The notes beneath the pieces were generated by a model. The model was not told the DNA's origin, did no database searches, and saw only the letters and a program-made list of their open reading frames with translations. Shown piece after piece: positions 1 through 64,000 of a DNA stretch of 64,000 bases. The number at the start of each line of letters is the position of its first letter. Position 1 is the stretch's first letter. Source of the DNA: Citrifermentans bemidjiense Bem (GTDB lineage Bacteria > Desulfobacterota > Desulfuromonadia > Geobacterales > Geobacteraceae); the NCBI RefSeq assembly GCF_000020725.1, contig NC_011146.1, forward strand, positions 3,285,501-3,349,500, written 5' to 3'. The position numbers were made by a program, and so were the translations under genes.

Positions 1-1
1 C

Positions 2-1006
2 ACCAACCAGAACATCGACCAGATGCGTTTAACGGTCACCGAGGTAAACCGCGCAGCGGAAGAGACTTCGGGGTTGAACCAGGTGGCGGAGGAGATCCAC
101 AAGATCATCGCCAGCATCACGGACATAGCGGACCAGACCAACCTTTTGGCGCTCAATGCCGCCATCGAGGCCGCAAGGGCAGGAGAACAGGGTCGCGGCT
201 TTGCCGTAGTGGCCGACGAGGTCCGCAATCTCGCCACACGTACCTCGAGGGAGACCCAAGAGATCACCAGGATCATCTCGTCCCTGGCGGAACAGGTAAC
301 CGCTACCATGGGGACCATGGAACGGATCGTCGAACGCGTCAACGGCGGCGAGCAAAAGACCCTGCAGACGGCCCAGATAATACAGAGCATGGCCTCCTCC
401 GTCCGCGAGACCTCCGCGGCCAGCCGGCGCATCTCCGATGCGAGCAAATCGCAGATGGAGCGGCTCACGCAGTTGCAGCAAAGCCAGGAATCGCTCTTCC
501 ACACCATAAAGGACAACGGGGCCAAGATCGGGGTCACCGCCACCATCAGCGGGGACCTCAACGCCGTCACCAAGCAGTTCAACCGCCTGCTGGACAACTT
601 CACCTTCAGTACCGAAACCGAAATCGAGCGTTCCGCGCGCGAGCAGCGGCAGTACCCGCGCGCGAACAACGGGCTTCTGGCCGTGATGCGCGAGGCAGGC
701 TCGCAGCAGGAGATCCAGGGAATTACCAGCGATTTCAGCATGACCGGGCTCCAGCTGCGCATCGCCGCGCAGGCCGGCCTCAAAGAGGGGCAACTCGTCG
801 AGGTGGAACTGATGACTCCCGGCACTTCCCTGGACGAATTCGAGCAACAGGAGCCGCTCAAGATCGCTGCGCGGGTGGTGTGGCTCCGTACCAACCATGA
901 GGGTGCCGCCTGCGGCCTTGAATTCAACCCCCTGGTCCCGGCACAACAGCAGCGCCTGGAAGCCTGCTTCCGGCATTTCAAGAAGAACTCCCGCTTCAAA
1001 AGCTAG
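2..1006 (+). CDS. Methyl-accepting chemotaxis protein with C-terminal PilZ domain (5-prime truncated by window edge)
   Basis: This is the C-terminal part of a chemoreceptor; the reading frame is already open at base 2, so sensor, membrane and HAMP parts lie outside the window. The first ~180 residues seen are the cytoplasmic signalling helices, with the highly conserved hairpin tip ([20 protein letters not shown]) that binds CheA/CheW. After a short linker, the last ~115 residues look like a PilZ domain: an RxxxR motif (RQYPR, about 646-660) and a D-x-S-x-x-G motif (DFSMTG, about 731-748), the two signatures that bind cyclic di-GMP. By family knowledge this would let c-di-GMP modulate chemotaxis signalling; that is inference. 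A strong terminator follows directly. Confidence 0.93.
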
Positions 1007-1046
1007 CGAGGCGGAAGCGCCGCCGGCGCTGCAGCGATCTCGGACA

Positions 1047-1077
1047 GAAAGGCACTTGGAATTCCAGGTGCCTTTTC
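1047..1077 (+). terminator. Rho-independent terminator after the MCP-PilZ gene
   Basis: A 9-bp stem (GGCACTTGG / CCAGGTGCC, one G-U pair) with an AATT loop is flanked by AAA on the left and TTTT on the right, 40 bases after the stop codon of the chemoreceptor. Confidence 0.85.
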
Positions 1078-1173
1078 GCGTGATGCCCTGGCAAAGATTG
1101 CGGGATCGCAACCTAAGCTATACACTCTTCAACAGAAAACCAACCGGCGGCATCCAACGACGGGGTGGGCATT

Positions 1174-1851
1174 ATGGGCGAGATGACGTGGCAGGCTGAA
1201 CGATTCGCTGCAGCATTGCGGGAAAAGCTGCAGGAGACACTGGGCCGGGAACCGAGTCTCCTGTCGTTAAATGAGGCATTGACCGCATGCAGCGCTGCCG
1301 CCGAGAAGGTCTGCGCCGGGCGCCCCATGGCCTGTGCTCCCGGTTGTCCTTCCTGCTGCGTTCTCAACGTGGCGGTACTGCTTCCGGAGGCCATACTGAT
1401 AGCTATGCGGCTGCGCAAAACGCTCCCGCCGTCGGAGCTTAGCCATCTGCAGCGCACACTGTCTGCCCACCGTTCGTGGACGCGCTGGATGGACGACGAG
1501 GAAAGAATCATCAAGCGCGCCGTCTGCCCCTTTCTCGACAGCTACGGCAGTTGCTGCATCCACGAGGTGCGCCCGCTGGCCTGCCGGGGCGCAGCCTCAC
1601 TGGATGCTGATTGCTGCCGCAAGGCCTTCTCCCCCATCATCACTGACGACCCCCGCCTGGTCCCCGCCGACCTGCTGAGGCAGGCAGCCTACGACGAGGC
1701 CTTTTCCACCCTGGGCAAGGCCCTCAAATCCAGTGGTCTCGACGACCGCAGCATCGAATTGGGTACAGGTGTGCTGGCGTTCCTGGAAGAGCCGGAGTAC
1801 CTGGAGCTCTTCAGCGGCCGCGGACGGCTCCCCGACTCCCTCTGGCGCTGA
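1174..1851 (+). CDS. YkgJ-family cysteine cluster protein
   Basis: A 225-residue cytoplasmic protein of the YkgJ/FliB-like zinc- or iron-chelating family (PF03692). The visible signature is a set of cysteines: CAPGCPSCC near residue 50, then CPF, CC, C-RG and CC further on, in the order expected of the family, including the R-P-L-A-C-R-G motif. Members are thought to bind a metal or Fe-S cluster, but the reaction is not established. Start chosen at ATG 1174, preceded by a GGGGTGGG stretch; a GTG at 1165 is an alternative. It lies alone between a terminator and a convergent cupin gene, whose stop codon it abuts (no spacer). Confidence 0.75.
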   Translation: MGEMTWQAERFAAALREKLQETLGREPSLLSLNEALTACSAAAEKVCAGRPMACAPGCPSCCVLNVAVLLPEAILIAMRLRKTLPPSELSHLQRTLSAHRSWTRWMDDEERIIKRAVCPFLDSYGSCCIHEVRPLACRGAASLDADCCRKAFSPIITDDPRLVPADLLRQAAYDEAFSTLGKALKSSGLDDRSIELGTGVLAFLEEPEYLELFSGRGRLPDSLWR

Positions 1852-2325
1852 CTACTGCCCTTTTTTCCCGCCTTGATCCACCAGTTTCAGGCTCCACGGT
1901 CCATTGGTAGCGATCTGCAGGACCGTTTCCTGGTCCACCCAAGCGTTGTGAACCGTCCTGGGCGCAAGGGCGAAATAGCTTCCGGCCGGAAGCACCGTCG
2001 GATTATCCGGCGTCTTCCCCATGGCGAGTTTGACAGTCCCGGAAATCACCGTTACCCGCTCCACCCCCTCGTGGAAATGGGGGGCTATGGTGGTACCGGC
2101 GGGGAGTTTGAGACGCACAGCGAAGTACCCGCTCTTCTTCGGGTCACCGTCCAGGACCGCCATCTGCGAGGTCGGAAGCTCTGCCGGGCCGCTCTTCCAT
2201 TCCAACTGGTCCGGGGTAAGAATCACCTGCTTGGCCGGCTGAACAGTCTGCTTTTTCGGTGCTGCCGTCACGACCGACGCGAACGACACACATGCCACTG
2301 ACAGTACCAAGATCCTCTTGATCAT
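1852..2325 (-). CDS. Exported cupin-domain protein
   Basis: A 157-residue protein with a Sec signal peptide (MIKRILVLSVACVSFASVVTAA) followed by a single small beta-barrel cupin domain. The cupin metal site is visible as H-F-H-E-G (HFHEGVERVTVISG) with the second motif around PAGSYFALAPRTVHNAW, the second histidine being in TVHN. Small exported cupins of this kind are often annotated as DUF4437-like or generic cupin 2; no substrate can be assigned. It is transcribed toward the YkgJ-family gene with which it shares its end. Confidence 0.8.
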   Translation of the reverse strand: MIKRILVLSVACVSFASVVTAAPKKQTVQPAKQVILTPDQLEWKSGPAELPTSQMAVLDGDPKKSGYFAVRLKLPAGTTIAPHFHEGVERVTVISGTVKLAMGKTPDNPTVLPAGSYFALAPRTVHNAWVDQETVLQIATNGPWSLKLVDQGGKKGQ

Positions 2326-2522
2326 AACGCCTCCACTGTTAGTTTATTTTAAGACGCCGACAACTATAGGGATAATTTTGCAGTAGTCAACCTGACGGTC
2401 GCACTTCGATCTTGGGACCTGGGAAGTTTCTCAAGAATCCATCTGTCTTTGAAGGGGGCGCAGCAGAGAAGGCGGGGTAGAAAGTCGAGGATCGATGGGT
2501 GGGGTGGCTCGAAAAGAGTTCG

Positions 2523-2560
2523 GCTGCGCCGGTACCATGCAGCGATGGTACAGGCGCAGC
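2523..2560 (-). terminator. Large inverted repeat, probable terminator of the MCP gene
   Basis: Arms GCTGCGCC plus GGTACCAT pair with ATGGTAC plus GGCGCAGC around a GCAGCG loop, just after the stop codon of the minus-strand chemoreceptor. The T-run TATTTTTT lies on the plus-strand side, so minus-strand termination would depend on the weaker ACTCTTTTC tract. Confidence 0.5.
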
Positions 2561-2570
2561 TGATTATTTT

Positions 2571-3749
2571 TTAGAGGTGGAACTGTCGCACCAGGCGCTC
2601 CAGTTGATCGGCCTGAGAGGAAAGCGTTGCCGCAGCGGTGACGGCGCCGGCGGTTTCATGGGCGTTGCGCTGGATGACCTCGGTCACCTGCTGGACGTTG
2701 CGAGAGATCTCCCCGCTGGTGGCTGTCTGCTGCTCCGCAGCCGTCACGATCTGGTTGATCTGCATGGTGACCTCGGAGATCTTTCCGGTGATCTCCTCGA
2801 GGGCCTCCCCGGATTTCCTCGAGTACCCCGTCCCTTTCTCCACCTCGGTGACGCTGCTTTCCATCGCCGTTACGGCGTGTCTGGTCTCGGTCTGGATCGC
2901 CTTGATCATCTCTCCGATCTCGCGCGTGGCGCGCGTGGTGCGCTCCGCAAGGGCGCGCACTTCGTCGGCCACCACCGCAAATCCGCGCCCCTGCTCCCCT
3001 GCCCTTGCAGCTTCGATGGCGGCATTGAGCGCCAGCAGGTTGGTCTGGTCCGCGATGTCCTCGATGGTCCCTACGATTTCTCCGATCTGATCCGAACGTG
3101 CCCCCAATCCTTCGACGGTTCCGGCGGCATCCTTTACCCGGGCAGCTATCACTTCCATCCCCTCGAGGGTCTGATGCACGACGTTGGCTCCGGACTGCGC
3201 GGTGTCCGTCGCCTGGCTGGAGTTGGTAGCGGCCCTCATGCAGTTTTGCGCTATGTCTCCCGAGGTTGCAGCCATCTCCTCGCTCGCCACGGCAACGGCG
3301 TTGGTCTGGGAGGCGACGTCTTCGGTTCCGGCAGCGATCTGCGTGGCGCTGGAATGTACTTGCCGGGAAGCCTTGGTGAGGTCTTCGGAGGTATGGGATA
3401 TCTGGGAGACTATTTCCCGCAAGGTGTCTTGCAGCGAACCTATGGAGCGGATGATGGTGCTGATTTCGTTGTTGCGTTTCGGGGCGATTTTCTGGGTCAG
3501 ATCTCCCTCGGTCATCTTGGCCAAATATCCCTGGATCCGGGCTAGTGCGTCGTTGACCGTCCAGTAAAGGAGCGCGCTGAAGATGATGCCGAGTATCACG
3601 AAAACTGTGGTCGAGATGATGGCGATTGAAGCGGAGAAGGATCTCCCCACTATGACTGCTGCAATGATGCAGAAACTGTAGCAGGCGGAGAGAAAGAGTA
3701 TCCGTGTCTTGATTTTCAGTCGCAGATAAACATCTAAGAAAATATTCAT
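2571..3749 (-). CDS. Methyl-accepting chemotaxis protein without periplasmic sensor domain
   Basis: A 392-residue chemoreceptor. Two hydrophobic helices lie close together near residues 16-35 and 42-64 with almost no periplasmic loop, followed by a HAMP domain (about 65-115) and a full methylation/signalling domain with the conserved tip motif [20 protein letters not shown] and the [13 protein letters not shown] helix. Ligand sensing must therefore occur in or near the membrane or through a partner. Start chosen at 3749 (MNIFLD); an upstream ATG at 3776 in the same frame would place the start only ~15 bases from the predicted transcription start. A consensus sigma-28 promoter precedes it, so it is likely a member of the flagellar/chemotaxis regulon. 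Confidence 0.9.
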
Positions 3750-3797
3750 GTTTGCACCTGTAGGAGCTGTTGTCAACGAACTGCCGATTTTTCTCCC

Positions 3798-3824
3798 TTA
3801 TCGGCAACAAAACCCTTGGCTTTA
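3798..3824 (-). promoter_or_regulatory. Sigma-28 (FliA) promoter of the MCP gene
   Basis: On the minus strand the sequence reads TAAA, 15 bases, GCCGATAA, which is an exact match to the enterobacterial FliA consensus TAAA-N15-GCCGATAA. Transcription would start near 3791, giving a leader of about 42 bases to the ATG at 3749. Confidence 0.85.
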
Positions 3825-3907
3825 ATGGTAATTTCTAACATTTAAAAGAATAAGGACCGCCACGGGTGAAGGTTTGACAGTATGGGGTGTCTGGCATCAA
3901 AAAATTC

Positions 3908-3936
3908 TTTACAACTGGCATAACAGCGAATACAAT
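3908..3936 (+). promoter_or_regulatory. Sigma-70 type promoter of the Lrp-lysA operon
   Basis: TTTACA and TACAAT, each one mismatch from consensus, are separated by exactly 17 bases and lie 25 bases before the ATG of the Lrp-family gene. Confidence 0.7.
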
Positions 3937-3960
3937 TCGCCCTAGGCGGTGTAAACGAGA

Positions 3961-4425
3961 ATGATTGACGACATAGACATTCACATACTGGAAATCCTTC
4001 AGGAGAAAGCTCGGATCCCGAACGCCGAGGTTGCCCGGCAAGTCGGTATGGCTCCTTCTGCCGTCTTAGAGCGGATCCGGAAGCTGGAGGAACGCGGCAT
4101 CGTAGAGGGGTACGAAGTAAGGCTGAACCCCGTTTGTTTTCACCAGGGGTTAGCCGCCTTCGTTTTCATAGAAGCGGAAGGGAATTCCAGCGAGACGGCC
4201 GAGGCGCTAGCCGGCATGACTTCCGTCCAGGAGGTGCACCAGGTGGTCGGTCCGGACGGTTTCCTGGTGAAGCTGAGAACCGCCGACAACGCGACCCTTG
4301 CCCGGATTTTGCGCCACCAGATCCAGCCGCTCAAGGGGGTCAAGTCGACCCGCACCCAGATCGTCCTGGAGACCGTAAAGGAAACCAGAAGGGTCGATCT
4401 GGTGCATGCCGAGCGAGACCTTTAA
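3961..4425 (+). CDS. Lrp/AsnC family transcriptional regulator
   Basis: A 154-residue regulator with the standard two-part layout: an N-terminal winged helix-turn-helix (IDDIDIHILEILQEKAR, then NAEVARQVGMAPSAVLERIRKLEERGIVEGY) and a C-terminal RAM ligand-binding domain ending near residue 140. The family binds amino acids and acts locally or globally on amino-acid metabolism. Only 49 bases separate it from lysA on the same strand, so an operon and regulation of lysine synthesis by a small effector are a reasonable inference. Confidence 0.92.
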   Translation: MIDDIDIHILEILQEKARIPNAEVARQVGMAPSAVLERIRKLEERGIVEGYEVRLNPVCFHQGLAAFVFIEAEGNSSETAEALAGMTSVQEVHQVVGPDGFLVKLRTADNATLARILRHQIQPLKGVKSTRTQIVLETVKETRRVDLVHAERDL

Positions 4426-4474
4426 CAAGCGACGCAGCGAAGAGCAATTAATAAAGCCAGAGGAGACCTATTCA

Positions 4475-5740
4475 ATGCCGATGTCAGCTTCTTTCAAGGA
4501 CCGCCTGTTCCCCCGCATCCCGCAGATCCAGCAGCACTTCCAGACCCCGTTCCACATCTACGATGAATCCGGCATCAGGGAAACCGGCGCGCAGCTGGTC
4601 AAGGCCTTCTCCGGCATCCCCGGGTTCCGCGAGTTCTTTGCGGTAAAGGCGCTTCCCAACCGCGAAATTCTGAAGCTCATGAAAGAGATGGGCTTCGGTT
4701 TCGACTGCAGCTCCATTCCCGAGGTGATCCTCGCCCGCGAACTCGGGGCAAGGCCTGAAGACATCATGTTCACCTCCAACAACACCAGCCAGGAAGAGTT
4801 CGATTTCGCTACCCAGGACGGCGGGTGCATCATGAACCTCGACGACATCTCCCTCATCGAAAAGGTGCCGCACTTCCCGGAGATGATCTGCTTCCGCTAC
4901 AACCCGGGACCGCGCCGCACCGGCAACGTGATCATCGGCAACCCCGAAGAGGCGAAGTACGGCGTTTCGCACGAACAGGTCGTAGAGGCCTACCGCCAGG
5001 CGAAGGAGCGCGGCGCCACCCGCTTCGGCCTGCACACCATGGTAGCCTCCAACGAGCTGGACTACACCTACATCGTCGAGACCGCGCGCATGGTACTCGA
5101 GGTAGCCGAGGAAGTCGAAGCTGCTTTGGGCATCAAGTTCGAGTTCGTCAACATCGGCGGCGGCTTCGGCATCCCCTATCGTCCGGAACAAAAGACGCTC
5201 GATCTGGCCAGGATGTCGGCCGAGGTCACCGAGCTCTTCGACGGCTTCCGCAAGCGCCACGGCCACGCACCCGCGATGTTCATGGAAAGCGGCCGCTTCA
5301 TGACCGGCCCCCACGGCGCCCTGGTCACTACCGCCATCAACAGCAAGGACACCTACCGCAGGTACATCGGCGTCGACGCCTGTATGTCCGCGCTGATGCG
5401 CCCTGCCCTTTACGGCGCCTACCACCATATCGACGTCCTCGGCAAGGACCGGGACCCGAAAACCGAGATCTACGACGTGGTCGGTTCGCTTTGCGAGAAT
5501 AACGACAAATTCGCGGTACAGCGCGAACTCCAGCCGATCGAGGACGGCGACATCCTTGTCATCCATGATTCCGGCGCCCACGGCCACGCCATGGGGTTCC
5601 AGTACAACGGCCGCCTGCGTCCCAAGGAGCTGATGCTGCGCGCCGACGGTCGCGTCGAGCTGATAAGAAGGGCCGAGACCGTGGAGGATTACTTCGCCAC
5701 CTACGACTTCGAGCCCTCCGTCCTCCCCGCCGGCGCCTAA
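4475..5740 (+). CDS. lysA: Diaminopimelate decarboxylase-like fold-III PLP enzyme
   Basis: A 421-residue alanine-racemase-fold PLP decarboxylase. The PLP lysine is Lys58 in FFAVKALPN, the glycine-rich phosphate loop is NIGGGFGIPY, and GSLCENNDKF near Cys340 matches the C-E-x-x-D active-site segment of meso-diaminopimelate decarboxylases, which release L-lysine. Residues at the usual HIGS position read GLHTMVAS, and the substrate-side R-x-x-Y loop is divergent, so specificity for a related substrate cannot be excluded. Start at 4475 is supported by an AGAGGAGA ribosome-binding site. It follows an Lrp-family gene and ends at a strong terminator. Confidence 0.82.
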   Translation: MPMSASFKDRLFPRIPQIQQHFQTPFHIYDESGIRETGAQLVKAFSGIPGFREFFAVKALPNREILKLMKEMGFGFDCSSIPEVILARELGARPEDIMFTSNNTSQEEFDFATQDGGCIMNLDDISLIEKVPHFPEMICFRYNPGPRRTGNVIIGNPEEAKYGVSHEQVVEAYRQAKERGATRFGLHTMVASNELDYTYIVETARMVLEVAEEVEAALGIKFEFVNIGGGFGIPYRPEQKTLDLARMSAEVTELFDGFRKRHGHAPAMFMESGRFMTGPHGALVTTAINSKDTYRRYIGVDACMSALMRPALYGAYHHIDVLGKDRDPKTEIYDVVGSLCENNDKFAVQRELQPIEDGDILVIHDSGAHGHAMGFQYNGRLRPKELMLRADGRVELIRRAETVEDYFATYDFEPSVLPAGA

Positions 5741-5772
5741 AGCGCGCAGACGGAACAAGGTCGCAAAACGAC

Positions 5773-5806
5773 AAAGGCATCCGGCTATAAGGCCGGATGC
5801 CTTTTC
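5773..5806 (+). terminator. Rho-independent terminator after lysA
   Basis: A 10-bp stem GGCATCCGGC / GCCGGATGCC with a TATAAG loop, preceded by AAA and followed by TTTT. Confidence 0.9.
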
Positions 5807-5848
5807 TAGTTATTGCTACCGGAAATGTCGCCGCTTAGAGGAGGCGGT

Positions 5849-6556
5849 TTATTGAGGGGGGAGCACCTTCCCTTTCAATCCCAGGCGCTCCAACTCAGCC
5901 AGTTTCTCCTTGGCCACCTGCTCGGTAGCGAAACAGCCGGCGTTGATGACGTAGGTCGAAACAGGAACCGTTGCCTCTTTCAGCTCCGACCGAATCCCCT
6001 TGCCGGAAAGACGCTTCTGTTCGTCGAGAGCAGCCTGGTGCTCGAAATAGGACCCTGCATAGACACGGAAGGTCCCGCCTTTGTCCTTGAGCATGAACAG
6101 GTCGGCACTTACCTTCCGCAGCTTGTTCAGCATTTTCCTTGCCGCGCCTTCGTCGCTGAATTCACCCACTTGGATCCGCAACATCACTTCCACTTTCTGG
6201 CCGCCGGGCCCGACAACCGGCATAAGCCCCGCCTTTTTAACCGCCTTTTTCCCCTTAACGAGAGCGTTCTTCCCGATAAACTCTCCAACTTCTATGGCAT
6301 AGGTCCCCGGGACGCTTGCAGAGGTATCCCGGCAGGCTGTTTCTGTTTCCTCCCCCTTTACGGCATCGACAGGCAGAGCGACCGGAACCGAGAGTACGGG
6401 AGCAGGCGTGGCGACTGCAGCGACAGCAGGAGTGACGTCCTGGTAATGCGCCTTGGCCGTAGTCATCATCGCAGCTTCGTCAGATTGCGCATGTGACACA
6501 AGCGGACAGCAAAAGACAAACAGCATCGACACCACAAGCATCCCGTTCTTGAGCAT
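5849..6556 (-). CDS. Exported SPOR-domain protein
   Basis: A 235-residue protein with an N-terminal signal peptide (MLKNGMLVVSMLFVFCCPLVSHA), a proline/alanine/valine-rich linker and two tandem SPOR-like units in the C-terminal half: VMLRIQVGEFSDEGAARKML followed by FRVYAGSYFEHQAAL, then TYVINAGCFATEQVAKEKL. SPOR domains bind denuded glycan strands of septal peptidoglycan, so a periplasmic cell-envelope role is likely. Start at 6556 is chosen because it gives a good signal peptide and is preceded by a GAGGATA ribosome-binding site; upstream in-frame ATGs exist to 6610. The gene is convergent with lysA and shares the bidirectional terminator region. Confidence 0.78.
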   Translation of the reverse strand: MLKNGMLVVSMLFVFCCPLVSHAQSDEAAMMTTAKAHYQDVTPAVAAVATPAPVLSVPVALPVDAVKGEETETACRDTSASVPGTYAIEVGEFIGKNALVKGKKAVKKAGLMPVVGPGGQKVEVMLRIQVGEFSDEGAARKMLNKLRKVSADLFMLKDKGGTFRVYAGSYFEHQAALDEQKRLSGKGIRSELKEATVPVSTYVINAGCFATEQVAKEKLAELERLGLKGKVLPPQ

Positions 6557-6989
6557 TGTATCCTCGCCGACAGTTACAGAATCATTGGCCGCAACGTGCA
6601 GAACCATCAAAAGCCGACAGCACGGCCACGGAGATTATTTCAGGTCTTCGGCAATGTCAAAGGTAATTTATTCACGACCTCCAAGAGAGCGGCCTCTTGA
6701 GGAGACTCGACAGCCGATGTGAAATACATGAGTCTTATCCACTAGGATGTCGGGATTAAATTGATAAAGCAAAAGTTGTCGTCGGTTCCGAAAGTTTGTT
6801 GAGTTCGCGGTTATCCCGTTTATCCCCTTCATCCCTGTTCAAATGGTTTGCATCGTCCCGCACCTGCGTAAGTTCCAGCTCCAAAGAAGAGGTATACCTT
6901 AAAGCCGGCATCGTGGTAAAATGAGCTTGTAGTAACGACAGGGAAATAAATGAGCCGAAGTAGTAACGGCGAAAGCCTGGAGGTAAGTC
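6557..6989. other. 433-base intergenic region between SPOR and CsbD genes
   Basis: Holds the divergent promoters of the SPOR and CsbD-like genes. No open frame with coding character, tRNA or repeat is seen. A TAAAAT hexamer at about 6917 may be the -10 of the CsbD gene but its -35 is not clear. Confidence 0.4.
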
Positions 6990-7205
6990 ATGAGATCCAG
7001 CACGAAAGATACATCAAAGGGTGCGTTACACGAAGCCAAAGGTAAAGTAAAAGAAACAGCCGGTAAGATTTTCAGTAACGTCTCGCTGGAAAGCGAAGGC
7101 AAGGCCGAAAAGATAGCCGGTAAAGTGCAGAAAAACGTCGGCAAAGCCGAAAAAAACGTGGAGAGTCATCTGGAAACCGAAAAAAGCCGTCACGGCAAAT
7201 GGTAA
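6990..7205 (+). CDS. CsbD-family stress protein
   Basis: A 71-residue, highly charged, probably disordered protein with repeated A-K-G-K-V-K-E-T-A-G-K and K-A-E-K-I-A-G-K-V-Q-K segments, the CsbD-like signature. Members are small, abundant and induced by general stress in many bacteria; the molecular role is unknown. A GGAGGTAAGTC ribosome-binding site precedes the ATG, and a strong terminator follows 30 bases after the stop, so it is a one-gene transcript. Confidence 0.85.
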   Translation: MRSSTKDTSKGALHEAKGKVKETAGKIFSNVSLESEGKAEKIAGKVQKNVGKAEKNVESHLETEKSRHGKW

Positions 7206-7235
7206 GGTTTGAAAACCACAATTGACGATATTAAG

Positions 7236-7265
7236 AGCGGGCGGCCAATAGGCCGCCCTTTTTTA
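7236..7265 (+). terminator. Rho-independent terminator after the CsbD-like gene
   Basis: GGGCGGCC / GGCCGCCC stem with an AATA loop followed by TTTTTT. Confidence 0.93.
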
Positions 7266-7388
7266 TCCGGCGCCAAACCTGCGGCACCTCCCCCGAACGC
7301 CCCTGAACAACGATTGCAGCTCCGCCCCTTCCGCATATAATTTGTCGTGTTCGAGCCCGAACCCCATCAGGCTTAAAGGAGGTCCAGC

Positions 7389-7760
7389 ATGCGACCTTGT
7401 TCCCTGCTTTTTGGCATCGCCACCTTCGCCTTATCTAGCGCGTCCCCTGCCTTCGCGCTCATCGGTCTCAACCAGTGCGGGCCGGGAACGAAACCGCCAG
7501 TGCGGATGCATTGCGGCCAGGAGGAACTGCTCCTTGGCTATCGCGACGCAGCAGGCCCCTGCCTCTGGGTCTGCTGTCCTCCCAACAGCGACGGAAGAAC
7601 CTACGACTGCTCAGGCGATCCCACTCCCTCAGACTTCAAACTCGATCTTCGAAACGTCCGCCCCAGGCCTTGGACAGGCGTCTTCACCCCGGGTTCTTCC
7701 TTCTTGAGGCCCGATGCGGAGAAGGATACAGAGGGGGGGATGGTCCAGCCGGCCAAGTAA
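7389..7760 (+). CDS. Small secreted cysteine-rich protein, function unknown
   Basis: A 123-residue protein with a signal peptide (MRPCSLLFGIATFALSSASPAFA). The mature part has six cysteines in NQCGP, MHCGQ, GPCLW, VCC and DCSG, an even number that suggests disulfides in the periplasm, followed by a proline- and charge-rich tail without recognisable domain. A strong AAAGGAGG ribosome-binding site eight bases before the ATG makes it a convincing real gene. No family is recognised. Confidence 0.65.
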   Translation: MRPCSLLFGIATFALSSASPAFALIGLNQCGPGTKPPVRMHCGQEELLLGYRDAAGPCLWVCCPPNSDGRTYDCSGDPTPSDFKLDLRNVRPRPWTGVFTPGSSFLRPDAEKDTEGGMVQPAK

Positions 7761-7832
7761 ATAACGGGGTCGAGATCGGCGACGCGAAATAAGGAGTGGG
7801 AAAAGGCAGGAGGGTGGCTGCGCGGGGCGGTT

Positions 7833-8096
7833 TCAGTCGGCGATTATATGACCACAGTAGGGGCAGACGGTACACGAGGGGTCAAGGTAGCGTTGGCAGT
7901 GAACGAAAGAACATTGCTTCGGTTGTCTCTTGACCACCGTCAAAGTCGGCAAGCTCTGCACACTCTGCACACTCTGCACAATCTCAATCGGCTGCCCGGC
8001 TGCTTGTTTCAGGGGAAGACATTCCAGCGCTTCCTCCATCTGCAGCCGACGTTTTTCCACATTCTGCGCTTTTTTCAGCTTTCCGTTTTTTGACAT
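7833..8096 (-). CDS. Small zinc-ribbon protein with VQS tandem repeat
   Basis: An 87-residue protein. The N-terminal half is basic (MSKNGKLKKAQNVEKRRLQM), the middle holds three VQS tripeptides encoded by three exact 9-base repeats (7954-7980), and the C-terminus is a zinc ribbon: C-x4-C in CSFVHC and C-x2-C-x2-C in CTVCPYC followed by GHII. No family function is recognised. Start at 8096 is used because an in-frame upstream start (8201) would read through a terminator-like hairpin; a G-rich AGGGGGGGAT precedes 8096. Confidence 0.6.
   Translation of the reverse strand: MSKNGKLKKAQNVEKRRLQMEEALECLPLKQAAGQPIEIVQSVQSVQSLPTLTVVKRQPKQCSFVHCQRYLDPSCTVCPYCGHIIAD
7954..7980. repeat. Three tandem 9-base repeats inside the zinc-ribbon gene
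   Basis: CTCTGCACA is repeated three times without mismatch and stays in frame, encoding repeated VQS. Copy number may vary between strains without breaking the frame. Confidence 0.85.
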
Positions 8097-8122
8097 TTCC
8101 GAAGATCCCCCCCTGCGCACAC

Positions 8123-8158
8123 AAAAGGGGGCATCCGTTGAGGATGCCCCCCTTTTAA
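8123..8158. terminator. Bidirectional terminator-like hairpin upstream of the zinc-ribbon gene
   Basis: AAAAGGGGGCATCC pairs with GGATGCCCCCCTTTT around a GTTGA loop. U-runs occur on both strands. It lies between the zinc-ribbon start (8096) and any upstream promoter, so on the minus strand it would be in the leader. The remaining bases to 8406 hold no gene. Confidence 0.7.
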
Positions 8159-8406
8159 ATCTACCTACCACAACCCTCTTCACCATGTCAACCGTCGCCA
8201 AGACCTTTAACTGCGGCGATCTGCGTTATTCCCGTCTTTCGACAAACAGCTATTTTCGTATACGGCCTCCCCACTTGCATTGAGGATGCGGGAGGCTTAG
8301 AATGGCTCATCCGTTTTTGCCCCTGGAATACAGGCAGTTCCGGGCAAGGGAACAAGCAGTCGAGCCAGCGGGGTTCGTAGAGAGCGCCTGCAGCAGGAGT
8401 AAACCC

Positions 8407-9597
8407 ATGGGTACGTCAGTTGGAATAGGCTTCAGCACCCGGAAAAGCCCGATGGATGCCGGGAATGAGGCAGCCCGGACGGCACTGGAACAGGCCGGCA
8501 TCGCCAAGCCGGACCTCGTCCTCGTCTTCGCCACGGTAGGCTACCACCAGCAGCAGTTGATCGGCGCCATCCGCGAGGCGACGTCCGGGGCGCCTCTTTG
8601 CGGCTGTTCCGGCGAGGGGATCATCGTGCAGGATGCCGTGGTGGAAACGAATTTCGCTGTCGGTGTCATGGTGATCGCCTCCGACGAAGTAAGCTTCGGC
8701 ATCACCTCCGTCACCGGGATAGGCGAAGAGCCTTGCGCGGCCGGCAAGAAGCTGGCAGCGCAGATCACCCCGCTTCTGGCAGACGACAGCCGCGCCTTTT
8801 TCCTGCTGGCGGACGGCCTGGCATTCGATTTCGATCCCTTTGTGGCAGCCTTCGAGTCGGTTCTCCCCTCTTCCGCCAAGCTCCCGATCTTCGGAGGCCT
8901 CGCCGCGGACAACTGGGCTTCCCGCAGGACCTACCAGTACCACGACGGCGAGATATTGAGCCAAGGCGCCTGCTGTATCGTCATGTCGGGCAGGTGCCGC
9001 GTCGCCTGGGGCATCAACCACGGCTGCGTTCCGGTCGGGGCGAAGCGCACCATCACGCGCAGCAAGGGAAACATCATCTACGAGATCGATGGGACCCCGG
9101 CCTTGGATGTGCTCAAGGAATACGTAGACGAGGACTGGGCGGTCAAGTGGAACAAGGCGACCCTGAACCTCGGGCTCGGGTTCAAGACACCGGAGCACCT
9201 AAGGGAGCGGTACGACGAGTACTACGTGCGGTACATAATGGCAAAGGACGACGAGGCAGGCTCCGTCACCATCCAGTCCGACGTCACGGACGGAACCCCC
9301 CTCTGGATCGTCCGCCGCGACAAGGAACTGATGATGGACGGCCTCAAGTCCATTCCACGGCAGATCAAAGAAGATCTTGCCGGACAAAAGCCCAAACTGG
9401 TGCTGCAGTTCGAGTGCATGGGACGGGGCCGGGTCGTATTCAAGGAGCAGGAACGCATGGACCTGGTGAAATGCCTCCAGCGCGACCTGGGCGAGGACCT
9501 CCCCTGGCTCGGCTTTTATACCTATGGGGAAATAGGTCCGATCAGCAGGTACAACTGCTTCCACAACTTCACCTCAGTCGTAGCGGTAGTCTACTAA
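8407..9597 (+). CDS. FIST-domain sensory protein
   Basis: A 396-residue protein with a FIST N domain (roughly residues 20-215) and a FIST C domain (roughly 220-375). The typical GCSGEGII and FGGLAADN segments and the C-terminal FYTYGEIGP motif are visible. FIST domains are proposed to bind small ligands such as amino acids and occur in signalling proteins. No membrane segment is seen. Start at 8407 is set by a GCAGGAGT ribosome-binding site. The hybrid kinase gene begins 19 bases after its stop, so the two are almost certainly co-transcribed, with the FIST protein as candidate ligand sensor. Confidence 0.88.
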   Translation: MGTSVGIGFSTRKSPMDAGNEAARTALEQAGIAKPDLVLVFATVGYHQQQLIGAIREATSGAPLCGCSGEGIIVQDAVVETNFAVGVMVIASDEVSFGITSVTGIGEEPCAAGKKLAAQITPLLADDSRAFFLLADGLAFDFDPFVAAFESVLPSSAKLPIFGGLAADNWASRRTYQYHDGEILSQGACCIVMSGRCRVAWGINHGCVPVGAKRTITRSKGNIIYEIDGTPALDVLKEYVDEDWAVKWNKATLNLGLGFKTPEHLRERYDEYYVRYIMAKDDEAGSVTIQSDVTDGTPLWIVRRDKELMMDGLKSIPRQIKEDLAGQKPKLVLQFECMGRGRVVFKEQERMDLVKCLQRDLGEDLPWLGFYTYGEIGPISRYNCFHNFTSVVAVVY

Positions 9598-9615
9598 GGT
9601 CGGGCGGTCGGGTAC

Positions 9616-12177
9616 ATGGACAAAATGAATAGAGATACGCTGACGGTGGAACTGGAAAGGCTGCGGCAGGAAAACGAGGTCCTCTCCGGGCAGGTCAAGC
9701 GCCTGGTCAAAGCGGAAAGCAGGCTCTACGACTATCAGGAGAAACTGGATCTGCAGCTTAAGGAATACAGCGGGCTCTACGATCTCAATTCAAGGCTCTA
9801 CACCTGCCGCGACCTCCCCGCGATCTTCGATCTCGCCACCGAGTACGTGATCAACAGGCTCGACTACGAGCGGGTGCTCTTCTTCCAGAAAACCGAAAAC
9901 AGCGGCGCCTATGCGGTCTGCGCCTGCGACGGCTACCACTACCCTCAGGAAAAAGAGGGCGTTTCCTCCCTCACCCTCTCCCGCCAGGCAGCCATCCTGA
10001 CCCCGCTTTTCGCCGGGGCCAACTACAGCATCTGCACGACAGATTCGCAGTCGCCCGATCTTGTCGAACACCGGGACCTGCTGCTGATGCACGAGTATTT
10101 CATCTGCCCCTTGGGAAACCGAACCGACCCCGTAGCATTTCTTGCCGTGGGAAACTCCGCCGAAAACGCGGAATTCTACCGCAGGATCAGCGACAGCGAG
10201 GAGGCCCTTTTCGGCCTCGGCAACCTGGTCGGGCTCCTCTCCTCCACCATCGAAAACCAGATCCTCTACACCGGGATGAAGAAAGCACTTGAGCAGGAGC
10301 GCCTTGCCGAGGCGAAGTACCGGGGCATCTTCGAAAACGCGATGGAAGGGATCTTCCAAACCACCCCCGACGGGAAATTCCTTTCCTGCAACCCGGCGAC
10401 GGCCGCCATACTGGGCTACAGCACCCCCGAGGAAGTGCTGGAAGGGGTGGTCAACGTAGGGCTGCAACTCTACGTGGACCCGCAGCGGCGCGACGAACTC
10501 TACGCCATGATGTTCCAGCGGCAAAATGTGAAGAATTTCGAGGTCGAATTCTGCCGCAAGGACGGAAGCCGGATCTGGGTCGATCTCAGTACCCGTCCAG
10601 CCTTCAACGAAGAGGGAGAACTGATCTATATCGACGGGGTGATACAGGACATCACCGAGCGAAAGCACAACGAAGAGGCTCTGCGCAAGCTGTCCCAGGT
10701 GGTCGAGCAGAGTCCGGTTTCCATCGTCATCACCGACACCCAGGGGCGCATCGAATTCGTCAATCCGAAGTTCGTCCAGTTGACCGGCTACTCCCCCGGG
10801 GAAGTGCTCGGCCAAAACCCGAGCATCCTCAACTCCGGAAAGGCGCCGATCGATAAATCGCGGAAACTATGGGAGACGATTCGGGCCGGCAAGGTCTGGG
10901 AAGGGGAGTTCCTGAACCGGAAGAAGGATGGCGAACTCTTCTCCGAGCACGCAACCATCTCCCCCATCCGGAACAAGGACGGCGTCATCACCCATTTCCT
11001 GGCCATCAAGGAGGACATCACCGAAAGGAAGCTTTTGCAAGCCCAGCTTTTCCAGTCACAGAAGATGGAGTCGATCGGAAGGCTCGCCGGCGGAGTGGCG
11101 CACGACTTCAACAACATGCTGAGCGTCATCCTGGGGAGCGCGCAGTTGGCGATGCGCTGCGTTACCGAGGGGACCCCGGTCTGGCAGGACCTGGAACAGA
11201 TAGTACAGGCCGGGAAGCGCTCCAGCCAGATCACCCGCCAGCTTCTCGCCTTCTCCCGAAAGGAGATCATCGCGCCGCGCGAGGTGAACCTGAACGAGCA
11301 CTTCACGGAGATGCAGAAGACGCTGGGGCGCCTGATCGGCGAGGACATCCGCATGAATTTCAATCCGGAGCCCGGCCTTTGGACCATCGATGCGGATACG
11401 ACGCAACTGGACCAGATCCTGGTCAACCTGGCGGTGAACGCACGCGACGCAATGGGCAACGGGGGGGTACTCACCATAGAAACGGCAAACGTCCGGGTGG
11501 ATGGCAGCTACAGCCAATTTCACCTGGATGCCTCCCTTGGGGAATACGTGCAACTTGCGGTCAGCGACAACGGCTGCGGCATGGACCGCGAGACCCTGGC
11601 GCAGATTTTCGAGCCCTTTTTCACCACGAAAGAGGTGGGCAAGGGGACCGGGCTCGGGCTCGCCACCGTCTACGGCATCGTAAGGCAGCACAACGGCTTC
11701 ATTAACGTCTACAGCGAACCGGGTGAGGGAACCACCTTCCAGATAAACTTCCCCAGGTGTTCCGGAGCCGCGGTCGATGCGGCAAAAGACGAAGAGGTTT
11801 CGCTCAGCGGTTCGGGAACGGTGCTATTGGTCGAGGACGACCCGCTGGTGCGCAGAACAACACTCAACACACTCAAGGAGATCGGCTACCACGTCATCGA
11901 GGCGGCCGGCGCCGATGAGGCTATCGCCCTTTGCCGCAAGGAAGATGCCGAGCTCGACGTCATTCTCACCGACGTGGTGATGCCTGGCATGAACGGCAAG
12001 GAGATGGTCGATGCCATCGAGTCGTTTCGCCCGGGGCTCAAGGTGCTATTCATGTCCGGCTACACAAAAGACCTGGTGGCGCAACGTGGCGTGGTGGAAG
12101 GGGGGAGACACTTCATCCAGAAGCCTTTCGATATCCAATCCCTGGCCAGAAAGCTGCGTGAAACGATGCAGCGCTGA
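9616..12177 (+). CDS. Hybrid sensor histidine kinase (GAF-like, PAS, PAS, HisKA, HATPase, receiver)
   Basis: An 853-residue soluble kinase. A coiled coil (1-60) is followed by a GAF-like region (about 70-215), two PAS domains (about 233-345 and 356-470, each ending in ITERK), a HisKA domain with His496 in GGVAHDFNN, an ATPase domain (N-box around residue 600, GKGTGLGLATVYGIV near 675) and a C-terminal receiver domain whose phospho-acceptor is Asp786 in ILTDVVMPGMNG. The H-D-F-N-N H-box is that of the NtrB-like hybrid kinases. No transmembrane helix is visible. Output must pass to an unseen phosphotransfer or response regulator. Co-transcribed with the FIST gene. Confidence 0.92.
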   Translation: MDKMNRDTLTVELERLRQENEVLSGQVKRLVKAESRLYDYQEKLDLQLKEYSGLYDLNSRLYTCRDLPAIFDLATEYVINRLDYERVLFFQKTENSGAYAVCACDGYHYPQEKEGVSSLTLSRQAAILTPLFAGANYSICTTDSQSPDLVEHRDLLLMHEYFICPLGNRTDPVAFLAVGNSAENAEFYRRISDSEEALFGLGNLVGLLSSTIENQILYTGMKKALEQERLAEAKYRGIFENAMEGIFQTTPDGKFLSCNPATAAILGYSTPEEVLEGVVNVGLQLYVDPQRRDELYAMMFQRQNVKNFEVEFCRKDGSRIWVDLSTRPAFNEEGELIYIDGVIQDITERKHNEEALRKLSQVVEQSPVSIVITDTQGRIEFVNPKFVQLTGYSPGEVLGQNPSILNSGKAPIDKSRKLWETIRAGKVWEGEFLNRKKDGELFSEHATISPIRNKDGVITHFLAIKEDITERKLLQAQLFQSQKMESIGRLAGGVAHDFNNMLSVILGSAQLAMRCVTEGTPVWQDLEQIVQAGKRSSQITRQLLAFSRKEIIAPREVNLNEHFTEMQKTLGRLIGEDIRMNFNPEPGLWTIDADTTQLDQILVNLAVNARDAMGNGGVLTIETANVRVDGSYSQFHLDASLGEYVQLAVSDNGCGMDRETLAQIFEPFFTTKEVGKGTGLGLATVYGIVRQHNGFINVYSEPGEGTTFQINFPRCSGAAVDAAKDEEVSLSGSGTVLLVEDDPLVRRTTLNTLKEIGYHVIEAAGADEAIALCRKEDAELDVILTDVVMPGMNGKEMVDAIESFRPGLKVLFMSGYTKDLVAQRGVVEGGRHFIQKPFDIQSLARKLRETMQR

Positions 12178-12313
12178 GTACTCATTTGAGTGACACATGT
12201 AATCAACACCACCAGACCGCCCCTCCGCAGTTCCGACGCCACTCGCAACAGTCGCCACCGTAAAATAGCCAGTTAGCGCGTATACTTTTTTTAAACTTCA
12301 TATCCCGCCAAAA

Positions 12314-12329
12314 TGGCACGGTGGGTGCT
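12314..12329 (+). promoter_or_regulatory. Sigma-54 promoter of gltBD
   Basis: TGGCACGGTGGGTGCT matches TGGCACG-N4-TTGC with one mismatch and keeps the required spacing between the -24 GG and -12 GC. Transcription would begin near 12340, 40 bases before the gltB ATG, consistent with nitrogen (NtrC) control. Confidence 0.78.
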
Positions 12330-12379
12330 AACGCATGCGTATCTGATTGCAGCAACAACCACCGCGCAAAGGTTTAATC

Positions 12380-16963
<4,584 letters not shown>

Positions 16964-16997
16964 ACTAACGAGCAAATCTTGAGAATAGGATAGAGCT

Positions 16998-18479
<1,482 letters not shown>

Positions 18480-18513
18480 AGCTGACGAGCACCTGTCGGC
18501 ACGCATGCAAACA

Positions 18514-18550
18514 TGAAGGCACCCGGCCTATTCGGCGGGTGCCTTTTCTT
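18514..18550 (+). terminator. Rho-independent terminator after gltBD
   Basis: GGCACCCG and CGGGTGCC form the stem, followed by TTTTCTT. Confidence 0.88.
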
Positions 18551-18915
18551 GTGCCGTTTACCACTCATCGTTTATCAAATCCCGCGTCGGATTCGACAAA
18601 TCCTGCCCACAATTCGTCACAACCCCTCCCCTTTTCAGCGAATCAACCCTGAATCTAATGAAATTTTTGGGCAAATCAGGCGATTCCGCTCCAGATTTAG
18701 CGGATTCTCTTTCAAATCCGATCAATCCGGCTGCCAATTCGACGAAACCGACACGCAATTCGCAAGATCAGGCCTCAAATCTTCTAAATCGGCACGTGCC
18801 CGGCACTTTTTTCATTAGTTCAGCACAGCCTGAGGAGGGGGGGAAGAGCTTAAGGGGGGGACTTTCGAGGGGTTCCCAGATGGAATGCTTCCACCTGGGA
18901 ACCGTTGAGGCAGGA
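18551..18915. repeat. Intergenic region with degenerate short repeats and an inverted repeat
   Basis: No gene is seen. AATTCG/ATTCGA words recur at irregular spacing; a ~39-base segment at 18578-18617 is repeated with many changes at 18724-18762. At 18871-18903 GGTTCCCAGATGGA pairs with TCCACCTGGGAACC around ATGCT, next to the end of the minus-strand gene at 18916, and may serve as its terminator although no U-run follows. Confidence 0.5.
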
Positions 18916-19530
18916 TCAAACCGACCTGAGGGTGATGTAATTCGACCAAGGGCCCAGTTCATTGTGGCGCATGGCCCTGATCCGGAACCAATACTTCGTG
19001 CCGGGAGTGAGCCCCTTTACCACAATACCGGTACAGTTCGGCGCTGCGGCCAATAGACTCCAGTTCTCCTCCAGGTTCGGATCCCCCGTGCAGCCCCATA
19101 TCTCGAACATCTTGGCGCCCTTGACGGACGAGACTGTCCCCAGCATTTCTCCGTCTTTGGAACCGTACTTCAGCTTGAAGTTTTCCGGTTTAGCCAAGCG
19201 CGACTTGACAGCGCTGGTCTTCGTCGCTACCGGTCCCAGCCCAAGTTTCTCCGGCACGGTCGGGTCTTGCGTGGCCGCCAACTTGGCAAGCCCCAGCAAC
19301 ATGAGATGCTGGCGGTTCAGTTCCTTGCGATCCGCCTCGCAGGCGGCGACTTTTTCGGGGTCGCCTTGCAAGGAACCATTGTAGCTTTCGAGGAAGCGGT
19401 CACGTGCCCCCCTGTAGACAACAGGAGAAGTCAGCAGTGACAACAGGTAAGCGTGCAACTCGTCAGTGTACGAACGTGACACCGGTGCAGTCTTGGGAAC
19501 CATATCGGCGTTGGATGTCTTTTGTGGCAT
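18916..19530 (-). CDS. Fibronectin type III-like domain protein
   Basis: A 204-residue protein with no signal peptide. The first ~110 residues are helical and charged; the last ~90 resemble a fibronectin type III domain (KPENFKLKYGSKDGEM, then VKGLTPGTKYWFRIRAM and GPWSNYITL, the typical F/G strand pattern). Similar helical-plus-FnIII proteins occur in multiple copies in Geobacter genomes; function is unknown. A GGGAGGTCC ribosome-binding site immediately upstream supports the start. Confidence 0.72.
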   Translation of the reverse strand: MPQKTSNADMVPKTAPVSRSYTDELHAYLLSLLTSPVVYRGARDRFLESYNGSLQGDPEKVAACEADRKELNRQHLMLLGLAKLAATQDPTVPEKLGLGPVATKTSAVKSRLAKPENFKLKYGSKDGEMLGTVSSVKGAKMFEIWGCTGDPNLEENWSLLAAAPNCTGIVVKGLTPGTKYWFRIRAMRHNELGPWSNYITLRSV

Positions 19531-19789
19531 AGGACCTCCCGATACGCATAATGTGAATTACTTAATGCAACATGCTACATCATTCCCCACTGTCCACAAC
19601 CTACAGGGATATTTTTTTTGTTCGACGACCAGAACCACCCGACCGTGGCATCAAGCTGGCCGGGCCGGTACATACGGAAGGCGAGGTTAATAAATTAGTA
19701 ATTTACAATTTTTTCATTTCTTTTTAGGTCAAAATGATGTACTAACATAACCCGCCTTTAATTATGTTTATCCAAGGAGCTATCATTTA

Positions 19790-22700
19790 ATGGCAAAGGG
19801 AACATACATGCACTTGTGGGCATCCTTCGCGATCCTCGCCCTATCGATCCTGTCCAATCCTCTGGAATCGCATGCTCAGCAAAGCCAGTACCCAATCTCA
19901 TGCGACGAGTGCCACCGGATGCCCCCTCTTGACAGTCCGTACCGCAACCCTGATACCGGCGGCTTCACGGGAAACCACGAAACCCATAACCCTCCGTCCA
20001 TTGCCTCGAAGCAATCCTGCGAGAAATGTCACGCCGGGAGCGGGAGCTTCCTGACGTCCCATCGAGATGGATTCATCAACATGACGAGCAACATCAACAG
20101 CTCCGCCCATCCTTTGCGTTCGGTCTATAACAAGCCGAGGTTTTTCAACCAGACGACACTGCCCACGTTGCAGACCTGCTCCAACGTCAACTGTCACTTC
20201 GAAACCACAACTCCTGCCTGGGGCAGAGCCGCATATTCTTCGCCCAGCGACTGCGACAAGTGCCACCAGGCGGCGCCGAGTGACGGGAATCACCCTGTAG
20301 GCGCCCAAAAGCACGCCCAGTACTATGGCACTACCACGTCCTCTTGCGCAAAATGCCATCCCGACCACACCGGCGAACCGGCACCCTTTGGCCATGCCAC
20401 TAGTGCGGGAAACCGGACTTTGAGCGTAAGATTTGCCGCCCTTCCCAATAACGGCTTCGGCCGCTACACCGGAAACGTCGCCTACCCGTACTATCTCCCC
20501 AGCAAAAACGCCGCGCGCAGCGGGACGTGCAGAAACACCTACTGCCACAGCCCCGGCACCAAGCCCGCCGGCAGCTCGGCAGATCCCAACAAGAGCGCAG
20601 CCTGGGGCGGAACTCTGGACTGTACCGGTTGTCACAAGGGGTCGGTTTCCGGTGACTACATGAATACCGGAAGCCATTACGCGCACGTCTACGGAGACGG
20701 AAGCGCCAAATCGCAGATATCATGCGTGAAATGTCATGCCGCGACCGCCGCGGCCGATATGGCTATTTCGGACCGGTCGCGGCACGTAAACGGTCAGGTG
20801 GAGGTGGCCTTCGACAGCAGTTCCAACCCGACCGGCGGCAGCTACAACGGCACTCTCGCAACGCCCTTGTCACCTTCGGTCAAGACACCCGGGTCCAACT
20901 ATGCGGTGTGCCAGAACCTCTACTGTCATGGAGGCAATCCCGTCACGTGGGGGGGAACGGTCAACTGCCAGGACTGCCACGGCGGCGGCAGCGACGCGGA
21001 CAACTTCGGCGGCACCTTCTGGAGCGACGGAACGACCGGGAAGATCAAAACTGCCGGCGAGTGGGATGGCACCGGTCACGGCAGGGCCAGCGGCACCTAT
21101 CCTTCGGGAACTGCCGCAGCGAACTTCGGGGTGGAAGCAAAGCAGTGCGAATACTGCCACGATGCGGGCGTCGGGCATGCCCAGGCCTCCAACGCCTTCC
21201 GGCTGAGGAATTACTCCACTGCCGCCTGGGGACGCAACGCCGTCTGTCAGAACTGCCATGGAGCCGGCTCGGCGGGCGTGACGGTCGGATCGCACCTGAA
21301 GAACTCTTCGCGCAAGGTCGGCTCCGACCACTACGGGGCTAAACACAGCAACTCCAAAAACGGCGGACAGTTCTGCTGGGACTGCCACGACGGCCACGGC
21401 GACACCAACGCCTACATGATCCACAACAGTGTCGCCAGCACCTCCGATCGAACCACCGGAGCGCCGGCGACCACCGCCGCAACCTCTTTCACCGCCTTTG
21501 CCACCGGCACCGATTATGCCCGCGGCGCCGCGCCCTATAACGGCATCTGCCAGGTTTGCCACGACTCGACCGTCAATCACTACACCGCCACAAGCGGCGA
21601 CAGCCACAACCCGGGCACACGCTGCACGAGCTGTCATACCCATACCGGCCCGAATAGCAGCAACGCCTTCCCAGGGAGCGAGTCGGCCGGCGGGGCCCCC
21701 TGCCTTGGCTGCCACGCGACGGGATTCGCCAACATGCGGACCAACGCGAGCTATCACCACTACATGCAGAACGACACGGCGACCTACTCCAACAGCGCTA
21801 CTCCCAGCGCCACCGACACGAACCGGCGCTGTCTCATGTGCCACGTGGATCACAACATATTCCGCCCCGACATGAATGCAGGCGGCGCCCGCGCAAAGAA
21901 CCTGCGCACGGGGGCAATCGATGCCGTATCTGCCAGCGTCGGCTTCACCAACAGCGATTTCGACAATGCCCTTGCCTCCGGCGGCGTCTGCGTAAGCTGC
22001 CATACGAACCAGCAGACCAAAAACAGCACCAACCGTAAGGGTAACGGGACAACCGTCACGCCGCGGGTAACCAAGAGCGAGTACGCCGGGTCCGCCCACA
22101 ACTACGCCGTCGCAGGGGGAGCCTTCAGCGACGCCTCCAGGGTCAACGCGAACTGCATCAAGTGCCATAACGCCCAAAACGGCGAGACCTCGTTGAAAGG
22201 GAATTTCGGCAACCACGACGGCACTGCCAGCTCCATCCTCGGCGCTCTGGGAGGCACCCTCACCGACCCCTACGAGGCGGGACTCTGCTACCGCTGTCAC
22301 AGCAACGCAGCCGACGCGGTGGGCGGAACGAAGAAAACCGCCAATGCCAGGGACTGGTATGGCGCCGTCACCACCATGTCCTCTCGCGCCACCGCGATAT
22401 TCCAGAGTTTCCAGAAGGCCAACAAGCATCAGGTCGATCTTCCGGCCTACAGCGGGAAGCACAAACCGAATGCGGTGGATGAATCGAGAGCGTACATCTC
22501 CAATGCCGCCAACAAACACGTAGACTGCAGCGACTGCCACAACCCGCACACCGCGACAGCCGCCAATCCGACCAAAGGGGCCATGGGGGCCAATCCCACC
22601 AACAGCACCGGCAACTGGACCGCGCCGACCGCTTGGGCCGACGTCAGCGTGGCCGGCGGTGACGACGAATACAAGATCTGTTTCCGCTGCCACAGCGGAT

Positions 22701-23380
22701 ACAACACGGGGCTCTCCTCCTGGAGCAGCGCCTGGACCGATCTCGGGAAGGAATTCAGCACCGGCAACAAGTCGTATCACTGGATCGAAGGGGACCGCGG
22801 CGCGGCCAAAGCCGACACCACCTACGGCAACTTCAACAAGACCTATATCTACAAGATGATGCCGCGCTACAACGGCTTCACCGATGCCCAGTTGCGTACG
22901 GTAAGAATGCGCTGCTCCGACTGCCACGGCTCCGACAACGCGGAGAACAACCCGAACGGGCCGCACGGTTCCTCCTACGCCAGGATGCTCAAGGTGCCGG
23001 CGGGGAGCCCCTACACGACGTGGAACAGCACGTCCCAGGTCGGCGGCGCGAACGTATGGTGCTTCAACTGCCACCTCCCTGCCTTCACCAACAGCGGGTT
23101 CAGCGGGTCAGGCAGTTCCTTGCACACCTCCAAGCACAGCGGTAGCAAAGGCACGTGCATGGACTGCCATATAAAGGTTCCCCATGGCTGGCAGATACCC
23201 CACCTGCTCAAGCCTTACAACATGCCTGCCAACTATCCGGCGGAGAACGCGGCCTATAACGGGACCGGGACGACCTCCAGATCGGGGATCGACCTCCCGC
23301 TGAACAGCACCAACTGGGGCCTCAGCGGCAAATGGACCGAAAACAGCTGCGGTAGCCACCAAAACTGCAGCGGCAACTAG
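19790..23380 (+). CDS. 25-haem c-type cytochrome, periplasmic or outer-surface
   Basis: A 1,196-residue cytochrome with a signal peptide (cleaved near SHAQQ) and 25 haem attachment motifs: 22 CX2CH and three CX4CH (CSNVNCH, CRNTYCH, CQNLYCH). Each CX4CH is followed by a CX2CH, the Geobacter paired-motif domain. Motifs run from Cys38 to about Cys1123, leaving a haem-free tail of ~70 residues with two non-haem cysteines. By family knowledge such chains act as electron wires or capacitors between inner membrane and outside. An AAGGAGC ribosome-binding site precedes the ATG. The next two genes encode haem-attachment machinery, suggesting a dedicated maturation unit. Confidence 0.93.
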   Translation: MAKGTYMHLWASFAILALSILSNPLESHAQQSQYPISCDECHRMPPLDSPYRNPDTGGFTGNHETHNPPSIASKQSCEKCHAGSGSFLTSHRDGFINMTSNINSSAHPLRSVYNKPRFFNQTTLPTLQTCSNVNCHFETTTPAWGRAAYSSPSDCDKCHQAAPSDGNHPVGAQKHAQYYGTTTSSCAKCHPDHTGEPAPFGHATSAGNRTLSVRFAALPNNGFGRYTGNVAYPYYLPSKNAARSGTCRNTYCHSPGTKPAGSSADPNKSAAWGGTLDCTGCHKGSVSGDYMNTGSHYAHVYGDGSAKSQISCVKCHAATAAADMAISDRSRHVNGQVEVAFDSSSNPTGGSYNGTLATPLSPSVKTPGSNYAVCQNLYCHGGNPVTWGGTVNCQDCHGGGSDADNFGGTFWSDGTTGKIKTAGEWDGTGHGRASGTYPSGTAAANFGVEAKQCEYCHDAGVGHAQASNAFRLRNYSTAAWGRNAVCQNCHGAGSAGVTVGSHLKNSSRKVGSDHYGAKHSNSKNGGQFCWDCHDGHGDTNAYMIHNSVASTSDRTTGAPATTAATSFTAFATGTDYARGAAPYNGICQVCHDSTVNHYTATSGDSHNPGTRCTSCHTHTGPNSSNAFPGSESAGGAPCLGCHATGFANMRTNASYHHYMQNDTATYSNSATPSATDTNRRCLMCHVDHNIFRPDMNAGGARAKNLRTGAIDAVSASVGFTNSDFDNALASGGVCVSCHTNQQTKNSTNRKGNGTTVTPRVTKSEYAGSAHNYAVAGGAFSDASRVNANCIKCHNAQNGETSLKGNFGNHDGTASSILGALGGTLTDPYEAGLCYRCHSNAADAVGGTKKTANARDWYGAVTTMSSRATAIFQSFQKANKHQVDLPAYSGKHKPNAVDESRAYISNAANKHVDCSDCHNPHTATAANPTKGAMGANPTNSTGNWTAPTAWADVSVAGGDDEYKICFRCHSGYNTGLSSWSSAWTDLGKEFSTGNKSYHWIEGDRGAAKADTTYGNFNKTYIYKMMPRYNGFTDAQLRTVRMRCSDCHGSDNAENNPNGPHGSSYARMLKVPAGSPYTTWNSTSQVGGANVWCFNCHLPAFTNSGFSGSGSSLHTSKHSGSKGTCMDCHIKVPHGWQIPHLLKPYNMPANYPAENAAYNGTGTTSRSGIDLPLNSTNWGLSGKWTENSCGSHQNCSGN

Positions 23381-23439
23381 TTATCGGAACAAGGTAGCTT
23401 TTCCAGGGTCATCGTGTAATTTCGGGGAGGCCGCCCTTT

Positions 23440-23483
23440 GGCCCCCCTCCCCTTGCGGGAGGGGGTTAGGGGGTGGGGGCAGG
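23440..23483. repeat. GC-rich palindromic intergenic repeat
   Basis: CCCCTCCCC and GGGAGGGGG arms around TTGC, followed by TTAGGGGGTGGGGGC. The same type of sequence occurs at 40306-40346, 47013-47084 and 54288-54429 in this window. Confidence 0.7.
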
Positions 23484-23519
23484 TGCCATCACGCGAACAG
23501 GCCTTTATTCGGAGCAGTC

Positions 23520-24455
23520 ATGGTAGTCGGTTTCATCGGCAGCAAGAAGGTTGCGGTCTTTTTACTCGTGCTGGTGCTCATCATCTTCGTTTATGAGGGG
23601 GTAACCCAGCAGGTAACGGCAAAAATACTACTTTGCGGCGCATTCCTGCTGGCAGCAAACCTCGTCTGTTGCATATATCTCAATGCGCGGAAAGTGGCCA
23701 AAGCGAGCCTGCGCCAGATGGGATTCGTCACCTTTCATGCGGGACTTCTCGTCATCCTGCTGGGAGGCGTGGTCAGCTATTACACCTATTCGGTTGGATA
23801 TGTGGAAGTCGCCGAAGGGAACAGTTTTAGCGACGAGCGCTCCAGTTACAACGGCTGGAAGCAGCGGTTCGGAAGCAGGAAAGGGACCGGCGTTCAGATT
23901 GGCGTGAAGAAGATTCACCTGAATTTCTGGGAAAACGGCCAGATCAAGGAATATACGAACCTGGTAGTCATCGGGGATGGCGGCATGGAAAGGGAAGCGG
24001 TTCTGGAAGTAAACGGATCCGTGCGGCACCGCGGCCTGCTGATAAACCTCGCACGTTATTTCGGCCTCGCGCCTCACTTCGCGCTGGAAACAGCGCAGGG
24101 GGAGAAGGAAGGCTACATATATATCAGCGACACAGCCAAAACCAACACCTTTACCATCCCCGCCCTGGGGTACGAGGCCACCGCGGCCTACCGGAACATC
24201 ACCGACCGAGCCGTCGCTGTCTCGGTCAATACTCCCGGGAAGGGATGGGTGAGCCGAACCATGGTTGCCGGCGACGTACTCGATCTGGGCAAAGGGCGGT
24301 TGAAACTCACCGGCATCTCCCTTTGGAACGGTATTACGGTGGTAAAGGACTCGGGAAAAGAAATCACCTTTGCCGGATTCGCGCTCTTTCTTGCCGGCTT
24401 GCTGATGTATTACCTACGTTTTTTCCAGGAGGCTTTGAGAAGTGGCAGAGATTGA
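23520..24455 (+). CDS. resB: ResB-like cytochrome c biogenesis protein
   Basis: A 311-residue membrane protein. Three hydrophobic segments lie in the first ~90 residues (VAVFLLVLVLIIFVY, ILLCGAFLLAANLVCCIYL, FHAGLLVILLGGVVSYYTY), followed by a ~190-residue periplasmic domain and a last membrane helix (ITFAGFALFLAGLLMYYL). This is the layout of the ResB/Ccs1 half of system II haem lyase, which with CcsA attaches haem to apocytochromes on the periplasmic side. It overlaps the next gene by 14 bases and follows the 25-haem cytochrome gene. Confidence 0.85.
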   Translation: MVVGFIGSKKVAVFLLVLVLIIFVYEGVTQQVTAKILLCGAFLLAANLVCCIYLNARKVAKASLRQMGFVTFHAGLLVILLGGVVSYYTYSVGYVEVAEGNSFSDERSSYNGWKQRFGSRKGTGVQIGVKKIHLNFWENGQIKEYTNLVVIGDGGMEREAVLEVNGSVRHRGLLINLARYFGLAPHFALETAQGEKEGYIYISDTAKTNTFTIPALGYEATAAYRNITDRAVAVSVNTPGKGWVSRTMVAGDVLDLGKGRLKLTGISLWNGITVVKDSGKEITFAGFALFLAGLLMYYLRFFQEALRSGRD

Positions 24456-25272
24456 AAAGTTGCTGTTGTTTGCCGCAATAATCACCTGCGGCGTGAGTTG
24501 CGTATTCCACATCATTGGCTGGATTTTTTCCAAAGATACTGTCTTTAGCATCGGGAAAGGGCTGATCTGGCCCTTTCTTGGCCTCGTTACCGGAGCGATT
24601 GCCGTGCGTTGGCACCATCTTGGCCACGGACCGTATATCACCCTCTACGAGGTCCTGCTTTCCAACGTCTGGGTTGCCACGGCATTGTATCTCGCGGTCA
24701 CCTTCAAGCGCAAAGCCCTCGATGCCATAGGGGTCTTTGCCATGCCGATCATACTTCTCACCGTTGGGGCAGTCGTGATGTCCCCGTCTCAAGCTTCCAA
24801 CCTCACCCCTGCCTACAAAAGCGTCTGGCTGATTCTGCACATTTGCTTTGCGAAGCTCACCTACGGAAGCCTCGTCGTTGCTACGGCACTCTCCATTTCC
24901 ATACTTCTCAAACGGTATGCGGCAGAGAAACACCGCTTCATGATGCGGTTGACCGAGCCAGAACGAGCCGACCGGCTCTGTCACAAACTCATCGCCGCGT
25001 CACTGATGTTTGCCTCGATAATGATCGTCTCCGGTTCCATCTGGGCGAATCAGCTTTGGGGGAAGTACTGGGGATGGGACCCGGTGGAAGTCTGGTCGCT
25101 GATCACCTGGATCGTATACGGCCTGTATCTCCACCTGCGCATCACCTACCGTTTCAAGGGGGTTCCCGCCGCGGTCTACTGCATCAACTCGTTTCTGGTT
25201 TCTGCGGTTTCCTTTTTCATCATGCCCTACGTTTTGAATACCGTGCACAACAGCTTCATGTTCGCGAAGTAG
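24442..25272 (+). CDS. ccsA: CcsA/ResC-like cytochrome c assembly protein
   Basis: A 276-residue polytopic membrane protein with about eight helices and the tryptophan-rich haem-handling motif (WGKYWGWDPVEVWSLITW) that defines the CcmC/CcmF/CcsA superfamily. Conserved histidines (for example in RWHHLGHG and LHICF) are candidate haem ligands. It forms the system II synthase with ResB. The start is GTG 24442, preceded by an AGGAGGC ribosome-binding site, and the 14-base overlap with resB indicates translational coupling. Confidence 0.9.
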   Translation: MAEIEKLLLFAAIITCGVSCVFHIIGWIFSKDTVFSIGKGLIWPFLGLVTGAIAVRWHHLGHGPYITLYEVLLSNVWVATALYLAVTFKRKALDAIGVFAMPIILLTVGAVVMSPSQASNLTPAYKSVWLILHICFAKLTYGSLVVATALSISILLKRYAAEKHRFMMRLTEPERADRLCHKLIAASLMFASIMIVSGSIWANQLWGKYWGWDPVEVWSLITWIVYGLYLHLRITYRFKGVPAAVYCINSFLVSAVSFFIMPYVLNTVHNSFMFAK

Positions 25273-25483
25273 AAGAAGGTTCCTGCCCTGCCGTGACGAA
25301 ATGCTTTACAACTCACTGTCGATTTCTTTTACACACCGTAAGCATTCCCCGCAGGAATCATTGGAATATTCACACTTTAGCAGCACTACGGATCTTGCGC
25401 GTCTCCCAATTTTTCAGTCATTTCAAACAAATGTATAAACGATAGGTATATAGTCCGACGTGGCTACGGGATGGATTATAACA

Positions 25484-25499
25484 TGGCATGCCTACTGCA
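25484..25499 (+). promoter_or_regulatory. Sigma-54 promoter of the PEP-CTERM gene
   Basis: TGGCATGCCTACTGCA fits TGGCAYG-N4-TTGCA with one change in the -12 element and correct GG-N10-GC spacing. Start of transcription would be near 25510, about 33 bases before the ATG. Confidence 0.7.
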
Positions 25500-25542
25500 T
25501 TTGCTGGAGCATCTGTTTAATCAATGAATGAGGGTATATGCC

Positions 25543-26202
25543 ATGAAAAAACTCGTATTAGCAACTGTCTTAGCGCTCTCCTTGATAGCAACCCAAGCCT
25601 TTGCTATCCCCGCTCTGCAGCTGTACATCCCGGGAGCGACTTACCTCAGCGACACCTGGGTCATCGACAGCAACAATTTCGAATTGTGGGTGATCGGCAA
25701 CGGTGCCAAAGAGCCCATCTCCGGTGTGTACCTGGCCGCAGCATACGCGACCGGAGAGACCGGAACGATCAACATCACCCGTACGGGCAGCAGCACCAGC
25801 CTCGCCGTTGCTCATAGCGGAGGCGACGGAACCGTGCCTCTTTTGGGTGGTGGCGCCAGTCTGGCGCCCCACGACCCGTGGGGAGCCGGAACCAGCTGGT
25901 ACTCCTACCTCTTGGGTGATTTCACCTCCAAGGCCGACACCATTTACGACTACACCACCGGCACTGCGGACCAGGGTACCGGCCAGATCAACAAGTACAA
26001 CGTAGACATCGTCGGTTACGCAAGCGGGCTGCACTTCGACGCTTACGACCACATCGAAAGCGGAAACCACACTAGATACATCTTCGCTCCTTTCTCACAT
26101 GACGGTGAGAATACCAACCCCGTTCCGGAACCGGGCACCGTGGTTCTGCTTGGCGCAGGTCTTCTCAGCCTCGCCATTTACGGCAAACGCCGTCGTAACT
26201 AG
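25543..26202 (+). CDS. PEP-CTERM sorting-domain exported protein
   Basis: A 219-residue protein with a signal peptide (MKKLVLATVLALSLIATQAFA) and a C-terminal exosortase sorting signal: the PEP motif (VPEPGTVVLLGAG), a hydrophobic helix and a basic tail (YGKRRRN). The middle is an unrecognised domain rich in glycine, threonine and aromatic residues (choice-of-anchor type). By family knowledge, exosortase cleaves at the PEP motif and the protein is exported with extracellular polysaccharide; no exosortase gene is in this window. A sigma-54 promoter upstream agrees with the RpoN/PrsR control known for this protein class. Confidence 0.88.
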   Translation: MKKLVLATVLALSLIATQAFAIPALQLYIPGATYLSDTWVIDSNNFELWVIGNGAKEPISGVYLAAAYATGETGTINITRTGSSTSLAVAHSGGDGTVPLLGGGASLAPHDPWGAGTSWYSYLLGDFTSKADTIYDYTTGTADQGTGQINKYNVDIVGYASGLHFDAYDHIESGNHTRYIFAPFSHDGENTNPVPEPGTVVLLGAGLLSLAIYGKRRRN

Positions 26203-26252
26203 TAACCACAGCTGAACAGTACAGACCATCGCCCCAACAAGCGGTGGAATTG

Positions 26253-26287
26253 AGAAACCCGGCTTTCATGGCCGGGTTTCTTTTTTT
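26253..26287 (+). terminator. Rho-independent terminator after the PEP-CTERM gene
   Basis: GAAACCCGGC / GCCGGGTTTC stem, short loop, followed by seven T. It may also serve the convergent modA gene. Confidence 0.93.
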
Positions 26288-26329
26288 CAAGTCGTATAGT
26301 ACGTTTGATCAAGAGTTGCTATGTTAACT

Positions 26330-27073
26330 TCAGTGGGACGCGAAACCGTATTTGGCAAGTACCGCCTTGGCCTCGCCCCCCATTAGGAAAGCAAAGAAGT
26401 CGGCTGCCTCCTTATTTCTCCCCCCGGCTGCCGTGAGCGCCATGGGATACACCACCCTGGGATAAAGCTCCTGAGGAACAGTAAAGAGTATCCTCGCTTT
26501 TTTCGCCTGCAGAGCATCTGTGCGGTACACAAAGCCGCCGTCCACTTCGCCCCGCTCCACGTACATGAGGCATTCGCGCACATCCTTTGCCATGACCAAC
26601 TTCTTCTCGATCTGCTTATCCAGTCCCGCTTTTTTCAGCGCCTCGGCGGCATACTCACCGGCTGGGACACTCTTCGGGCTACCAATAGCAATGCGATCCA
26701 ACTTGACCAGATCCCGTAGCGAGGTCGCCTTGCCCGGAGTGCCTGCAAAGACAAGGGTGTTGTAAGTAAAGGTTCCGATCCTGCCGGGATCGACCAGTTT
26801 CTTCGCCTTGAGATAGTTCATCCATTCGACATTGGCCGAGACATACAGGTCTGAGGGAGCGCCGTTTTCGATCTGTTTGGCGAGTTGTCCGGACGCCGCG
26901 TAATTTTTCACGAACTTTACGCTGGGGTGCTTGTGGGAATAGCTGTCGGAAAGCTCGTTAACCACCTCCTTGAGGCTTGCAGCCACGAAAAGGTTGACCT
27001 CGCCGGCTAGGGCGGGCGAGACAAAAAGGGTGCAGCAGATAAGGGTGAGCATCGACTTCTTGAGAGAATGCAT
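26330..27073 (-). CDS. modA: Molybdate ABC transporter substrate-binding protein
   Basis: A 247-residue periplasmic binding protein with a signal peptide (cleaved at ALAGE) and the ModA signatures: VNLFVAASLKEVVNEL, NYAASGQLAKQIENGAPSDLYVSAN, GSPKSVPAGEYAAEAL and the VERGEVDGGFVYRTDA segment that lines the oxyanion pocket. It should bind molybdate or tungstate for an ABC importer. Unusually no modB or modC gene is adjacent. A GGAGGAATC ribosome-binding site precedes the start. Confidence 0.93.
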   Translation of the reverse strand: MHSLKKSMLTLICCTLFVSPALAGEVNLFVAASLKEVVNELSDSYSHKHPSVKFVKNYAASGQLAKQIENGAPSDLYVSANVEWMNYLKAKKLVDPGRIGTFTYNTLVFAGTPGKATSLRDLVKLDRIAIGSPKSVPAGEYAAEALKKAGLDKQIEKKLVMAKDVRECLMYVERGEVDGGFVYRTDALQAKKARILFTVPQELYPRVVYPMALTAAGGRNKEAADFFAFLMGGEAKAVLAKYGFASH

Positions 27074-27513
27074 GATTCCTCCATGTTGCAGTGAATAAAG
27101 GGCGTCAGTTCGCTACATCGTTGTCTGTCACTGCAGTGCAACTCGTAAGATTGCCACTAAGCCTTCTGCTCGATACATACTTTCATTCCTGCCTTGGTAC
27201 GCGGTGCCATCACTTCGTTATGAAGATAGTACACAACACATGCCATGACCCCGCTAGCAGAATAACTTATTAAAAACAAAGAAAACAGTTAGGCATTAAG
27301 CAATCAAATCTACAAACGGCTGTCTGTTTTTTGTTCTGTTATGCCGACAAACCCGGCAGCTCCAGAGCCTGTCTGCCCCCTTCTTTCAGCACCTTTGGAT
27401 AGAACGATCTAATTTTAGATGCCTTGCCTCAGAATATTAAATCGACAATATTTAATTATCGAGTATAAATTTTTTTCGCTAATATCACGCTCGATACTTA
27501 AGGAGGTTAAGTC
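27074..27513. other. 440-base AT-rich intergenic region
   Basis: Contains the modA promoter side and the promoter of the radical SAM remnant. No gene, clear repeat or RNA structure is recognised; base composition falls well below that of the neighbours, particularly at 27400-27490. Confidence 0.4.
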
Positions 27514-28648
27514 ATGGCAGAGAAAAAGACAGAAGATATCCTAAAAGATGTAAAACCGATTGAGATCTCTTACAGCGAGAAACTGAAGGAGGATCCGGCG
27601 TTCGTGTTGGCACTGATCGAAGACCCTGTGAAGGCGTTTCGCGCATATGGCTACAACGGTGACGAGAAGATGATGAGCATAAATGGGGGGGGGGAGCCCT
27701 TTCTGCGGCAGGATATCCTGACTTTGCTCAGGTACGCCGCCGCGAAAGGGATCCTTCTCTCCTTCTCCACCAACGCCTCTCTGGTCACCGAGGAGGTCGC
27801 CTCTGCTCTTTATGAGCTCAGGAATTCCCTGTTCTACATCCAGATGAGTCTTTACGGCGAGAGCAGGGAGACCTATGAGGGAGTCACCGGTTCCCGCAAC
27901 AATATGGAACTGGCACTGAAAGGGCTGGCAAATCTGGTCGAAAGGGGACTGGATGTGGCTGTGCTGACGGTGGCGACTGCCGAGAATGTGGACAGGATTC
28001 CCGAGTATGGTGGCGCGCGAGTATGGAATAAAGGAATACAGGTTGGCTCCCGAGGTGTCTTTAGGGAGATCGGCTGACAAGCCGAATATCCGGAAGGCGG
28101 ATGAGGCGGGTGTATGGAGCAAGCTGGTTGCCTCGCTTGCCAGGATCAAGGAGAACATGGTCGAGGGGGACCCTCCGCTCTACTTGGATGCGAGGCCGCT
28201 GTTCGGTGAATACCTCTACAAGGTAACCGGTTTCGGAAATTTCTACGAAAATTGCACGGCCGCCACCACCATGATCTATCTCGACCCATCTGGGAATGTA
28301 TTGCCATGCCCCTTCCTGAAGCAGTTACCTCCGGAACTGGGAAAGCTGTACAGCCACATCAAGTCAAACAACATCATGAAGAGTAGCTTTCAGAACATCT
28401 GGCATTCCGACGCATTTGAGACATTCCGGTCCTATTACGACCCTGGCAAGAACCTTTTCAAGATCAACAAGGAGTGCAAATTTTTCAAAAAGGGAACCTG
28501 CATCCCTTGCGCCGTGACCCCGTGCAATTGTGAGGCCTCCATCAGGGCGCTGAAGTCGGAGCTTGCCCCCACCCCCAAGACCGCGAATAGTTGTGAATCG
28601 GACTTGAAGTTTGCCCCTGCATCGGCGTCTAACCCTGGCCCACCTTAA
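27514..28648 (+). pseudogene. Broken radical SAM/SPASM peptide maturase fused to a RiPP-leader-like N-terminus
   Basis: The first frame (27514-28006) starts with ~55 residues resembling a RiPP leader (LKEDPAFVLALIEDPVKAFRAYGYN) and then enters a radical SAM domain at INGGGEPFLRQDIL, the second motif of that fold. The preceding CX3CX2C iron-sulfur segment, normally ~45 residues earlier, is absent. An extra T near 28006 shifts the frame; the continuation (28007-28648) reads MVAREYGIKEYRLAPEV onward and holds a SPASM-like region, C-x12-G-x4-C (starting NCTAATT) and CKFFKKGTCIPCAVTPCNC. A strong AAGGAGG site precedes the start. As it stands it cannot bind the SAM cluster, so it looks like a deletion fusion of precursor and maturase genes that has since frameshifted. 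A ten-G run at 27685-27694 marks the fusion point. Confidence 0.72.
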
Positions 28649-28714
28649 CTTGTAACCTGTCAACATTCCGCGACAATGGTTCTAAGGGTCTCAGGCCGCA
28701 ACCTCTTTGCCCCC

Positions 28715-29116
28715 CTACCTGTCCGCTCCCGGGTGCACTGTCCGCTTAAGCACCATGATGGCCGGCAGGTTGCTTTCGATCCAGTCTGCCAGGGCCTCTA
28801 CCTTCTCTCCTATGGCCCTTCCCAGCGGGGTCAGCGAGTATTCAACGTGAGGCGGCACAACCGGATAGGAAATCCGGTCGACGAATCCATCCCTCTCCAG
28901 ATATTGGAGGGTCTGCGCAAGCATCTTTTCACTCACTCCTCCCACTTTGCGCCGCAGCTCGCTGAAGCGGTGCGTCCCTTCCATCAGTGCGACCAGCACG
29001 AGAACTCCCCATTGGCTGGTGACATGCTTCAGGATCTCCCGGGACGGGCACTGTGTGGAGAGCAGCTCTCCGCGGCGCAACTGGTCCGACAGAGTGACGA
29101 CTTCGGATTCAATCAT
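28715..29116 (-). CDS. HxlR-family transcriptional regulator (YtfH/QorR-like)
   Basis: A 133-residue winged helix-turn-helix regulator of the HxlR/MarR-like group: the near-N-terminal cysteine in TQCPSREIL, ITSQWGVLVLVALMEGTHRFSELRRKVGGVSEKMLAQTLQYLERDGFVDR and YSLTPLGRAI are all visible. In related regulators (QorR, HypR) that cysteine senses diamide or quinone-type electrophiles. It is divergent from qorB, the usual target of this regulator type. Confidence 0.88.
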   Translation of the reverse strand: MIESEVVTLSDQLRRGELLSTQCPSREILKHVTSQWGVLVLVALMEGTHRFSELRRKVGGVSEKMLAQTLQYLERDGFVDRISYPVVPPHVEYSLTPLGRAIGEKVEALADWIESNLPAIMVLKRTVHPGADR

Positions 29117-29119
29117 GAC

Positions 29120-29150
29120 ACTTACCTTTTTGTGCGTACTTACTTTTTGT
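29120..29150. promoter_or_regulatory. Candidate HxlR operator between regulator and qorB
   Basis: ACTTACCTTTTTGT and ACTTACTTTTTGT form a direct repeat 18 bases apart immediately upstream of the regulator start, in the divergent promoter region. Assignment as operator is inference. Confidence 0.4.
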
Positions 29151-29213
29151 AATCGTTGTTGCTATGCTTCACCTGTAACACAGATCGCATGCACACATAA
29201 AGGAGATACTCAT

Positions 29214-30071
29214 ATGATCGTCGTCACTGGAGCCACCGGACAGTTAGGGCGCCTCGTCATCGCATCGCTTCTCAAAAAAGTACCAGCCTCCCGCATCGTC
29301 GCCGCGGTACGGAACCCCGACAAGGCCAAAGACCTTGCCAACCTCGGCGTCCAGGTTCGCCGGGCCGACTACGACCTGCCCGAGAGTTGGGAAAGCGCAC
29401 TCGTCGACGCCGAGAAGGTGCTACTGATCTCTTCCAGCGAGGTTGGCAAGCGCATCGGCCAGCACCGCACCGTCATCGATGCGGCCAGAAGGGCCGGCGT
29501 GAAACTTCTCGCGTACACCAGCCTGCTGCGGGCCGATAGCTCCCCCCTCGGACTCGCCGCCGAGCACGTCGCCACCGAAACCATGATCCGCGACTCCGGT
29601 ATCTCATTCGTCATGCTACGTAACGGCTGGTACACCGAGAACTACGCCGCCAGTATCGCTCCGGCGGTCGAGCATGGGACCTTCTACGGCTCCGCCGGCG
29701 ACGGCCGGATCGCGTCGGCCGCCCGCGCCGACTACGCAGAGGCCGCCGTTGCCGTGCTCACCACTGAAGCGGAGGGGGGACGGGTCTACGAACTGGCCGG
29801 TGACACAGCCTACACACTCAACGAATTCGCCGCCGAGATTTCCCGCCAGTACGGCAAGCCGGTCAACTACGTCAACCTCCCCGAGCTCGAGTACAAGAAG
29901 CTGCTCGTTTCCGTTGGGCTTCCTGAGCCGTTCGCAGCTCTCCTGGCCGATTCCGACAGCGGCGCCGCAAAAGGGGGACTCTTCGACGATAGCCGTCAAC
30001 TGAGCACCCTGATCGGCAGGCCGACCACCGCCCTGGAGGCGGTGATAGCCCAAGGCAAAAAAGGCGCGTGA
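29214..30071 (+). CDS. qorB: NAD(P)H-dependent quinone oxidoreductase, NmrA-like
   Basis: A 285-residue atypical short-chain dehydrogenase of the NmrA/QorB type. The dinucleotide-binding motif GATGQLG is at the very N-terminus (IVVTGATGQLGRLV), with the QorB-like LLISSSEVGKRIGQHRTVIDAA and LRNGWYTENY segments. E. coli QorB (286 residues) reduces quinones with NADPH. The ATG at 29214 has an AAAGGAGAT ribosome-binding site. It is divergent from an HxlR regulator, an arrangement seen for ytfG-ytfH in other bacteria, and ends at a terminator. Confidence 0.9.
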   Translation: MIVVTGATGQLGRLVIASLLKKVPASRIVAAVRNPDKAKDLANLGVQVRRADYDLPESWESALVDAEKVLLISSSEVGKRIGQHRTVIDAARRAGVKLLAYTSLLRADSSPLGLAAEHVATETMIRDSGISFVMLRNGWYTENYAASIAPAVEHGTFYGSAGDGRIASAARADYAEAAVAVLTTEAEGGRVYELAGDTAYTLNEFAAEISRQYGKPVNYVNLPELEYKKLLVSVGLPEPFAALLADSDSGAAKGGLFDDSRQLSTLIGRPTTALEAVIAQGKKGA

Positions 30072-30105
30072 AGCGCCCGGCTTGCCTCTTCAAGATTCCA
30101 CGCGC

Positions 30106-30142
30106 AAAAAAGCCCGCCGTGCTACTCGGCGGGCTTTTATTC
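30106..30142 (+). terminator. Rho-independent terminator after qorB
   Basis: AAGCCCGCCG / CGGCGGGCTT stem, seven-base loop, A-run before and TTTTATT after. Confidence 0.9.
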
Positions 30143-30210
30143 ACTCGAACACTATAAGCTGGGTTGTGGTCTCGGATTATTAGGCGGTAGCCGGAAGTGA
30201 CCCCTCCGCG

Positions 30211-31206
30211 GCCTGGGGGTCAAGTCTTGTTTATTGCTCATTTTGTGGTTCAATAGGCTTAATAGCAGCTAATGTCACAACATGTGCGGAGCAATTGCGA
30301 TGGCGCGACCCTTACGCATTGAATTCCCTGGTGCAGTCTACCACCTCACCTCCCGCGGCAACGAACAAAAGAATGTCTTCCGCGACGACAAGGATCGCAC
30401 GATCTTTCTTGATATTCTGGCAAGATCCTGCAACCTCTTCAACTGGCTCTGTCATGCATACTGCCTCATGGGGAACCACTACCACCTTATCGTTGAGACG
30501 GTGGATGACACTTTAAGCAGGGGCATGCGGCATCTAAACGGGGTCTATACTCAGAAATTCAACTGGAATCATCACAGTGTTGGTCATGTTTTCCAAGGAA
30601 GGTACAAGGCGATCCTAATCGAGAAAGAGAGCCATCTCTTAGAAGCCTGCAGATATGTCGTGTTGAATCCAGTAAGGGCAAAGCTCGCTGCAGACCCTGC
30701 TCAGTGGCGATGGAGTAGCTACAAAGCGACAAGTGGTCTTGAAAAACCAGCAGCTTGCCTTACAACAGCTTGGATCCTTCAACAGTTTGACCAAAAGCCG
30801 ACCAGCGCCAACAAAAAATATAGGGAGTTCGTTCAAGACGGTATAAACGCAAGGTCGATATGGGAGGACCTCAGGTCGCAGATACTGCTGGGCGATGAGG
30901 ACTTTGTTGAGCAGTTTAAAGATATAGCAAAGGGAGTAGAGGCATTGACAGAAATCCCGCGCGACCAGCGATTCTTACAGCGCCCAGATCTTCAGGAACT
31001 CTTTTCTGGAATTGATAAAGACAACAAAAGGCTGCGAAAAAACGCAGTAATAGAGGCAATAGAAGTGCATGGCTATGCACAGAAGGACGTTGCAGACCAC
31101 CTGGGGTTGCACTATTCCACGATCAACCGAATCTTAGGCAATAAACGAAACCAGGACAGCTGATCGACACTCATCATGAGCAAGAATAAAGACCTGACCC
31201 CCAGGC
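30211..31206 (+). mobile_element. REP-associated tyrosine transposase (RAYT) element with inverted ends
   Basis: An element of about 996 bases bounded by 30-base imperfect inverted repeats: left end GCCTGGGGGTCAAGTCTTG... at 30211-30240 and right end ...GACCTGACCCCCAGGC at 31177-31206. It encodes one Y1 transposase. Solo copies of the right end occur downstream at 31698-31727, 32582-32611 and 32612-32638. Confidence 0.8.
30300..31163 (+). CDS. Y1 (HUH) transposase, RAYT type, with C-terminal helix-turn-helix
   Basis: A 287-residue single-strand transposase. The metal-binding HUH motif is in MGNHYHLIVE, the catalytic tyrosine is in the ACRYVVLNPVRAKLA helix, and the N-terminus ARPLRIEFPGAVYHLTSRGNE is standard. 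A C-terminal extension (VIEAIEVHGYAQKDVADHLGLHYSTINRIL) is a DnaA-like helix-turn-helix found in one RAYT subfamily. Start taken at 30300; an upstream ATG at 30282 is possible. The reading frame is intact, so the enzyme may be active on the REP-like ends nearby. Confidence 0.93.
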   Translation: MARPLRIEFPGAVYHLTSRGNEQKNVFRDDKDRTIFLDILARSCNLFNWLCHAYCLMGNHYHLIVETVDDTLSRGMRHLNGVYTQKFNWNHHSVGHVFQGRYKAILIEKESHLLEACRYVVLNPVRAKLAADPAQWRWSSYKATSGLEKPAACLTTAWILQQFDQKPTSANKKYREFVQDGINARSIWEDLRSQILLGDEDFVEQFKDIAKGVEALTEIPRDQRFLQRPDLQELFSGIDKDNKRLRKNAVIEAIEVHGYAQKDVADHLGLHYSTINRILGNKRNQDS

Positions 31207-31210
31207 TGCT

Positions 31211-31690
31211 GATATAACTAGCGGCGATAAGGACCCCAACAACCCCGACCTGCAAACCTTCAACCCGCTGTTCCCGAAAGGCGCCTATTTCAGCGAGAAC
31301 GGGCTGATCGGTCCCGCCAACTTCATCGATGTCAATCCCTCAGTAGTATTCCACTTCCTAAAAAACCTTACCGTCACTGCCAACTGGGACTTCTTCTGGC
31401 GAGAGAGCACGCGTGACGGCATCTATAACAACGCCGTGGTCCTAGTTCGTTCGGGGAAAAGCAGCTCTGCCCGATACGTCGGGAGCGAGCCGCAGGTACA
31501 ATGTGAATGGAACGTGCAACGGCATGTCAGCCTAGTAGCCATTTACGCCCACTTCCTTGCAGGACCCTTCCTGCGGGAGTCGGGGCCTGGCGATGACGTC
31601 GATTACTTTACGACCTGGGTCACTTACAAGTTTTGAGCAGCGGGCAGGCAATAAACGATACCAGGGCAGCTGATCGACTCTTATCTCGAC
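31211..31690 (+). pseudogene. Duplicated 3-prime fragment of an alginate-export porin gene plus RAYT right-end segment
   Basis: Bases 31211-31690 are nearly identical (about seven differences) to 32097-32576. The coding part (to the stop near 31636) encodes the last ~140 residues of an alginate-export-family porin (KGAYFSENGLIGPANFIDVN to DVDYFTTWVTYKF). It starts directly at a RAYT right end and runs into a partial copy of the RAYT 3-prime region. It has no start codon or promoter. Confidence 0.85.
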
Positions 31691-31697
31691 AGGTACA

Positions 31698-31727
31698 TGA
31701 GCAAGAATAAAGACCGGACCCCCAGGC
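31698..31727. repeat. Solo RAYT right end (REP-like)
   Basis: TGAGCAAGAATAAAGACC... to ...CCCCCAGGC, matching the right end of the RAYT element at 31177-31206. It is preceded (from about 31650) by a remnant of the transposase 3-prime coding end (GGCAATAAACGATACCAGG). Confidence 0.85.
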
Positions 31728-32522
31728 TGCCGGATAGCGACCCGCCCGGCGCAGACCGACGAACACACATTCGACGACGGCACCGATCACCGTCGGGCCC
31801 TTTGGGGTGTCTACTCCGTCTTTCCCTTGCCGGCGGCTACCAAAACTAAGGCCGATCTATATTACCTCGGTTACTACAACGGCAACGCCGGGTTTGATCA
31901 GGGGCAAGCGAAGGAAACCCGCCACTCGGTGGGGGCCAGGCTTTGGCGGGCCGAGAAGCCGCTCGACTACAACTTCGAATTCCTTTACCAGTGGGGAAGT
32001 TTCGGCGACGGCGAGATCAGTGCCTGGACCGCAGCTTCTGATACCGGATACTCAGCTGCAGATCTCCCCTTTTCTCCTCGATTTGGGTTGAAAGCGGATA
32101 TAACTAGCGGCGATAAGGACCCCAACAACCCCGACCTGCAAACCTTCAACCCGCTGTTCCCGAAAGGCGCCTATTTCAGCGAGAACGGGCTGATCGGTCC
32201 CGCCAACTTCATCGATGTCAATCCCTCAGTAGTATTCCACTTCCTAAAAAACCTTACCGTCACTGCCAACTGGGACTTCTTCTGGCGAGAGAGCACGCGT
32301 GACGGCACCTATAACAACGCCGTGGTTCTAGTTCGTTCGGGGAAAAGCAGCTCTGCCCGATACGTAGGGAGCGAGCCGCAGGTACAATGTGAATGGAACG
32401 TGCAACGGCATGTCAGCCTAGTAGCCATTTACGCCCACTTCCTTGCAGGACCCTTCCTGCGGGAGTCGGGGCCTGGCGACGACGTCGATTACTTTACGAC
32501 CTGGGTCACTTACAAGTTTTGA
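31728..32522 (+). pseudogene. 5-prime truncated alginate-export family outer-membrane porin gene
   Basis: The open frame begins within a RAYT right end and encodes about 265 residues of an alginate-export domain (PF13372): FDDGTDHRRALWGVY, DLYYLGYYNGNAGFDQG, RHSVGARLWRAEKPLDYNFEFLYQWG, LKADITSGD, DWDFFWRESTRDGTY and the C-terminal strand ending in YKF, the usual terminal aromatic of outer-membrane beta-barrels. Family members are typically over 400 residues with a signal peptide, so roughly the first 200 residues are missing. The only early initiator is a TTG at 31827. Almost certainly non-functional. Confidence 0.82.
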
Positions 32523-32581
32523 GCAGAGGGCAGGCAATAAACGAAACCAGGGCAGCTGATCGACTCTCATCTCGACGTATA

Positions 32582-32638
32582 TGAGCAAGAATAAAGACTT
32601 GCCCCCCAGGCTCAAGAATAAAGACTTGACCCCCAGGC
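32582..32638. repeat. Two tandem RAYT right ends (REP-like)
   Basis: A complete copy at 32582-32611 is followed immediately by a second, slightly shorter copy at 32612-32638, both ending in CCCCCAGGC. A transposase 3-prime remnant lies just upstream (32528-32575). Confidence 0.85.
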
Positions 32639-32644
32639 TCCCGG

Positions 32645-32906
32645 TCAAAAGCCCGATCAGCGTCATCAGCCCCAAGTCGCCGCGGGAAACGTGGAGCATC
32701 TCTTTACCCTGCCTGGCCCAGCAGATCGAGAACAACACAGGGAGGGAAAATACGAGCCGGAAGAATCCGATCGACAGGGGATTGGTCGAAGCCAGGTGAT
32801 AGATGGTTTTGGTGGAAATGCCGACAGTGCCCCACAGGACTGCGGCAAGCATAATCAGAAGTAGCCCGCGGCGCGACTCGGCGCGGGCAGCGTTTATGGA
32901 CTGCAT
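32645..32906 (-). pseudogene. 5-prime fragment of an EamA transporter gene
   Basis: Encodes the first ~87 residues (MQSINAARAESRRGLLLIML to GLMTLIGL) of the transporter whose complete copy is at 38849-39826, then runs into RAYT end repeats. It keeps the start codon and upstream sequence but lacks eight of ten membrane helices. Confidence 0.88.
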
Positions 32907-33140
32907 GGGAAATCTCCTTGAAACTCAGTTGAAAGGGAACATCTGAGATCAAGGCAGTAAGGCGCAACTCTAGTGGGAACGCAGTACGCGAACTGGAGGG
33001 GGTAACCGGCCAGACTGCCTTGTTAGGCGAGAATGGCTGAGGGCGGGGGTAATATGCTGGAGAAGGGATAGTACATGCCGACGTATATAGCAACAGCCGG
33101 TGCCGGTTGTCAAAGAGATTCTCGGTCCACAGCCCCTAAC

Positions 33141-33268
33141 TGCATCGCACACGGATTTAAGGCGAAAACAAAAACGATAACTGCAGATTAACACCCTGCA
33201 AAATCTTACATCTTTAGTTGTTTCTACCTGCCGCTATCCGTTGTTTCCGTTGAATCCGTGTGCGTGCC
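33141..33268. repeat. Palindromic dispersed element, copy 1
   Basis: Outer arms GCATCGCACACGGATTTAA and TTGAATCCGTGTGCGTGCC are inverted repeats, with inner ATAACTGCAGATTAA and GCTATCCG words. Related copies lie at 40061-40189 and 55817-55935. Confidence 0.7.
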
Positions 33269-33289
33269 GTTGATCTTGCGCTACCCTGG

Positions 33290-33345
33290 ATTTCAGGGGA
33301 CACAATACCTATGGATTTCCGGGACACAATACCTATAATTTTGCA
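33290..33345. repeat. Paired REP-like sequences GGGACACAATACCTAT
   Basis: Two copies 24 bases apart (AGGGGACACAATACCTATGG and CGGGACACAATACCTATAA). A third, inverted copy (AATAGGTATTGTGTCCCCGG) is at 45962-45981. They flank a RAYT fragment of a second family. Confidence 0.75.
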
Positions 33346-33393
33346 ACACATGAGGGACAGAAGATTGGTCCCCCGACTTCCGTGCCACACCAC

Positions 33394-33615
33394 TCATTTC
33401 TGCGGTTTCGCCGGCCTACCAGGATGACCTTTACTGAGGTCCCGTCCCGTAATCGCTTCCATTCTTTCTAGAAAGTTCTGACTTCCCACAGGCCTGCCAG
33501 TCTTTACTCCAGCTCGAACTCTGTCGCTTGCCTCAGCATCCTCTTCTTGAAGCAATTCGCCCCAGTCCTTCACCAGTCCTAGCAACGTCGGGTAGAGGAC
33601 GTCGCTGATCATCAC
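33394..33615 (-). pseudogene. C-terminal fragment of a RAYT-family transposase
   Basis: About 70 residues (LYPTLLGLVKDWGELL, then KTGRPVGSQNFLERMEAITG and HPGRPAKPQK) match the C-terminal end of a REP-associated transposase with the typical TGRPLGS-x-FL and GRP motifs. The Y1 catalytic domain is gone; upstream sequence turns into an oppositely oriented IS21 remnant near 33620. Confidence 0.7.
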
Positions 33616-33624
33616 CAGGAGAAC

Positions 33625-33822
33625 GGCCACAGGTTTTCGGCGACGGCAAGATGACCACGGCACTCCTGGACAGGGTCACTCAGCACTGCAAGATCATCGA
33701 ACGGGAAACGATAGCTGGAGAATCAAGACCAGAATCAAGAACTGAAAACTGCTACCTGGGGTGGGTCAATGTTGGACGCGGATGGTGGGTCAACTTTCAA
33801 AGCGGATTGACACCCTGCGTGG
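33625..33822 (+). pseudogene. IS21-family istB 3-prime remnant with terminal end
   Basis: [22 protein letters not shown] is the C-terminal part of an IstB ATPase. The frame then degenerates, and GTGGGTCAACTTTCAAAGCGG with GATTGACACCC at about 33785-33815 resembles an IS21 right end. All upstream parts of the element are missing. Confidence 0.72.
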
Positions 33823-33823
33823 G

Positions 33824-34762
33824 CTAACTCTGTAGTAACGGGAGCCAGAGAAAAGGTGAAATCGCAGCGATTTTCGTAATGTCAACAATCGCGCCAAGGA
33901 GTGACCTGATTTTGTCGTCATTGCACTTCTCCTGCTTTATAGCGACGGTAATTCTTCTAAAATGATTGAATCCCTCGATGCTATGCGCCACAAGCCGTCT
34001 CTTGTCTAGATGATCTACAACAAGGGCTTTAGAAACAAAAGCGATCCCCTGTCCAGTAAGCACAGACTCTATCATGAATTTCATATCATCACATACTATC
34101 ACTCCCTTGAAATCGCTCAGTTGCAGAGAGCATTTATTCAGGTTTTCGGAAAGCATATCCCTGCAACTGCAGCCTTCGACACGGGCGATTATCCGGTTAT
34201 CAAGCAACCAGGAGAGCGGGGAGTCGTATGAAGTAAGCTCCGGAGCACTGTTACTGATAAAAACCATCTCATCGTCAGGGAGTTCAAATGTTTTGAGACC
34301 GGAGAAATCAAGATTACCGTTGTGCTCAATCGCAGTGATATCGAAAAAGCCGCCTTTCAAACCATCCAGCAGCGCTTTCGGGTGTTGAACAAGAATCTTA
34401 AGATTTGCACCTTCGGAATGAGACAGAAAAGAATTATTCATGATGTTCGACATATGATTGACAGCGAACGCGACAGTGGTGCCGATGGACAGCGTCCGAT
34501 CCCCTCCCAAATTCGCAACATCCTCAATGAGATCATCTTCGAGTTGCACAATCCGCTCAGCCTTTTTTAAAACCCGCAGGCCCATATCCGTGGGCATCAG
34601 CTCTGTTCCGGAGCGATCGATCAGGCGCCCCCCGAAATGGTCTTCGAGAAACTTGACCCGGTGGGAAACCGCCGACTGGGTCACGTTAAGAGCAGTAGCA
34701 GCTTTGGAAAAGCTCTTTTCCCGCAATACCGTAATGATTGTTCGTAGATACTCGATGTCCAT
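33824..34762 (-). CDS. LysR-family transcriptional regulator
   Basis: A 312-residue regulator: N-terminal winged helix ([47 protein letters not shown]) and a periplasmic-binding-protein-like effector domain (from about residue 90). Codon use and GC are lower than in neighbouring core genes. The C-terminal residues (FLWLPLLQS) end one base beyond an IS21 remnant, so the natural end may have been altered. It is divergent from the octahaem cytochrome gene and is the obvious candidate to control it. Confidence 0.88.
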
Positions 34763-35178
34763 AGTTTCGCTCTCTCCTGCCGTGGTTCCAAAATTTGCAA
34801 CCTTTCACCCGAAACGGCCAATGAACCTTCGTAATGGATACATGAAAATTATTGATACAGAAACCTCTCCTTTGGGTGATTTCGCACTAACCATTCAGCC
34901 GATCCGCAGCTTTGTAGATACTGTGAATTTGAAACCTCGCCCACAGAGGCCTCAAAAAGCTTTGGCATTGTAAATGTAATATTAGCTACGACAGACTTAA
35001 TCAGAAAAGTATTAATTTTGATATGAGCAAGATTCATACCCTCATATTCCAATAATTGCATACTACGTTATCAATGGCAATGACAAAACCCGCTCCATTA
35101 GGGGATGCAAAGCCACAAGCCCCGGACCCTCCAGGAGGTTCTGGGTTGCAGGTGAAACCAAAAAAGGAGGAAGGACAG
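34763..35178. other. Divergent regulatory region between LysR and octahaem cytochrome genes
   Basis: A 416-base AT-rich spacer. It must hold both promoters; no sigma-54 or riboswitch signature was recognised. A small inverted repeat CCTCCAGGAGG is at about 35127-35137, near the cytochrome leader. Confidence 0.4.
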
Positions 35179-38100
35179 ATGAAGAAACAGCAGAAGACGC
35201 TGCTAACGGCTCTGTCGGTATGTGCCTTCGCCTTTGCCGCGGCCGCAGGAGCGGACCTGGCAAAAGCGTCGACGTACCACAAGACCGATTCAGCAGGGGC
35301 AGTACCCCTCAAAGACCGGACGGGGAATCTGATACCGGTCGGCAGCACCACTCCGTACAGCCCGGAAAAAACCTGTGGTACCTGCCACGACACCAGCCTC
35401 ATAACCCAGGGGTACCATTTCCAGCAGGGGAAAGGGTTCTCAAACAGCGACATTAGAGTATCGGACACATACAATACCGCGAAGCCCTGGCTTCTTTCAG
35501 ACGGTATGTATGGAAAGTGGTGACCGCCGTCTTCGGACTCGAGCCAGTTGGCTCGGAAGAGCAATACCAGCAGCACCCAGATGGACAAGACCTCTTACTT
35601 CTTTACCGCCAACTGCGGCGCCTGCCACCCCGGTGGCGCGGCTACGCAATATGACCGCAATGGTAACCTCTACTTCAATAGAACCACCAACCTCTTCGGT
35701 TATCTCGGCGGCGTCGCGGCACTGACGGATCCGGCCGCCAAGCTGGATGGCGACTACGGATTCATCAACCCCAGCACCGGAGTGCCAGGAACGGCAGCAT
35801 GGAGCAAGACCGGCATCATGGAACCGGACTGCCTCATGTGCCACATGAACAAGTACGACACGACCACAAAGACAGTCGTCGATGCCACGAAAAACTATGT
35901 GGTATTCAACAACAACGACATGGGCGCAAGCTGGCACAAGCGTGCCGCCACAGCCCGCGGTATCTCGGTTGCGGGCGTTGCCAACTTCGATTCGGCCGCG
36001 ACTCTTGGCGCCGGATGGGGGCAGGTAACCTACGCCACCACCGTTGCTGACGGCACACCACCGATGGCAACGGCAATTACCATCAACTACGGCCTCGGCA
36101 CCACCGCCGGCACCCTTGTTGCCGACAGCGGCAATAATTATGTGATTCCGACAGGCGTCATCGGCGCTGCCGGGAACGCCAACTGCCGCGGCTGCCACAC
36201 CTCTCCCGACGGCAAGAAGTCGGGGCGCACCACCCTTGCCACCACCGACGTCCACTCGGCCCTGGCCTGCACCCGCTGTCACGCAACCCCCAATACGGGG
36301 ACAAAGGACTCCCTCGGTGTCGCGACGGGGAACACCCACCAGGTTGGCAAGGGGAACATCACCATCGGCACCATCCGCAACGACCTGGATAATACGGTGA
36401 AAAGCTGTGAAAACTGCCACCTCGATGGTGGTGACGCCGCAGCGCCGAACCCGTCCGCGGCACACCTCAACAAGGTTCCAGGTTCCCACATGAACTTCCT
36501 GAACTGTCAGGTATGCCATATCCGCTTCGTCAGTGCCGGCAGCACGACTGCACCGACGATTCCGGAGCAGGTGATCGAGATGGCTTCCAACGGCACCCAG
36601 AACATCTCGAAACTGAACGCATACCTCGGAACCGACCCCCTCGACCCCACAAAGAACCTCGTCGATCTGACCGGCCAGCCCTTTCGCTGGTACCCCGGCC
36701 TCAAGTGGTGGGGTAACAAGATCACCACCGTCAAGCCCCTCTACACCGCATGGTTCGGGGAATGGATCAGCGGAGAGGGTAGTGCAGCGGTGATCAGGCC
36801 GATTAATCTTCGGCTTGTTCGCAAGGGAATGACGGACCAGTACGCCCAGAATGTGGCCCGACTCGCGTCGCTGCCGCTGACTGCGGGGACGCAGGTTGCC
36901 AACGGGGCCCCTATCCTGCATAGGAAGGAGGAGATAAAGGCGGCTCTTGTGAGAATGAGCACTGTCACTGACACTGCCGGCACCTCCAACGACAAAATCG
37001 CCACCAGACCCGTCCTGGTCCGCGCCGACAAAGTCTATTTCCTGAACGCCGCAGGCGAAGTCGAGTATTTCGAGAGCACCGTTGCAGAAAGCCATGACTT
37101 CGCAGTGAATCACAACGTCGTTGCGAAGCGCGACGCGGCTAACCCAGTCGTCAAACCTGGTCCGTACGGTTCCGGCGGTTGTACGGACTGCCACGGGAAC
37201 AGCTCTCCATTCTTCCATGGAATGCAGCTCGCGGAGCCGGCCCAGTACGATTATCTGGACGAAGCAGGCACCGTTGCCAATACGAATGCCGGCAAGCCGA
37301 TCTATAAGCCGCACTACAAGACCATGGGCTATACGGAGTTCAGGGCCAAGCAGCTGACAGCAGACATCGTCCCGGCGATCACCCGGGTTATTGGGCAAGG
37401 GAGCGTGGCGGTCAGCGAGGGAGCCAACAGCTGCACCACCGCCGGCGGCAATGAATGCGCCATCGGTGCTACACCCGCCTCCGATGTTACCTTTACCGCG
37501 ACTTCGGCACCTGGACAGGCGTTTGTGAAATGGTCAGGGTGTACACCGTCACAATCGGATCCCCTTTCCTGCACGGCCAATGTCGGCACACCGGCATCTG
37601 GCGCAGAAAACCGCGGCATCCTGGTAACGGCGACATTCACTGAGCCAGCAGCCCCCGCGCCGCCGCCGGCAGTCACAACTTTTACCCTTTCCGCTTCATC
37701 GGTCACTGTCGGCGGCACAAAGGGCGGCACACTTGGAGCAACATCAATTGACGTTGCATCAGGAAGTGACTATTTCATCAGTGTCCGCCCTGAAGCCGGC
37801 TACACAGTAACGGCTGCCACCGTTGACGGTGCGGATGTACTCGGCGTCGTACGCGCAGACGGCGGCTATCCGTTCACAAACATAACAGCAGCCCACACTT
37901 TTGTGGTGACTTTCACTGCAGACGAGGCATACACCGTTACTGTCGGGGCAACTAGCAACGGCACCGTGACTCCAGGCACCGAGTCGATAGTAAAAGGGAA
38001 AAGTGCCACCTTCTACTTCACCCCTGCAGCCGGCTATGCTATCCGCGACGTCAAGGTTGACGGCACATCTGTTGGGACTCCCAGCTTTTTCACCTTCGCA

Positions 38101-38634
38101 GATGTGGCGACAAACCACAGCCTTGATGTTACTTTCGGCAATGCCGTCACCTTGGCCACCACCGTCACCAATGGCAGCGTCAAGATCAACGGTACGACGG
38201 CAACCGCCAGTACTTCGGTTGCCTCTGGCTCCAAGCCTCAGATTGACGTGGTGCCAAACGCCCACTACAAACTGTACCGACTCCAGGTCGGTGGTATCAA
38301 TGTCACTGGCAGCGCAGTTAAGAATGCCGATGGCTCATATACCTATGCACCGGCCAATGCCATGCTTGCAAACACCACAATCAGTGCCACGTGCTCTGCA
38401 ATCTACTGGGCGCTTAACGGCACTGCGGGTGCAAACGGAAGGATAGGCGTCAGCTCTACCCAGATCATGGATGGCAATAGTTACTTTATAAACATAACGC
38501 CAGACAGCGGTTACAAGATCGAAACCGTGACTGACAATGGAACGGATGTAACGACGCAGGTTAGTAATGGCGGGTATAATGTCGCCAACATTACAACAAA
38601 CCATGCAGTAGCGGTAACTTTCGTAGCGAAATAA
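35179..38634 (+). CDS. Octahaem c-type cytochrome with C-terminal beta-repeat domains; in-frame UGA at codon 115 (possible selenocysteine)
   Basis: Read through one internal UGA (35521-35523), this frame gives 1,151 residues: signal peptide (MKKQQKTLLTALSVCAFAFA), eight CX2CH haem motifs (CGTCH at residue 66, then CGACH, CLMCH, CRGCH, CTRCH, CENCH, CQVCH, CTDCH at 668), and from about residue 735 a chain of InlB-like bacterial repeats (GYTVTAATVDGADV, GYAIRDVKVDGTSV, GYKIETVTDNGTDV). An AAAAGGAGG site sets the start. The UGA falls in MYGKW-UGA-PPSSDSSQLARK; in related Geobacter cytochromes I recall a cysteine there. One haem motif lies before and seven after the UGA, and no other stop or frameshift occurs. 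If not recoded, the product is a 114-residue monohaem fragment. Confidence 0.8.
35521..35559 (+). promoter_or_regulatory. In-frame UGA followed by SECIS-like hairpin
   Basis: After UGA (35521-35523), CGAGCC (35540-35545) pairs with GGCTCG (35550-35555) around the loop AGTT, with a lower helix CTTC (35531-35534) / GAAG (35556-35559) and a 5-prime bulge GGACT. The loop begins 22 bases after the UGA and has G in its second position, both within the rules described for bacterial SECIS elements. Function is inference. Confidence 0.45.
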
Positions 38635-38651
38635 ATCGGACCGAAGAAGCA

Positions 38652-38684
38652 GAAGGCCTCCGGAAAATTTCCGGAGGCCTTTTC
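38652..38684 (+). terminator. Rho-independent terminator after the octahaem cytochrome gene
   Basis: AAGGCCTCCGG / CCGGAGGCCTT stem with an AAAATTT loop followed by TTTTCC. Confidence 0.9.
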
Positions 38685-38722
38685 CAGAGGTCTTCACGCA
38701 TTACACCCCACCCAGGCAGATT

Positions 38723-38754
38723 GGGCATCGGGGGCATCGGGGGCATCGGGGGCA
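38723..38754. repeat. Tandem 9-base repeat
   Basis: GGGCATCGG is repeated three times plus a partial fourth unit, in the spacer between the cytochrome terminator and the EamA gene. Confidence 0.85.
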
Positions 38755-38848
38755 GGCCAGACATCCGGACATTTAAAGCATGCTTTATCCTCGCCCCCCC
38801 CCGCCACAGCGACCCCGGTGCTTAATGTCACCGGAGTCGCTGTATTTG

Positions 38849-39826
38849 CTATCTCAAGACCTCCGCTCTGACCGTCGCCCTCCCCGCCTTTCGCATGGGT
38901 GCCGTGGCACCCAGATACAACAGCAGCAGTGATCCCCCCAGTAAGGCGATCCCCAGAAACCCCACGGGGGTGAAACGCTCACCGAAGAGGAACCAGGCCA
39001 GCATAGTCGCCACCATAGGCTCTAGAAGGGTGCTGATGCTGGCTGCCGTTGCCGAAGTGGAACGCATTCCTTTGAAGAAGAGAACGTAGGCGAGAGCTGT
39101 CGGTATCGTGCCTAGGTAGACGAGCAACACCCAGGCTAGAGGGGTGTAGGTCATTACCATGTCTTTTGCGAAACCGAAGAGCACGGCGGCACCCACGCTG
39201 AAGCTGATGGCGAGGGACTGAAAAGGGTCGCGGTGCGCGGCCAGTTTCTGTGAGATAAGGGTGACCAGCCCATAGCTGAAGGCGGATACCATGGCCAGCG
39301 CAATGCCACCGGTGTCCGCTCCGGTTAGCCTAAGGGGACAGGCACCTTGCGGAGCCAGTCCCCTGTCCTGGAACAGAACCAGGACAGCCGTGCCGGATAG
39401 AGCACCTACAAGGGCTACCAGCGTCGACCTGCTAGGTCTCTTCCTGGTGAATGCGACGGTGATGACGGCGACCATGACCGGCGCCGTGCAAAGAGTAACC
39501 ACTGTCGCGACCGCTACCCCGGTACGCGCAACGGCGCCGAAGTAGCAGACCTGGTACAGCGCGGTCATAAGCCCGATCAGCGTCATCAGCCCCAGGTCGC
39601 CGCGGGAAACGTGGAGCATCTCTTTACCCTGCCTGGCCCAGCAGATCGAGAACAACACAGGGAGGGAAAATACGAGCCGGAAGAATCCGATCGACAGGGG
39701 ATTGGTCGAGGCCAGGTGATAAATGGTTTTGGTGGAAATGCCGACAGTGCCCCACAGGACTGCGGCAAGCATAATCAGAAGTAGCCCGCGGCGCGACTCG
39801 GCCCGGGCAGCGTTTATGGACTGCAT
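38849..39826 (-). CDS. EamA-family (drug/metabolite transporter) permease
   Basis: A 325-residue inner-membrane protein with ten predicted helices in two EamA repeats. The first repeat begins GLLLIMLAAVLWGTVGISTKTIY and ends near VALVGALSGTAVLVLF; the second runs from GIALAMVSAFSYGLVTLISQK to LGIALLGGSLLLLYL and contains the conserved LEPMVATMLAWFLFGE segment. Substrates of the family include amino acids and other small metabolites; none can be assigned. Its 5-prime quarter and upstream region are duplicated at 32645-33286. Confidence 0.9.
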   Translation of the reverse strand: MQSINAARAESRRGLLLIMLAAVLWGTVGISTKTIYHLASTNPLSIGFFRLVFSLPVLFSICWARQGKEMLHVSRGDLGLMTLIGLMTALYQVCYFGAVARTGVAVATVVTLCTAPVMVAVITVAFTRKRPSRSTLVALVGALSGTAVLVLFQDRGLAPQGACPLRLTGADTGGIALAMVSAFSYGLVTLISQKLAAHRDPFQSLAISFSVGAAVLFGFAKDMVMTYTPLAWVLLVYLGTIPTALAYVLFFKGMRSTSATAASISTLLEPMVATMLAWFLFGERFTPVGFLGIALLGGSLLLLYLGATAPMRKAGRATVRAEVLR

Positions 39827-40207
39827 GGGAAATCTCCTTGAAACTCAGTTGAAAGGGAACATCTGAGATCAAGGCAGTAAGGCGCAACTCTAGTGGGAAC
39901 GCAGTACGCGAACTGGAGGGGGTAACCGGCCAGACTGCCTTGTTAGGCGAGAATGGCTGAGGGCGGGGGTAATATGCTGGAGAAGGGATAGTACATGCCG
40001 ACGTATATAGCAACAGCCGGTGCCGGTTGTCAAAGAGATTCTCGGTCCACAGCCATTAACTGCATCGCACACGGATTAAGGCGGAAACAAAAGCGATAAC
40101 TGCAGATTAAGACCCTGCAAAATCTTACATGTTTAGTTGTATTTCTACCTGCCGTTATCCGTTGTTTCCGTTGAATCCGTGTGCGTGCCGTTGATCTTGC
40201 GCTACCC
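39565..40207. repeat. 640-base direct repeat, copy 2 (matches 32645-33286)
   Basis: Covers the first part of the EamA gene and ~380 bases upstream. Differences from copy 1 are scattered single bases and a few one-base indels. Confidence 0.9.
40061..40189. repeat. Palindromic dispersed element, copy 2
   Basis: GCATCGCACACGGATTAAG and TTGAATCCGTGTGCGTGCC are inverted arms of an element also seen at 33141-33268 and, in more regular form, at 55817-55935. Confidence 0.7.
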
Positions 40208-40305
40208 CAGTTAAAAGAATTGCTTGTTGGAACTGAGAGAGAAAAGGTGCTACACTGCGAGCCCGCAACGTGGTAGGCGCCACCTTCTGAGCTGCTGGCA
40301 AGTTC

Positions 40306-40346
40306 ACCCACCCCCTGCCCCCTCCCGTCAAGGGAGGGGGAGAGCT
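40306..40346. repeat. GC-rich palindromic intergenic repeat
   Basis: CCCTGCCCCCTCCC, short spacer, GGGAGGGGGAGAG; same family as 23440-23483. Confidence 0.65.
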
Positions 40347-40427
40347 GGGAAGTGCTTGATTCAGATAGTGCAAAGAAGTAACCGGATAACGCTGGATAAA
40401 TCGCTGCAAAGAGAGATATCGCCTGAC

Positions 40428-40946
40428 ATGTTCCAAGACGTAGATTTCACGTACCGCCCCATAGGCCTTTTGCGTTCTCCCTATTCCCGCCGCATCGACG
40501 CCCCGCACCAAAGCACGATTACCGAAGGGACCCACACCGGCGAACTTGCCGTCGCCACCCTGGAACTCCAGGAATGGCTTGACGAAGAAACCATCCGGGA
40601 CCTGAGCGGCTTTGACAGGCTCTGGCTCATCTTCGCCTTTCATCTGAGCGAGGGGTGGCGAAGCTCTGTGAAACCTCCGCGCGGAGGGCCAAGACGCGGG
40701 GTTCTGGCAACCCGCTCGCCGCATCGCCCCAATTCCATAGGGCTCTCGGCGGTGAGTCTGGTGAAGGTCGAGGGAAAGACTTTGCACCTGCGCGACGTCG
40801 ACCTCCTAGACGGCACGCCTGTGCTGGATATCAAACCGTACGTCCCCTACGCCGACGCCTTTCCCGACTCGAAAGCAGGTTGGATTGACGAACTGGATGA
40901 AAAGGTAGGACGGTATTACGCACCGGGTCCGCGAAAGCCGCGGTAA
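40428..40946 (+). CDS. trmO: tRNA (N6-threonylcarbamoyladenosine37-N6)-methyltransferase TrmO
   Basis: A 172-residue TsaA/YaeB-family protein that methylates t6A37 of threonine tRNAs using S-adenosylmethionine. The family's signature is clear: PIGLLRSPYS at the N-terminus, LSGFDRLWLIFAFH, then RGVLATRSPHRPNSIGLSAVSL, and DVDLLDGTPVLDIKPYVPYAD. Length is that of the short bacterial/archaeal form without the C-terminal extension of E. coli TrmO (235 residues). ATG 40428 with AGAGAGA upstream was chosen; longer in-frame starts run into the repeat region. Confidence 0.92.
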   Translation: MFQDVDFTYRPIGLLRSPYSRRIDAPHQSTITEGTHTGELAVATLELQEWLDEETIRDLSGFDRLWLIFAFHLSEGWRSSVKPPRGGPRRGVLATRSPHRPNSIGLSAVSLVKVEGKTLHLRDVDLLDGTPVLDIKPYVPYADAFPDSKAGWIDELDEKVGRYYAPGPRKPR

Positions 40947-41029
40947 CTGAATCCATTCCGGTTCCCTCTGCAGTCTTCGGCCTCCACTCACTGATGCCAA
41001 TACTCTTGCGTGTGCGGTGATTATGCCTC

Positions 41030-41058
41030 GTATTCACCGCATAATCTGCGGAGAATAC
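41030..41058. repeat. Inverted repeat in the trmO downstream spacer
   Basis: GTATTCACCGCA and TGCGGAGAATAC pair at 11 of 12 positions around TAATC. No U-run follows, so it is not a typical terminator. Confidence 0.6.
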
Positions 41059-41108
41059 GACATGGCTGGCAATGACAAGGGTCCAGAAGACGGGAGAGTG
41101 GAGGACGC

Positions 41109-41147
41109 AACAAAGGCACTTAGCTAATCAGCCAAGTGCCTTTGTTT
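41109..41147. terminator. Bidirectional terminator, identical to that of tRNA-fMet (copy 1)
   Basis: AAAGGCACTT and AAGTGCCTTT form the stem; the loop is AGCTAATCAGCC. The 35-base sequence, loop included, is repeated exactly and in the same orientation at 46022-46056. Confidence 0.88.
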
Positions 41148-41156
41148 TTGCCCTCC

Positions 41157-41438
41157 CTACTGCGGCGGCTGCTCGGCGGGGGGAGTATGCGGTACCCAGT
41201 TGCTGCCGTCGAAGATGTACTCGATGTTGCTGGTGCTGTCCACCCAGATCATGCCCACTAACGCCTTGGGCGGAGCGGTGTCGCTCACCACCTTGCCGCT
41301 TGGCGGCAGCGACGGGAGGTCGCTTTCCGTGGCCAGCGTCGTCCCCCCGGGTACCGGTTCCGCAGCGCACACCGTGGCCCACAACAACAGAGTTCCCATA
41401 AAGCCGGACGCAATCAAGATCGTCACAAACCGTTTCAT
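41157..41438 (-). CDS. Small exported protein downstream of the 27-haem cytochrome
   Basis: A 93-residue protein with a signal peptide (MKRFVTILIASGFMGTLLLW, cleaved near CAAEP). The mature part is proline-rich, with a short segment GMIWVDSTSNIEYIFDGSNWVPH reminiscent of the W-V-D...Y-I-Y-D-G-S-x-W modules that occur in phage tail and surface proteins. Function unknown. A GAGGAGGAT ribosome-binding site precedes the ATG at 41438. It follows the cytochrome gene by 85 bases on the same strand and ends at a terminator, so it is probably the last gene of that transcript. Confidence 0.7.
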   Translation of the reverse strand: MKRFVTILIASGFMGTLLLWATVCAAEPVPGGTTLATESDLPSLPPSGKVVSDTAPPKALVGMIWVDSTSNIEYIFDGSNWVPHTPPAEQPPQ

Positions 41439-41523
41439 TCGGATATCCTCCTCAGATAGTTCCCGCTCGTAATCTCCCAGCACGGTTCGGACCTAGATCA
41501 GCGGTCCGAGCCCTCCCCTAGTC

Positions 41524-44500
41524 CTAGTGGCACCCGAAGCAGGTCGACTTGAAGGCCCCCTGAACGTTGAGCGTGCCGTTTCTGTGCTGCGTCGGGTTGG
41601 TGATCGTCGTCCCATGGCCGTTCACGCTGCTCACGTCGGGGTGGCACAACTGGCACTGGTTCAGGCTCGAGGTCGGACCCTGGTTGCCGTGGGTCCCGCC
41701 GTGCCATACCCTGCCGTCCGCAGGCGGATTGCCGTGGCAGGCCGCACATTGCTGACCGGTCGCGTTCCAGGCCGGGGTCCGCTGCGCACCACCGTAGTTC
41801 ACCGTGGTCAAACCGTAGTCATCGCTTCCCGAGTAGTAGCTGAAGCTGCCGGCCTTCACAGCGTGGCAGGATACGTTCGAGCAGCTCTTCCCGGAATCGT
41901 ACAGCGGCACAGAACCCGCAGTGAAGCTGTACTGGGTATCGACGGCAACAGTCACGTTCGACTGGTGGTCCTTGATGGGGAGCACCATGAGGTGGCTGGC
42001 CGCCCCGCCGCTGTGGCACGGCGTGCAGTTGTTCCACCCCTCCGAAGCCTTGGCCGTCTTCGCCACGTGCGTCAGGTGCGCTCCGCCGCCGCCCGAGTAG
42101 GACTCGAAGCGTGCCCCGGACCAGTTGTTCATAGTGCCGAAGCTAAGACCGGCGCGCTTGGGCAGTGGCGGATAGCCGTGGCAGGCGTCGCAGGTGCCAA
42201 AGGGTTTGAAGGCACCTCCGGCAGCGTTATGCCGATGGCAGTTCAGGCAGCCGGTGGTCGGGTGGCCGGTCTCCGGAACCCCATTGCGGAAGTGGGCGGT
42301 CACGGTGTGGCAAACCTGGCAAAGCCCGAGGTTGGTCCCCAGGTCGACCAGCCCCGTGGTGCTGTTGGTAAAGGTGATGGCGACGCCATTGATCATGGAT
42401 CTGATCATGGAACGGTTGGCGCTGCCGTGGGTGTCGTGGCAGGCGACGCACCCCATGGTCTGGCCGCTCCCTTTGGCGGTGAAGTGGCTACTCATGTTGA
42501 GGAATGCCGGGCGAACCAGAGCCGCGTCGTTGTGGCAGGAGGCACACAGGGCATTTCCGGAAATGGACAGGCGGGTGTAGGAACCGAGCGACCCGGAGAT
42601 GTGCCGGCTGTTTTGATCGTGGCAGTCGGTACACCTGCTGCTTGCGGCGTAGCGGCCATGACCGGTGCTGTCGAAGTTCGCCTGGTACGGTGCGGCTACC
42701 CCGTTCGGCAGTACCGACGGCTGCGCCGCGTGGCAGGAGGTGCAGGGCAACCGGCTGCCGCTCCAGGAGGGGAGGCCGCCCGGATGGCAGCCGACGCAGG
42801 CGGAACCCGCGCCGTTGATGAGATCCACCGAGCCGTTTAAGTGGGTGGCAGGATCGAAGCTGTGGCAGTTCTGGCAGACAGTCACCCCGTTACCGAAGTA
42901 GTTCCCCGGGCCATAGGCGAGGGTTACGTGGGCGCTGTGCCCACCGGTGGCCATCGGCTTCGCGCTGTCCGCGCTGCCGCCGTGGCAGGTGGTGCAGCTG
43001 TCTTTCACCTGGTAGCTGGCGAAGCTGTCCGCCATGGCCTGGCTGATGGCACCCGAGGCGACGAGATTGGGGATCGCCAGGGTTGCTACCGAGTTGTCCA
43101 GCTGGGCGTTGTCGAGGTAATCGAGGGAGTCGAGCAGCAGTTGCTGCGCATATCTCGGGTTGTGGGCGTAGGCCCCTGGCTCGCTGGCCAGGAGCACGTA
43201 GTTGAAGGCGGCCCCCATGGTGTTGGCCCCGTTCTCTCCGGAGCCCCAGTTGGTGGTGCTGAAACCGGCAGTCGGGGAGGTCGTACCGAAGCCTTTGGCG
43301 GCGAGCTGCGCCTTGAGGATCTCCAGCCCGTTCAGGAGGGCGGCGCGCTCAGCGGCAAGCCCCGCCTCGCTAAGGGAGCTACCGTGGCAGCCGGCGCAGA
43401 CCGGCAGCGCCCCGGTGACGAAGGTGTGGCCGTTGCTGGCGTTTTTGTGGCAGGCGACACAGGGGCCGCTCGCGTCGCTTAGGCCGAGCCTGGTGTGGGT
43501 AGACTCGCCGCTGTAGCTGCGCCCCGGGAAGTGGTACCCACCCTTGGCGTAGCTGGTGCCGCCCACCGCCATGAAGTGCGGATCGATGAAGTTGAGGTTG
43601 CCGAAATCGGCGAAGTTATCGCGCCGGACCGCGATGCTCTGCCCGTTGTTGGTGCCGCTGTGGCAGCCAAGGCAGATGTTCGACTTGCCGAGGTTCGGGT
43701 TCTGGTAACCGGGGTCCTCGGCGTAGGGGCGCACCGGAGTGACCGAGCGCAGGATCCCGTTGCTGATGTCGCTGTGGCAGCCGACACAGCTCAGCACCTC
43801 CTTGGTCTTGTCGGCCGCGCTTCCCCAGGCTGCGGTAATCTTGGCGCTGGACCAGGCCACAAAGCCGGTTGTGGTGTGGCACTGCACGCAGCCCGCCTTG
43901 GTCTTGAAGTCCTCCCCTTTCCAGGGAGCATCAGCGACTGCGGCGTGTGCCGAGCGCGCCCACTGCTGACGCACCGCGAGATTTGAGCTGCTGTCGGCAT
44001 GGCAGTTGGAGCAGTTGGATCGCGAGGTCACGTAGGAGGCCGGGTAGCCGGCGGCGGTCATGGTGTTGAAGTGCACGGGGGTCGCCCCTGCGGCACTTCC
44101 TGCGGTACTGTGCGGGTTATGGCAGGCGATGCAGGGATTGGCGCCGATGGCAAACGGGTGGTTGGCGACGTTGCCAGTGGAGTCGCGGTGGCAGCCGTTG
44201 CAGACGCTGTCGGCGACGTCAGGCCGGTGGCCGCCCCCCGTGTGGCAGGTCGAGCAGGTCAGGCCGTTGGCATTGTGGGGCGAGCCGGAAAATGCCGTGA
44301 CGATCGAGGTCGGGTGGCAGGTGGCGCAAAAATTGGATCCGACGGTCCCGGCACTTGCGTAGGCGATCGTGAACGTGGAATTGTTCACCGTGTTGGTGTT
44401 GACCGGCGTCGGCATCGCCGAATTGGTGTGACAGGTTATGCAGTGTATCCCGGCCGTCTTGTGCGATCCGGTCGACCACAAAGAGAACGCCGTGGAAGGG

Positions 44501-45408
44501 TACACCCCCTGCGAGCCGTGGCAGCCGTTGCAATTGGTGCGCATGTAGGCGGTTGCCGAGTTGGTGACGGTGATCTGTACCGTGTCGGAGGCAAGCGTCT
44601 TGGCTCCCGCCATCTCCGCCAGTTGCAGAACGTAGGTACCCGGAACGACGGTGATGAAGGAGGGGGTCAGGGTGTTCCAGGCGCTTGTGTCGACGGTGGC
44701 GGGACCGCTCACAAAGCTCCAGGCGAGGGTGCCGCTTCCGGTGAGGGTACCGGTCAGGTTGACCACCTGGTTGGTCTGCGCTACCTGGTCCACGCCGGCA
44801 TTGACGGCGGCCTGCATGAACGTTGCTGTCACCGTTCGCGGCGCGGTGACGTTGGCGACGGTGATCTTGACGGGACCACCGTAGGGGTAGCTGACAGGAC
44901 TTCCGTAGGTATCGGCCACGGTGCCGCCGGTCACCTCCATGAGGTAGCAGTTGGTATAGGTTGGCGTTGCCGTCAGAACAGCCGAGTTGTTATAGGAGAC
45001 CAGTACGGAAGTGGCAGAGATGCTGCCGGGCCCTATGGCCGAGGCGGTTACCTGGTACTGCCTCGCGATGAAACCAGCAACCAGGGATTGCGTGGTGCCG
45101 TTTGCCTTGTTGAAGGTCGTCGCATACTGGGTGGTGTAGTTGCCGAGAGGCACCGCAGTGCCGCTCTTGGTCAGGGCGGAGATCTTGTATCCCACATTCG
45201 CCGAGACCGTCACCGGCACGTTGGCGCTGGTGGTGAAGTTGTTGTACACGACACTGCCGGCAGTGGTCTGGGTGGCATTGTTGCGTACCTTGAGCGTTCC
45301 ACCCGTGGTACTCAGCTTCGTCTGCAACTGCCATGTGGTAGCGGCCCAAGCATACAGAGCCCCCGCCGTCAGCAAGCAGACGAGAACAGATAGTACTCTC
45401 TTCAACAT
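41524..45408 (-). CDS. 27-haem c-type cytochrome with N-terminal beta domains
   Basis: A 1,294-residue exported cytochrome (signal peptide MLKRVLSVLVCLLTAGALYAWA). Residues ~25-290 are haem-free: a bacterial-repeat-like region (GYKISALTKSGTAV, SISATSVLVSYNNSAVLTA) and an Ig/PKD-like segment (NAGVDQVAQTNQVVNLTGTL). Then 26 CX2CH motifs and one CX4CH (CSNVSCH) follow from Cys293 to the very end: the last residues are CFGCH and the stop codon comes directly after this histidine. Such proteins are extracellular or periplasmic electron conduits by family knowledge; no membrane anchor is visible. It heads a two-gene transcript. Confidence 0.92.
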   Translation of the reverse strand: MLKRVLSVLVCLLTAGALYAWAATTWQLQTKLSTTGGTLKVRNNATQTTAGSVVYNNFTTSANVPVTVSANVGYKISALTKSGTAVPLGNYTTQYATTFNKANGTTQSLVAGFIARQYQVTASAIGPGSISATSVLVSYNNSAVLTATPTYTNCYLMEVTGGTVADTYGSPVSYPYGGPVKITVANVTAPRTVTATFMQAAVNAGVDQVAQTNQVVNLTGTLTGSGTLAWSFVSGPATVDTSAWNTLTPSFITVVPGTYVLQLAEMAGAKTLASDTVQITVTNSATAYMRTNCNGCHGSQGVYPSTAFSLWSTGSHKTAGIHCITCHTNSAMPTPVNTNTVNNSTFTIAYASAGTVGSNFCATCHPTSIVTAFSGSPHNANGLTCSTCHTGGGHRPDVADSVCNGCHRDSTGNVANHPFAIGANPCIACHNPHSTAGSAAGATPVHFNTMTAAGYPASYVTSRSNCSNCHADSSSNLAVRQQWARSAHAAVADAPWKGEDFKTKAGCVQCHTTTGFVAWSSAKITAAWGSAADKTKEVLSCVGCHSDISNGILRSVTPVRPYAEDPGYQNPNLGKSNICLGCHSGTNNGQSIAVRRDNFADFGNLNFIDPHFMAVGGTSYAKGGYHFPGRSYSGESTHTRLGLSDASGPCVACHKNASNGHTFVTGALPVCAGCHGSSLSEAGLAAERAALLNGLEILKAQLAAKGFGTTSPTAGFSTTNWGSGENGANTMGAAFNYVLLASEPGAYAHNPRYAQQLLLDSLDYLDNAQLDNSVATLAIPNLVASGAISQAMADSFASYQVKDSCTTCHGGSADSAKPMATGGHSAHVTLAYGPGNYFGNGVTVCQNCHSFDPATHLNGSVDLINGAGSACVGCHPGGLPSWSGSRLPCTSCHAAQPSVLPNGVAAPYQANFDSTGHGRYAASSRCTDCHDQNSRHISGSLGSYTRLSISGNALCASCHNDAALVRPAFLNMSSHFTAKGSGQTMGCVACHDTHGSANRSMIRSMINGVAITFTNSTTGLVDLGTNLGLCQVCHTVTAHFRNGVPETGHPTTGCLNCHRHNAAGGAFKPFGTCDACHGYPPLPKRAGLSFGTMNNWSGARFESYSGGGGAHLTHVAKTAKASEGWNNCTPCHSGGAASHLMVLPIKDHQSNVTVAVDTQYSFTAGSVPLYDSGKSCSNVSCHAVKAGSFSYYSGSDDYGLTTVNYGGAQRTPAWNATGQQCAACHGNPPADGRVWHGGTHGNQGPTSSLNQCQLCHPDVSSVNGHGTTITNPTQHRNGTLNVQGAFKSTCFGCH

Positions 45409-46021
45409 AAAGCCCCCCTTGTCTTTAGTAAAAGACGGTCAGCGGCGACTTTCCGCTGAACGCGGTGCCATCTTGAAACATTTCCCGAACCATCCGTACA
45501 ACAACTCTTAACGCTGCGCTGAAGTTGTCAGGGGCATAGTCGGGCTCCTGTCACAAAGCAGTTGATAAGCTCAATCCAATGAGCGCATAGCGACCTTAAC
45601 GACCACAGGTACCCGTTTTCCCGACGAGGACTGCACTCAAATACTAGGACTTAGACTTAATCAAGCTCTCATTACAAGATTTGATCCAATTACTACAATG
45701 AATACAATTTTACAAAAACTCTTTTAAAATAGCTGGATGAGGGAGTCGGCAGACTGGAGACAAGTGACATTGCCAGTGAAACCTGTCTTTTGGCGGGAGC
45801 AACCGCGAATTCACTAATGCGAAACGTGTTTGCTGGCGATGCTGTGCCAGCGTAAGCGTGCCTACTACTGACCACAGTACCCGACTGAGACTGTAGTTAT
45901 GATTGTGACTGCCAGTGATGGGATTTGAGATAGGGAAAATGGGGATTCCCGAGTCAACATTTAATAGGTATTGTGTCCCCGGAAAAGGAGGGAGGAGAAT
46001 GAGGGAACTGCGGACAAACAA
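45409..46021. other. Upstream region of the 27-haem cytochrome with REP-like remnant
   Basis: A 613-base spacer. Near the cytochrome start, on the minus strand, GTCAGCGGCGACTTTCCGCTGAAC and GTCTTTTACTAAAGAC are small hairpins in the leader. An inverted copy of the GGGACACAATACCTAT repeat is at 45962-45981. No gene is supported. Confidence 0.45.
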
Positions 46022-46056
46022 AAAGGCACTTAGCTAATCAGCCAAGTGCCTTTGTT
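46018..46056 (-). terminator. Terminator of tRNA-fMet (copy 2 of the duplicated hairpin)
   Basis: The same hairpin as at 41109-41147, seven bases beyond the CCA end of the tRNA. A-run on the plus strand (AAAAA) gives a U-run on the minus strand transcript. Confidence 0.88.
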
Positions 46057-46062
46057 ATGTTT

Positions 46063-46139
<77 letters not shown>

Positions 46140-46213
46140 TCATGGTCAACTCAACTCTTATACTACAGCGCTCAGAGCGAGTCAATGTAAACATCACTCC
46201 ACAAGCATTTTAA

Positions 46214-46960
46214 TTACTTCTTCACAGAAACCCTCTGCCGCACGACCTCGAACAGGAAGATTCCTCCGGCTACGGAGGCATTTAACGAGTTCACGCCTCC
46301 CTGCAGCGGAATGCTCACGACCGCATCGCATCCTTTTCGGACCAGCGGACGGATACCCTCCCCTTCCCCACCTATTACGAGTGCTACCGGTCCAGTGAAG
46401 TCCTGCTGGTAGAGGGTGTGCCTCGCGGAGCCGTCGGCTCCGTAGATCCAGAAGCCTGCTTTCTTCAGACTCTCCAGCGCCTGGGAGATGTTGGTTACCT
46501 GCGCGACGGAGATGGTCTCGGTGGCGCCGGCTGAAGACTTCTCGGCTACTGCCGTTACTCCTGCTGCACGGTCTTTGGGGATGACGACGGCGTTTGCTCC
46601 CGCGCAGGCAGCGCTGCGGATGAGGGCACCGAGGTTGTGCGGGTCCTGCACGCTGTCGAGAACCAGAATGAGACCGTCGCGGGTACCCTGCAGTCCCTCC
46701 AGTACGTCGTCCAGATCGGCGTAGGGAAAGGGCTCCACCTTGAGGGCCACGCCTTGATGGTGCTCGGTGCCGCACAGACGGTTGAGGTCGCCCTTCTCAC
46801 GCTGACGCACAGGGATCTTACGCTCGGCGGCGAGCTTGAGGAGCTTCTCCAGGCGCTTGTCTGCGCTGGTGCCGGCTACGAAAAGCTCGTGGATCTCGCG
46901 CGAGCCGCGCAGTGCTTCCATTACCGGATTCAGGCCGTAGATGATTTCTTCTTTTGACAT
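46214..46960 (-). CDS. rlmB: 23S rRNA (guanosine-2251-2-prime-O)-methyltransferase RlmB
   Basis: A 248-residue SPOUT-family enzyme: N-terminal ribosome-binding domain starting IIYGLNPVMEALRG, then the knotted SAM-binding domain with LVLDSVQDPHNLGALIRSA, IPKDRAAGVTAVAEKSSAGA and IGGEGEGIRPLV, and the final S-I-P-L-Q-G-G-V-N-S-LNASVA motif. Methylates G2251 of the P-loop. It precedes the initiator tRNA gene. Confidence 0.94.
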   Translation of the reverse strand: MSKEEIIYGLNPVMEALRGSREIHELFVAGTSADKRLEKLLKLAAERKIPVRQREKGDLNRLCGTEHHQGVALKVEPFPYADLDDVLEGLQGTRDGLILVLDSVQDPHNLGALIRSAACAGANAVVIPKDRAAGVTAVAEKSSAGATETISVAQVTNISQALESLKKAGFWIYGADGSARHTLYQQDFTGPVALVIGGEGEGIRPLVRKGCDAVVSIPLQGGVNSLNASVAGGIFLFEVVRQRVSVKK

Positions 46961-46977
46961 ATTCCTCTCAAAAACCT

Positions 46978-47084
46978 TTTAAACCATTGGCCAGGGAGAA
47001 TTTCTGAAGAAAAACTCCCTCACCCCTGCCGCTCTCCCAGAGGGCGAGGGGATGGACTTGCCCCTCTACCATTGGGGGAGGGGA
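46978..47084. repeat. Composite intergenic repeat between rlmB and pyrF
   Basis: AACCATTGGCCAGGGAGAATTTCTGA (46982-47007) belongs to the TTGGCAAGGAG family found at 47861-48042 and 49853-49956; 47013-47084 carries two copies of the CCCTC...GAGGGG type palindrome. Confidence 0.65.
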
Positions 47085-47117
47085 CATGAAAAGGTGTTTC
47101 TCAAAAAAAATGAAGTA

Positions 47118-47840
47118 TTACCCGGCTACTATCTCGTCGACGATCTTCTGGGCGGCTTCGACCGGGCTTTGGGCGGCGGCGATGGGGCGGCCTATGACGA
47201 GATAGTCGGCTCCGGCCTTGACGGCTTCGGCGGGGGACATGATGCGCTTCTGGTCGTCAGCGGACGCGAAGCTCGGACGGACTCCGGGGGTAACGACGAG
47301 GAAATCTTTGCCGCACGCTTCCCTGATCAGCTCGACTTCCTGCGGGGAGGCGACGACGCCGTCGACGCCCGCGCTTTTCGCCAGCTTGGCAAGTTTCACC
47401 ACCATCTCGGGGACGGGGAGCTCGATCCCGATGCCGCGCAGGGTCTCTTCGTTGGAGGAGGTGAGGACGGTGATGGCGAGGACCTTGGGACGCGCGGTGC
47501 AGCCGCTGAAGTTCTTGTCCAGGGTCTCCATGGTCTTGTTCATCATCTCGTAGCCGCCCATGGCATGCAGGTCGCAGAGCTGCACGCCGAGGTTCGCGGC
47601 TTCGAGGGTCGCCATGGCGACGGTGTTCGGGATGTCGTGGTACTTGAGGTCGAGGAACACTTCACCGCCGCACTTCTGGATCATGCGGACCGCGGCGGGA
47701 CCGCAGGCGGTGTAGAGCTGCTTGCCGACCTTGAACATGCCGACGTGCTGCGAGAGGAGTTCGGCCCAGTACTGTACGTCGCTGAACTCCTTCACATCCA
47801 TGGCGAAGATTATCTTCTTGATTGCTTCTTCTCTGGTCAT
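47118..47840 (-). CDS. pyrF: Orotidine 5-prime-phosphate decarboxylase
   Basis: A 240-residue TIM-barrel enzyme giving UMP. Active-site motifs are IIFAMDV, MFKVGKQLY and the D-x-K-x-x-D signature FLDLKYHDIPNTV; the phosphate-binding end reads VTPGVRP and YLVIGRPI. ATG 47840 with an AAGGA ribosome-binding site was chosen; longer in-frame extension runs into intergenic repeats. Confidence 0.95.
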   Translation of the reverse strand: MTREEAIKKIIFAMDVKEFSDVQYWAELLSQHVGMFKVGKQLYTACGPAAVRMIQKCGGEVFLDLKYHDIPNTVAMATLEAANLGVQLCDLHAMGGYEMMNKTMETLDKNFSGCTARPKVLAITVLTSSNEETLRGIGIELPVPEMVVKLAKLAKSAGVDGVVASPQEVELIREACGKDFLVVTPGVRPSFASADDQKRIMSPAEAVKAGADYLVIGRPIAAAQSPVEAAQKIVDEIVAG

Positions 47841-47860
47841 AATCAAAATCCTTAAGTCAA

Positions 47861-48042
47861 AACCGTTGGCAAGGAGAAAATCTGAGAACTTCTGAGAAAA
47901 GCTTTTGGTGGATCTCAAAGCTTTAGTCAAAACCTTTGGCAAGGAGACAGTCTGAGGACTTCTGAGAAAAGCTTTTGGAGGTTAACCTCAAGCCTTTGTT
48001 TATGCTCAGATGTCCTCAGATGTGCTCCTTGCCAATGGTTTG
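47861..48042. repeat. Repeats between pyrF and proS, two direct and one inverted
   Basis: AACCGTTGGCAAGGAGAAAA-TCTGAGAACTTCTGAGAAAAGC (47861-47901) is repeated at 47931-47971, and an inverted copy (TCCTCAGATGTGCTCCTTGCC) at 48012-48032 can fold with the second copy into a long hairpin in the transcript. Confidence 0.75.
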
Positions 48043-48047
48043 GTTTC

Positions 48048-49769
48048 TTATACCTGCAGCGCTTCCTTTACGGCGGCTTTTACCTTGGCTATGGCTTCGG
48101 CGATGGGGAGTACCTCTACTTCGCCGCTTCTTCTCTCTTTCAGCTCGACTTTGCCTTCTGCCAGGGCCTTGGCGCCTACGACTATTCTGAGCGGTATCCC
48201 GATGAGGTCGGCGTCCTTGAACTTGAAGCCGGGGCGCTCGTCGCGGTCGTCGAGAAGCACTTCTATGCCCGCCTCCAGAAGTTCCTGGTAGATTGACTCG
48301 GAGGCAGCCTTGACCTCGTCCTCTTTGGCGCTCAAGGAGGAGATGATGCACTGGAACGGCGCGATGGGAATCGGGAAGATGATGCCGTTCTCGTCGTGGT
48401 TCTGCTCGATGCAGGCGGCGACGGTGCGCCCGACGCCGATGCCGTAGCACCCCATGAAGATGATCTGCTCTTTGCCGTCGGCATCGAGGAAGGTGGCCTT
48501 GAGTGCCTTGGAGTACTTGGTGCCGAGTTTGAAGACGTGACCGACTTCGATGCCGCGCCAGATCTCCAGCTTGCCGCTGTCACAGCGCGGGCAGGCGTCG
48601 CCGATGACGACGTTCCTGATGTCTACGAAGCCGCTGACGCTGAAATCACGCCCGATGTTCACGTTTTTCAGGTGGGTGTCGGCTGCATTGGCGCCGGTGA
48701 CGAAGTTGTGCATCCCCTCCAGGGAGAGGTCGGCTACGACTTTCACTTTGGCAGCGAGCCCCACGGGGCCGGCGTAGCCGGTGGGTGCGCCGGTGACCTT
48801 GACGACCACGTCGTCCTCGGCCATCTCCAGCTCTGCGCATCCCAGGTGATTTTTCAGCTTGATCTCGTTCAGGTCATAGTCGCCGCGGATAAGAGCCACG
48901 ACCGGCTCGCCGTCGGCGACCAGCACCAGCGTCTTCACGACCTGGGTGTTCTGCACACCGAGGAACGTTGCCACATCCTCGATGCTCTTTTGCCCCGGGG
49001 TGCTCACGTGCTCCATCGGACGCGGGTCGGCATGCTCGATCCCCTCGCCTTTGCGGGTCTCGGCCTTTTCCATGTTGGCGGCGTACTCGCAGGCGGAGCA
49101 GGAGACGATGGCGTCCTCGCCGGAGTCGGCAAGCACCATGAATTCGTGGGAGTAGCTCCCGCCGATGGTGCCGGTGTCGGCTTCGACGGCGCGGAACTTA
49201 AGCCCGCAGCGCTCGAAGATGCGGCGGTAGGCCTTGTACATTTTCTCGTAGGAGACGTCGGCACCGGCCTCGTTCACGTCGAAGGAGTAAGCGTCCTTCA
49301 TGATGAACTCGCGCCCGCGCATCAGACCGAAGCGCGGGCGGATCTCGTCGCGGAACTTGCCCTGGATCTGGTACAGGTTGATCGGCAGTTGCCGGTAGCT
49401 GCGGACTTCCTTGCGGATGAGGTCGGTGATGACCTCCTCGTGGGTGGGGCCCATGCAGAACTCGGCGTCTTTTCTGTCGTTGAAGCGAAGGAGTTCCTTG
49501 CCGTAGAATTCCCAGCGCCCCGACTCCTTCCAGAGTTCGGCAGGCTGGACGGCAGGCATCAGGAGTTCGATGGCGCCGGCGCGGTTCATCTCCTCGCGGA
49601 CGATGGCCTCGACCTTACGGATAGAGCGAAGGCCGAACGGGAGGTAGTTGTAGATACCGGCGGCGAGTTTCCTGATCATGCCGGCGCGCAGCATCAACTT
49701 GTGGGAGATGACTTCCGCATCGGAAGGAGTCTCCTTGACAGTCGGAATAAAGTACTGGGAATAACGCAT
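48048..49769 (-). CDS. proS: Prolyl-tRNA synthetase, bacterial type
   Basis: A 573-residue class II synthetase. Motif 1 is near [24 protein letters not shown], motif 2 contains [26 protein letters not shown], and motif 3 is [17 protein letters not shown]. The INS editing domain that deacylates Ala-tRNA is present between motifs 2 and 3 (about residues 225-405), followed by the anticodon-binding domain. Length is that of the E. coli type. Confidence 0.96.
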
Positions 49770-50089
49770 GAATCGACCTCACTATGAATTGAAAAAACTA
49801 TAAAAGCATTAACCACAGAGGAACACTGAGGTAAAACCAAAACCTGAAAACAAAACCATTGGCACGGAGAAAATCTGAGGACTTCTGAGAAAACCAAAAG
49901 CTTTGAGCTAAAAAACTACAAGAAACCATTAGCCACGGAGAGAATCTGAGAGAACCAAAAAGACTTTAGGTTAAACCTTTTGTTCTTCCTCTGTGTCCCT
50001 CTGTGGTGAGTGCCTGTGCCTTTCCCTGAAAAACCTCTGTGGCCTCCGTGAACCTCTGCGACCTCTGTGTTCCGCCTTTCAGTCTGTGG
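49770..50089. repeat. Repeat-rich 320-base spacer between proS and ispG
   Basis: AACCATTGGCACGGAGAAAATCTGAGG-type repeats at 49853-49894 and 49922-49956, a related AACCACAGAGGAACACTGAGG at 49810, and many CCTCTGTG/CCACAGAGG words from 49985 to 50080. No gene is seen. Confidence 0.7.
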
Positions 50090-51139
50090 CTACTGATTTT
50101 TTAAGACTTCTTCCACCAAGGCATCGGCTAGCTCGGCTTCGGGGACCTTGCGCAGGATCTCGCCGTGCCGAAAGAGAAGCCCTTCTCCCCTACCCCCGGC
50201 TATGCCGAAGTCGGCCTCGCGAGCCTCGCCGGGTCCGTTGACGGAGCACCCCATGACGGCGACGGTGATCGTTGTATCCAGATGCGCCAGGCGCCGCTCT
50301 ACTTCCTCGGCTACGGGTATCAGGTTCACCTGGCAACGCCCACAGGTGGGGCAGGAGACGAAGTTGATGCCGCGGGTCCGCAAACCGAGCGATTTGAGTA
50401 TGTCGTACGCTACCCGCACCTCGTCAACCGGATCGCCGGTGAGGGAGACCCGCATGGTGTCGCCGATCCCCTGGTTAAGAAGTATTCCCAGACCTACGGA
50501 GGACTTGACGGTTCCGGCGAAGATGGTTCCGGCCTCGGTAACGCCTATGTGCAGAGGGTAGTCAACGGCGTCGGAAAGAAGCCGGTACGCCTCCAGGGTC
50601 CGCAATACGTCGGAGACCTTGATCGATATCTTTATCTGCTGATAGCCCAGTTCCTCGAGGATCCGCACATGCCCCAGCGCCGATTCGACCATGGCCTCGG
50701 GAGTCGGGTGCCCGTACTTCACCAGCAGTTCCTTTTCCAGCGAACCGCCGTTGACGCCGATGCGGATGGGAACGTTGCGCTCGGCCGCGGCTTTCACCAC
50801 CTCGGCAACCTTCCACTTTTCGCCTATGTTGCCGGGGTTGAGACGGAGCCCGTCCACCCCGGACTCCAGGGCCTTCAAGGCAAGCTTGTAGTCGAAATGT
50901 ATGTCGGCTATGAGCGGCATGGGGGAGCCGGCCTTTATGGCGGCAAGGGCCAGGGCGGCGTCCATATCCGGCACCGCACAGCGCACGATCTCGCATCCGG
51001 CGGCGGCAAGCCGGCCGATCTGCCCAAGGGTTGCCGCGACATCACGGGTGTCGGTTGAGCACATGGACTGGACGGAGCAGGGAGCACCTCCGCCAACCGG
51101 GATATTCCCTATCATGATCTGCCTGGTCGTTTTTCTCAT
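50090..51139 (-). CDS. ispG: 4-hydroxy-3-methylbut-2-en-1-yl diphosphate synthase
   Basis: A 349-residue flavodoxin- or ferredoxin-dependent enzyme of the MEP isoprenoid pathway. N-terminal TIM barrel (IGNIPVGGGAPCSVQSMCSTDT) and C-terminal 4Fe-4S domain with cysteines in FVSCPTCGRCQVNL, plus the GCSVNGPGEAREADFGIAGG segment. Two-domain bacterial form of usual length. It is divergent from rlmD. Confidence 0.96.
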   Translation of the reverse strand: MRKTTRQIMIGNIPVGGGAPCSVQSMCSTDTRDVAATLGQIGRLAAAGCEIVRCAVPDMDAALALAAIKAGSPMPLIADIHFDYKLALKALESGVDGLRLNPGNIGEKWKVAEVVKAAAERNVPIRIGVNGGSLEKELLVKYGHPTPEAMVESALGHVRILEELGYQQIKISIKVSDVLRTLEAYRLLSDAVDYPLHIGVTEAGTIFAGTVKSSVGLGILLNQGIGDTMRVSLTGDPVDEVRVAYDILKSLGLRTRGINFVSCPTCGRCQVNLIPVAEEVERRLAHLDTTITVAVMGCSVNGPGEAREADFGIAGGRGEGLLFRHGEILRKVPEAELADALVEEVLKNQ

Positions 51140-51259
51140 AGCGGGCCATAGTAGCTAAAAGGAGTACGAAATGCAAGGATGAAGGGGTTGTAGCAATACA
51201 AGCTAAGCCTAGTCAATTCGGCGGTTGACAGGAACTTCTTTTACCCTTATGTAAGAAGC

Positions 51260-53044
51260 ATGAAAAATAAAAGCGAAGCACCGAAAAGAGATAGAGCGAA
51301 GCAGGTTGCATCAGACGGCAAGTCGATGAAGTTTGAGCACTCCCGTCCCCAGTCACAAAAGCCATACAAGAAAGACGACTCAGCCAGAACCGAAGGCGCC
51401 GAGTCCAGCGCTACCCCCAAGTACTCCAAAAACACCTCAACTACAGCGCGCAAACCCAAAGCCGCCCAGACTGAGCGCACCGAAAGCACCCGCAGCTCCA
51501 GGGGCGAAACTCCCGCTGCAGCGTTTGGCTCACGTCCCGCCCGCCCGAAGGGAGATCGTTCGGCGGCGCCTCCCGCACCGGGCAAAGGCAGGGACCGTAA
51601 ACCGGCGGCAAAGACAGCCGGGAACAGACCGGAGAGGACGCCTGCTGGAAAGGGAGGAGCATCTTCCCGCGACGAGCGCCAGCCTACGCTGCGCAGCGGA
51701 CAGGTGCTGGAGCTGAACATTCTCGCTACCAACGACGAGGGCTTCGGCGTGGCCAACCACGAGGGGACCCGCGTGCTGGTGGCAGGGGGACTTCCGGGCG
51801 AGGTGCTGGTGGCGAAGATCACCTACGTCGGCCGCAGGGAAGCCTTCGCCCATACCATAAAGTGTCTGAAGCGTTCTCCGGACCGCAACCCCTCTCCCGC
51901 CTGCACCCTGGGACGGGTGTGCGACGGCTGCGGACTGATGCAGATGCGCTACCCGGCCCAGTTGGCATGGAAAAAGTCGCTGGTCGCCCGCCACTTCCGG
52001 AAATACCCCTCTCTTTTCGAGGTCGCCATCAGGGAAACCATCGGCTCGCCCAAGGAGCTTGGATATCGCAACACGGCAAAACTTGTCATTGCCGGGAAGA
52101 ACAACGATCCCGTCATCGGCATCTACCGTCGCAACACCCATGACGTCTTGCAGATCGAGGACTGCGCGCTGCACCACCCGCTGATCAATAAGGTGGTGAA
52201 GGCTGCCAAGGCCGGGATCAAGAAAGGAAAGGTGCAGATCTACAACCCCAAGAGCGAGATGGGGCTTTTGCGCTACCTGGTGGTTCGCGTGGCCGAAAAG
52301 ACCAATCAGGTCATGGTGGTTCTGGTGACGACGGACCAGGGTTACAACGAGATGCACCACCTGGCGAAGTTCATTCAGCAGGCGGTCCCGGAGGTCTCGG
52401 TGGTGGCGCAGAACATCAACACCTCGACCGGCAACGTGATCTTCGGCACCAAGGACCGCTCCATTACCAAGGCCCAGACGCTGAAGGCGTTCGTGGGTGA
52501 CAAGATCTTCAACCTTTCGCCCCACTCCTTCTTCCAGGTCAACAGCGGTGCCGCGCGCATCATCTATGAGAAGGTGCGGGAGCTGGCGAACCTGAAGGGG
52601 ACCGAGCGGGTCATCGACGTCTACTGCGGCATCGGCGGCATCTCGCTCTATCTCGCCGACCAGGCTCGCGAAGTGGTCGGGATCGAATTCGTCGAGGCAG
52701 CGGTCGCCGACGCCACCATCAACGCGGCACTGAACCACGTGGAGAACTGTCACTTCGAGGCCGGCGACGCCGTGCATCTGATTGACGAGATCGGGGAGGA
52801 AGGGGGCGCGGACCTGATCGTGCTCAACCCGCCGCGGAAAGGGTGCGACGAGAAGGTGTTGAGGAGCGTGGCCGCCATCAATCCCCCACGCATCATCTAC
52901 GTTTCCTGCTCGCCCGAAACGCTGGCGCGGGATCTGGACATCCTCTCCGGGCTCGGCTACCGCACCGTGGAGGTGCAGCCGGTGGACATGTTCCCGCAGA
53001 CGGTGCATGTCGAGGACGTGGCGCTTCTGGAAAAAAAGCAGTGA
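51260..53044 (+). CDS. rlmD: 23S rRNA (uracil-1939-C5)-methyltransferase RlmD-like, with long basic N-terminal tail
   Basis: A 594-residue RumA-type methyltransferase. A low-complexity K/R/S/A/P-rich tail of about 140 residues precedes a TRAM domain (about 145-200), the 4Fe-4S cysteines (CTLGRVCDGCGLMQ plus one in IEDCALHH), and the SAM domain (IDVYCGIGGISLYL, LNPPRKGCDE, catalytic Cys in YVSCSPETLARD). The tail is absent from E. coli RlmD (433 residues) and probably binds RNA; this is inference. RlmC-type or tRNA m5U54 specificity cannot be ruled out from sequence alone. It is followed by cca after 34 bases. Confidence 0.88.
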   Translation: MKNKSEAPKRDRAKQVASDGKSMKFEHSRPQSQKPYKKDDSARTEGAESSATPKYSKNTSTTARKPKAAQTERTESTRSSRGETPAAAFGSRPARPKGDRSAAPPAPGKGRDRKPAAKTAGNRPERTPAGKGGASSRDERQPTLRSGQVLELNILATNDEGFGVANHEGTRVLVAGGLPGEVLVAKITYVGRREAFAHTIKCLKRSPDRNPSPACTLGRVCDGCGLMQMRYPAQLAWKKSLVARHFRKYPSLFEVAIRETIGSPKELGYRNTAKLVIAGKNNDPVIGIYRRNTHDVLQIEDCALHHPLINKVVKAAKAGIKKGKVQIYNPKSEMGLLRYLVVRVAEKTNQVMVVLVTTDQGYNEMHHLAKFIQQAVPEVSVVAQNINTSTGNVIFGTKDRSITKAQTLKAFVGDKIFNLSPHSFFQVNSGAARIIYEKVRELANLKGTERVIDVYCGIGGISLYLADQAREVVGIEFVEAAVADATINAALNHVENCHFEAGDAVHLIDEIGEEGGADLIVLNPPRKGCDEKVLRSVAAINPPRIIYVSCSPETLARDLDILSGLGYRTVEVQPVDMFPQTVHVEDVALLEKKQ

Positions 53045-53078
53045 CAACAGCGGCAGTAATGCCGCTTCTAGGGCTGCC

Positions 53079-54278
53079 ATGGATGCTTTGATTCTACGAC
53101 TGAAGAAGTTCTTCCCTGCGTCCCTGCACTCCCGTATCTTCCTCACCGGCGGCATGGTGCGCGACTTCCTGCTGGGGGTCGCCTGCCAGGACGTCGATCT
53201 TGCCGCCGCGGTTACCGCGGCGGAACTCGCCTCTCTCGGTTTCCGCCTGGTCGAGTCCAAGAGCACCCCCAACATCTACTTCAGTTATCGTCAGGAATTC
53301 GGAAAGATCGAGGTCACCCGCCTGGAGTCGGTGGAGGAACTGACCTCCGATCTTTTCCGCCGCGATTTTCGGGTGAACGCCATGGCGATGAGCCTGGACG
53401 GCGCGCTCATCGACCCGCTTCACGGGAAGGCCGACCTGGAACAGCGCATCCTGAGCGCCTGCACCCAGACCAGCATCACCGACGACCCCTTGAGGATCTT
53501 CCGCGCTTTGCGCTTCGAATGCGAGGGGTGGCACCTGGACCGCGAGGCGGAGGCGCTCTTGGTATCGCTCGACTGGTCCGACGCGTTCGCAGCGATTCCC
53601 GTGGAGCGCTTCTCACAGGAGATGCTCAAGGCTTTGGCGAAGCCCGAGCCCGCTCATTTCTTCAGGCGCATGGTGGAGTTTGAGGCGGGGAGGAACTATC
53701 TGCCGGAGATCTTCGAAATGCAGCAGGTCATTGCCGGGCCGCCGCAGCACCACCCCGAGGGGGATCTGTTCACCCACTCGATGCAGACGCTGGAGCGGAT
53801 GGCTGCCCTGACCGATGACGTGACCGGCCGGTTCTGCGCGCTCTTCCATGATCTGGGAAAGCTTTATACCCCCAAAGACCAGCACCCGAAGCACCACGGC
53901 CACGATGCGCTCGGGGCCTCAGCTGCCGATGCTTTCTGCAAGAGGCTGCGCCTGCCGTCGGCGCTGCAGCGCGCGCTGAAAGCGACCAGCAAGCTGCATG
54001 ACACTGCGAACAAGTGGGAAGAGTTGAGGGACTCGACCAAGATCAGGCTGGCCGTCGACGCCGTCAAGGGGGGGATAGCGGAATTTCTGCCGCTTCAGGT
54101 TGCGGCGGACTGCGGCGGAAAGATGCCGGGGTGGGATGAGGCGCTCAGGGTGGCGGCGCTGAACGCCGCGCAGCTGGGGATCGGGCGGGAGATGCTGGAT
54201 AACAAAGAAGTCCCGCCGGAGAAGCTGCAGCAGATAATCATGCAGCTACGGGTGGAGGAGTTGAGAAGAAGTAGATGA
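53079..54278 (+). CDS. cca: CCA-adding-type tRNA nucleotidyltransferase with HD domain
   Basis: A 399-residue class II nucleotidyltransferase. Motif A is LTGGMVRDFLLG with catalytic acids in DVDLA; motif B/C is RRDFRVNAMAMSLDG and motif D/E ITDDPLRIFRALRF. The C-terminal half has an HD phosphohydrolase domain (GDLFTHSMQTLERM, ALFHDLGK), as in E. coli CCA enzyme. A-adding or CC-adding restriction cannot be excluded. Start at 53079; the first ATG after the rlmD stop with an AGGG upstream. Confidence 0.88.
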   Translation: MDALILRLKKFFPASLHSRIFLTGGMVRDFLLGVACQDVDLAAAVTAAELASLGFRLVESKSTPNIYFSYRQEFGKIEVTRLESVEELTSDLFRRDFRVNAMAMSLDGALIDPLHGKADLEQRILSACTQTSITDDPLRIFRALRFECEGWHLDREAEALLVSLDWSDAFAAIPVERFSQEMLKALAKPEPAHFFRRMVEFEAGRNYLPEIFEMQQVIAGPPQHHPEGDLFTHSMQTLERMAALTDDVTGRFCALFHDLGKLYTPKDQHPKHHGHDALGASAADAFCKRLRLPSALQRALKATSKLHDTANKWEELRDSTKIRLAVDAVKGGIAEFLPLQVAADCGGKMPGWDEALRVAALNAAQLGIGREMLDNKEVPPEKLQQIIMQLRVEELRRSR

Positions 54279-54287
54279 TTGGAATCT

Positions 54288-54429
54288 TCCCTCACCCTGT
54301 CCCTCTCCCAAAGGGCGAGGGGACGTAAGGGGTGGGTCCCTTCCCAAAGTCACCGGGGAATTGCGTGGATAACGCCCCCCCTCCCGCAAGGGGAGGGGGG
54401 ACCAAGAATCTTCCCAAAGAGGGAGGGGA
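54288..54429. repeat. Double GC-rich palindromic repeat after cca
   Basis: CCCTCTCCCAAAGGGCGAGGGG and CCCCCCTCCCGCAAGGGGAGGG units with GTAAGGGGTGGG between them; same family as 23440-23483, 40306-40346 and 47013-47084. It may act as the terminator between the convergent genes. Confidence 0.7.
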
Positions 54430-54449
54430 CGCAAGGGCAGCGTGTATCC

Positions 54450-55700
54450 TCAGATTTTCTCCGTGTCTCCGCGGCCGAGGGTTTTGGTTTTGCTCTTTTT
54501 GGTATGGTTCAGCCCGATCTTCGGTACTGAGCTGTCGTAGATCATGTCGAACATGTGCTCTATCCTGAAGAAGGCTGCCAGGACCGCGGGGTCGAAATGC
54601 GCGGCAGGATTGATCCTCTCATCCCCATCCCTGAATACGGCCACTGCTTCCTGATGGGTCATCGCCCCCTTGTAACTTCTCTTTGAGCGCAGCGCGTCGT
54701 AGACATCCGCCACCTTCACGATGCGCCCCCCTAAAGGAATCCTCTCCCCCCTCAGTCGTTTCGGATACCCCGTGCCGTCCCAGTTCTCGTGGTGGGCCAA
54801 GGCGATCTCGTGCGCGAGCCTGAGCCTCGGCGAATCCCCGATGATCTCGGAGCCAAAGGCAGGATGCTGCCGCATCAGTTGCATCTCCTTGGCGGTAAGC
54901 AGCCCCTTCTTGAGCAGGATCTCCGACGGTATCCTGATCTTCCCGACATCGTGCATCTGCGCCGATATCGAGATGTCCTGTATGAACTCTATGTTGAATC
55001 CCATGTTGGCGGCAAGGGCGCCCGAATAACGGTTGACTCTGACTATGTGTCTGCCGGTATCCTCTTCCGCGGCCTCGCAGGCACGGGCCAAGGCCTCGAT
55101 GGTGTAATTGAACGCCTGCTCGGTCTCGCGCATCCCGTTCGACACCGCCAAAAGCGACCCCATTACCACAGCCGCGCTCCGCAGCACGTCTGCGTCGTAT
55201 TCGGTGGCGTGGCCTGGGTAGTTGAAGGCCTCGATGACGCCGGCGGGCTTGCCGCTGATCCGGCAGCTCACGAAGTTCAGGATCGGCTCGGCCATCGCCG
55301 CCAGCACCTTGGGATGAAAGAAGGCCTGAAATTCCTCTACGCTGGAGCAGACCTCTTTCCAGTTGATGGCCACCACCTCGGCCCCTCCCTCCAGAAGAAC
55401 CAGACTGCTGGCATAGCTTGAACCGGTTTCGATGCAAATGACATCGGAACGCTCCACCAGCCGCTCGTGGCGCAAGTGAAAGACGCGGCCGTTGCAGCAG
55501 GCGGTGTCTGCGCTCTCGCTGGCGATGAGGATGCCCGAAGGACCGCGCACGCCGTTGCCGCCGAGGAGCTTGCCGAGGACTTCGCCGTAGAGTTCGTCGC
55601 TGGTGAACTTGCGGCGCGTCAATCCCTGCAGCGTCTCGTCTGTCAGTGCGACCAGATCAAGTGTCTGCCTGAGCGCCATGTGGCAAAGTTCTAGTGACAC
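54450..55700 (-). CDS. HD-GYP domain cyclic di-GMP phosphodiesterase with N-terminal GAF-like sensor
   Basis: A 416-residue soluble protein. Residues ~30-195 look like a GAF-type sensor without obvious ligand signature; an HD-GYP domain follows (about 205-380) with HIVRVNRYSGALA, the HD pair in QMHDVGKIRIPSEIL, HHENWDGTGYPKRLRGERIPL (the GYP motif) and VKVADVYDAL. Metal and c-di-GMP-binding residues appear complete, so it should hydrolyse c-di-GMP. The C-terminal tail is lysine-rich. Confidence 0.9.
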   Translation of the reverse strand: MSLELCHMALRQTLDLVALTDETLQGLTRRKFTSDELYGEVLGKLLGGNGVRGPSGILIASESADTACCNGRVFHLRHERLVERSDVICIETGSSYASSLVLLEGGAEVVAINWKEVCSSVEEFQAFFHPKVLAAMAEPILNFVSCRISGKPAGVIEAFNYPGHATEYDADVLRSAAVVMGSLLAVSNGMRETEQAFNYTIEALARACEAAEEDTGRHIVRVNRYSGALAANMGFNIEFIQDISISAQMHDVGKIRIPSEILLKKGLLTAKEMQLMRQHPAFGSEIIGDSPRLRLAHEIALAHHENWDGTGYPKRLRGERIPLGGRIVKVADVYDALRSKRSYKGAMTHQEAVAVFRDGDERINPAAHFDPAVLAAFFRIEHMFDMIYDSSVPKIGLNHTKKSKTKTLGRGDTEKI

Positions 55701-55816
55701 GGTTACTCCTGGTTCTGTCTGAGGATGAGGGCTTTATTGTTATATCGGATCGGGGGGGAAACTTCAAACCCGGAAAACCGTCTACGAAAGATGAAAATCG
55801 GAGGGTTGTTGAAGCA

Positions 55817-55935
55817 AAAGGCATCGCACACGGATTTAACGGATAACGCGGATAACGGCAGATTAAGCTAGAGCACGGTTTTGCCTGATCCGAAATTATC
55901 GTTTTTGATCCGCGTCATCCGCGTGCGATGCCTTT
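55817..55935. repeat. Palindromic dispersed element, copy 3
   Basis: AAAGGCATCGCACACGGAT and ATCCGCGTGCGATGCCTTT are inverted ends; internal CGGATAACGCGGATAACGG and CCGCGTCATCCG also pair. It is the most regular of the three copies in the window. Confidence 0.75.
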
Positions 55936-55942
55936 CAGGTTG

Positions 55943-55972
55943 AAAAAAAAGGCCCGGCGTTTCCGCCGGGCC
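55943..55972 (-). terminator. Rho-independent terminator of the kor operon
   Basis: On the minus strand GGCCCGGCG / CGCCGGGCC with a GAAA loop is followed by eight T, 27 bases after the korC stop. Confidence 0.95.
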
Positions 55973-55999
55973 CTTCGATGCTGCCTGTGTGAGCTAAGA

Positions 56000-56548
56000 C
56001 TAGGCGCGTGCAGCGATCGCCTTCTCGTAACCCATCTGGAACGCCTTCTTGTTCAGCTCGACGAAGGCCTCCGGAACGCGGGCGAGAACTGCCTTCTCGG
56101 CGCCTTCCTTGGTAACGACTTCGGTCAGTGCCACCATGGCGCCCAGCGCCACGATGTTCGCGACGATCTCGCGGCCGACTTCGTTCTTCGCGGTGTTGAT
56201 GATCGGGAAGGCGACGGTCTTGAATTTCCCCGCCGGCACTCTCTTCACCAGGTCCGAATCGATCAGCAGTACCCCGCCTTCCTTCAGGTCGTGGGAGTAC
56301 TTGTCGGCGGCTTCCTGGGTCAGCGCCAAGAGCGCGTCAACCACGGTTGCCTTCGGGTAGTCGATAAGGGTATCGGAGATGATAACCTCCGACTTGGATG
56401 CACCACCCCTTGCCTCGGGGCCGTAGCTCTGGGACTGTACTGCCTGCTTGCCGTCGTAGATGGAAGCGGCTTCGGCCATGATGACACCGGCAAGGATGAG
56501 ACCCTGCCCGCCAGCCCCGGAAAATCTGATTTCATATCTCTGAGACAT
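56000..56548 (-). CDS. korC: 2-oxoglutarate:ferredoxin oxidoreductase gamma subunit
   Basis: A 182-residue gamma subunit of a 2-oxoacid:acceptor oxidoreductase: RFSGAGGQGLILAGVIMAEAA, QSQSYGPEARGGASKSEVIIS and the ALGAMVALTEVV region are diagnostic. It completes the four-subunit enzyme that converts 2-oxoglutarate plus CoA to succinyl-CoA with reduction of ferredoxin. Last gene of the korDABC cluster, 20 bases after korB. Confidence 0.94.
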   Translation of the reverse strand: MSQRYEIRFSGAGGQGLILAGVIMAEAASIYDGKQAVQSQSYGPEARGGASKSEVIISDTLIDYPKATVVDALLALTQEAADKYSHDLKEGGVLLIDSDLVKRVPAGKFKTVAFPIINTAKNEVGREIVANIVALGAMVALTEVVTKEGAEKAVLARVPEAFVELNKKAFQMGYEKAIAARA

Positions 56549-56568
56549 CTGAGGTTCTCCTCCTTTGG

Positions 56569-57381
56569 TTATTTCTTGGCGCGCTCGATGACCTTCGCGT
56601 ACTCGTCAGTGTAGTTGGGCCTTTCTTCCTTGTACAGAACGCCGGTGAGGATCTTGCCTTCGAGCTGCTCGGCAGTCATCTTCTCGGCAGCCTTGACGGG
56701 AACAGCTACGTCCTTCAGGCGGTTCATCATCTCGATGACCGACTTGAACTTGTTGCGGCGGCCATAGGTGGTCGGGCAGTCGTCCAGGATCTCGACTACC
56801 GAGAACCCTTTGTGCTGCACGGCCTCGACGATCAGCTTGTCGATCTGGGTCGCGTGGTATGCGGTGCCGCGGGCAACGAAGGTTGCGCCGGCGCCGATGG
56901 CAAGCTTGGCGACGTCGAATGCCGGGTCAGGGTTGCCGTACACGGTGGTCGACGCCTTGGCGCCGGTCGGGGTGCACGGGGAGAACTGGCCGCCGGTCAT
57001 GCCGTAGATGTTGTTGTTCATGATGATGTAGGTCATGTCGATGTTTCTGCGGCAGGCGTGGATGAAGTGGTTACCGCCGATGGCGGTACCGTCGCCGTCG
57101 CCGCCGACGAGAATCACGTTCATCTCGGGTTTCGCCATCTTGACGCCGGTGGCGAAAGCAGCTGCACGGCCGTGTGCGGTGTGCAGGGTGCAGAAGTCGA
57201 GGTAGCCGGGAAGACGGGAAGCGCAGCCGATACCGGAAACGATAGCGGTGTTGTTCTTCTCGAGGCCCAGGGTGTCGATGGCGCGGATCAGACCCTTCAT
57301 GACGATGCCGTGACCGCAACCGGGGCACCAGATGTGCGGCAGCTTGCCAGGACGGATGTACTTATCGTAATCAAAAGACAT
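56569..57381 (-). CDS. korB: 2-oxoglutarate:ferredoxin oxidoreductase beta subunit (TPP-binding)
   Basis: A 270-residue thiamine-diphosphate subunit: HIWCPGCGHGIVMKGL, the TPP/Mg motif GDGDGTAIGGNHFIHACRRN and NNNIYGMTGGQFSPCTP. The form without its own ferredoxin domain fits a separate delta subunit. Overlap with korA is avoided by a single base gap, indicating tight coupling. Confidence 0.95.
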   Translation of the reverse strand: MSFDYDKYIRPGKLPHIWCPGCGHGIVMKGLIRAIDTLGLEKNNTAIVSGIGCASRLPGYLDFCTLHTAHGRAAAFATGVKMAKPEMNVILVGGDGDGTAIGGNHFIHACRRNIDMTYIIMNNNIYGMTGGQFSPCTPTGAKASTTVYGNPDPAFDVAKLAIGAGATFVARGTAYHATQIDKLIVEAVQHKGFSVVEILDDCPTTYGRRNKFKSVIEMMNRLKDVAVPVKAAEKMTAEQLEGKILTGVLYKEERPNYTDEYAKVIERAKK

Positions 57382-57382
57382 G

Positions 57383-58522
57383 TTACTTGACCTCCTTGAT
57401 CTTTTCGAGGATCTGCCCCGGGTTGATCGGCTCGCCGTCGACGCGGAAGATGCCGGAAACCGACGCCTTGCCCTGTGCGCAACGCTGTACTTCCTGGGTG
57501 CACATGCCGAGGTTCATTTCGGGGGTGATGATCGCTTTCGCCTTCCCGGCGATGGCGGCAATCTGCTTGTCCGGGAAGGGCCAGAAGGTCTTGATCCTGA
57601 AGAGGCCGGCCTTGATCCCCTGCTTCCTGGCCTCGTTGACTGCGAACCTTGCGGAGCGCGAGGTGGAGCCGTAGGCTACGACCACGACCTCGGCGTCGGC
57701 CAGTTCGTACTCTTCGAAGGTCACGATGTCGTCGACATTAGCTTCGACTTTACGGACCTGACGCTCTTCCTCGGCCTGTACCAGTGCTGCCTTGGTGGTC
57801 GGGAAGCCGTCCTCGGCCTTGTTGAGGCCGGTTACGTGGAAGCGGTAATCGGAACCGAAAGCGGCCAGCGGGGGTACGTCGCCGAATTTGGTGTCGTACG
57901 GCTTGTACTCTGCCGGAGAGACGCTCGGAGCGGTGCGGTTGATGACTTCCATCTCGCCCGGCTCCGGGAACACGATGCGCTCGCGCATGTGGGCAACGAT
58001 CTCGTCGGGCATGACCATTACCGGGGTGCGGTATTTTTCGGCCAGGTTGAAGGCGCGGACCGTCTCCTCGAACAGCTCCTGAACGGAAGCCGGAACCAGG
58101 CAGATGGCGGGGTGGTCACCGTGGGTGCCCCACTTGGCGCACATCACGTCGGACTGGGAAGGGCCGGTCGGCATGCCGGTGGACGGGCCGCCCCTCATGA
58201 CGTTGACGATGACGACCGGGGTCTCGGCGATGCAGGCGTAACCGATGAGCTCCTGCTTCAGGGAGAGGCCGGGGCCCGAGGTAGCGGTGAGAACTTTCGC
58301 ACCGGTAAGGGACGCGCCGATGACGGAAGCCATCGCGCCGATCTCGTCTTCCATCTGGATGAATTTGCCGCCGATTTTCGGAAGCTCTATGGAGAGAACT
58401 TCTGCAACTTCGGTGGAGGGTGTAATCGGATAACCGCCGAAGAAAGTGCACCCGGCATACAATGCACCCTGTGCGGCAGCTTCGTTCCCCTGAAGGAATG
58501 CAACTTTTTTAGCCACTTTCAA
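57383..58522 (-). CDS. korA: 2-oxoglutarate:ferredoxin oxidoreductase alpha subunit
   Basis: A 379-residue alpha subunit: FLQGNEAAAQGALYAGCTFFGGYPITPSTE at the N-terminus, TATSGPGLSLKQELIGYA and RGGPSTGMPTGPSQSD, which surround the substrate and TPP pyrimidine. The sequence is of the 2-oxoglutarate/VorB-like group; position next to mdh and icd makes 2-oxoglutarate the likely substrate. Confidence 0.94.
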   Translation of the reverse strand: MKVAKKVAFLQGNEAAAQGALYAGCTFFGGYPITPSTEVAEVLSIELPKIGGKFIQMEDEIGAMASVIGASLTGAKVLTATSGPGLSLKQELIGYACIAETPVVIVNVMRGGPSTGMPTGPSQSDVMCAKWGTHGDHPAICLVPASVQELFEETVRAFNLAEKYRTPVMVMPDEIVAHMRERIVFPEPGEMEVINRTAPSVSPAEYKPYDTKFGDVPPLAAFGSDYRFHVTGLNKAEDGFPTTKAALVQAEEERQVRKVEANVDDIVTFEEYELADAEVVVVAYGSTSRSARFAVNEARKQGIKAGLFRIKTFWPFPDKQIAAIAGKAKAIITPEMNLGMCTQEVQRCAQGKASVSGIFRVDGEPINPGQILEKIKEVK

Positions 58523-58538
58523 TACCTCCTAAGAATAA

Positions 58539-58733
58539 TTAAGCCGTTACTTTGATTGCAAAATCAGGGCATCTAAGCTCGCACTGCATGCACTTGATGC
58601 AAGCCTCAAGGTTCTTGACGCTTGCCACGAAACCCTTCATTTCCAAGACTTTGGTAGGGCAAAATTCCACACAGATGTGGCACCCTTTGCAGTACTTCTC
58701 GATTATCTCGATTGTCGGCAGTTTTTTCTCCAT
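58539..58733 (-). CDS. korD: 2-oxoglutarate:ferredoxin oxidoreductase delta subunit (2x4Fe-4S ferredoxin)
   Basis: A 64-residue ferredoxin-like subunit with two cluster motifs, CKGCHICVEFCP and CIKCMQCELRCP. It passes electrons from the TPP subunit to soluble ferredoxin. It heads the korDABC cluster; an AAAGGAGCT ribosome-binding site precedes the start. Confidence 0.94.
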   Translation of the reverse strand: MEKKLPTIEIIEKYCKGCHICVEFCPTKVLEMKGFVASVKNLEACIKCMQCELRCPDFAIKVTA

Positions 58734-58845
58734 CCACGTAGCTCCTTTGACTTAAAGGCCCTTTCGGGCTGTGCAAAAATGGGTTTATAACACATGCTGT
58801 AAACAAAATGCAAGCGACGCTGACCGGCACCTTGGCTCTGCCTCG

Positions 58846-58882
58846 AAAAAAAGGGGTAAGGAGGGGACACCTCCTTACCCCC
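58846..58882 (-). terminator. Rho-independent terminator after mdh
   Basis: On the minus strand GGGGTAAGGAGG / CCTCCTTACCCC with a five-base loop is followed by seven T. It separates icd-mdh from the kor cluster. Confidence 0.95.
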
Positions 58883-58906
58883 TGGCAAAGCGTGTTCAGC
58901 CTCCGA

Positions 58907-62548
<3,642 letters not shown>

Positions 62549-63241
62549 TCAGTGCAGCGGGTGTTCCTGGGCGTAGCGCCTGGCCTCGGAGATGTCGTCG
62601 CGCCCCTGGTTGCGGGGGATGCGCAGCACCTGGCCGGGCCAGATGTGCCTTGGGTCCCGGATCTGGTCCCGGTTGGCGCGGTAGAGAAGCGGCCATAGGA
62701 CGCGGTCGCCGTAGACCTCGGGACGCGAGGCAATGAGGGGGAGGGATTCGCCCCTTCTCACCGTGTAGGAGGCGACGAGTTGCGGCTCCTTTTGAGGCTT
62801 GGGTTTTCTGCGCTCGACCTCAGCCGCCTCACGCTTCGCCCTCTCTTCGGCGGCGGCTTTCGCCCGGGCCCGCCGATCCGCTTCCTCCAGCGCCTTTTTC
62901 TCACGTTCGGCGCGCCGCTTTTCCTCTTCGGCCCGCTCGCGCGCGGCCTGCTCACGCGCCTTTTCCTCGTTGAGGGTCTTTTCCAGCAGCTCGGCCTTCA
63001 AGAGGGTCAGCTCGAAGTAGCGATCCGCCTCCTCGCGCTCGTTGGCCAAAAGCAGCGAGTCCCCTTTGAAAAAGGCCTGCAGCGTGCCGGCGTACTCGTT
63101 CGGGTGCAGCCGCTCGCCCCCTTGGAGCCTCAGCTGTTCGAGCCTCGCGCTCGCCTCATCGCGAAAACGCGGCGGCTGCGTTGCGCAGGCCGCCGCTGAA
63201 ATGACGAGCAAAAGAGTTATGAACCGGACGGCGAGCTTCAA
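62549..63241 (-). CDS. LysM-domain lipoprotein with long helical segment
   Basis: A 230-residue envelope protein. The signal peptide ends in a lipobox (VISAAAC-A), so it is probably lipid-anchored. Residues ~75-150 are a charged E/K/R/A-rich coiled coil similar to TolA-type spacers, followed by a C-terminal LysM-like domain (YTVRRGESLPLIASRPEVYGD, NRDQIRDPRHIWPGQVLRIP) that should bind peptidoglycan. It starts 8 bases after aspS and is likely co-transcribed with it. Confidence 0.85.
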   Translation of the reverse strand: MKLAVRFITLLLVISAAACATQPPRFRDEASARLEQLRLQGGERLHPNEYAGTLQAFFKGDSLLLANEREEADRYFELTLLKAELLEKTLNEEKAREQAARERAEEEKRRAEREKKALEEADRRARAKAAAEERAKREAAEVERRKPKPQKEPQLVASYTVRRGESLPLIASRPEVYGDRVLWPLLYRANRDQIRDPRHIWPGQVLRIPRNQGRDDISEARRYAQEHPLH

Positions 63242-63249
63242 CAGCCCCC

Positions 63250-64000
<751 letters not shown>

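Follow-up and report, generated by a model that had tools for sequence, protein, structure and literature searches.

Anaerobic and extracellular respiration depend heavily on multihaem cytochromes. In the octahaem tetrathionate reductase of Shewanella oneidensis (structure 1sp3, family model TIGR04315), K153 is presumably the ligand of haem 2, and Cys64 is a residue that we take to belong to the active site. A 2026 catalogue recognizes 119 selenoprotein families or subfamilies; in the accessible part of its table, selenocysteine (Sec) occurs in two multihaem cytochromes, ExtKL and TIGR04315 (marked ‘GenBank annotated’), and in a CXXCH-bearing outer-membrane barrel protein, the GSU2204 family (PMC13188914). 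ExtKL (NF040886), published as a predicted Sec pentahaem cytochrome of Geobacter, resembles the gene described here in being a multihaem protein of Geobacteraceae with an in-frame UGA (PMC1914089, PMC5877670, PMC6148476, in excerpt). Its five haems all lie ahead of the UGA, unlike those of our protein, and the excerpted text of PMC1914089 reports neither a SECIS element nor non-Sec homologues, whereas the present family has both. A further group consists of octahaem–cytochrome b fusions, some of them named ‘formate dehydrogenase subunit gamma’. Their octahaem domain is the same, and its site is occupied by Sec or Cys; at the C-terminus they carry a cytochrome b-type domain where our protein has InlB repeats.

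How does the locus compare? The window, that is, the whole stretch of DNA analysed, comprises 64,000 nucleotides of Citrifermentans bemidjiense Bem, whose genome is a single contig of 4,615,150 bases. A first-pass annotation had described an otherwise intact frame of 1,151 codons at 35179–38634, interrupted by TGA at codon 115 (35521–35523) and free of stops for the following 1,036 codons, with one CxxCH site before the TGA and seven after it. All of this proved correct. The TGA is the only in-frame stop, and frameshifts are absent. The features are as follows.

33824..34762, minus strand: LysR-type regulator, divergently transcribed; it adjoins the cytochrome in all three orthologous genomes
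35164..35170, plus strand: Shine–Dalgarno-like AAGGAGG, 8 nt 5′ of the ATG (from the sequence)
35179..38634, plus strand: predicted selenoprotein gene for an octahaem c-type cytochrome of 1,151 residues, with TGA read as Sec115 (from the frame, orthologues, haem sites and dN/dS)
35179..35268, plus strand: signal-peptide-like N-terminus, residues 1 to about 30 (from the sequence, judged by eye)
35374..35388, plus strand: haem 1 site CGTCH, residues 66–70, the sole haem site ahead of Sec (from the sequence)
35521..35523, plus strand: UGA codon 115, predicted Sec, in the motif GKW-U-PP (from conservation and dN/dS)
35539..35556, plus strand: bSECIS-like hairpin with a 7-bp stem and an AGUU loop at 35546–35549, 22 nt past the UGA (from folding, codon choice and orthologues)
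35614..35628, plus strand: haem 2 site CGACH, residues 146–150, proposed by analogy with 1sp3 as the catalytic haem
36208..36219, plus strand: D344...K347 (DGKK), aligned with D150 and K153 of 1sp3 (from the profile alignment)
37384..38631, plus strand: C-terminal region, residues from about 736 to 1151, with divergent InlB B-repeats (PF18998, three stretches, the best at 918–986)

The window protein is distinct from ExtKL. The source genome encodes ExtKL at a separate locus (G000:C1:4573173–4574444) with a TGA of its own, and NF040886 gave no match to the window protein up to E = 1. Among the NCBIfam models, the window protein reaches no model cut-off.

Is the TGA a lesion? The first-pass annotation had named a recent nonsense mutation as the main alternative, and a pseudogene that had lost a Cys or Trp codon would, in a single genome with one in-frame stop, look just like this gene. 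Yet a six-frame search of 48 genomes of the family recovered three orthologues (87–99% identity), all of the same genus, each with one TGA at the same codon. More distant Geobacteraceae cytochromes have the TGA too, in the motif G(K/A/S)W-U-(P/S)PSxRQ. Across codons 116–735 (620 codons) dN/dS was 0.084–0.087 against the two 87% orthologues; against the 99% orthologue, where changes are too few, it was 0.16 in the haem part and 0.53 in the repeats. A search of genome contigs returned just two loci, both from close relatives, Citrifermentans bremense (98% identity) and Geomonas limicola (83%). Viral contigs gave none, and matches on plasmids were confined to the InlB region. Since the TGA is conserved and the intact sequence beyond it is under purifying selection, we regard a nonsense mutation as refuted, with a negligible probability.

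The source genome encodes the machinery for Sec that the first-pass annotation had proposed looking for, all of it over curated cut-offs: tRNA-Sec (selC) at 74.9 bits, SelB at 393, SelA at 600 and SelD at 359.5. The anticodon of the tRNA, read by eye, is UCA, and the SelD gene itself has one TGA. As a correlate of UGA at the site, tRNA-Sec does not discriminate, because it was present in 41 of 41 genomes (barely over the cut-off in two, G344 and G391), carriers of Cys and Ser at the site included.

The hairpin CGAGCC-AGTT-GGCTCG claimed in the first-pass annotation is present as described: its loop begins 22 nt past the TGA, and the second loop base is G. Published criteria for a bacterial SECIS, in the section of the catalogue that gives them, are a loop of 3–9 nt, a stem of 4–16 bp, G in the first two loop positions, a distance of 16–37 nt from the UGA and an MFE of −7.5 or lower (PMC13188914). 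The window hairpin falls within these limits, having a loop of 4 nt, a stem of 7 bp (counting an outer U–G pair), G at position 2, a distance of 22 nt and −10.5 kcal/mol. A lower CTTC/GAAG helix, also proposed earlier, appears in the MFE structure and is nevertheless unsupported, since one of its sides differs between orthologues (GGAAG, GAAAG, GTAAG). Against dinucleotide shuffles the 51-nt fold is not unusual (z = −0.69; 45 of 200 shuffles were as stable). Among synonymous recodings of the same peptide, by contrast, only 1 in 2,000 was equally or more stable. Across UGA sites with a strict hairpin the synonymous P ranges from 0.0005 to 0.105, so that single genes are weak evidence. The case for the hairpin rests on the synonymous-recoding test and on the comparison with Cys codons, not on single-sequence folding.

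That comparison was made over 83 distinct family members from fetched loci, with TGA at the site in 57, Cys in 12 and another residue in 14. They are the best matches and chosen loci rather than a random sample, and include the GGRW subfamily; L158 yielded no site. A strict hairpin follows 49 of the 57 TGA codons, none of the 12 Cys codons and two of the 14 other codons. The remaining eight TGA sites fall short of the energy limit; they have the same hairpin in a shorter form, with 4 or 5 pairs and an AGUU or AGUUG loop 16 or 22 nt away. In a smaller, earlier set the hairpin stood at 19 of 23 distinct TGA sites and at neither of two Cys sites; two of the 38 sites of that set (L061, L016) were left out as false pattern matches, and L016 enters the larger set by a different site, GNW-S-P. 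The loop lies either 16 or 22 nt from the UGA, in step with whether the linker is two residues shorter. The two other codons with a strict hairpin are those of L068 and L070, members of one clade. Both read UCA (Ser) where UGA would stand, yet retain a perfect 8-bp stem with an AGUU loop, which looks like a SECIS hairpin that has outlived its UGA.

The hairpin overlies the conserved residues Q-L-A, and we therefore tested codon choice. At 63 distinct TGA sites the Leu codon within the hairpin is TTG in 54 of 54 cases and the Val codon GTG in nine of nine, against a background, in the UGA genes of the smaller set, of 10.2% TTG among Leu codons and 27.7% GTG among Val codons. The flanking codons covary as CGC/GCG (49 sites), AGC/GCT (8), GGC/GCC (1) and CGT/GCG (1); the other four have CCG..GCG with a 5-nt loop. 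From one locus set, in which some non-TGA rows are mis-centred, only the TGA rows enter these counts. TTG stands at the hairpin Leu in six of 13 non-UGA rows, the two relic hairpins among them.

UGA can in principle be read through to some extent, and a near-cognate tRNA, for Trp as an example, might read codon 115 with no Sec involved; one non-UGA member (L072) does have Trp at the site. We consider this very improbable. The main alternative residue is Cys, and Sec machinery is encoded. The hairpin fits the bSECIS model as set out in the accessible part of PMC13188914, and none of the Cys codons tested is followed by one.

Database gene calls follow a different division, into two operon proteins, a mono-haem fragment of 114 residues and a second protein begun at the ATG of codon 135. 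A two-protein arrangement was likewise raised for ExtKL (PMC1914089, excerpted text). In the window gene, however, all 19 residues between the TGA and that ATG are identical in the two 87% orthologues, and the hairpin lies inside this stretch. Haem attachment to CxxCH requires export, and the downstream frame would be without an export signal. Moreover, homologues with Cys or Ser at the site are single uninterrupted proteins of unchanged layout. Two separate proteins are accordingly a most unlikely outcome. On the strength of the genomic comparisons we hold that codon 115 is almost certainly decoded as selenocysteine.

How widely is the site shared, and what takes the place of Sec? A profile spanning it (A4) found matches at E ≤ 1e-20 in 88 out of 395 genomes from the phylum. 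The first-pass annotation had proposed Sec/Cys exchange, and this is borne out: TGA recurs in orthologues and distant relatives, and Cys, from other groups, is the main alternative. Its statement that related Geobacter cytochromes have GxW-C-PP does not hold, since the Geobacteraceae sites that we read are TGA codons, apart from two that encode Ser (L062, L016). It had also taken Trp, Arg or Gly in homologues, with UGA in no other strain, as telling against Sec; a few homologues with Gly or Trp do exist (Gly in P0038, Trp in L072, with Tyr, Ser, Met, Leu or Gln elsewhere), but UGA is widely kept. Among 118 homologues of the fusion-type member L086 listed in the protein database, 94 could be assigned (Cys 92, Gly 2), 14 begin after the site and 10 are unassigned. 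Among 63 listed homologues of the window protein, 29 begin after the site and 27 were assigned (Cys 18, Tyr 4, Ser 2, Gly 2, Asn 1); the remaining seven are unassigned at the site, and five of these also begin after it. Anaeromyxobacter homologues are represented by proteins that begin after the site, not by DNA. The close database homologues P0002–P0034 begin just 3′ of the site in 33 of 33 cases.

The layout of the family is largely constant. Complete frames are available for 51 rows; in 42 of these one CxxCH precedes the site and seven follow it, and six more agree if CX3–4CH is allowed for haem 1. The exceptions are L054 and L055, with five to seven haems before the site, and L092, with 1+6 and a broken frame. 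Outside this count, L091 has 1+12 in an open frame, and one UGA member (G032, L027/L064) meets another stop after 249 codons. Other stops met in the search of 395 genomes, TAA in the f13 rows running to the gene end and TGA near model position 633 in G419:C147 and G382:C335, would be ordinary terminators. A match to the profile in G437 contains three TGA codons. Because the members are related, the family counts are not independent and are inflated. A quick tree of the 83 rows, which carries long-branch warnings, has at least five changes between Sec and non-Sec, three of them forced by starred branches. It yields three independent Sec/non-Sec pairs on starred branches and five on all branches; hairpin and UGA never go opposite ways, and a sign test on so few pairs cannot reach significance (median p 0.5).

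What kind of enzyme might this be? The octahaem tetrathionate reductase 1sp3 is the sole significant fold match for a predicted, haem-free model of the window protein. It is a modest one, with Foldseek TM-scores of 0.20 and 0.30 and a VIA rmsd of 4.9; VIA-align listed no other fold. When Protein Data Bank sequences were searched up to E = 1, 1sp3 was unlisted for both the family profile A4 and the window protein, and appeared at E 0.41 for the protein P0036. It was clearly reached only by the fold search and by the profile of the reductase. Against TIGR04315 the window protein scores 13.6 bits, the cut-off being 375; four of six UGA relatives score 31–45 bits and two are unlisted. Eight haems and the 1sp3 fold are common to the two proteins. 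The window protein differs in a longer segment from Sec to haem 2 (31 residues against 10), a haem part longer by about 270 residues, its C-terminal InlB repeats, and the motif GKW-U-PP, against NNF-U or NSF-U in the TIGR04315 family.

That family has Sec members of its own. TIGR04315 matched over its cut-off in 20 of 148 genomes (23 matches in all), and in the 20 loci that we read the column of Cys64 holds TGA in seven and Cys in 13, with a strict hairpin at seven of seven and none of 13, respectively. Cys64 is therefore itself a Sec/Cys exchange site. In the profile alignment K347 and D344 of the window protein fall on K153 and D150 of 1sp3. The window Sec lies between haems 1 and 2, as Cys64 does, and the N-terminal alignment does not pair the two; because these segments do not align, the equivalence of Sec115 and Cys64 is one that we infer.

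Sec might then be inserted and yet serve outside the catalytic pocket, as an axial ligand of a haem or as a redox or structural residue at the surface. The unpaired N-terminal alignment is in keeping with such a role, as is a clade with Ser, Met, Leu, Gln or Trp at the site; that clade keeps its haem sites, so a chalcogen at this position is not required for an octahaem protein to exist. Against it stands the exchange, in the true reductases, at what we take to be the active-site residue Cys64 of 1sp3. A role outside the pocket seems to us unlikely, if clearly worth weighing, and by analogy with 1sp3 we lean slightly towards Sec115 in an active-site pocket beside haem 2.

We thus favour, at a probability of roughly 0.9, a single exported octahaem cytochrome with Sec115 inserted by SelB, tRNA-Sec and SECIS hairpin, in a family of tetrathionate-reductase fold with Sec/Cys exchange. 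The sequence-level grounds are the conserved UGA, the hairpin, the Sec machinery, purifying selection and the fold match. By the canonical bacterial route, SelB and tRNA-Sec, with the hairpin 22 nt 3′ in the coding sequence, would place Sec at codon 115. The cytochrome would be exported and acquire its eight haems, and its InlB-type repeats (PF18998) may serve to display it. We infer the position beside haem 2, the substrate and the direction of the reaction as follows. Haem 2, held by the invariant Lys347 (the equivalent of K153), would be the substrate-binding haem, with Sec115 in its distal pocket as Cys64 is in 1sp3, and the other haems would feed electrons inward to it. Sec115 may then help to reduce an oxyanion of sulfur, selenium or nitrogen, or else a chalcogen–chalcogen bond, substrate and direction being our guess. 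Two UGA relatives, L086 and L094, are of the cytochrome b fusion type (TIGR01583 over its cut-off), and their cytochrome b-type domain points to a quinol-linked reductase.

In some relatives the decoding genes lie beside the cytochrome. Three genomes (G006, G026 and G036) have a second tRNA-Sec over the cut-off within a few kb of a UGA octahaem gene (ARAGORN, anticodon tca). Each also has two SelB genes over the cut-off, one of them within the cytochrome stretch (C72:142300, C19:315021 and C38:9762, respectively). The same search found one SelB over the cut-off in each of G000 (the source genome), G030 and G033, the last two of which carry the same cytochrome subfamily without a linked selB. 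In G006 and G026 (names given by eye) tRNA-Sec comes first, followed by a four-haem protein and the Sec cytochrome, then by a lipoprotein-like gene, selB and finally a response-regulator-like gene. selA and selD were not found in the three cytochrome–selB stretches, and the window gene has neither selB nor tRNA-Sec as a neighbour. We read the three stretches as a putative Sec gene cluster carrying part of its own decoding machinery.

Our literature search, with subscription papers and preprints mostly outside its scope, found no description of a Sec octahaem family, and the family is undescribed in the accessible portions of PMC12013277, PMC3495685, PMC12977616, PMC9012536, PMC11976967, PMC8840924 and PMC7096707. 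The window gene is apparently a member of a wide, undescribed set of Sec octahaem cytochromes with the tetrathionate-reductase fold, a membership that the first-pass annotation had not recognized. We offer tentatively, at somewhat less than even confidence, a broader picture: a widespread family of octahaem selenoenzymes would hold a selenol(ate) on the substrate side of a Lys-ligated c-haem, selenium–haem catalysis would be general in anaerobic respiration, one branch in some Geobacteraceae (G006, G026, G036) would move as a cassette that includes selB and tRNA-Sec genes of its own, and the hairpins of L068 and L070 would have outlived their UGA.

A family of selenium-containing electron-transfer enzymes thus appears to be annotated as truncated proteins. 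All 33 close homologues are falsely started, without signal peptide and first haem. Gene calls need correcting, as do cytochrome counts, for Geobacter and its relatives in the Desulfobacterota. The clusters of selB, tRNA-Sec and cytochrome illustrate a way in which Sec decoding might spread together with the genes that depend on it. With Sec/Cys pairs, a SECIS element within the gene and a known haem active site in the fold, the role of selenium beside a catalytic haem becomes testable.

What surrounds the LysR–cytochrome module, the octahaem cytochrome gene with its in-frame UGA and the divergent LysR-type regulator? The module is flanked by a 647-bp direct repeat whose copies are 97.7% identical. 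Part of an EamA-type transporter gene lies within one of these copies; the complete gene is at 38849–39826 (minus strand). The repeat points to a recent duplication or insertion event. A second direct repeat, of 521 bp (copies 97.3% identical), lies around an alginate-export porin gene fragment, and an IS200-like transposase gene lies near the direct repeats. Elsewhere in the window, a SPASM-domain protein appears in the form of two overlapping ORFs in differing frames, which may reflect a frameshift.

Features of the window
27514–28648, plus: SPASM-domain protein, two ORFs
30282–31163, plus: IS200-like (Y1) transposase
31208–31728 and 32094–32612: 521-bp repeat copies
31827–32519: alginate-export porin fragment (PF13372)
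32642–33286 and 39562–40207: 647-bp repeat copies
41524–45408, minus: multihaem cytochrome, 1,294 residues, MtrC/MtrF-like domain, many CxxCH sites

In seven genes of the true octahaem tetrathionate reductase family (loci L187, L189, L191, L192, L195, L196 and L198), a TGA occupies the position of Cys64 of the Shewanella oneidensis enzyme (1sp3) and is accompanied by a SECIS hairpin, with an AGGU loop at 24 nt in six of them. In two octahaem homologues (L068, ORF 1489–3147, minus strand; L070, ORF 1108–2946, plus strand) the serine codon UCA replaces UGA at the Sec site, and a perfect 8-bp SECIS-like hairpin with an AGUU loop is kept after it. This hairpin is likely a SECIS relic.

The SelD gene of the window's own genome (L207, G000:C1:3972577–3973494) has one in-frame TGA of its own. 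In three Geobacteraceae genomes a UGA octahaem cytochrome gene is adjoined by the genome's second tRNA-Sec gene and second selB, in the same order in two of the three.

tRNA-Sec/selB/UGA cytochrome loci
L209, G026:C19:299001–319000
L210, G006:C72:139001–159000
L211, G036:C38

It is possible that tRNA-Sec, selB and the UGA octahaem cytochrome together constitute a Sec gene cassette.
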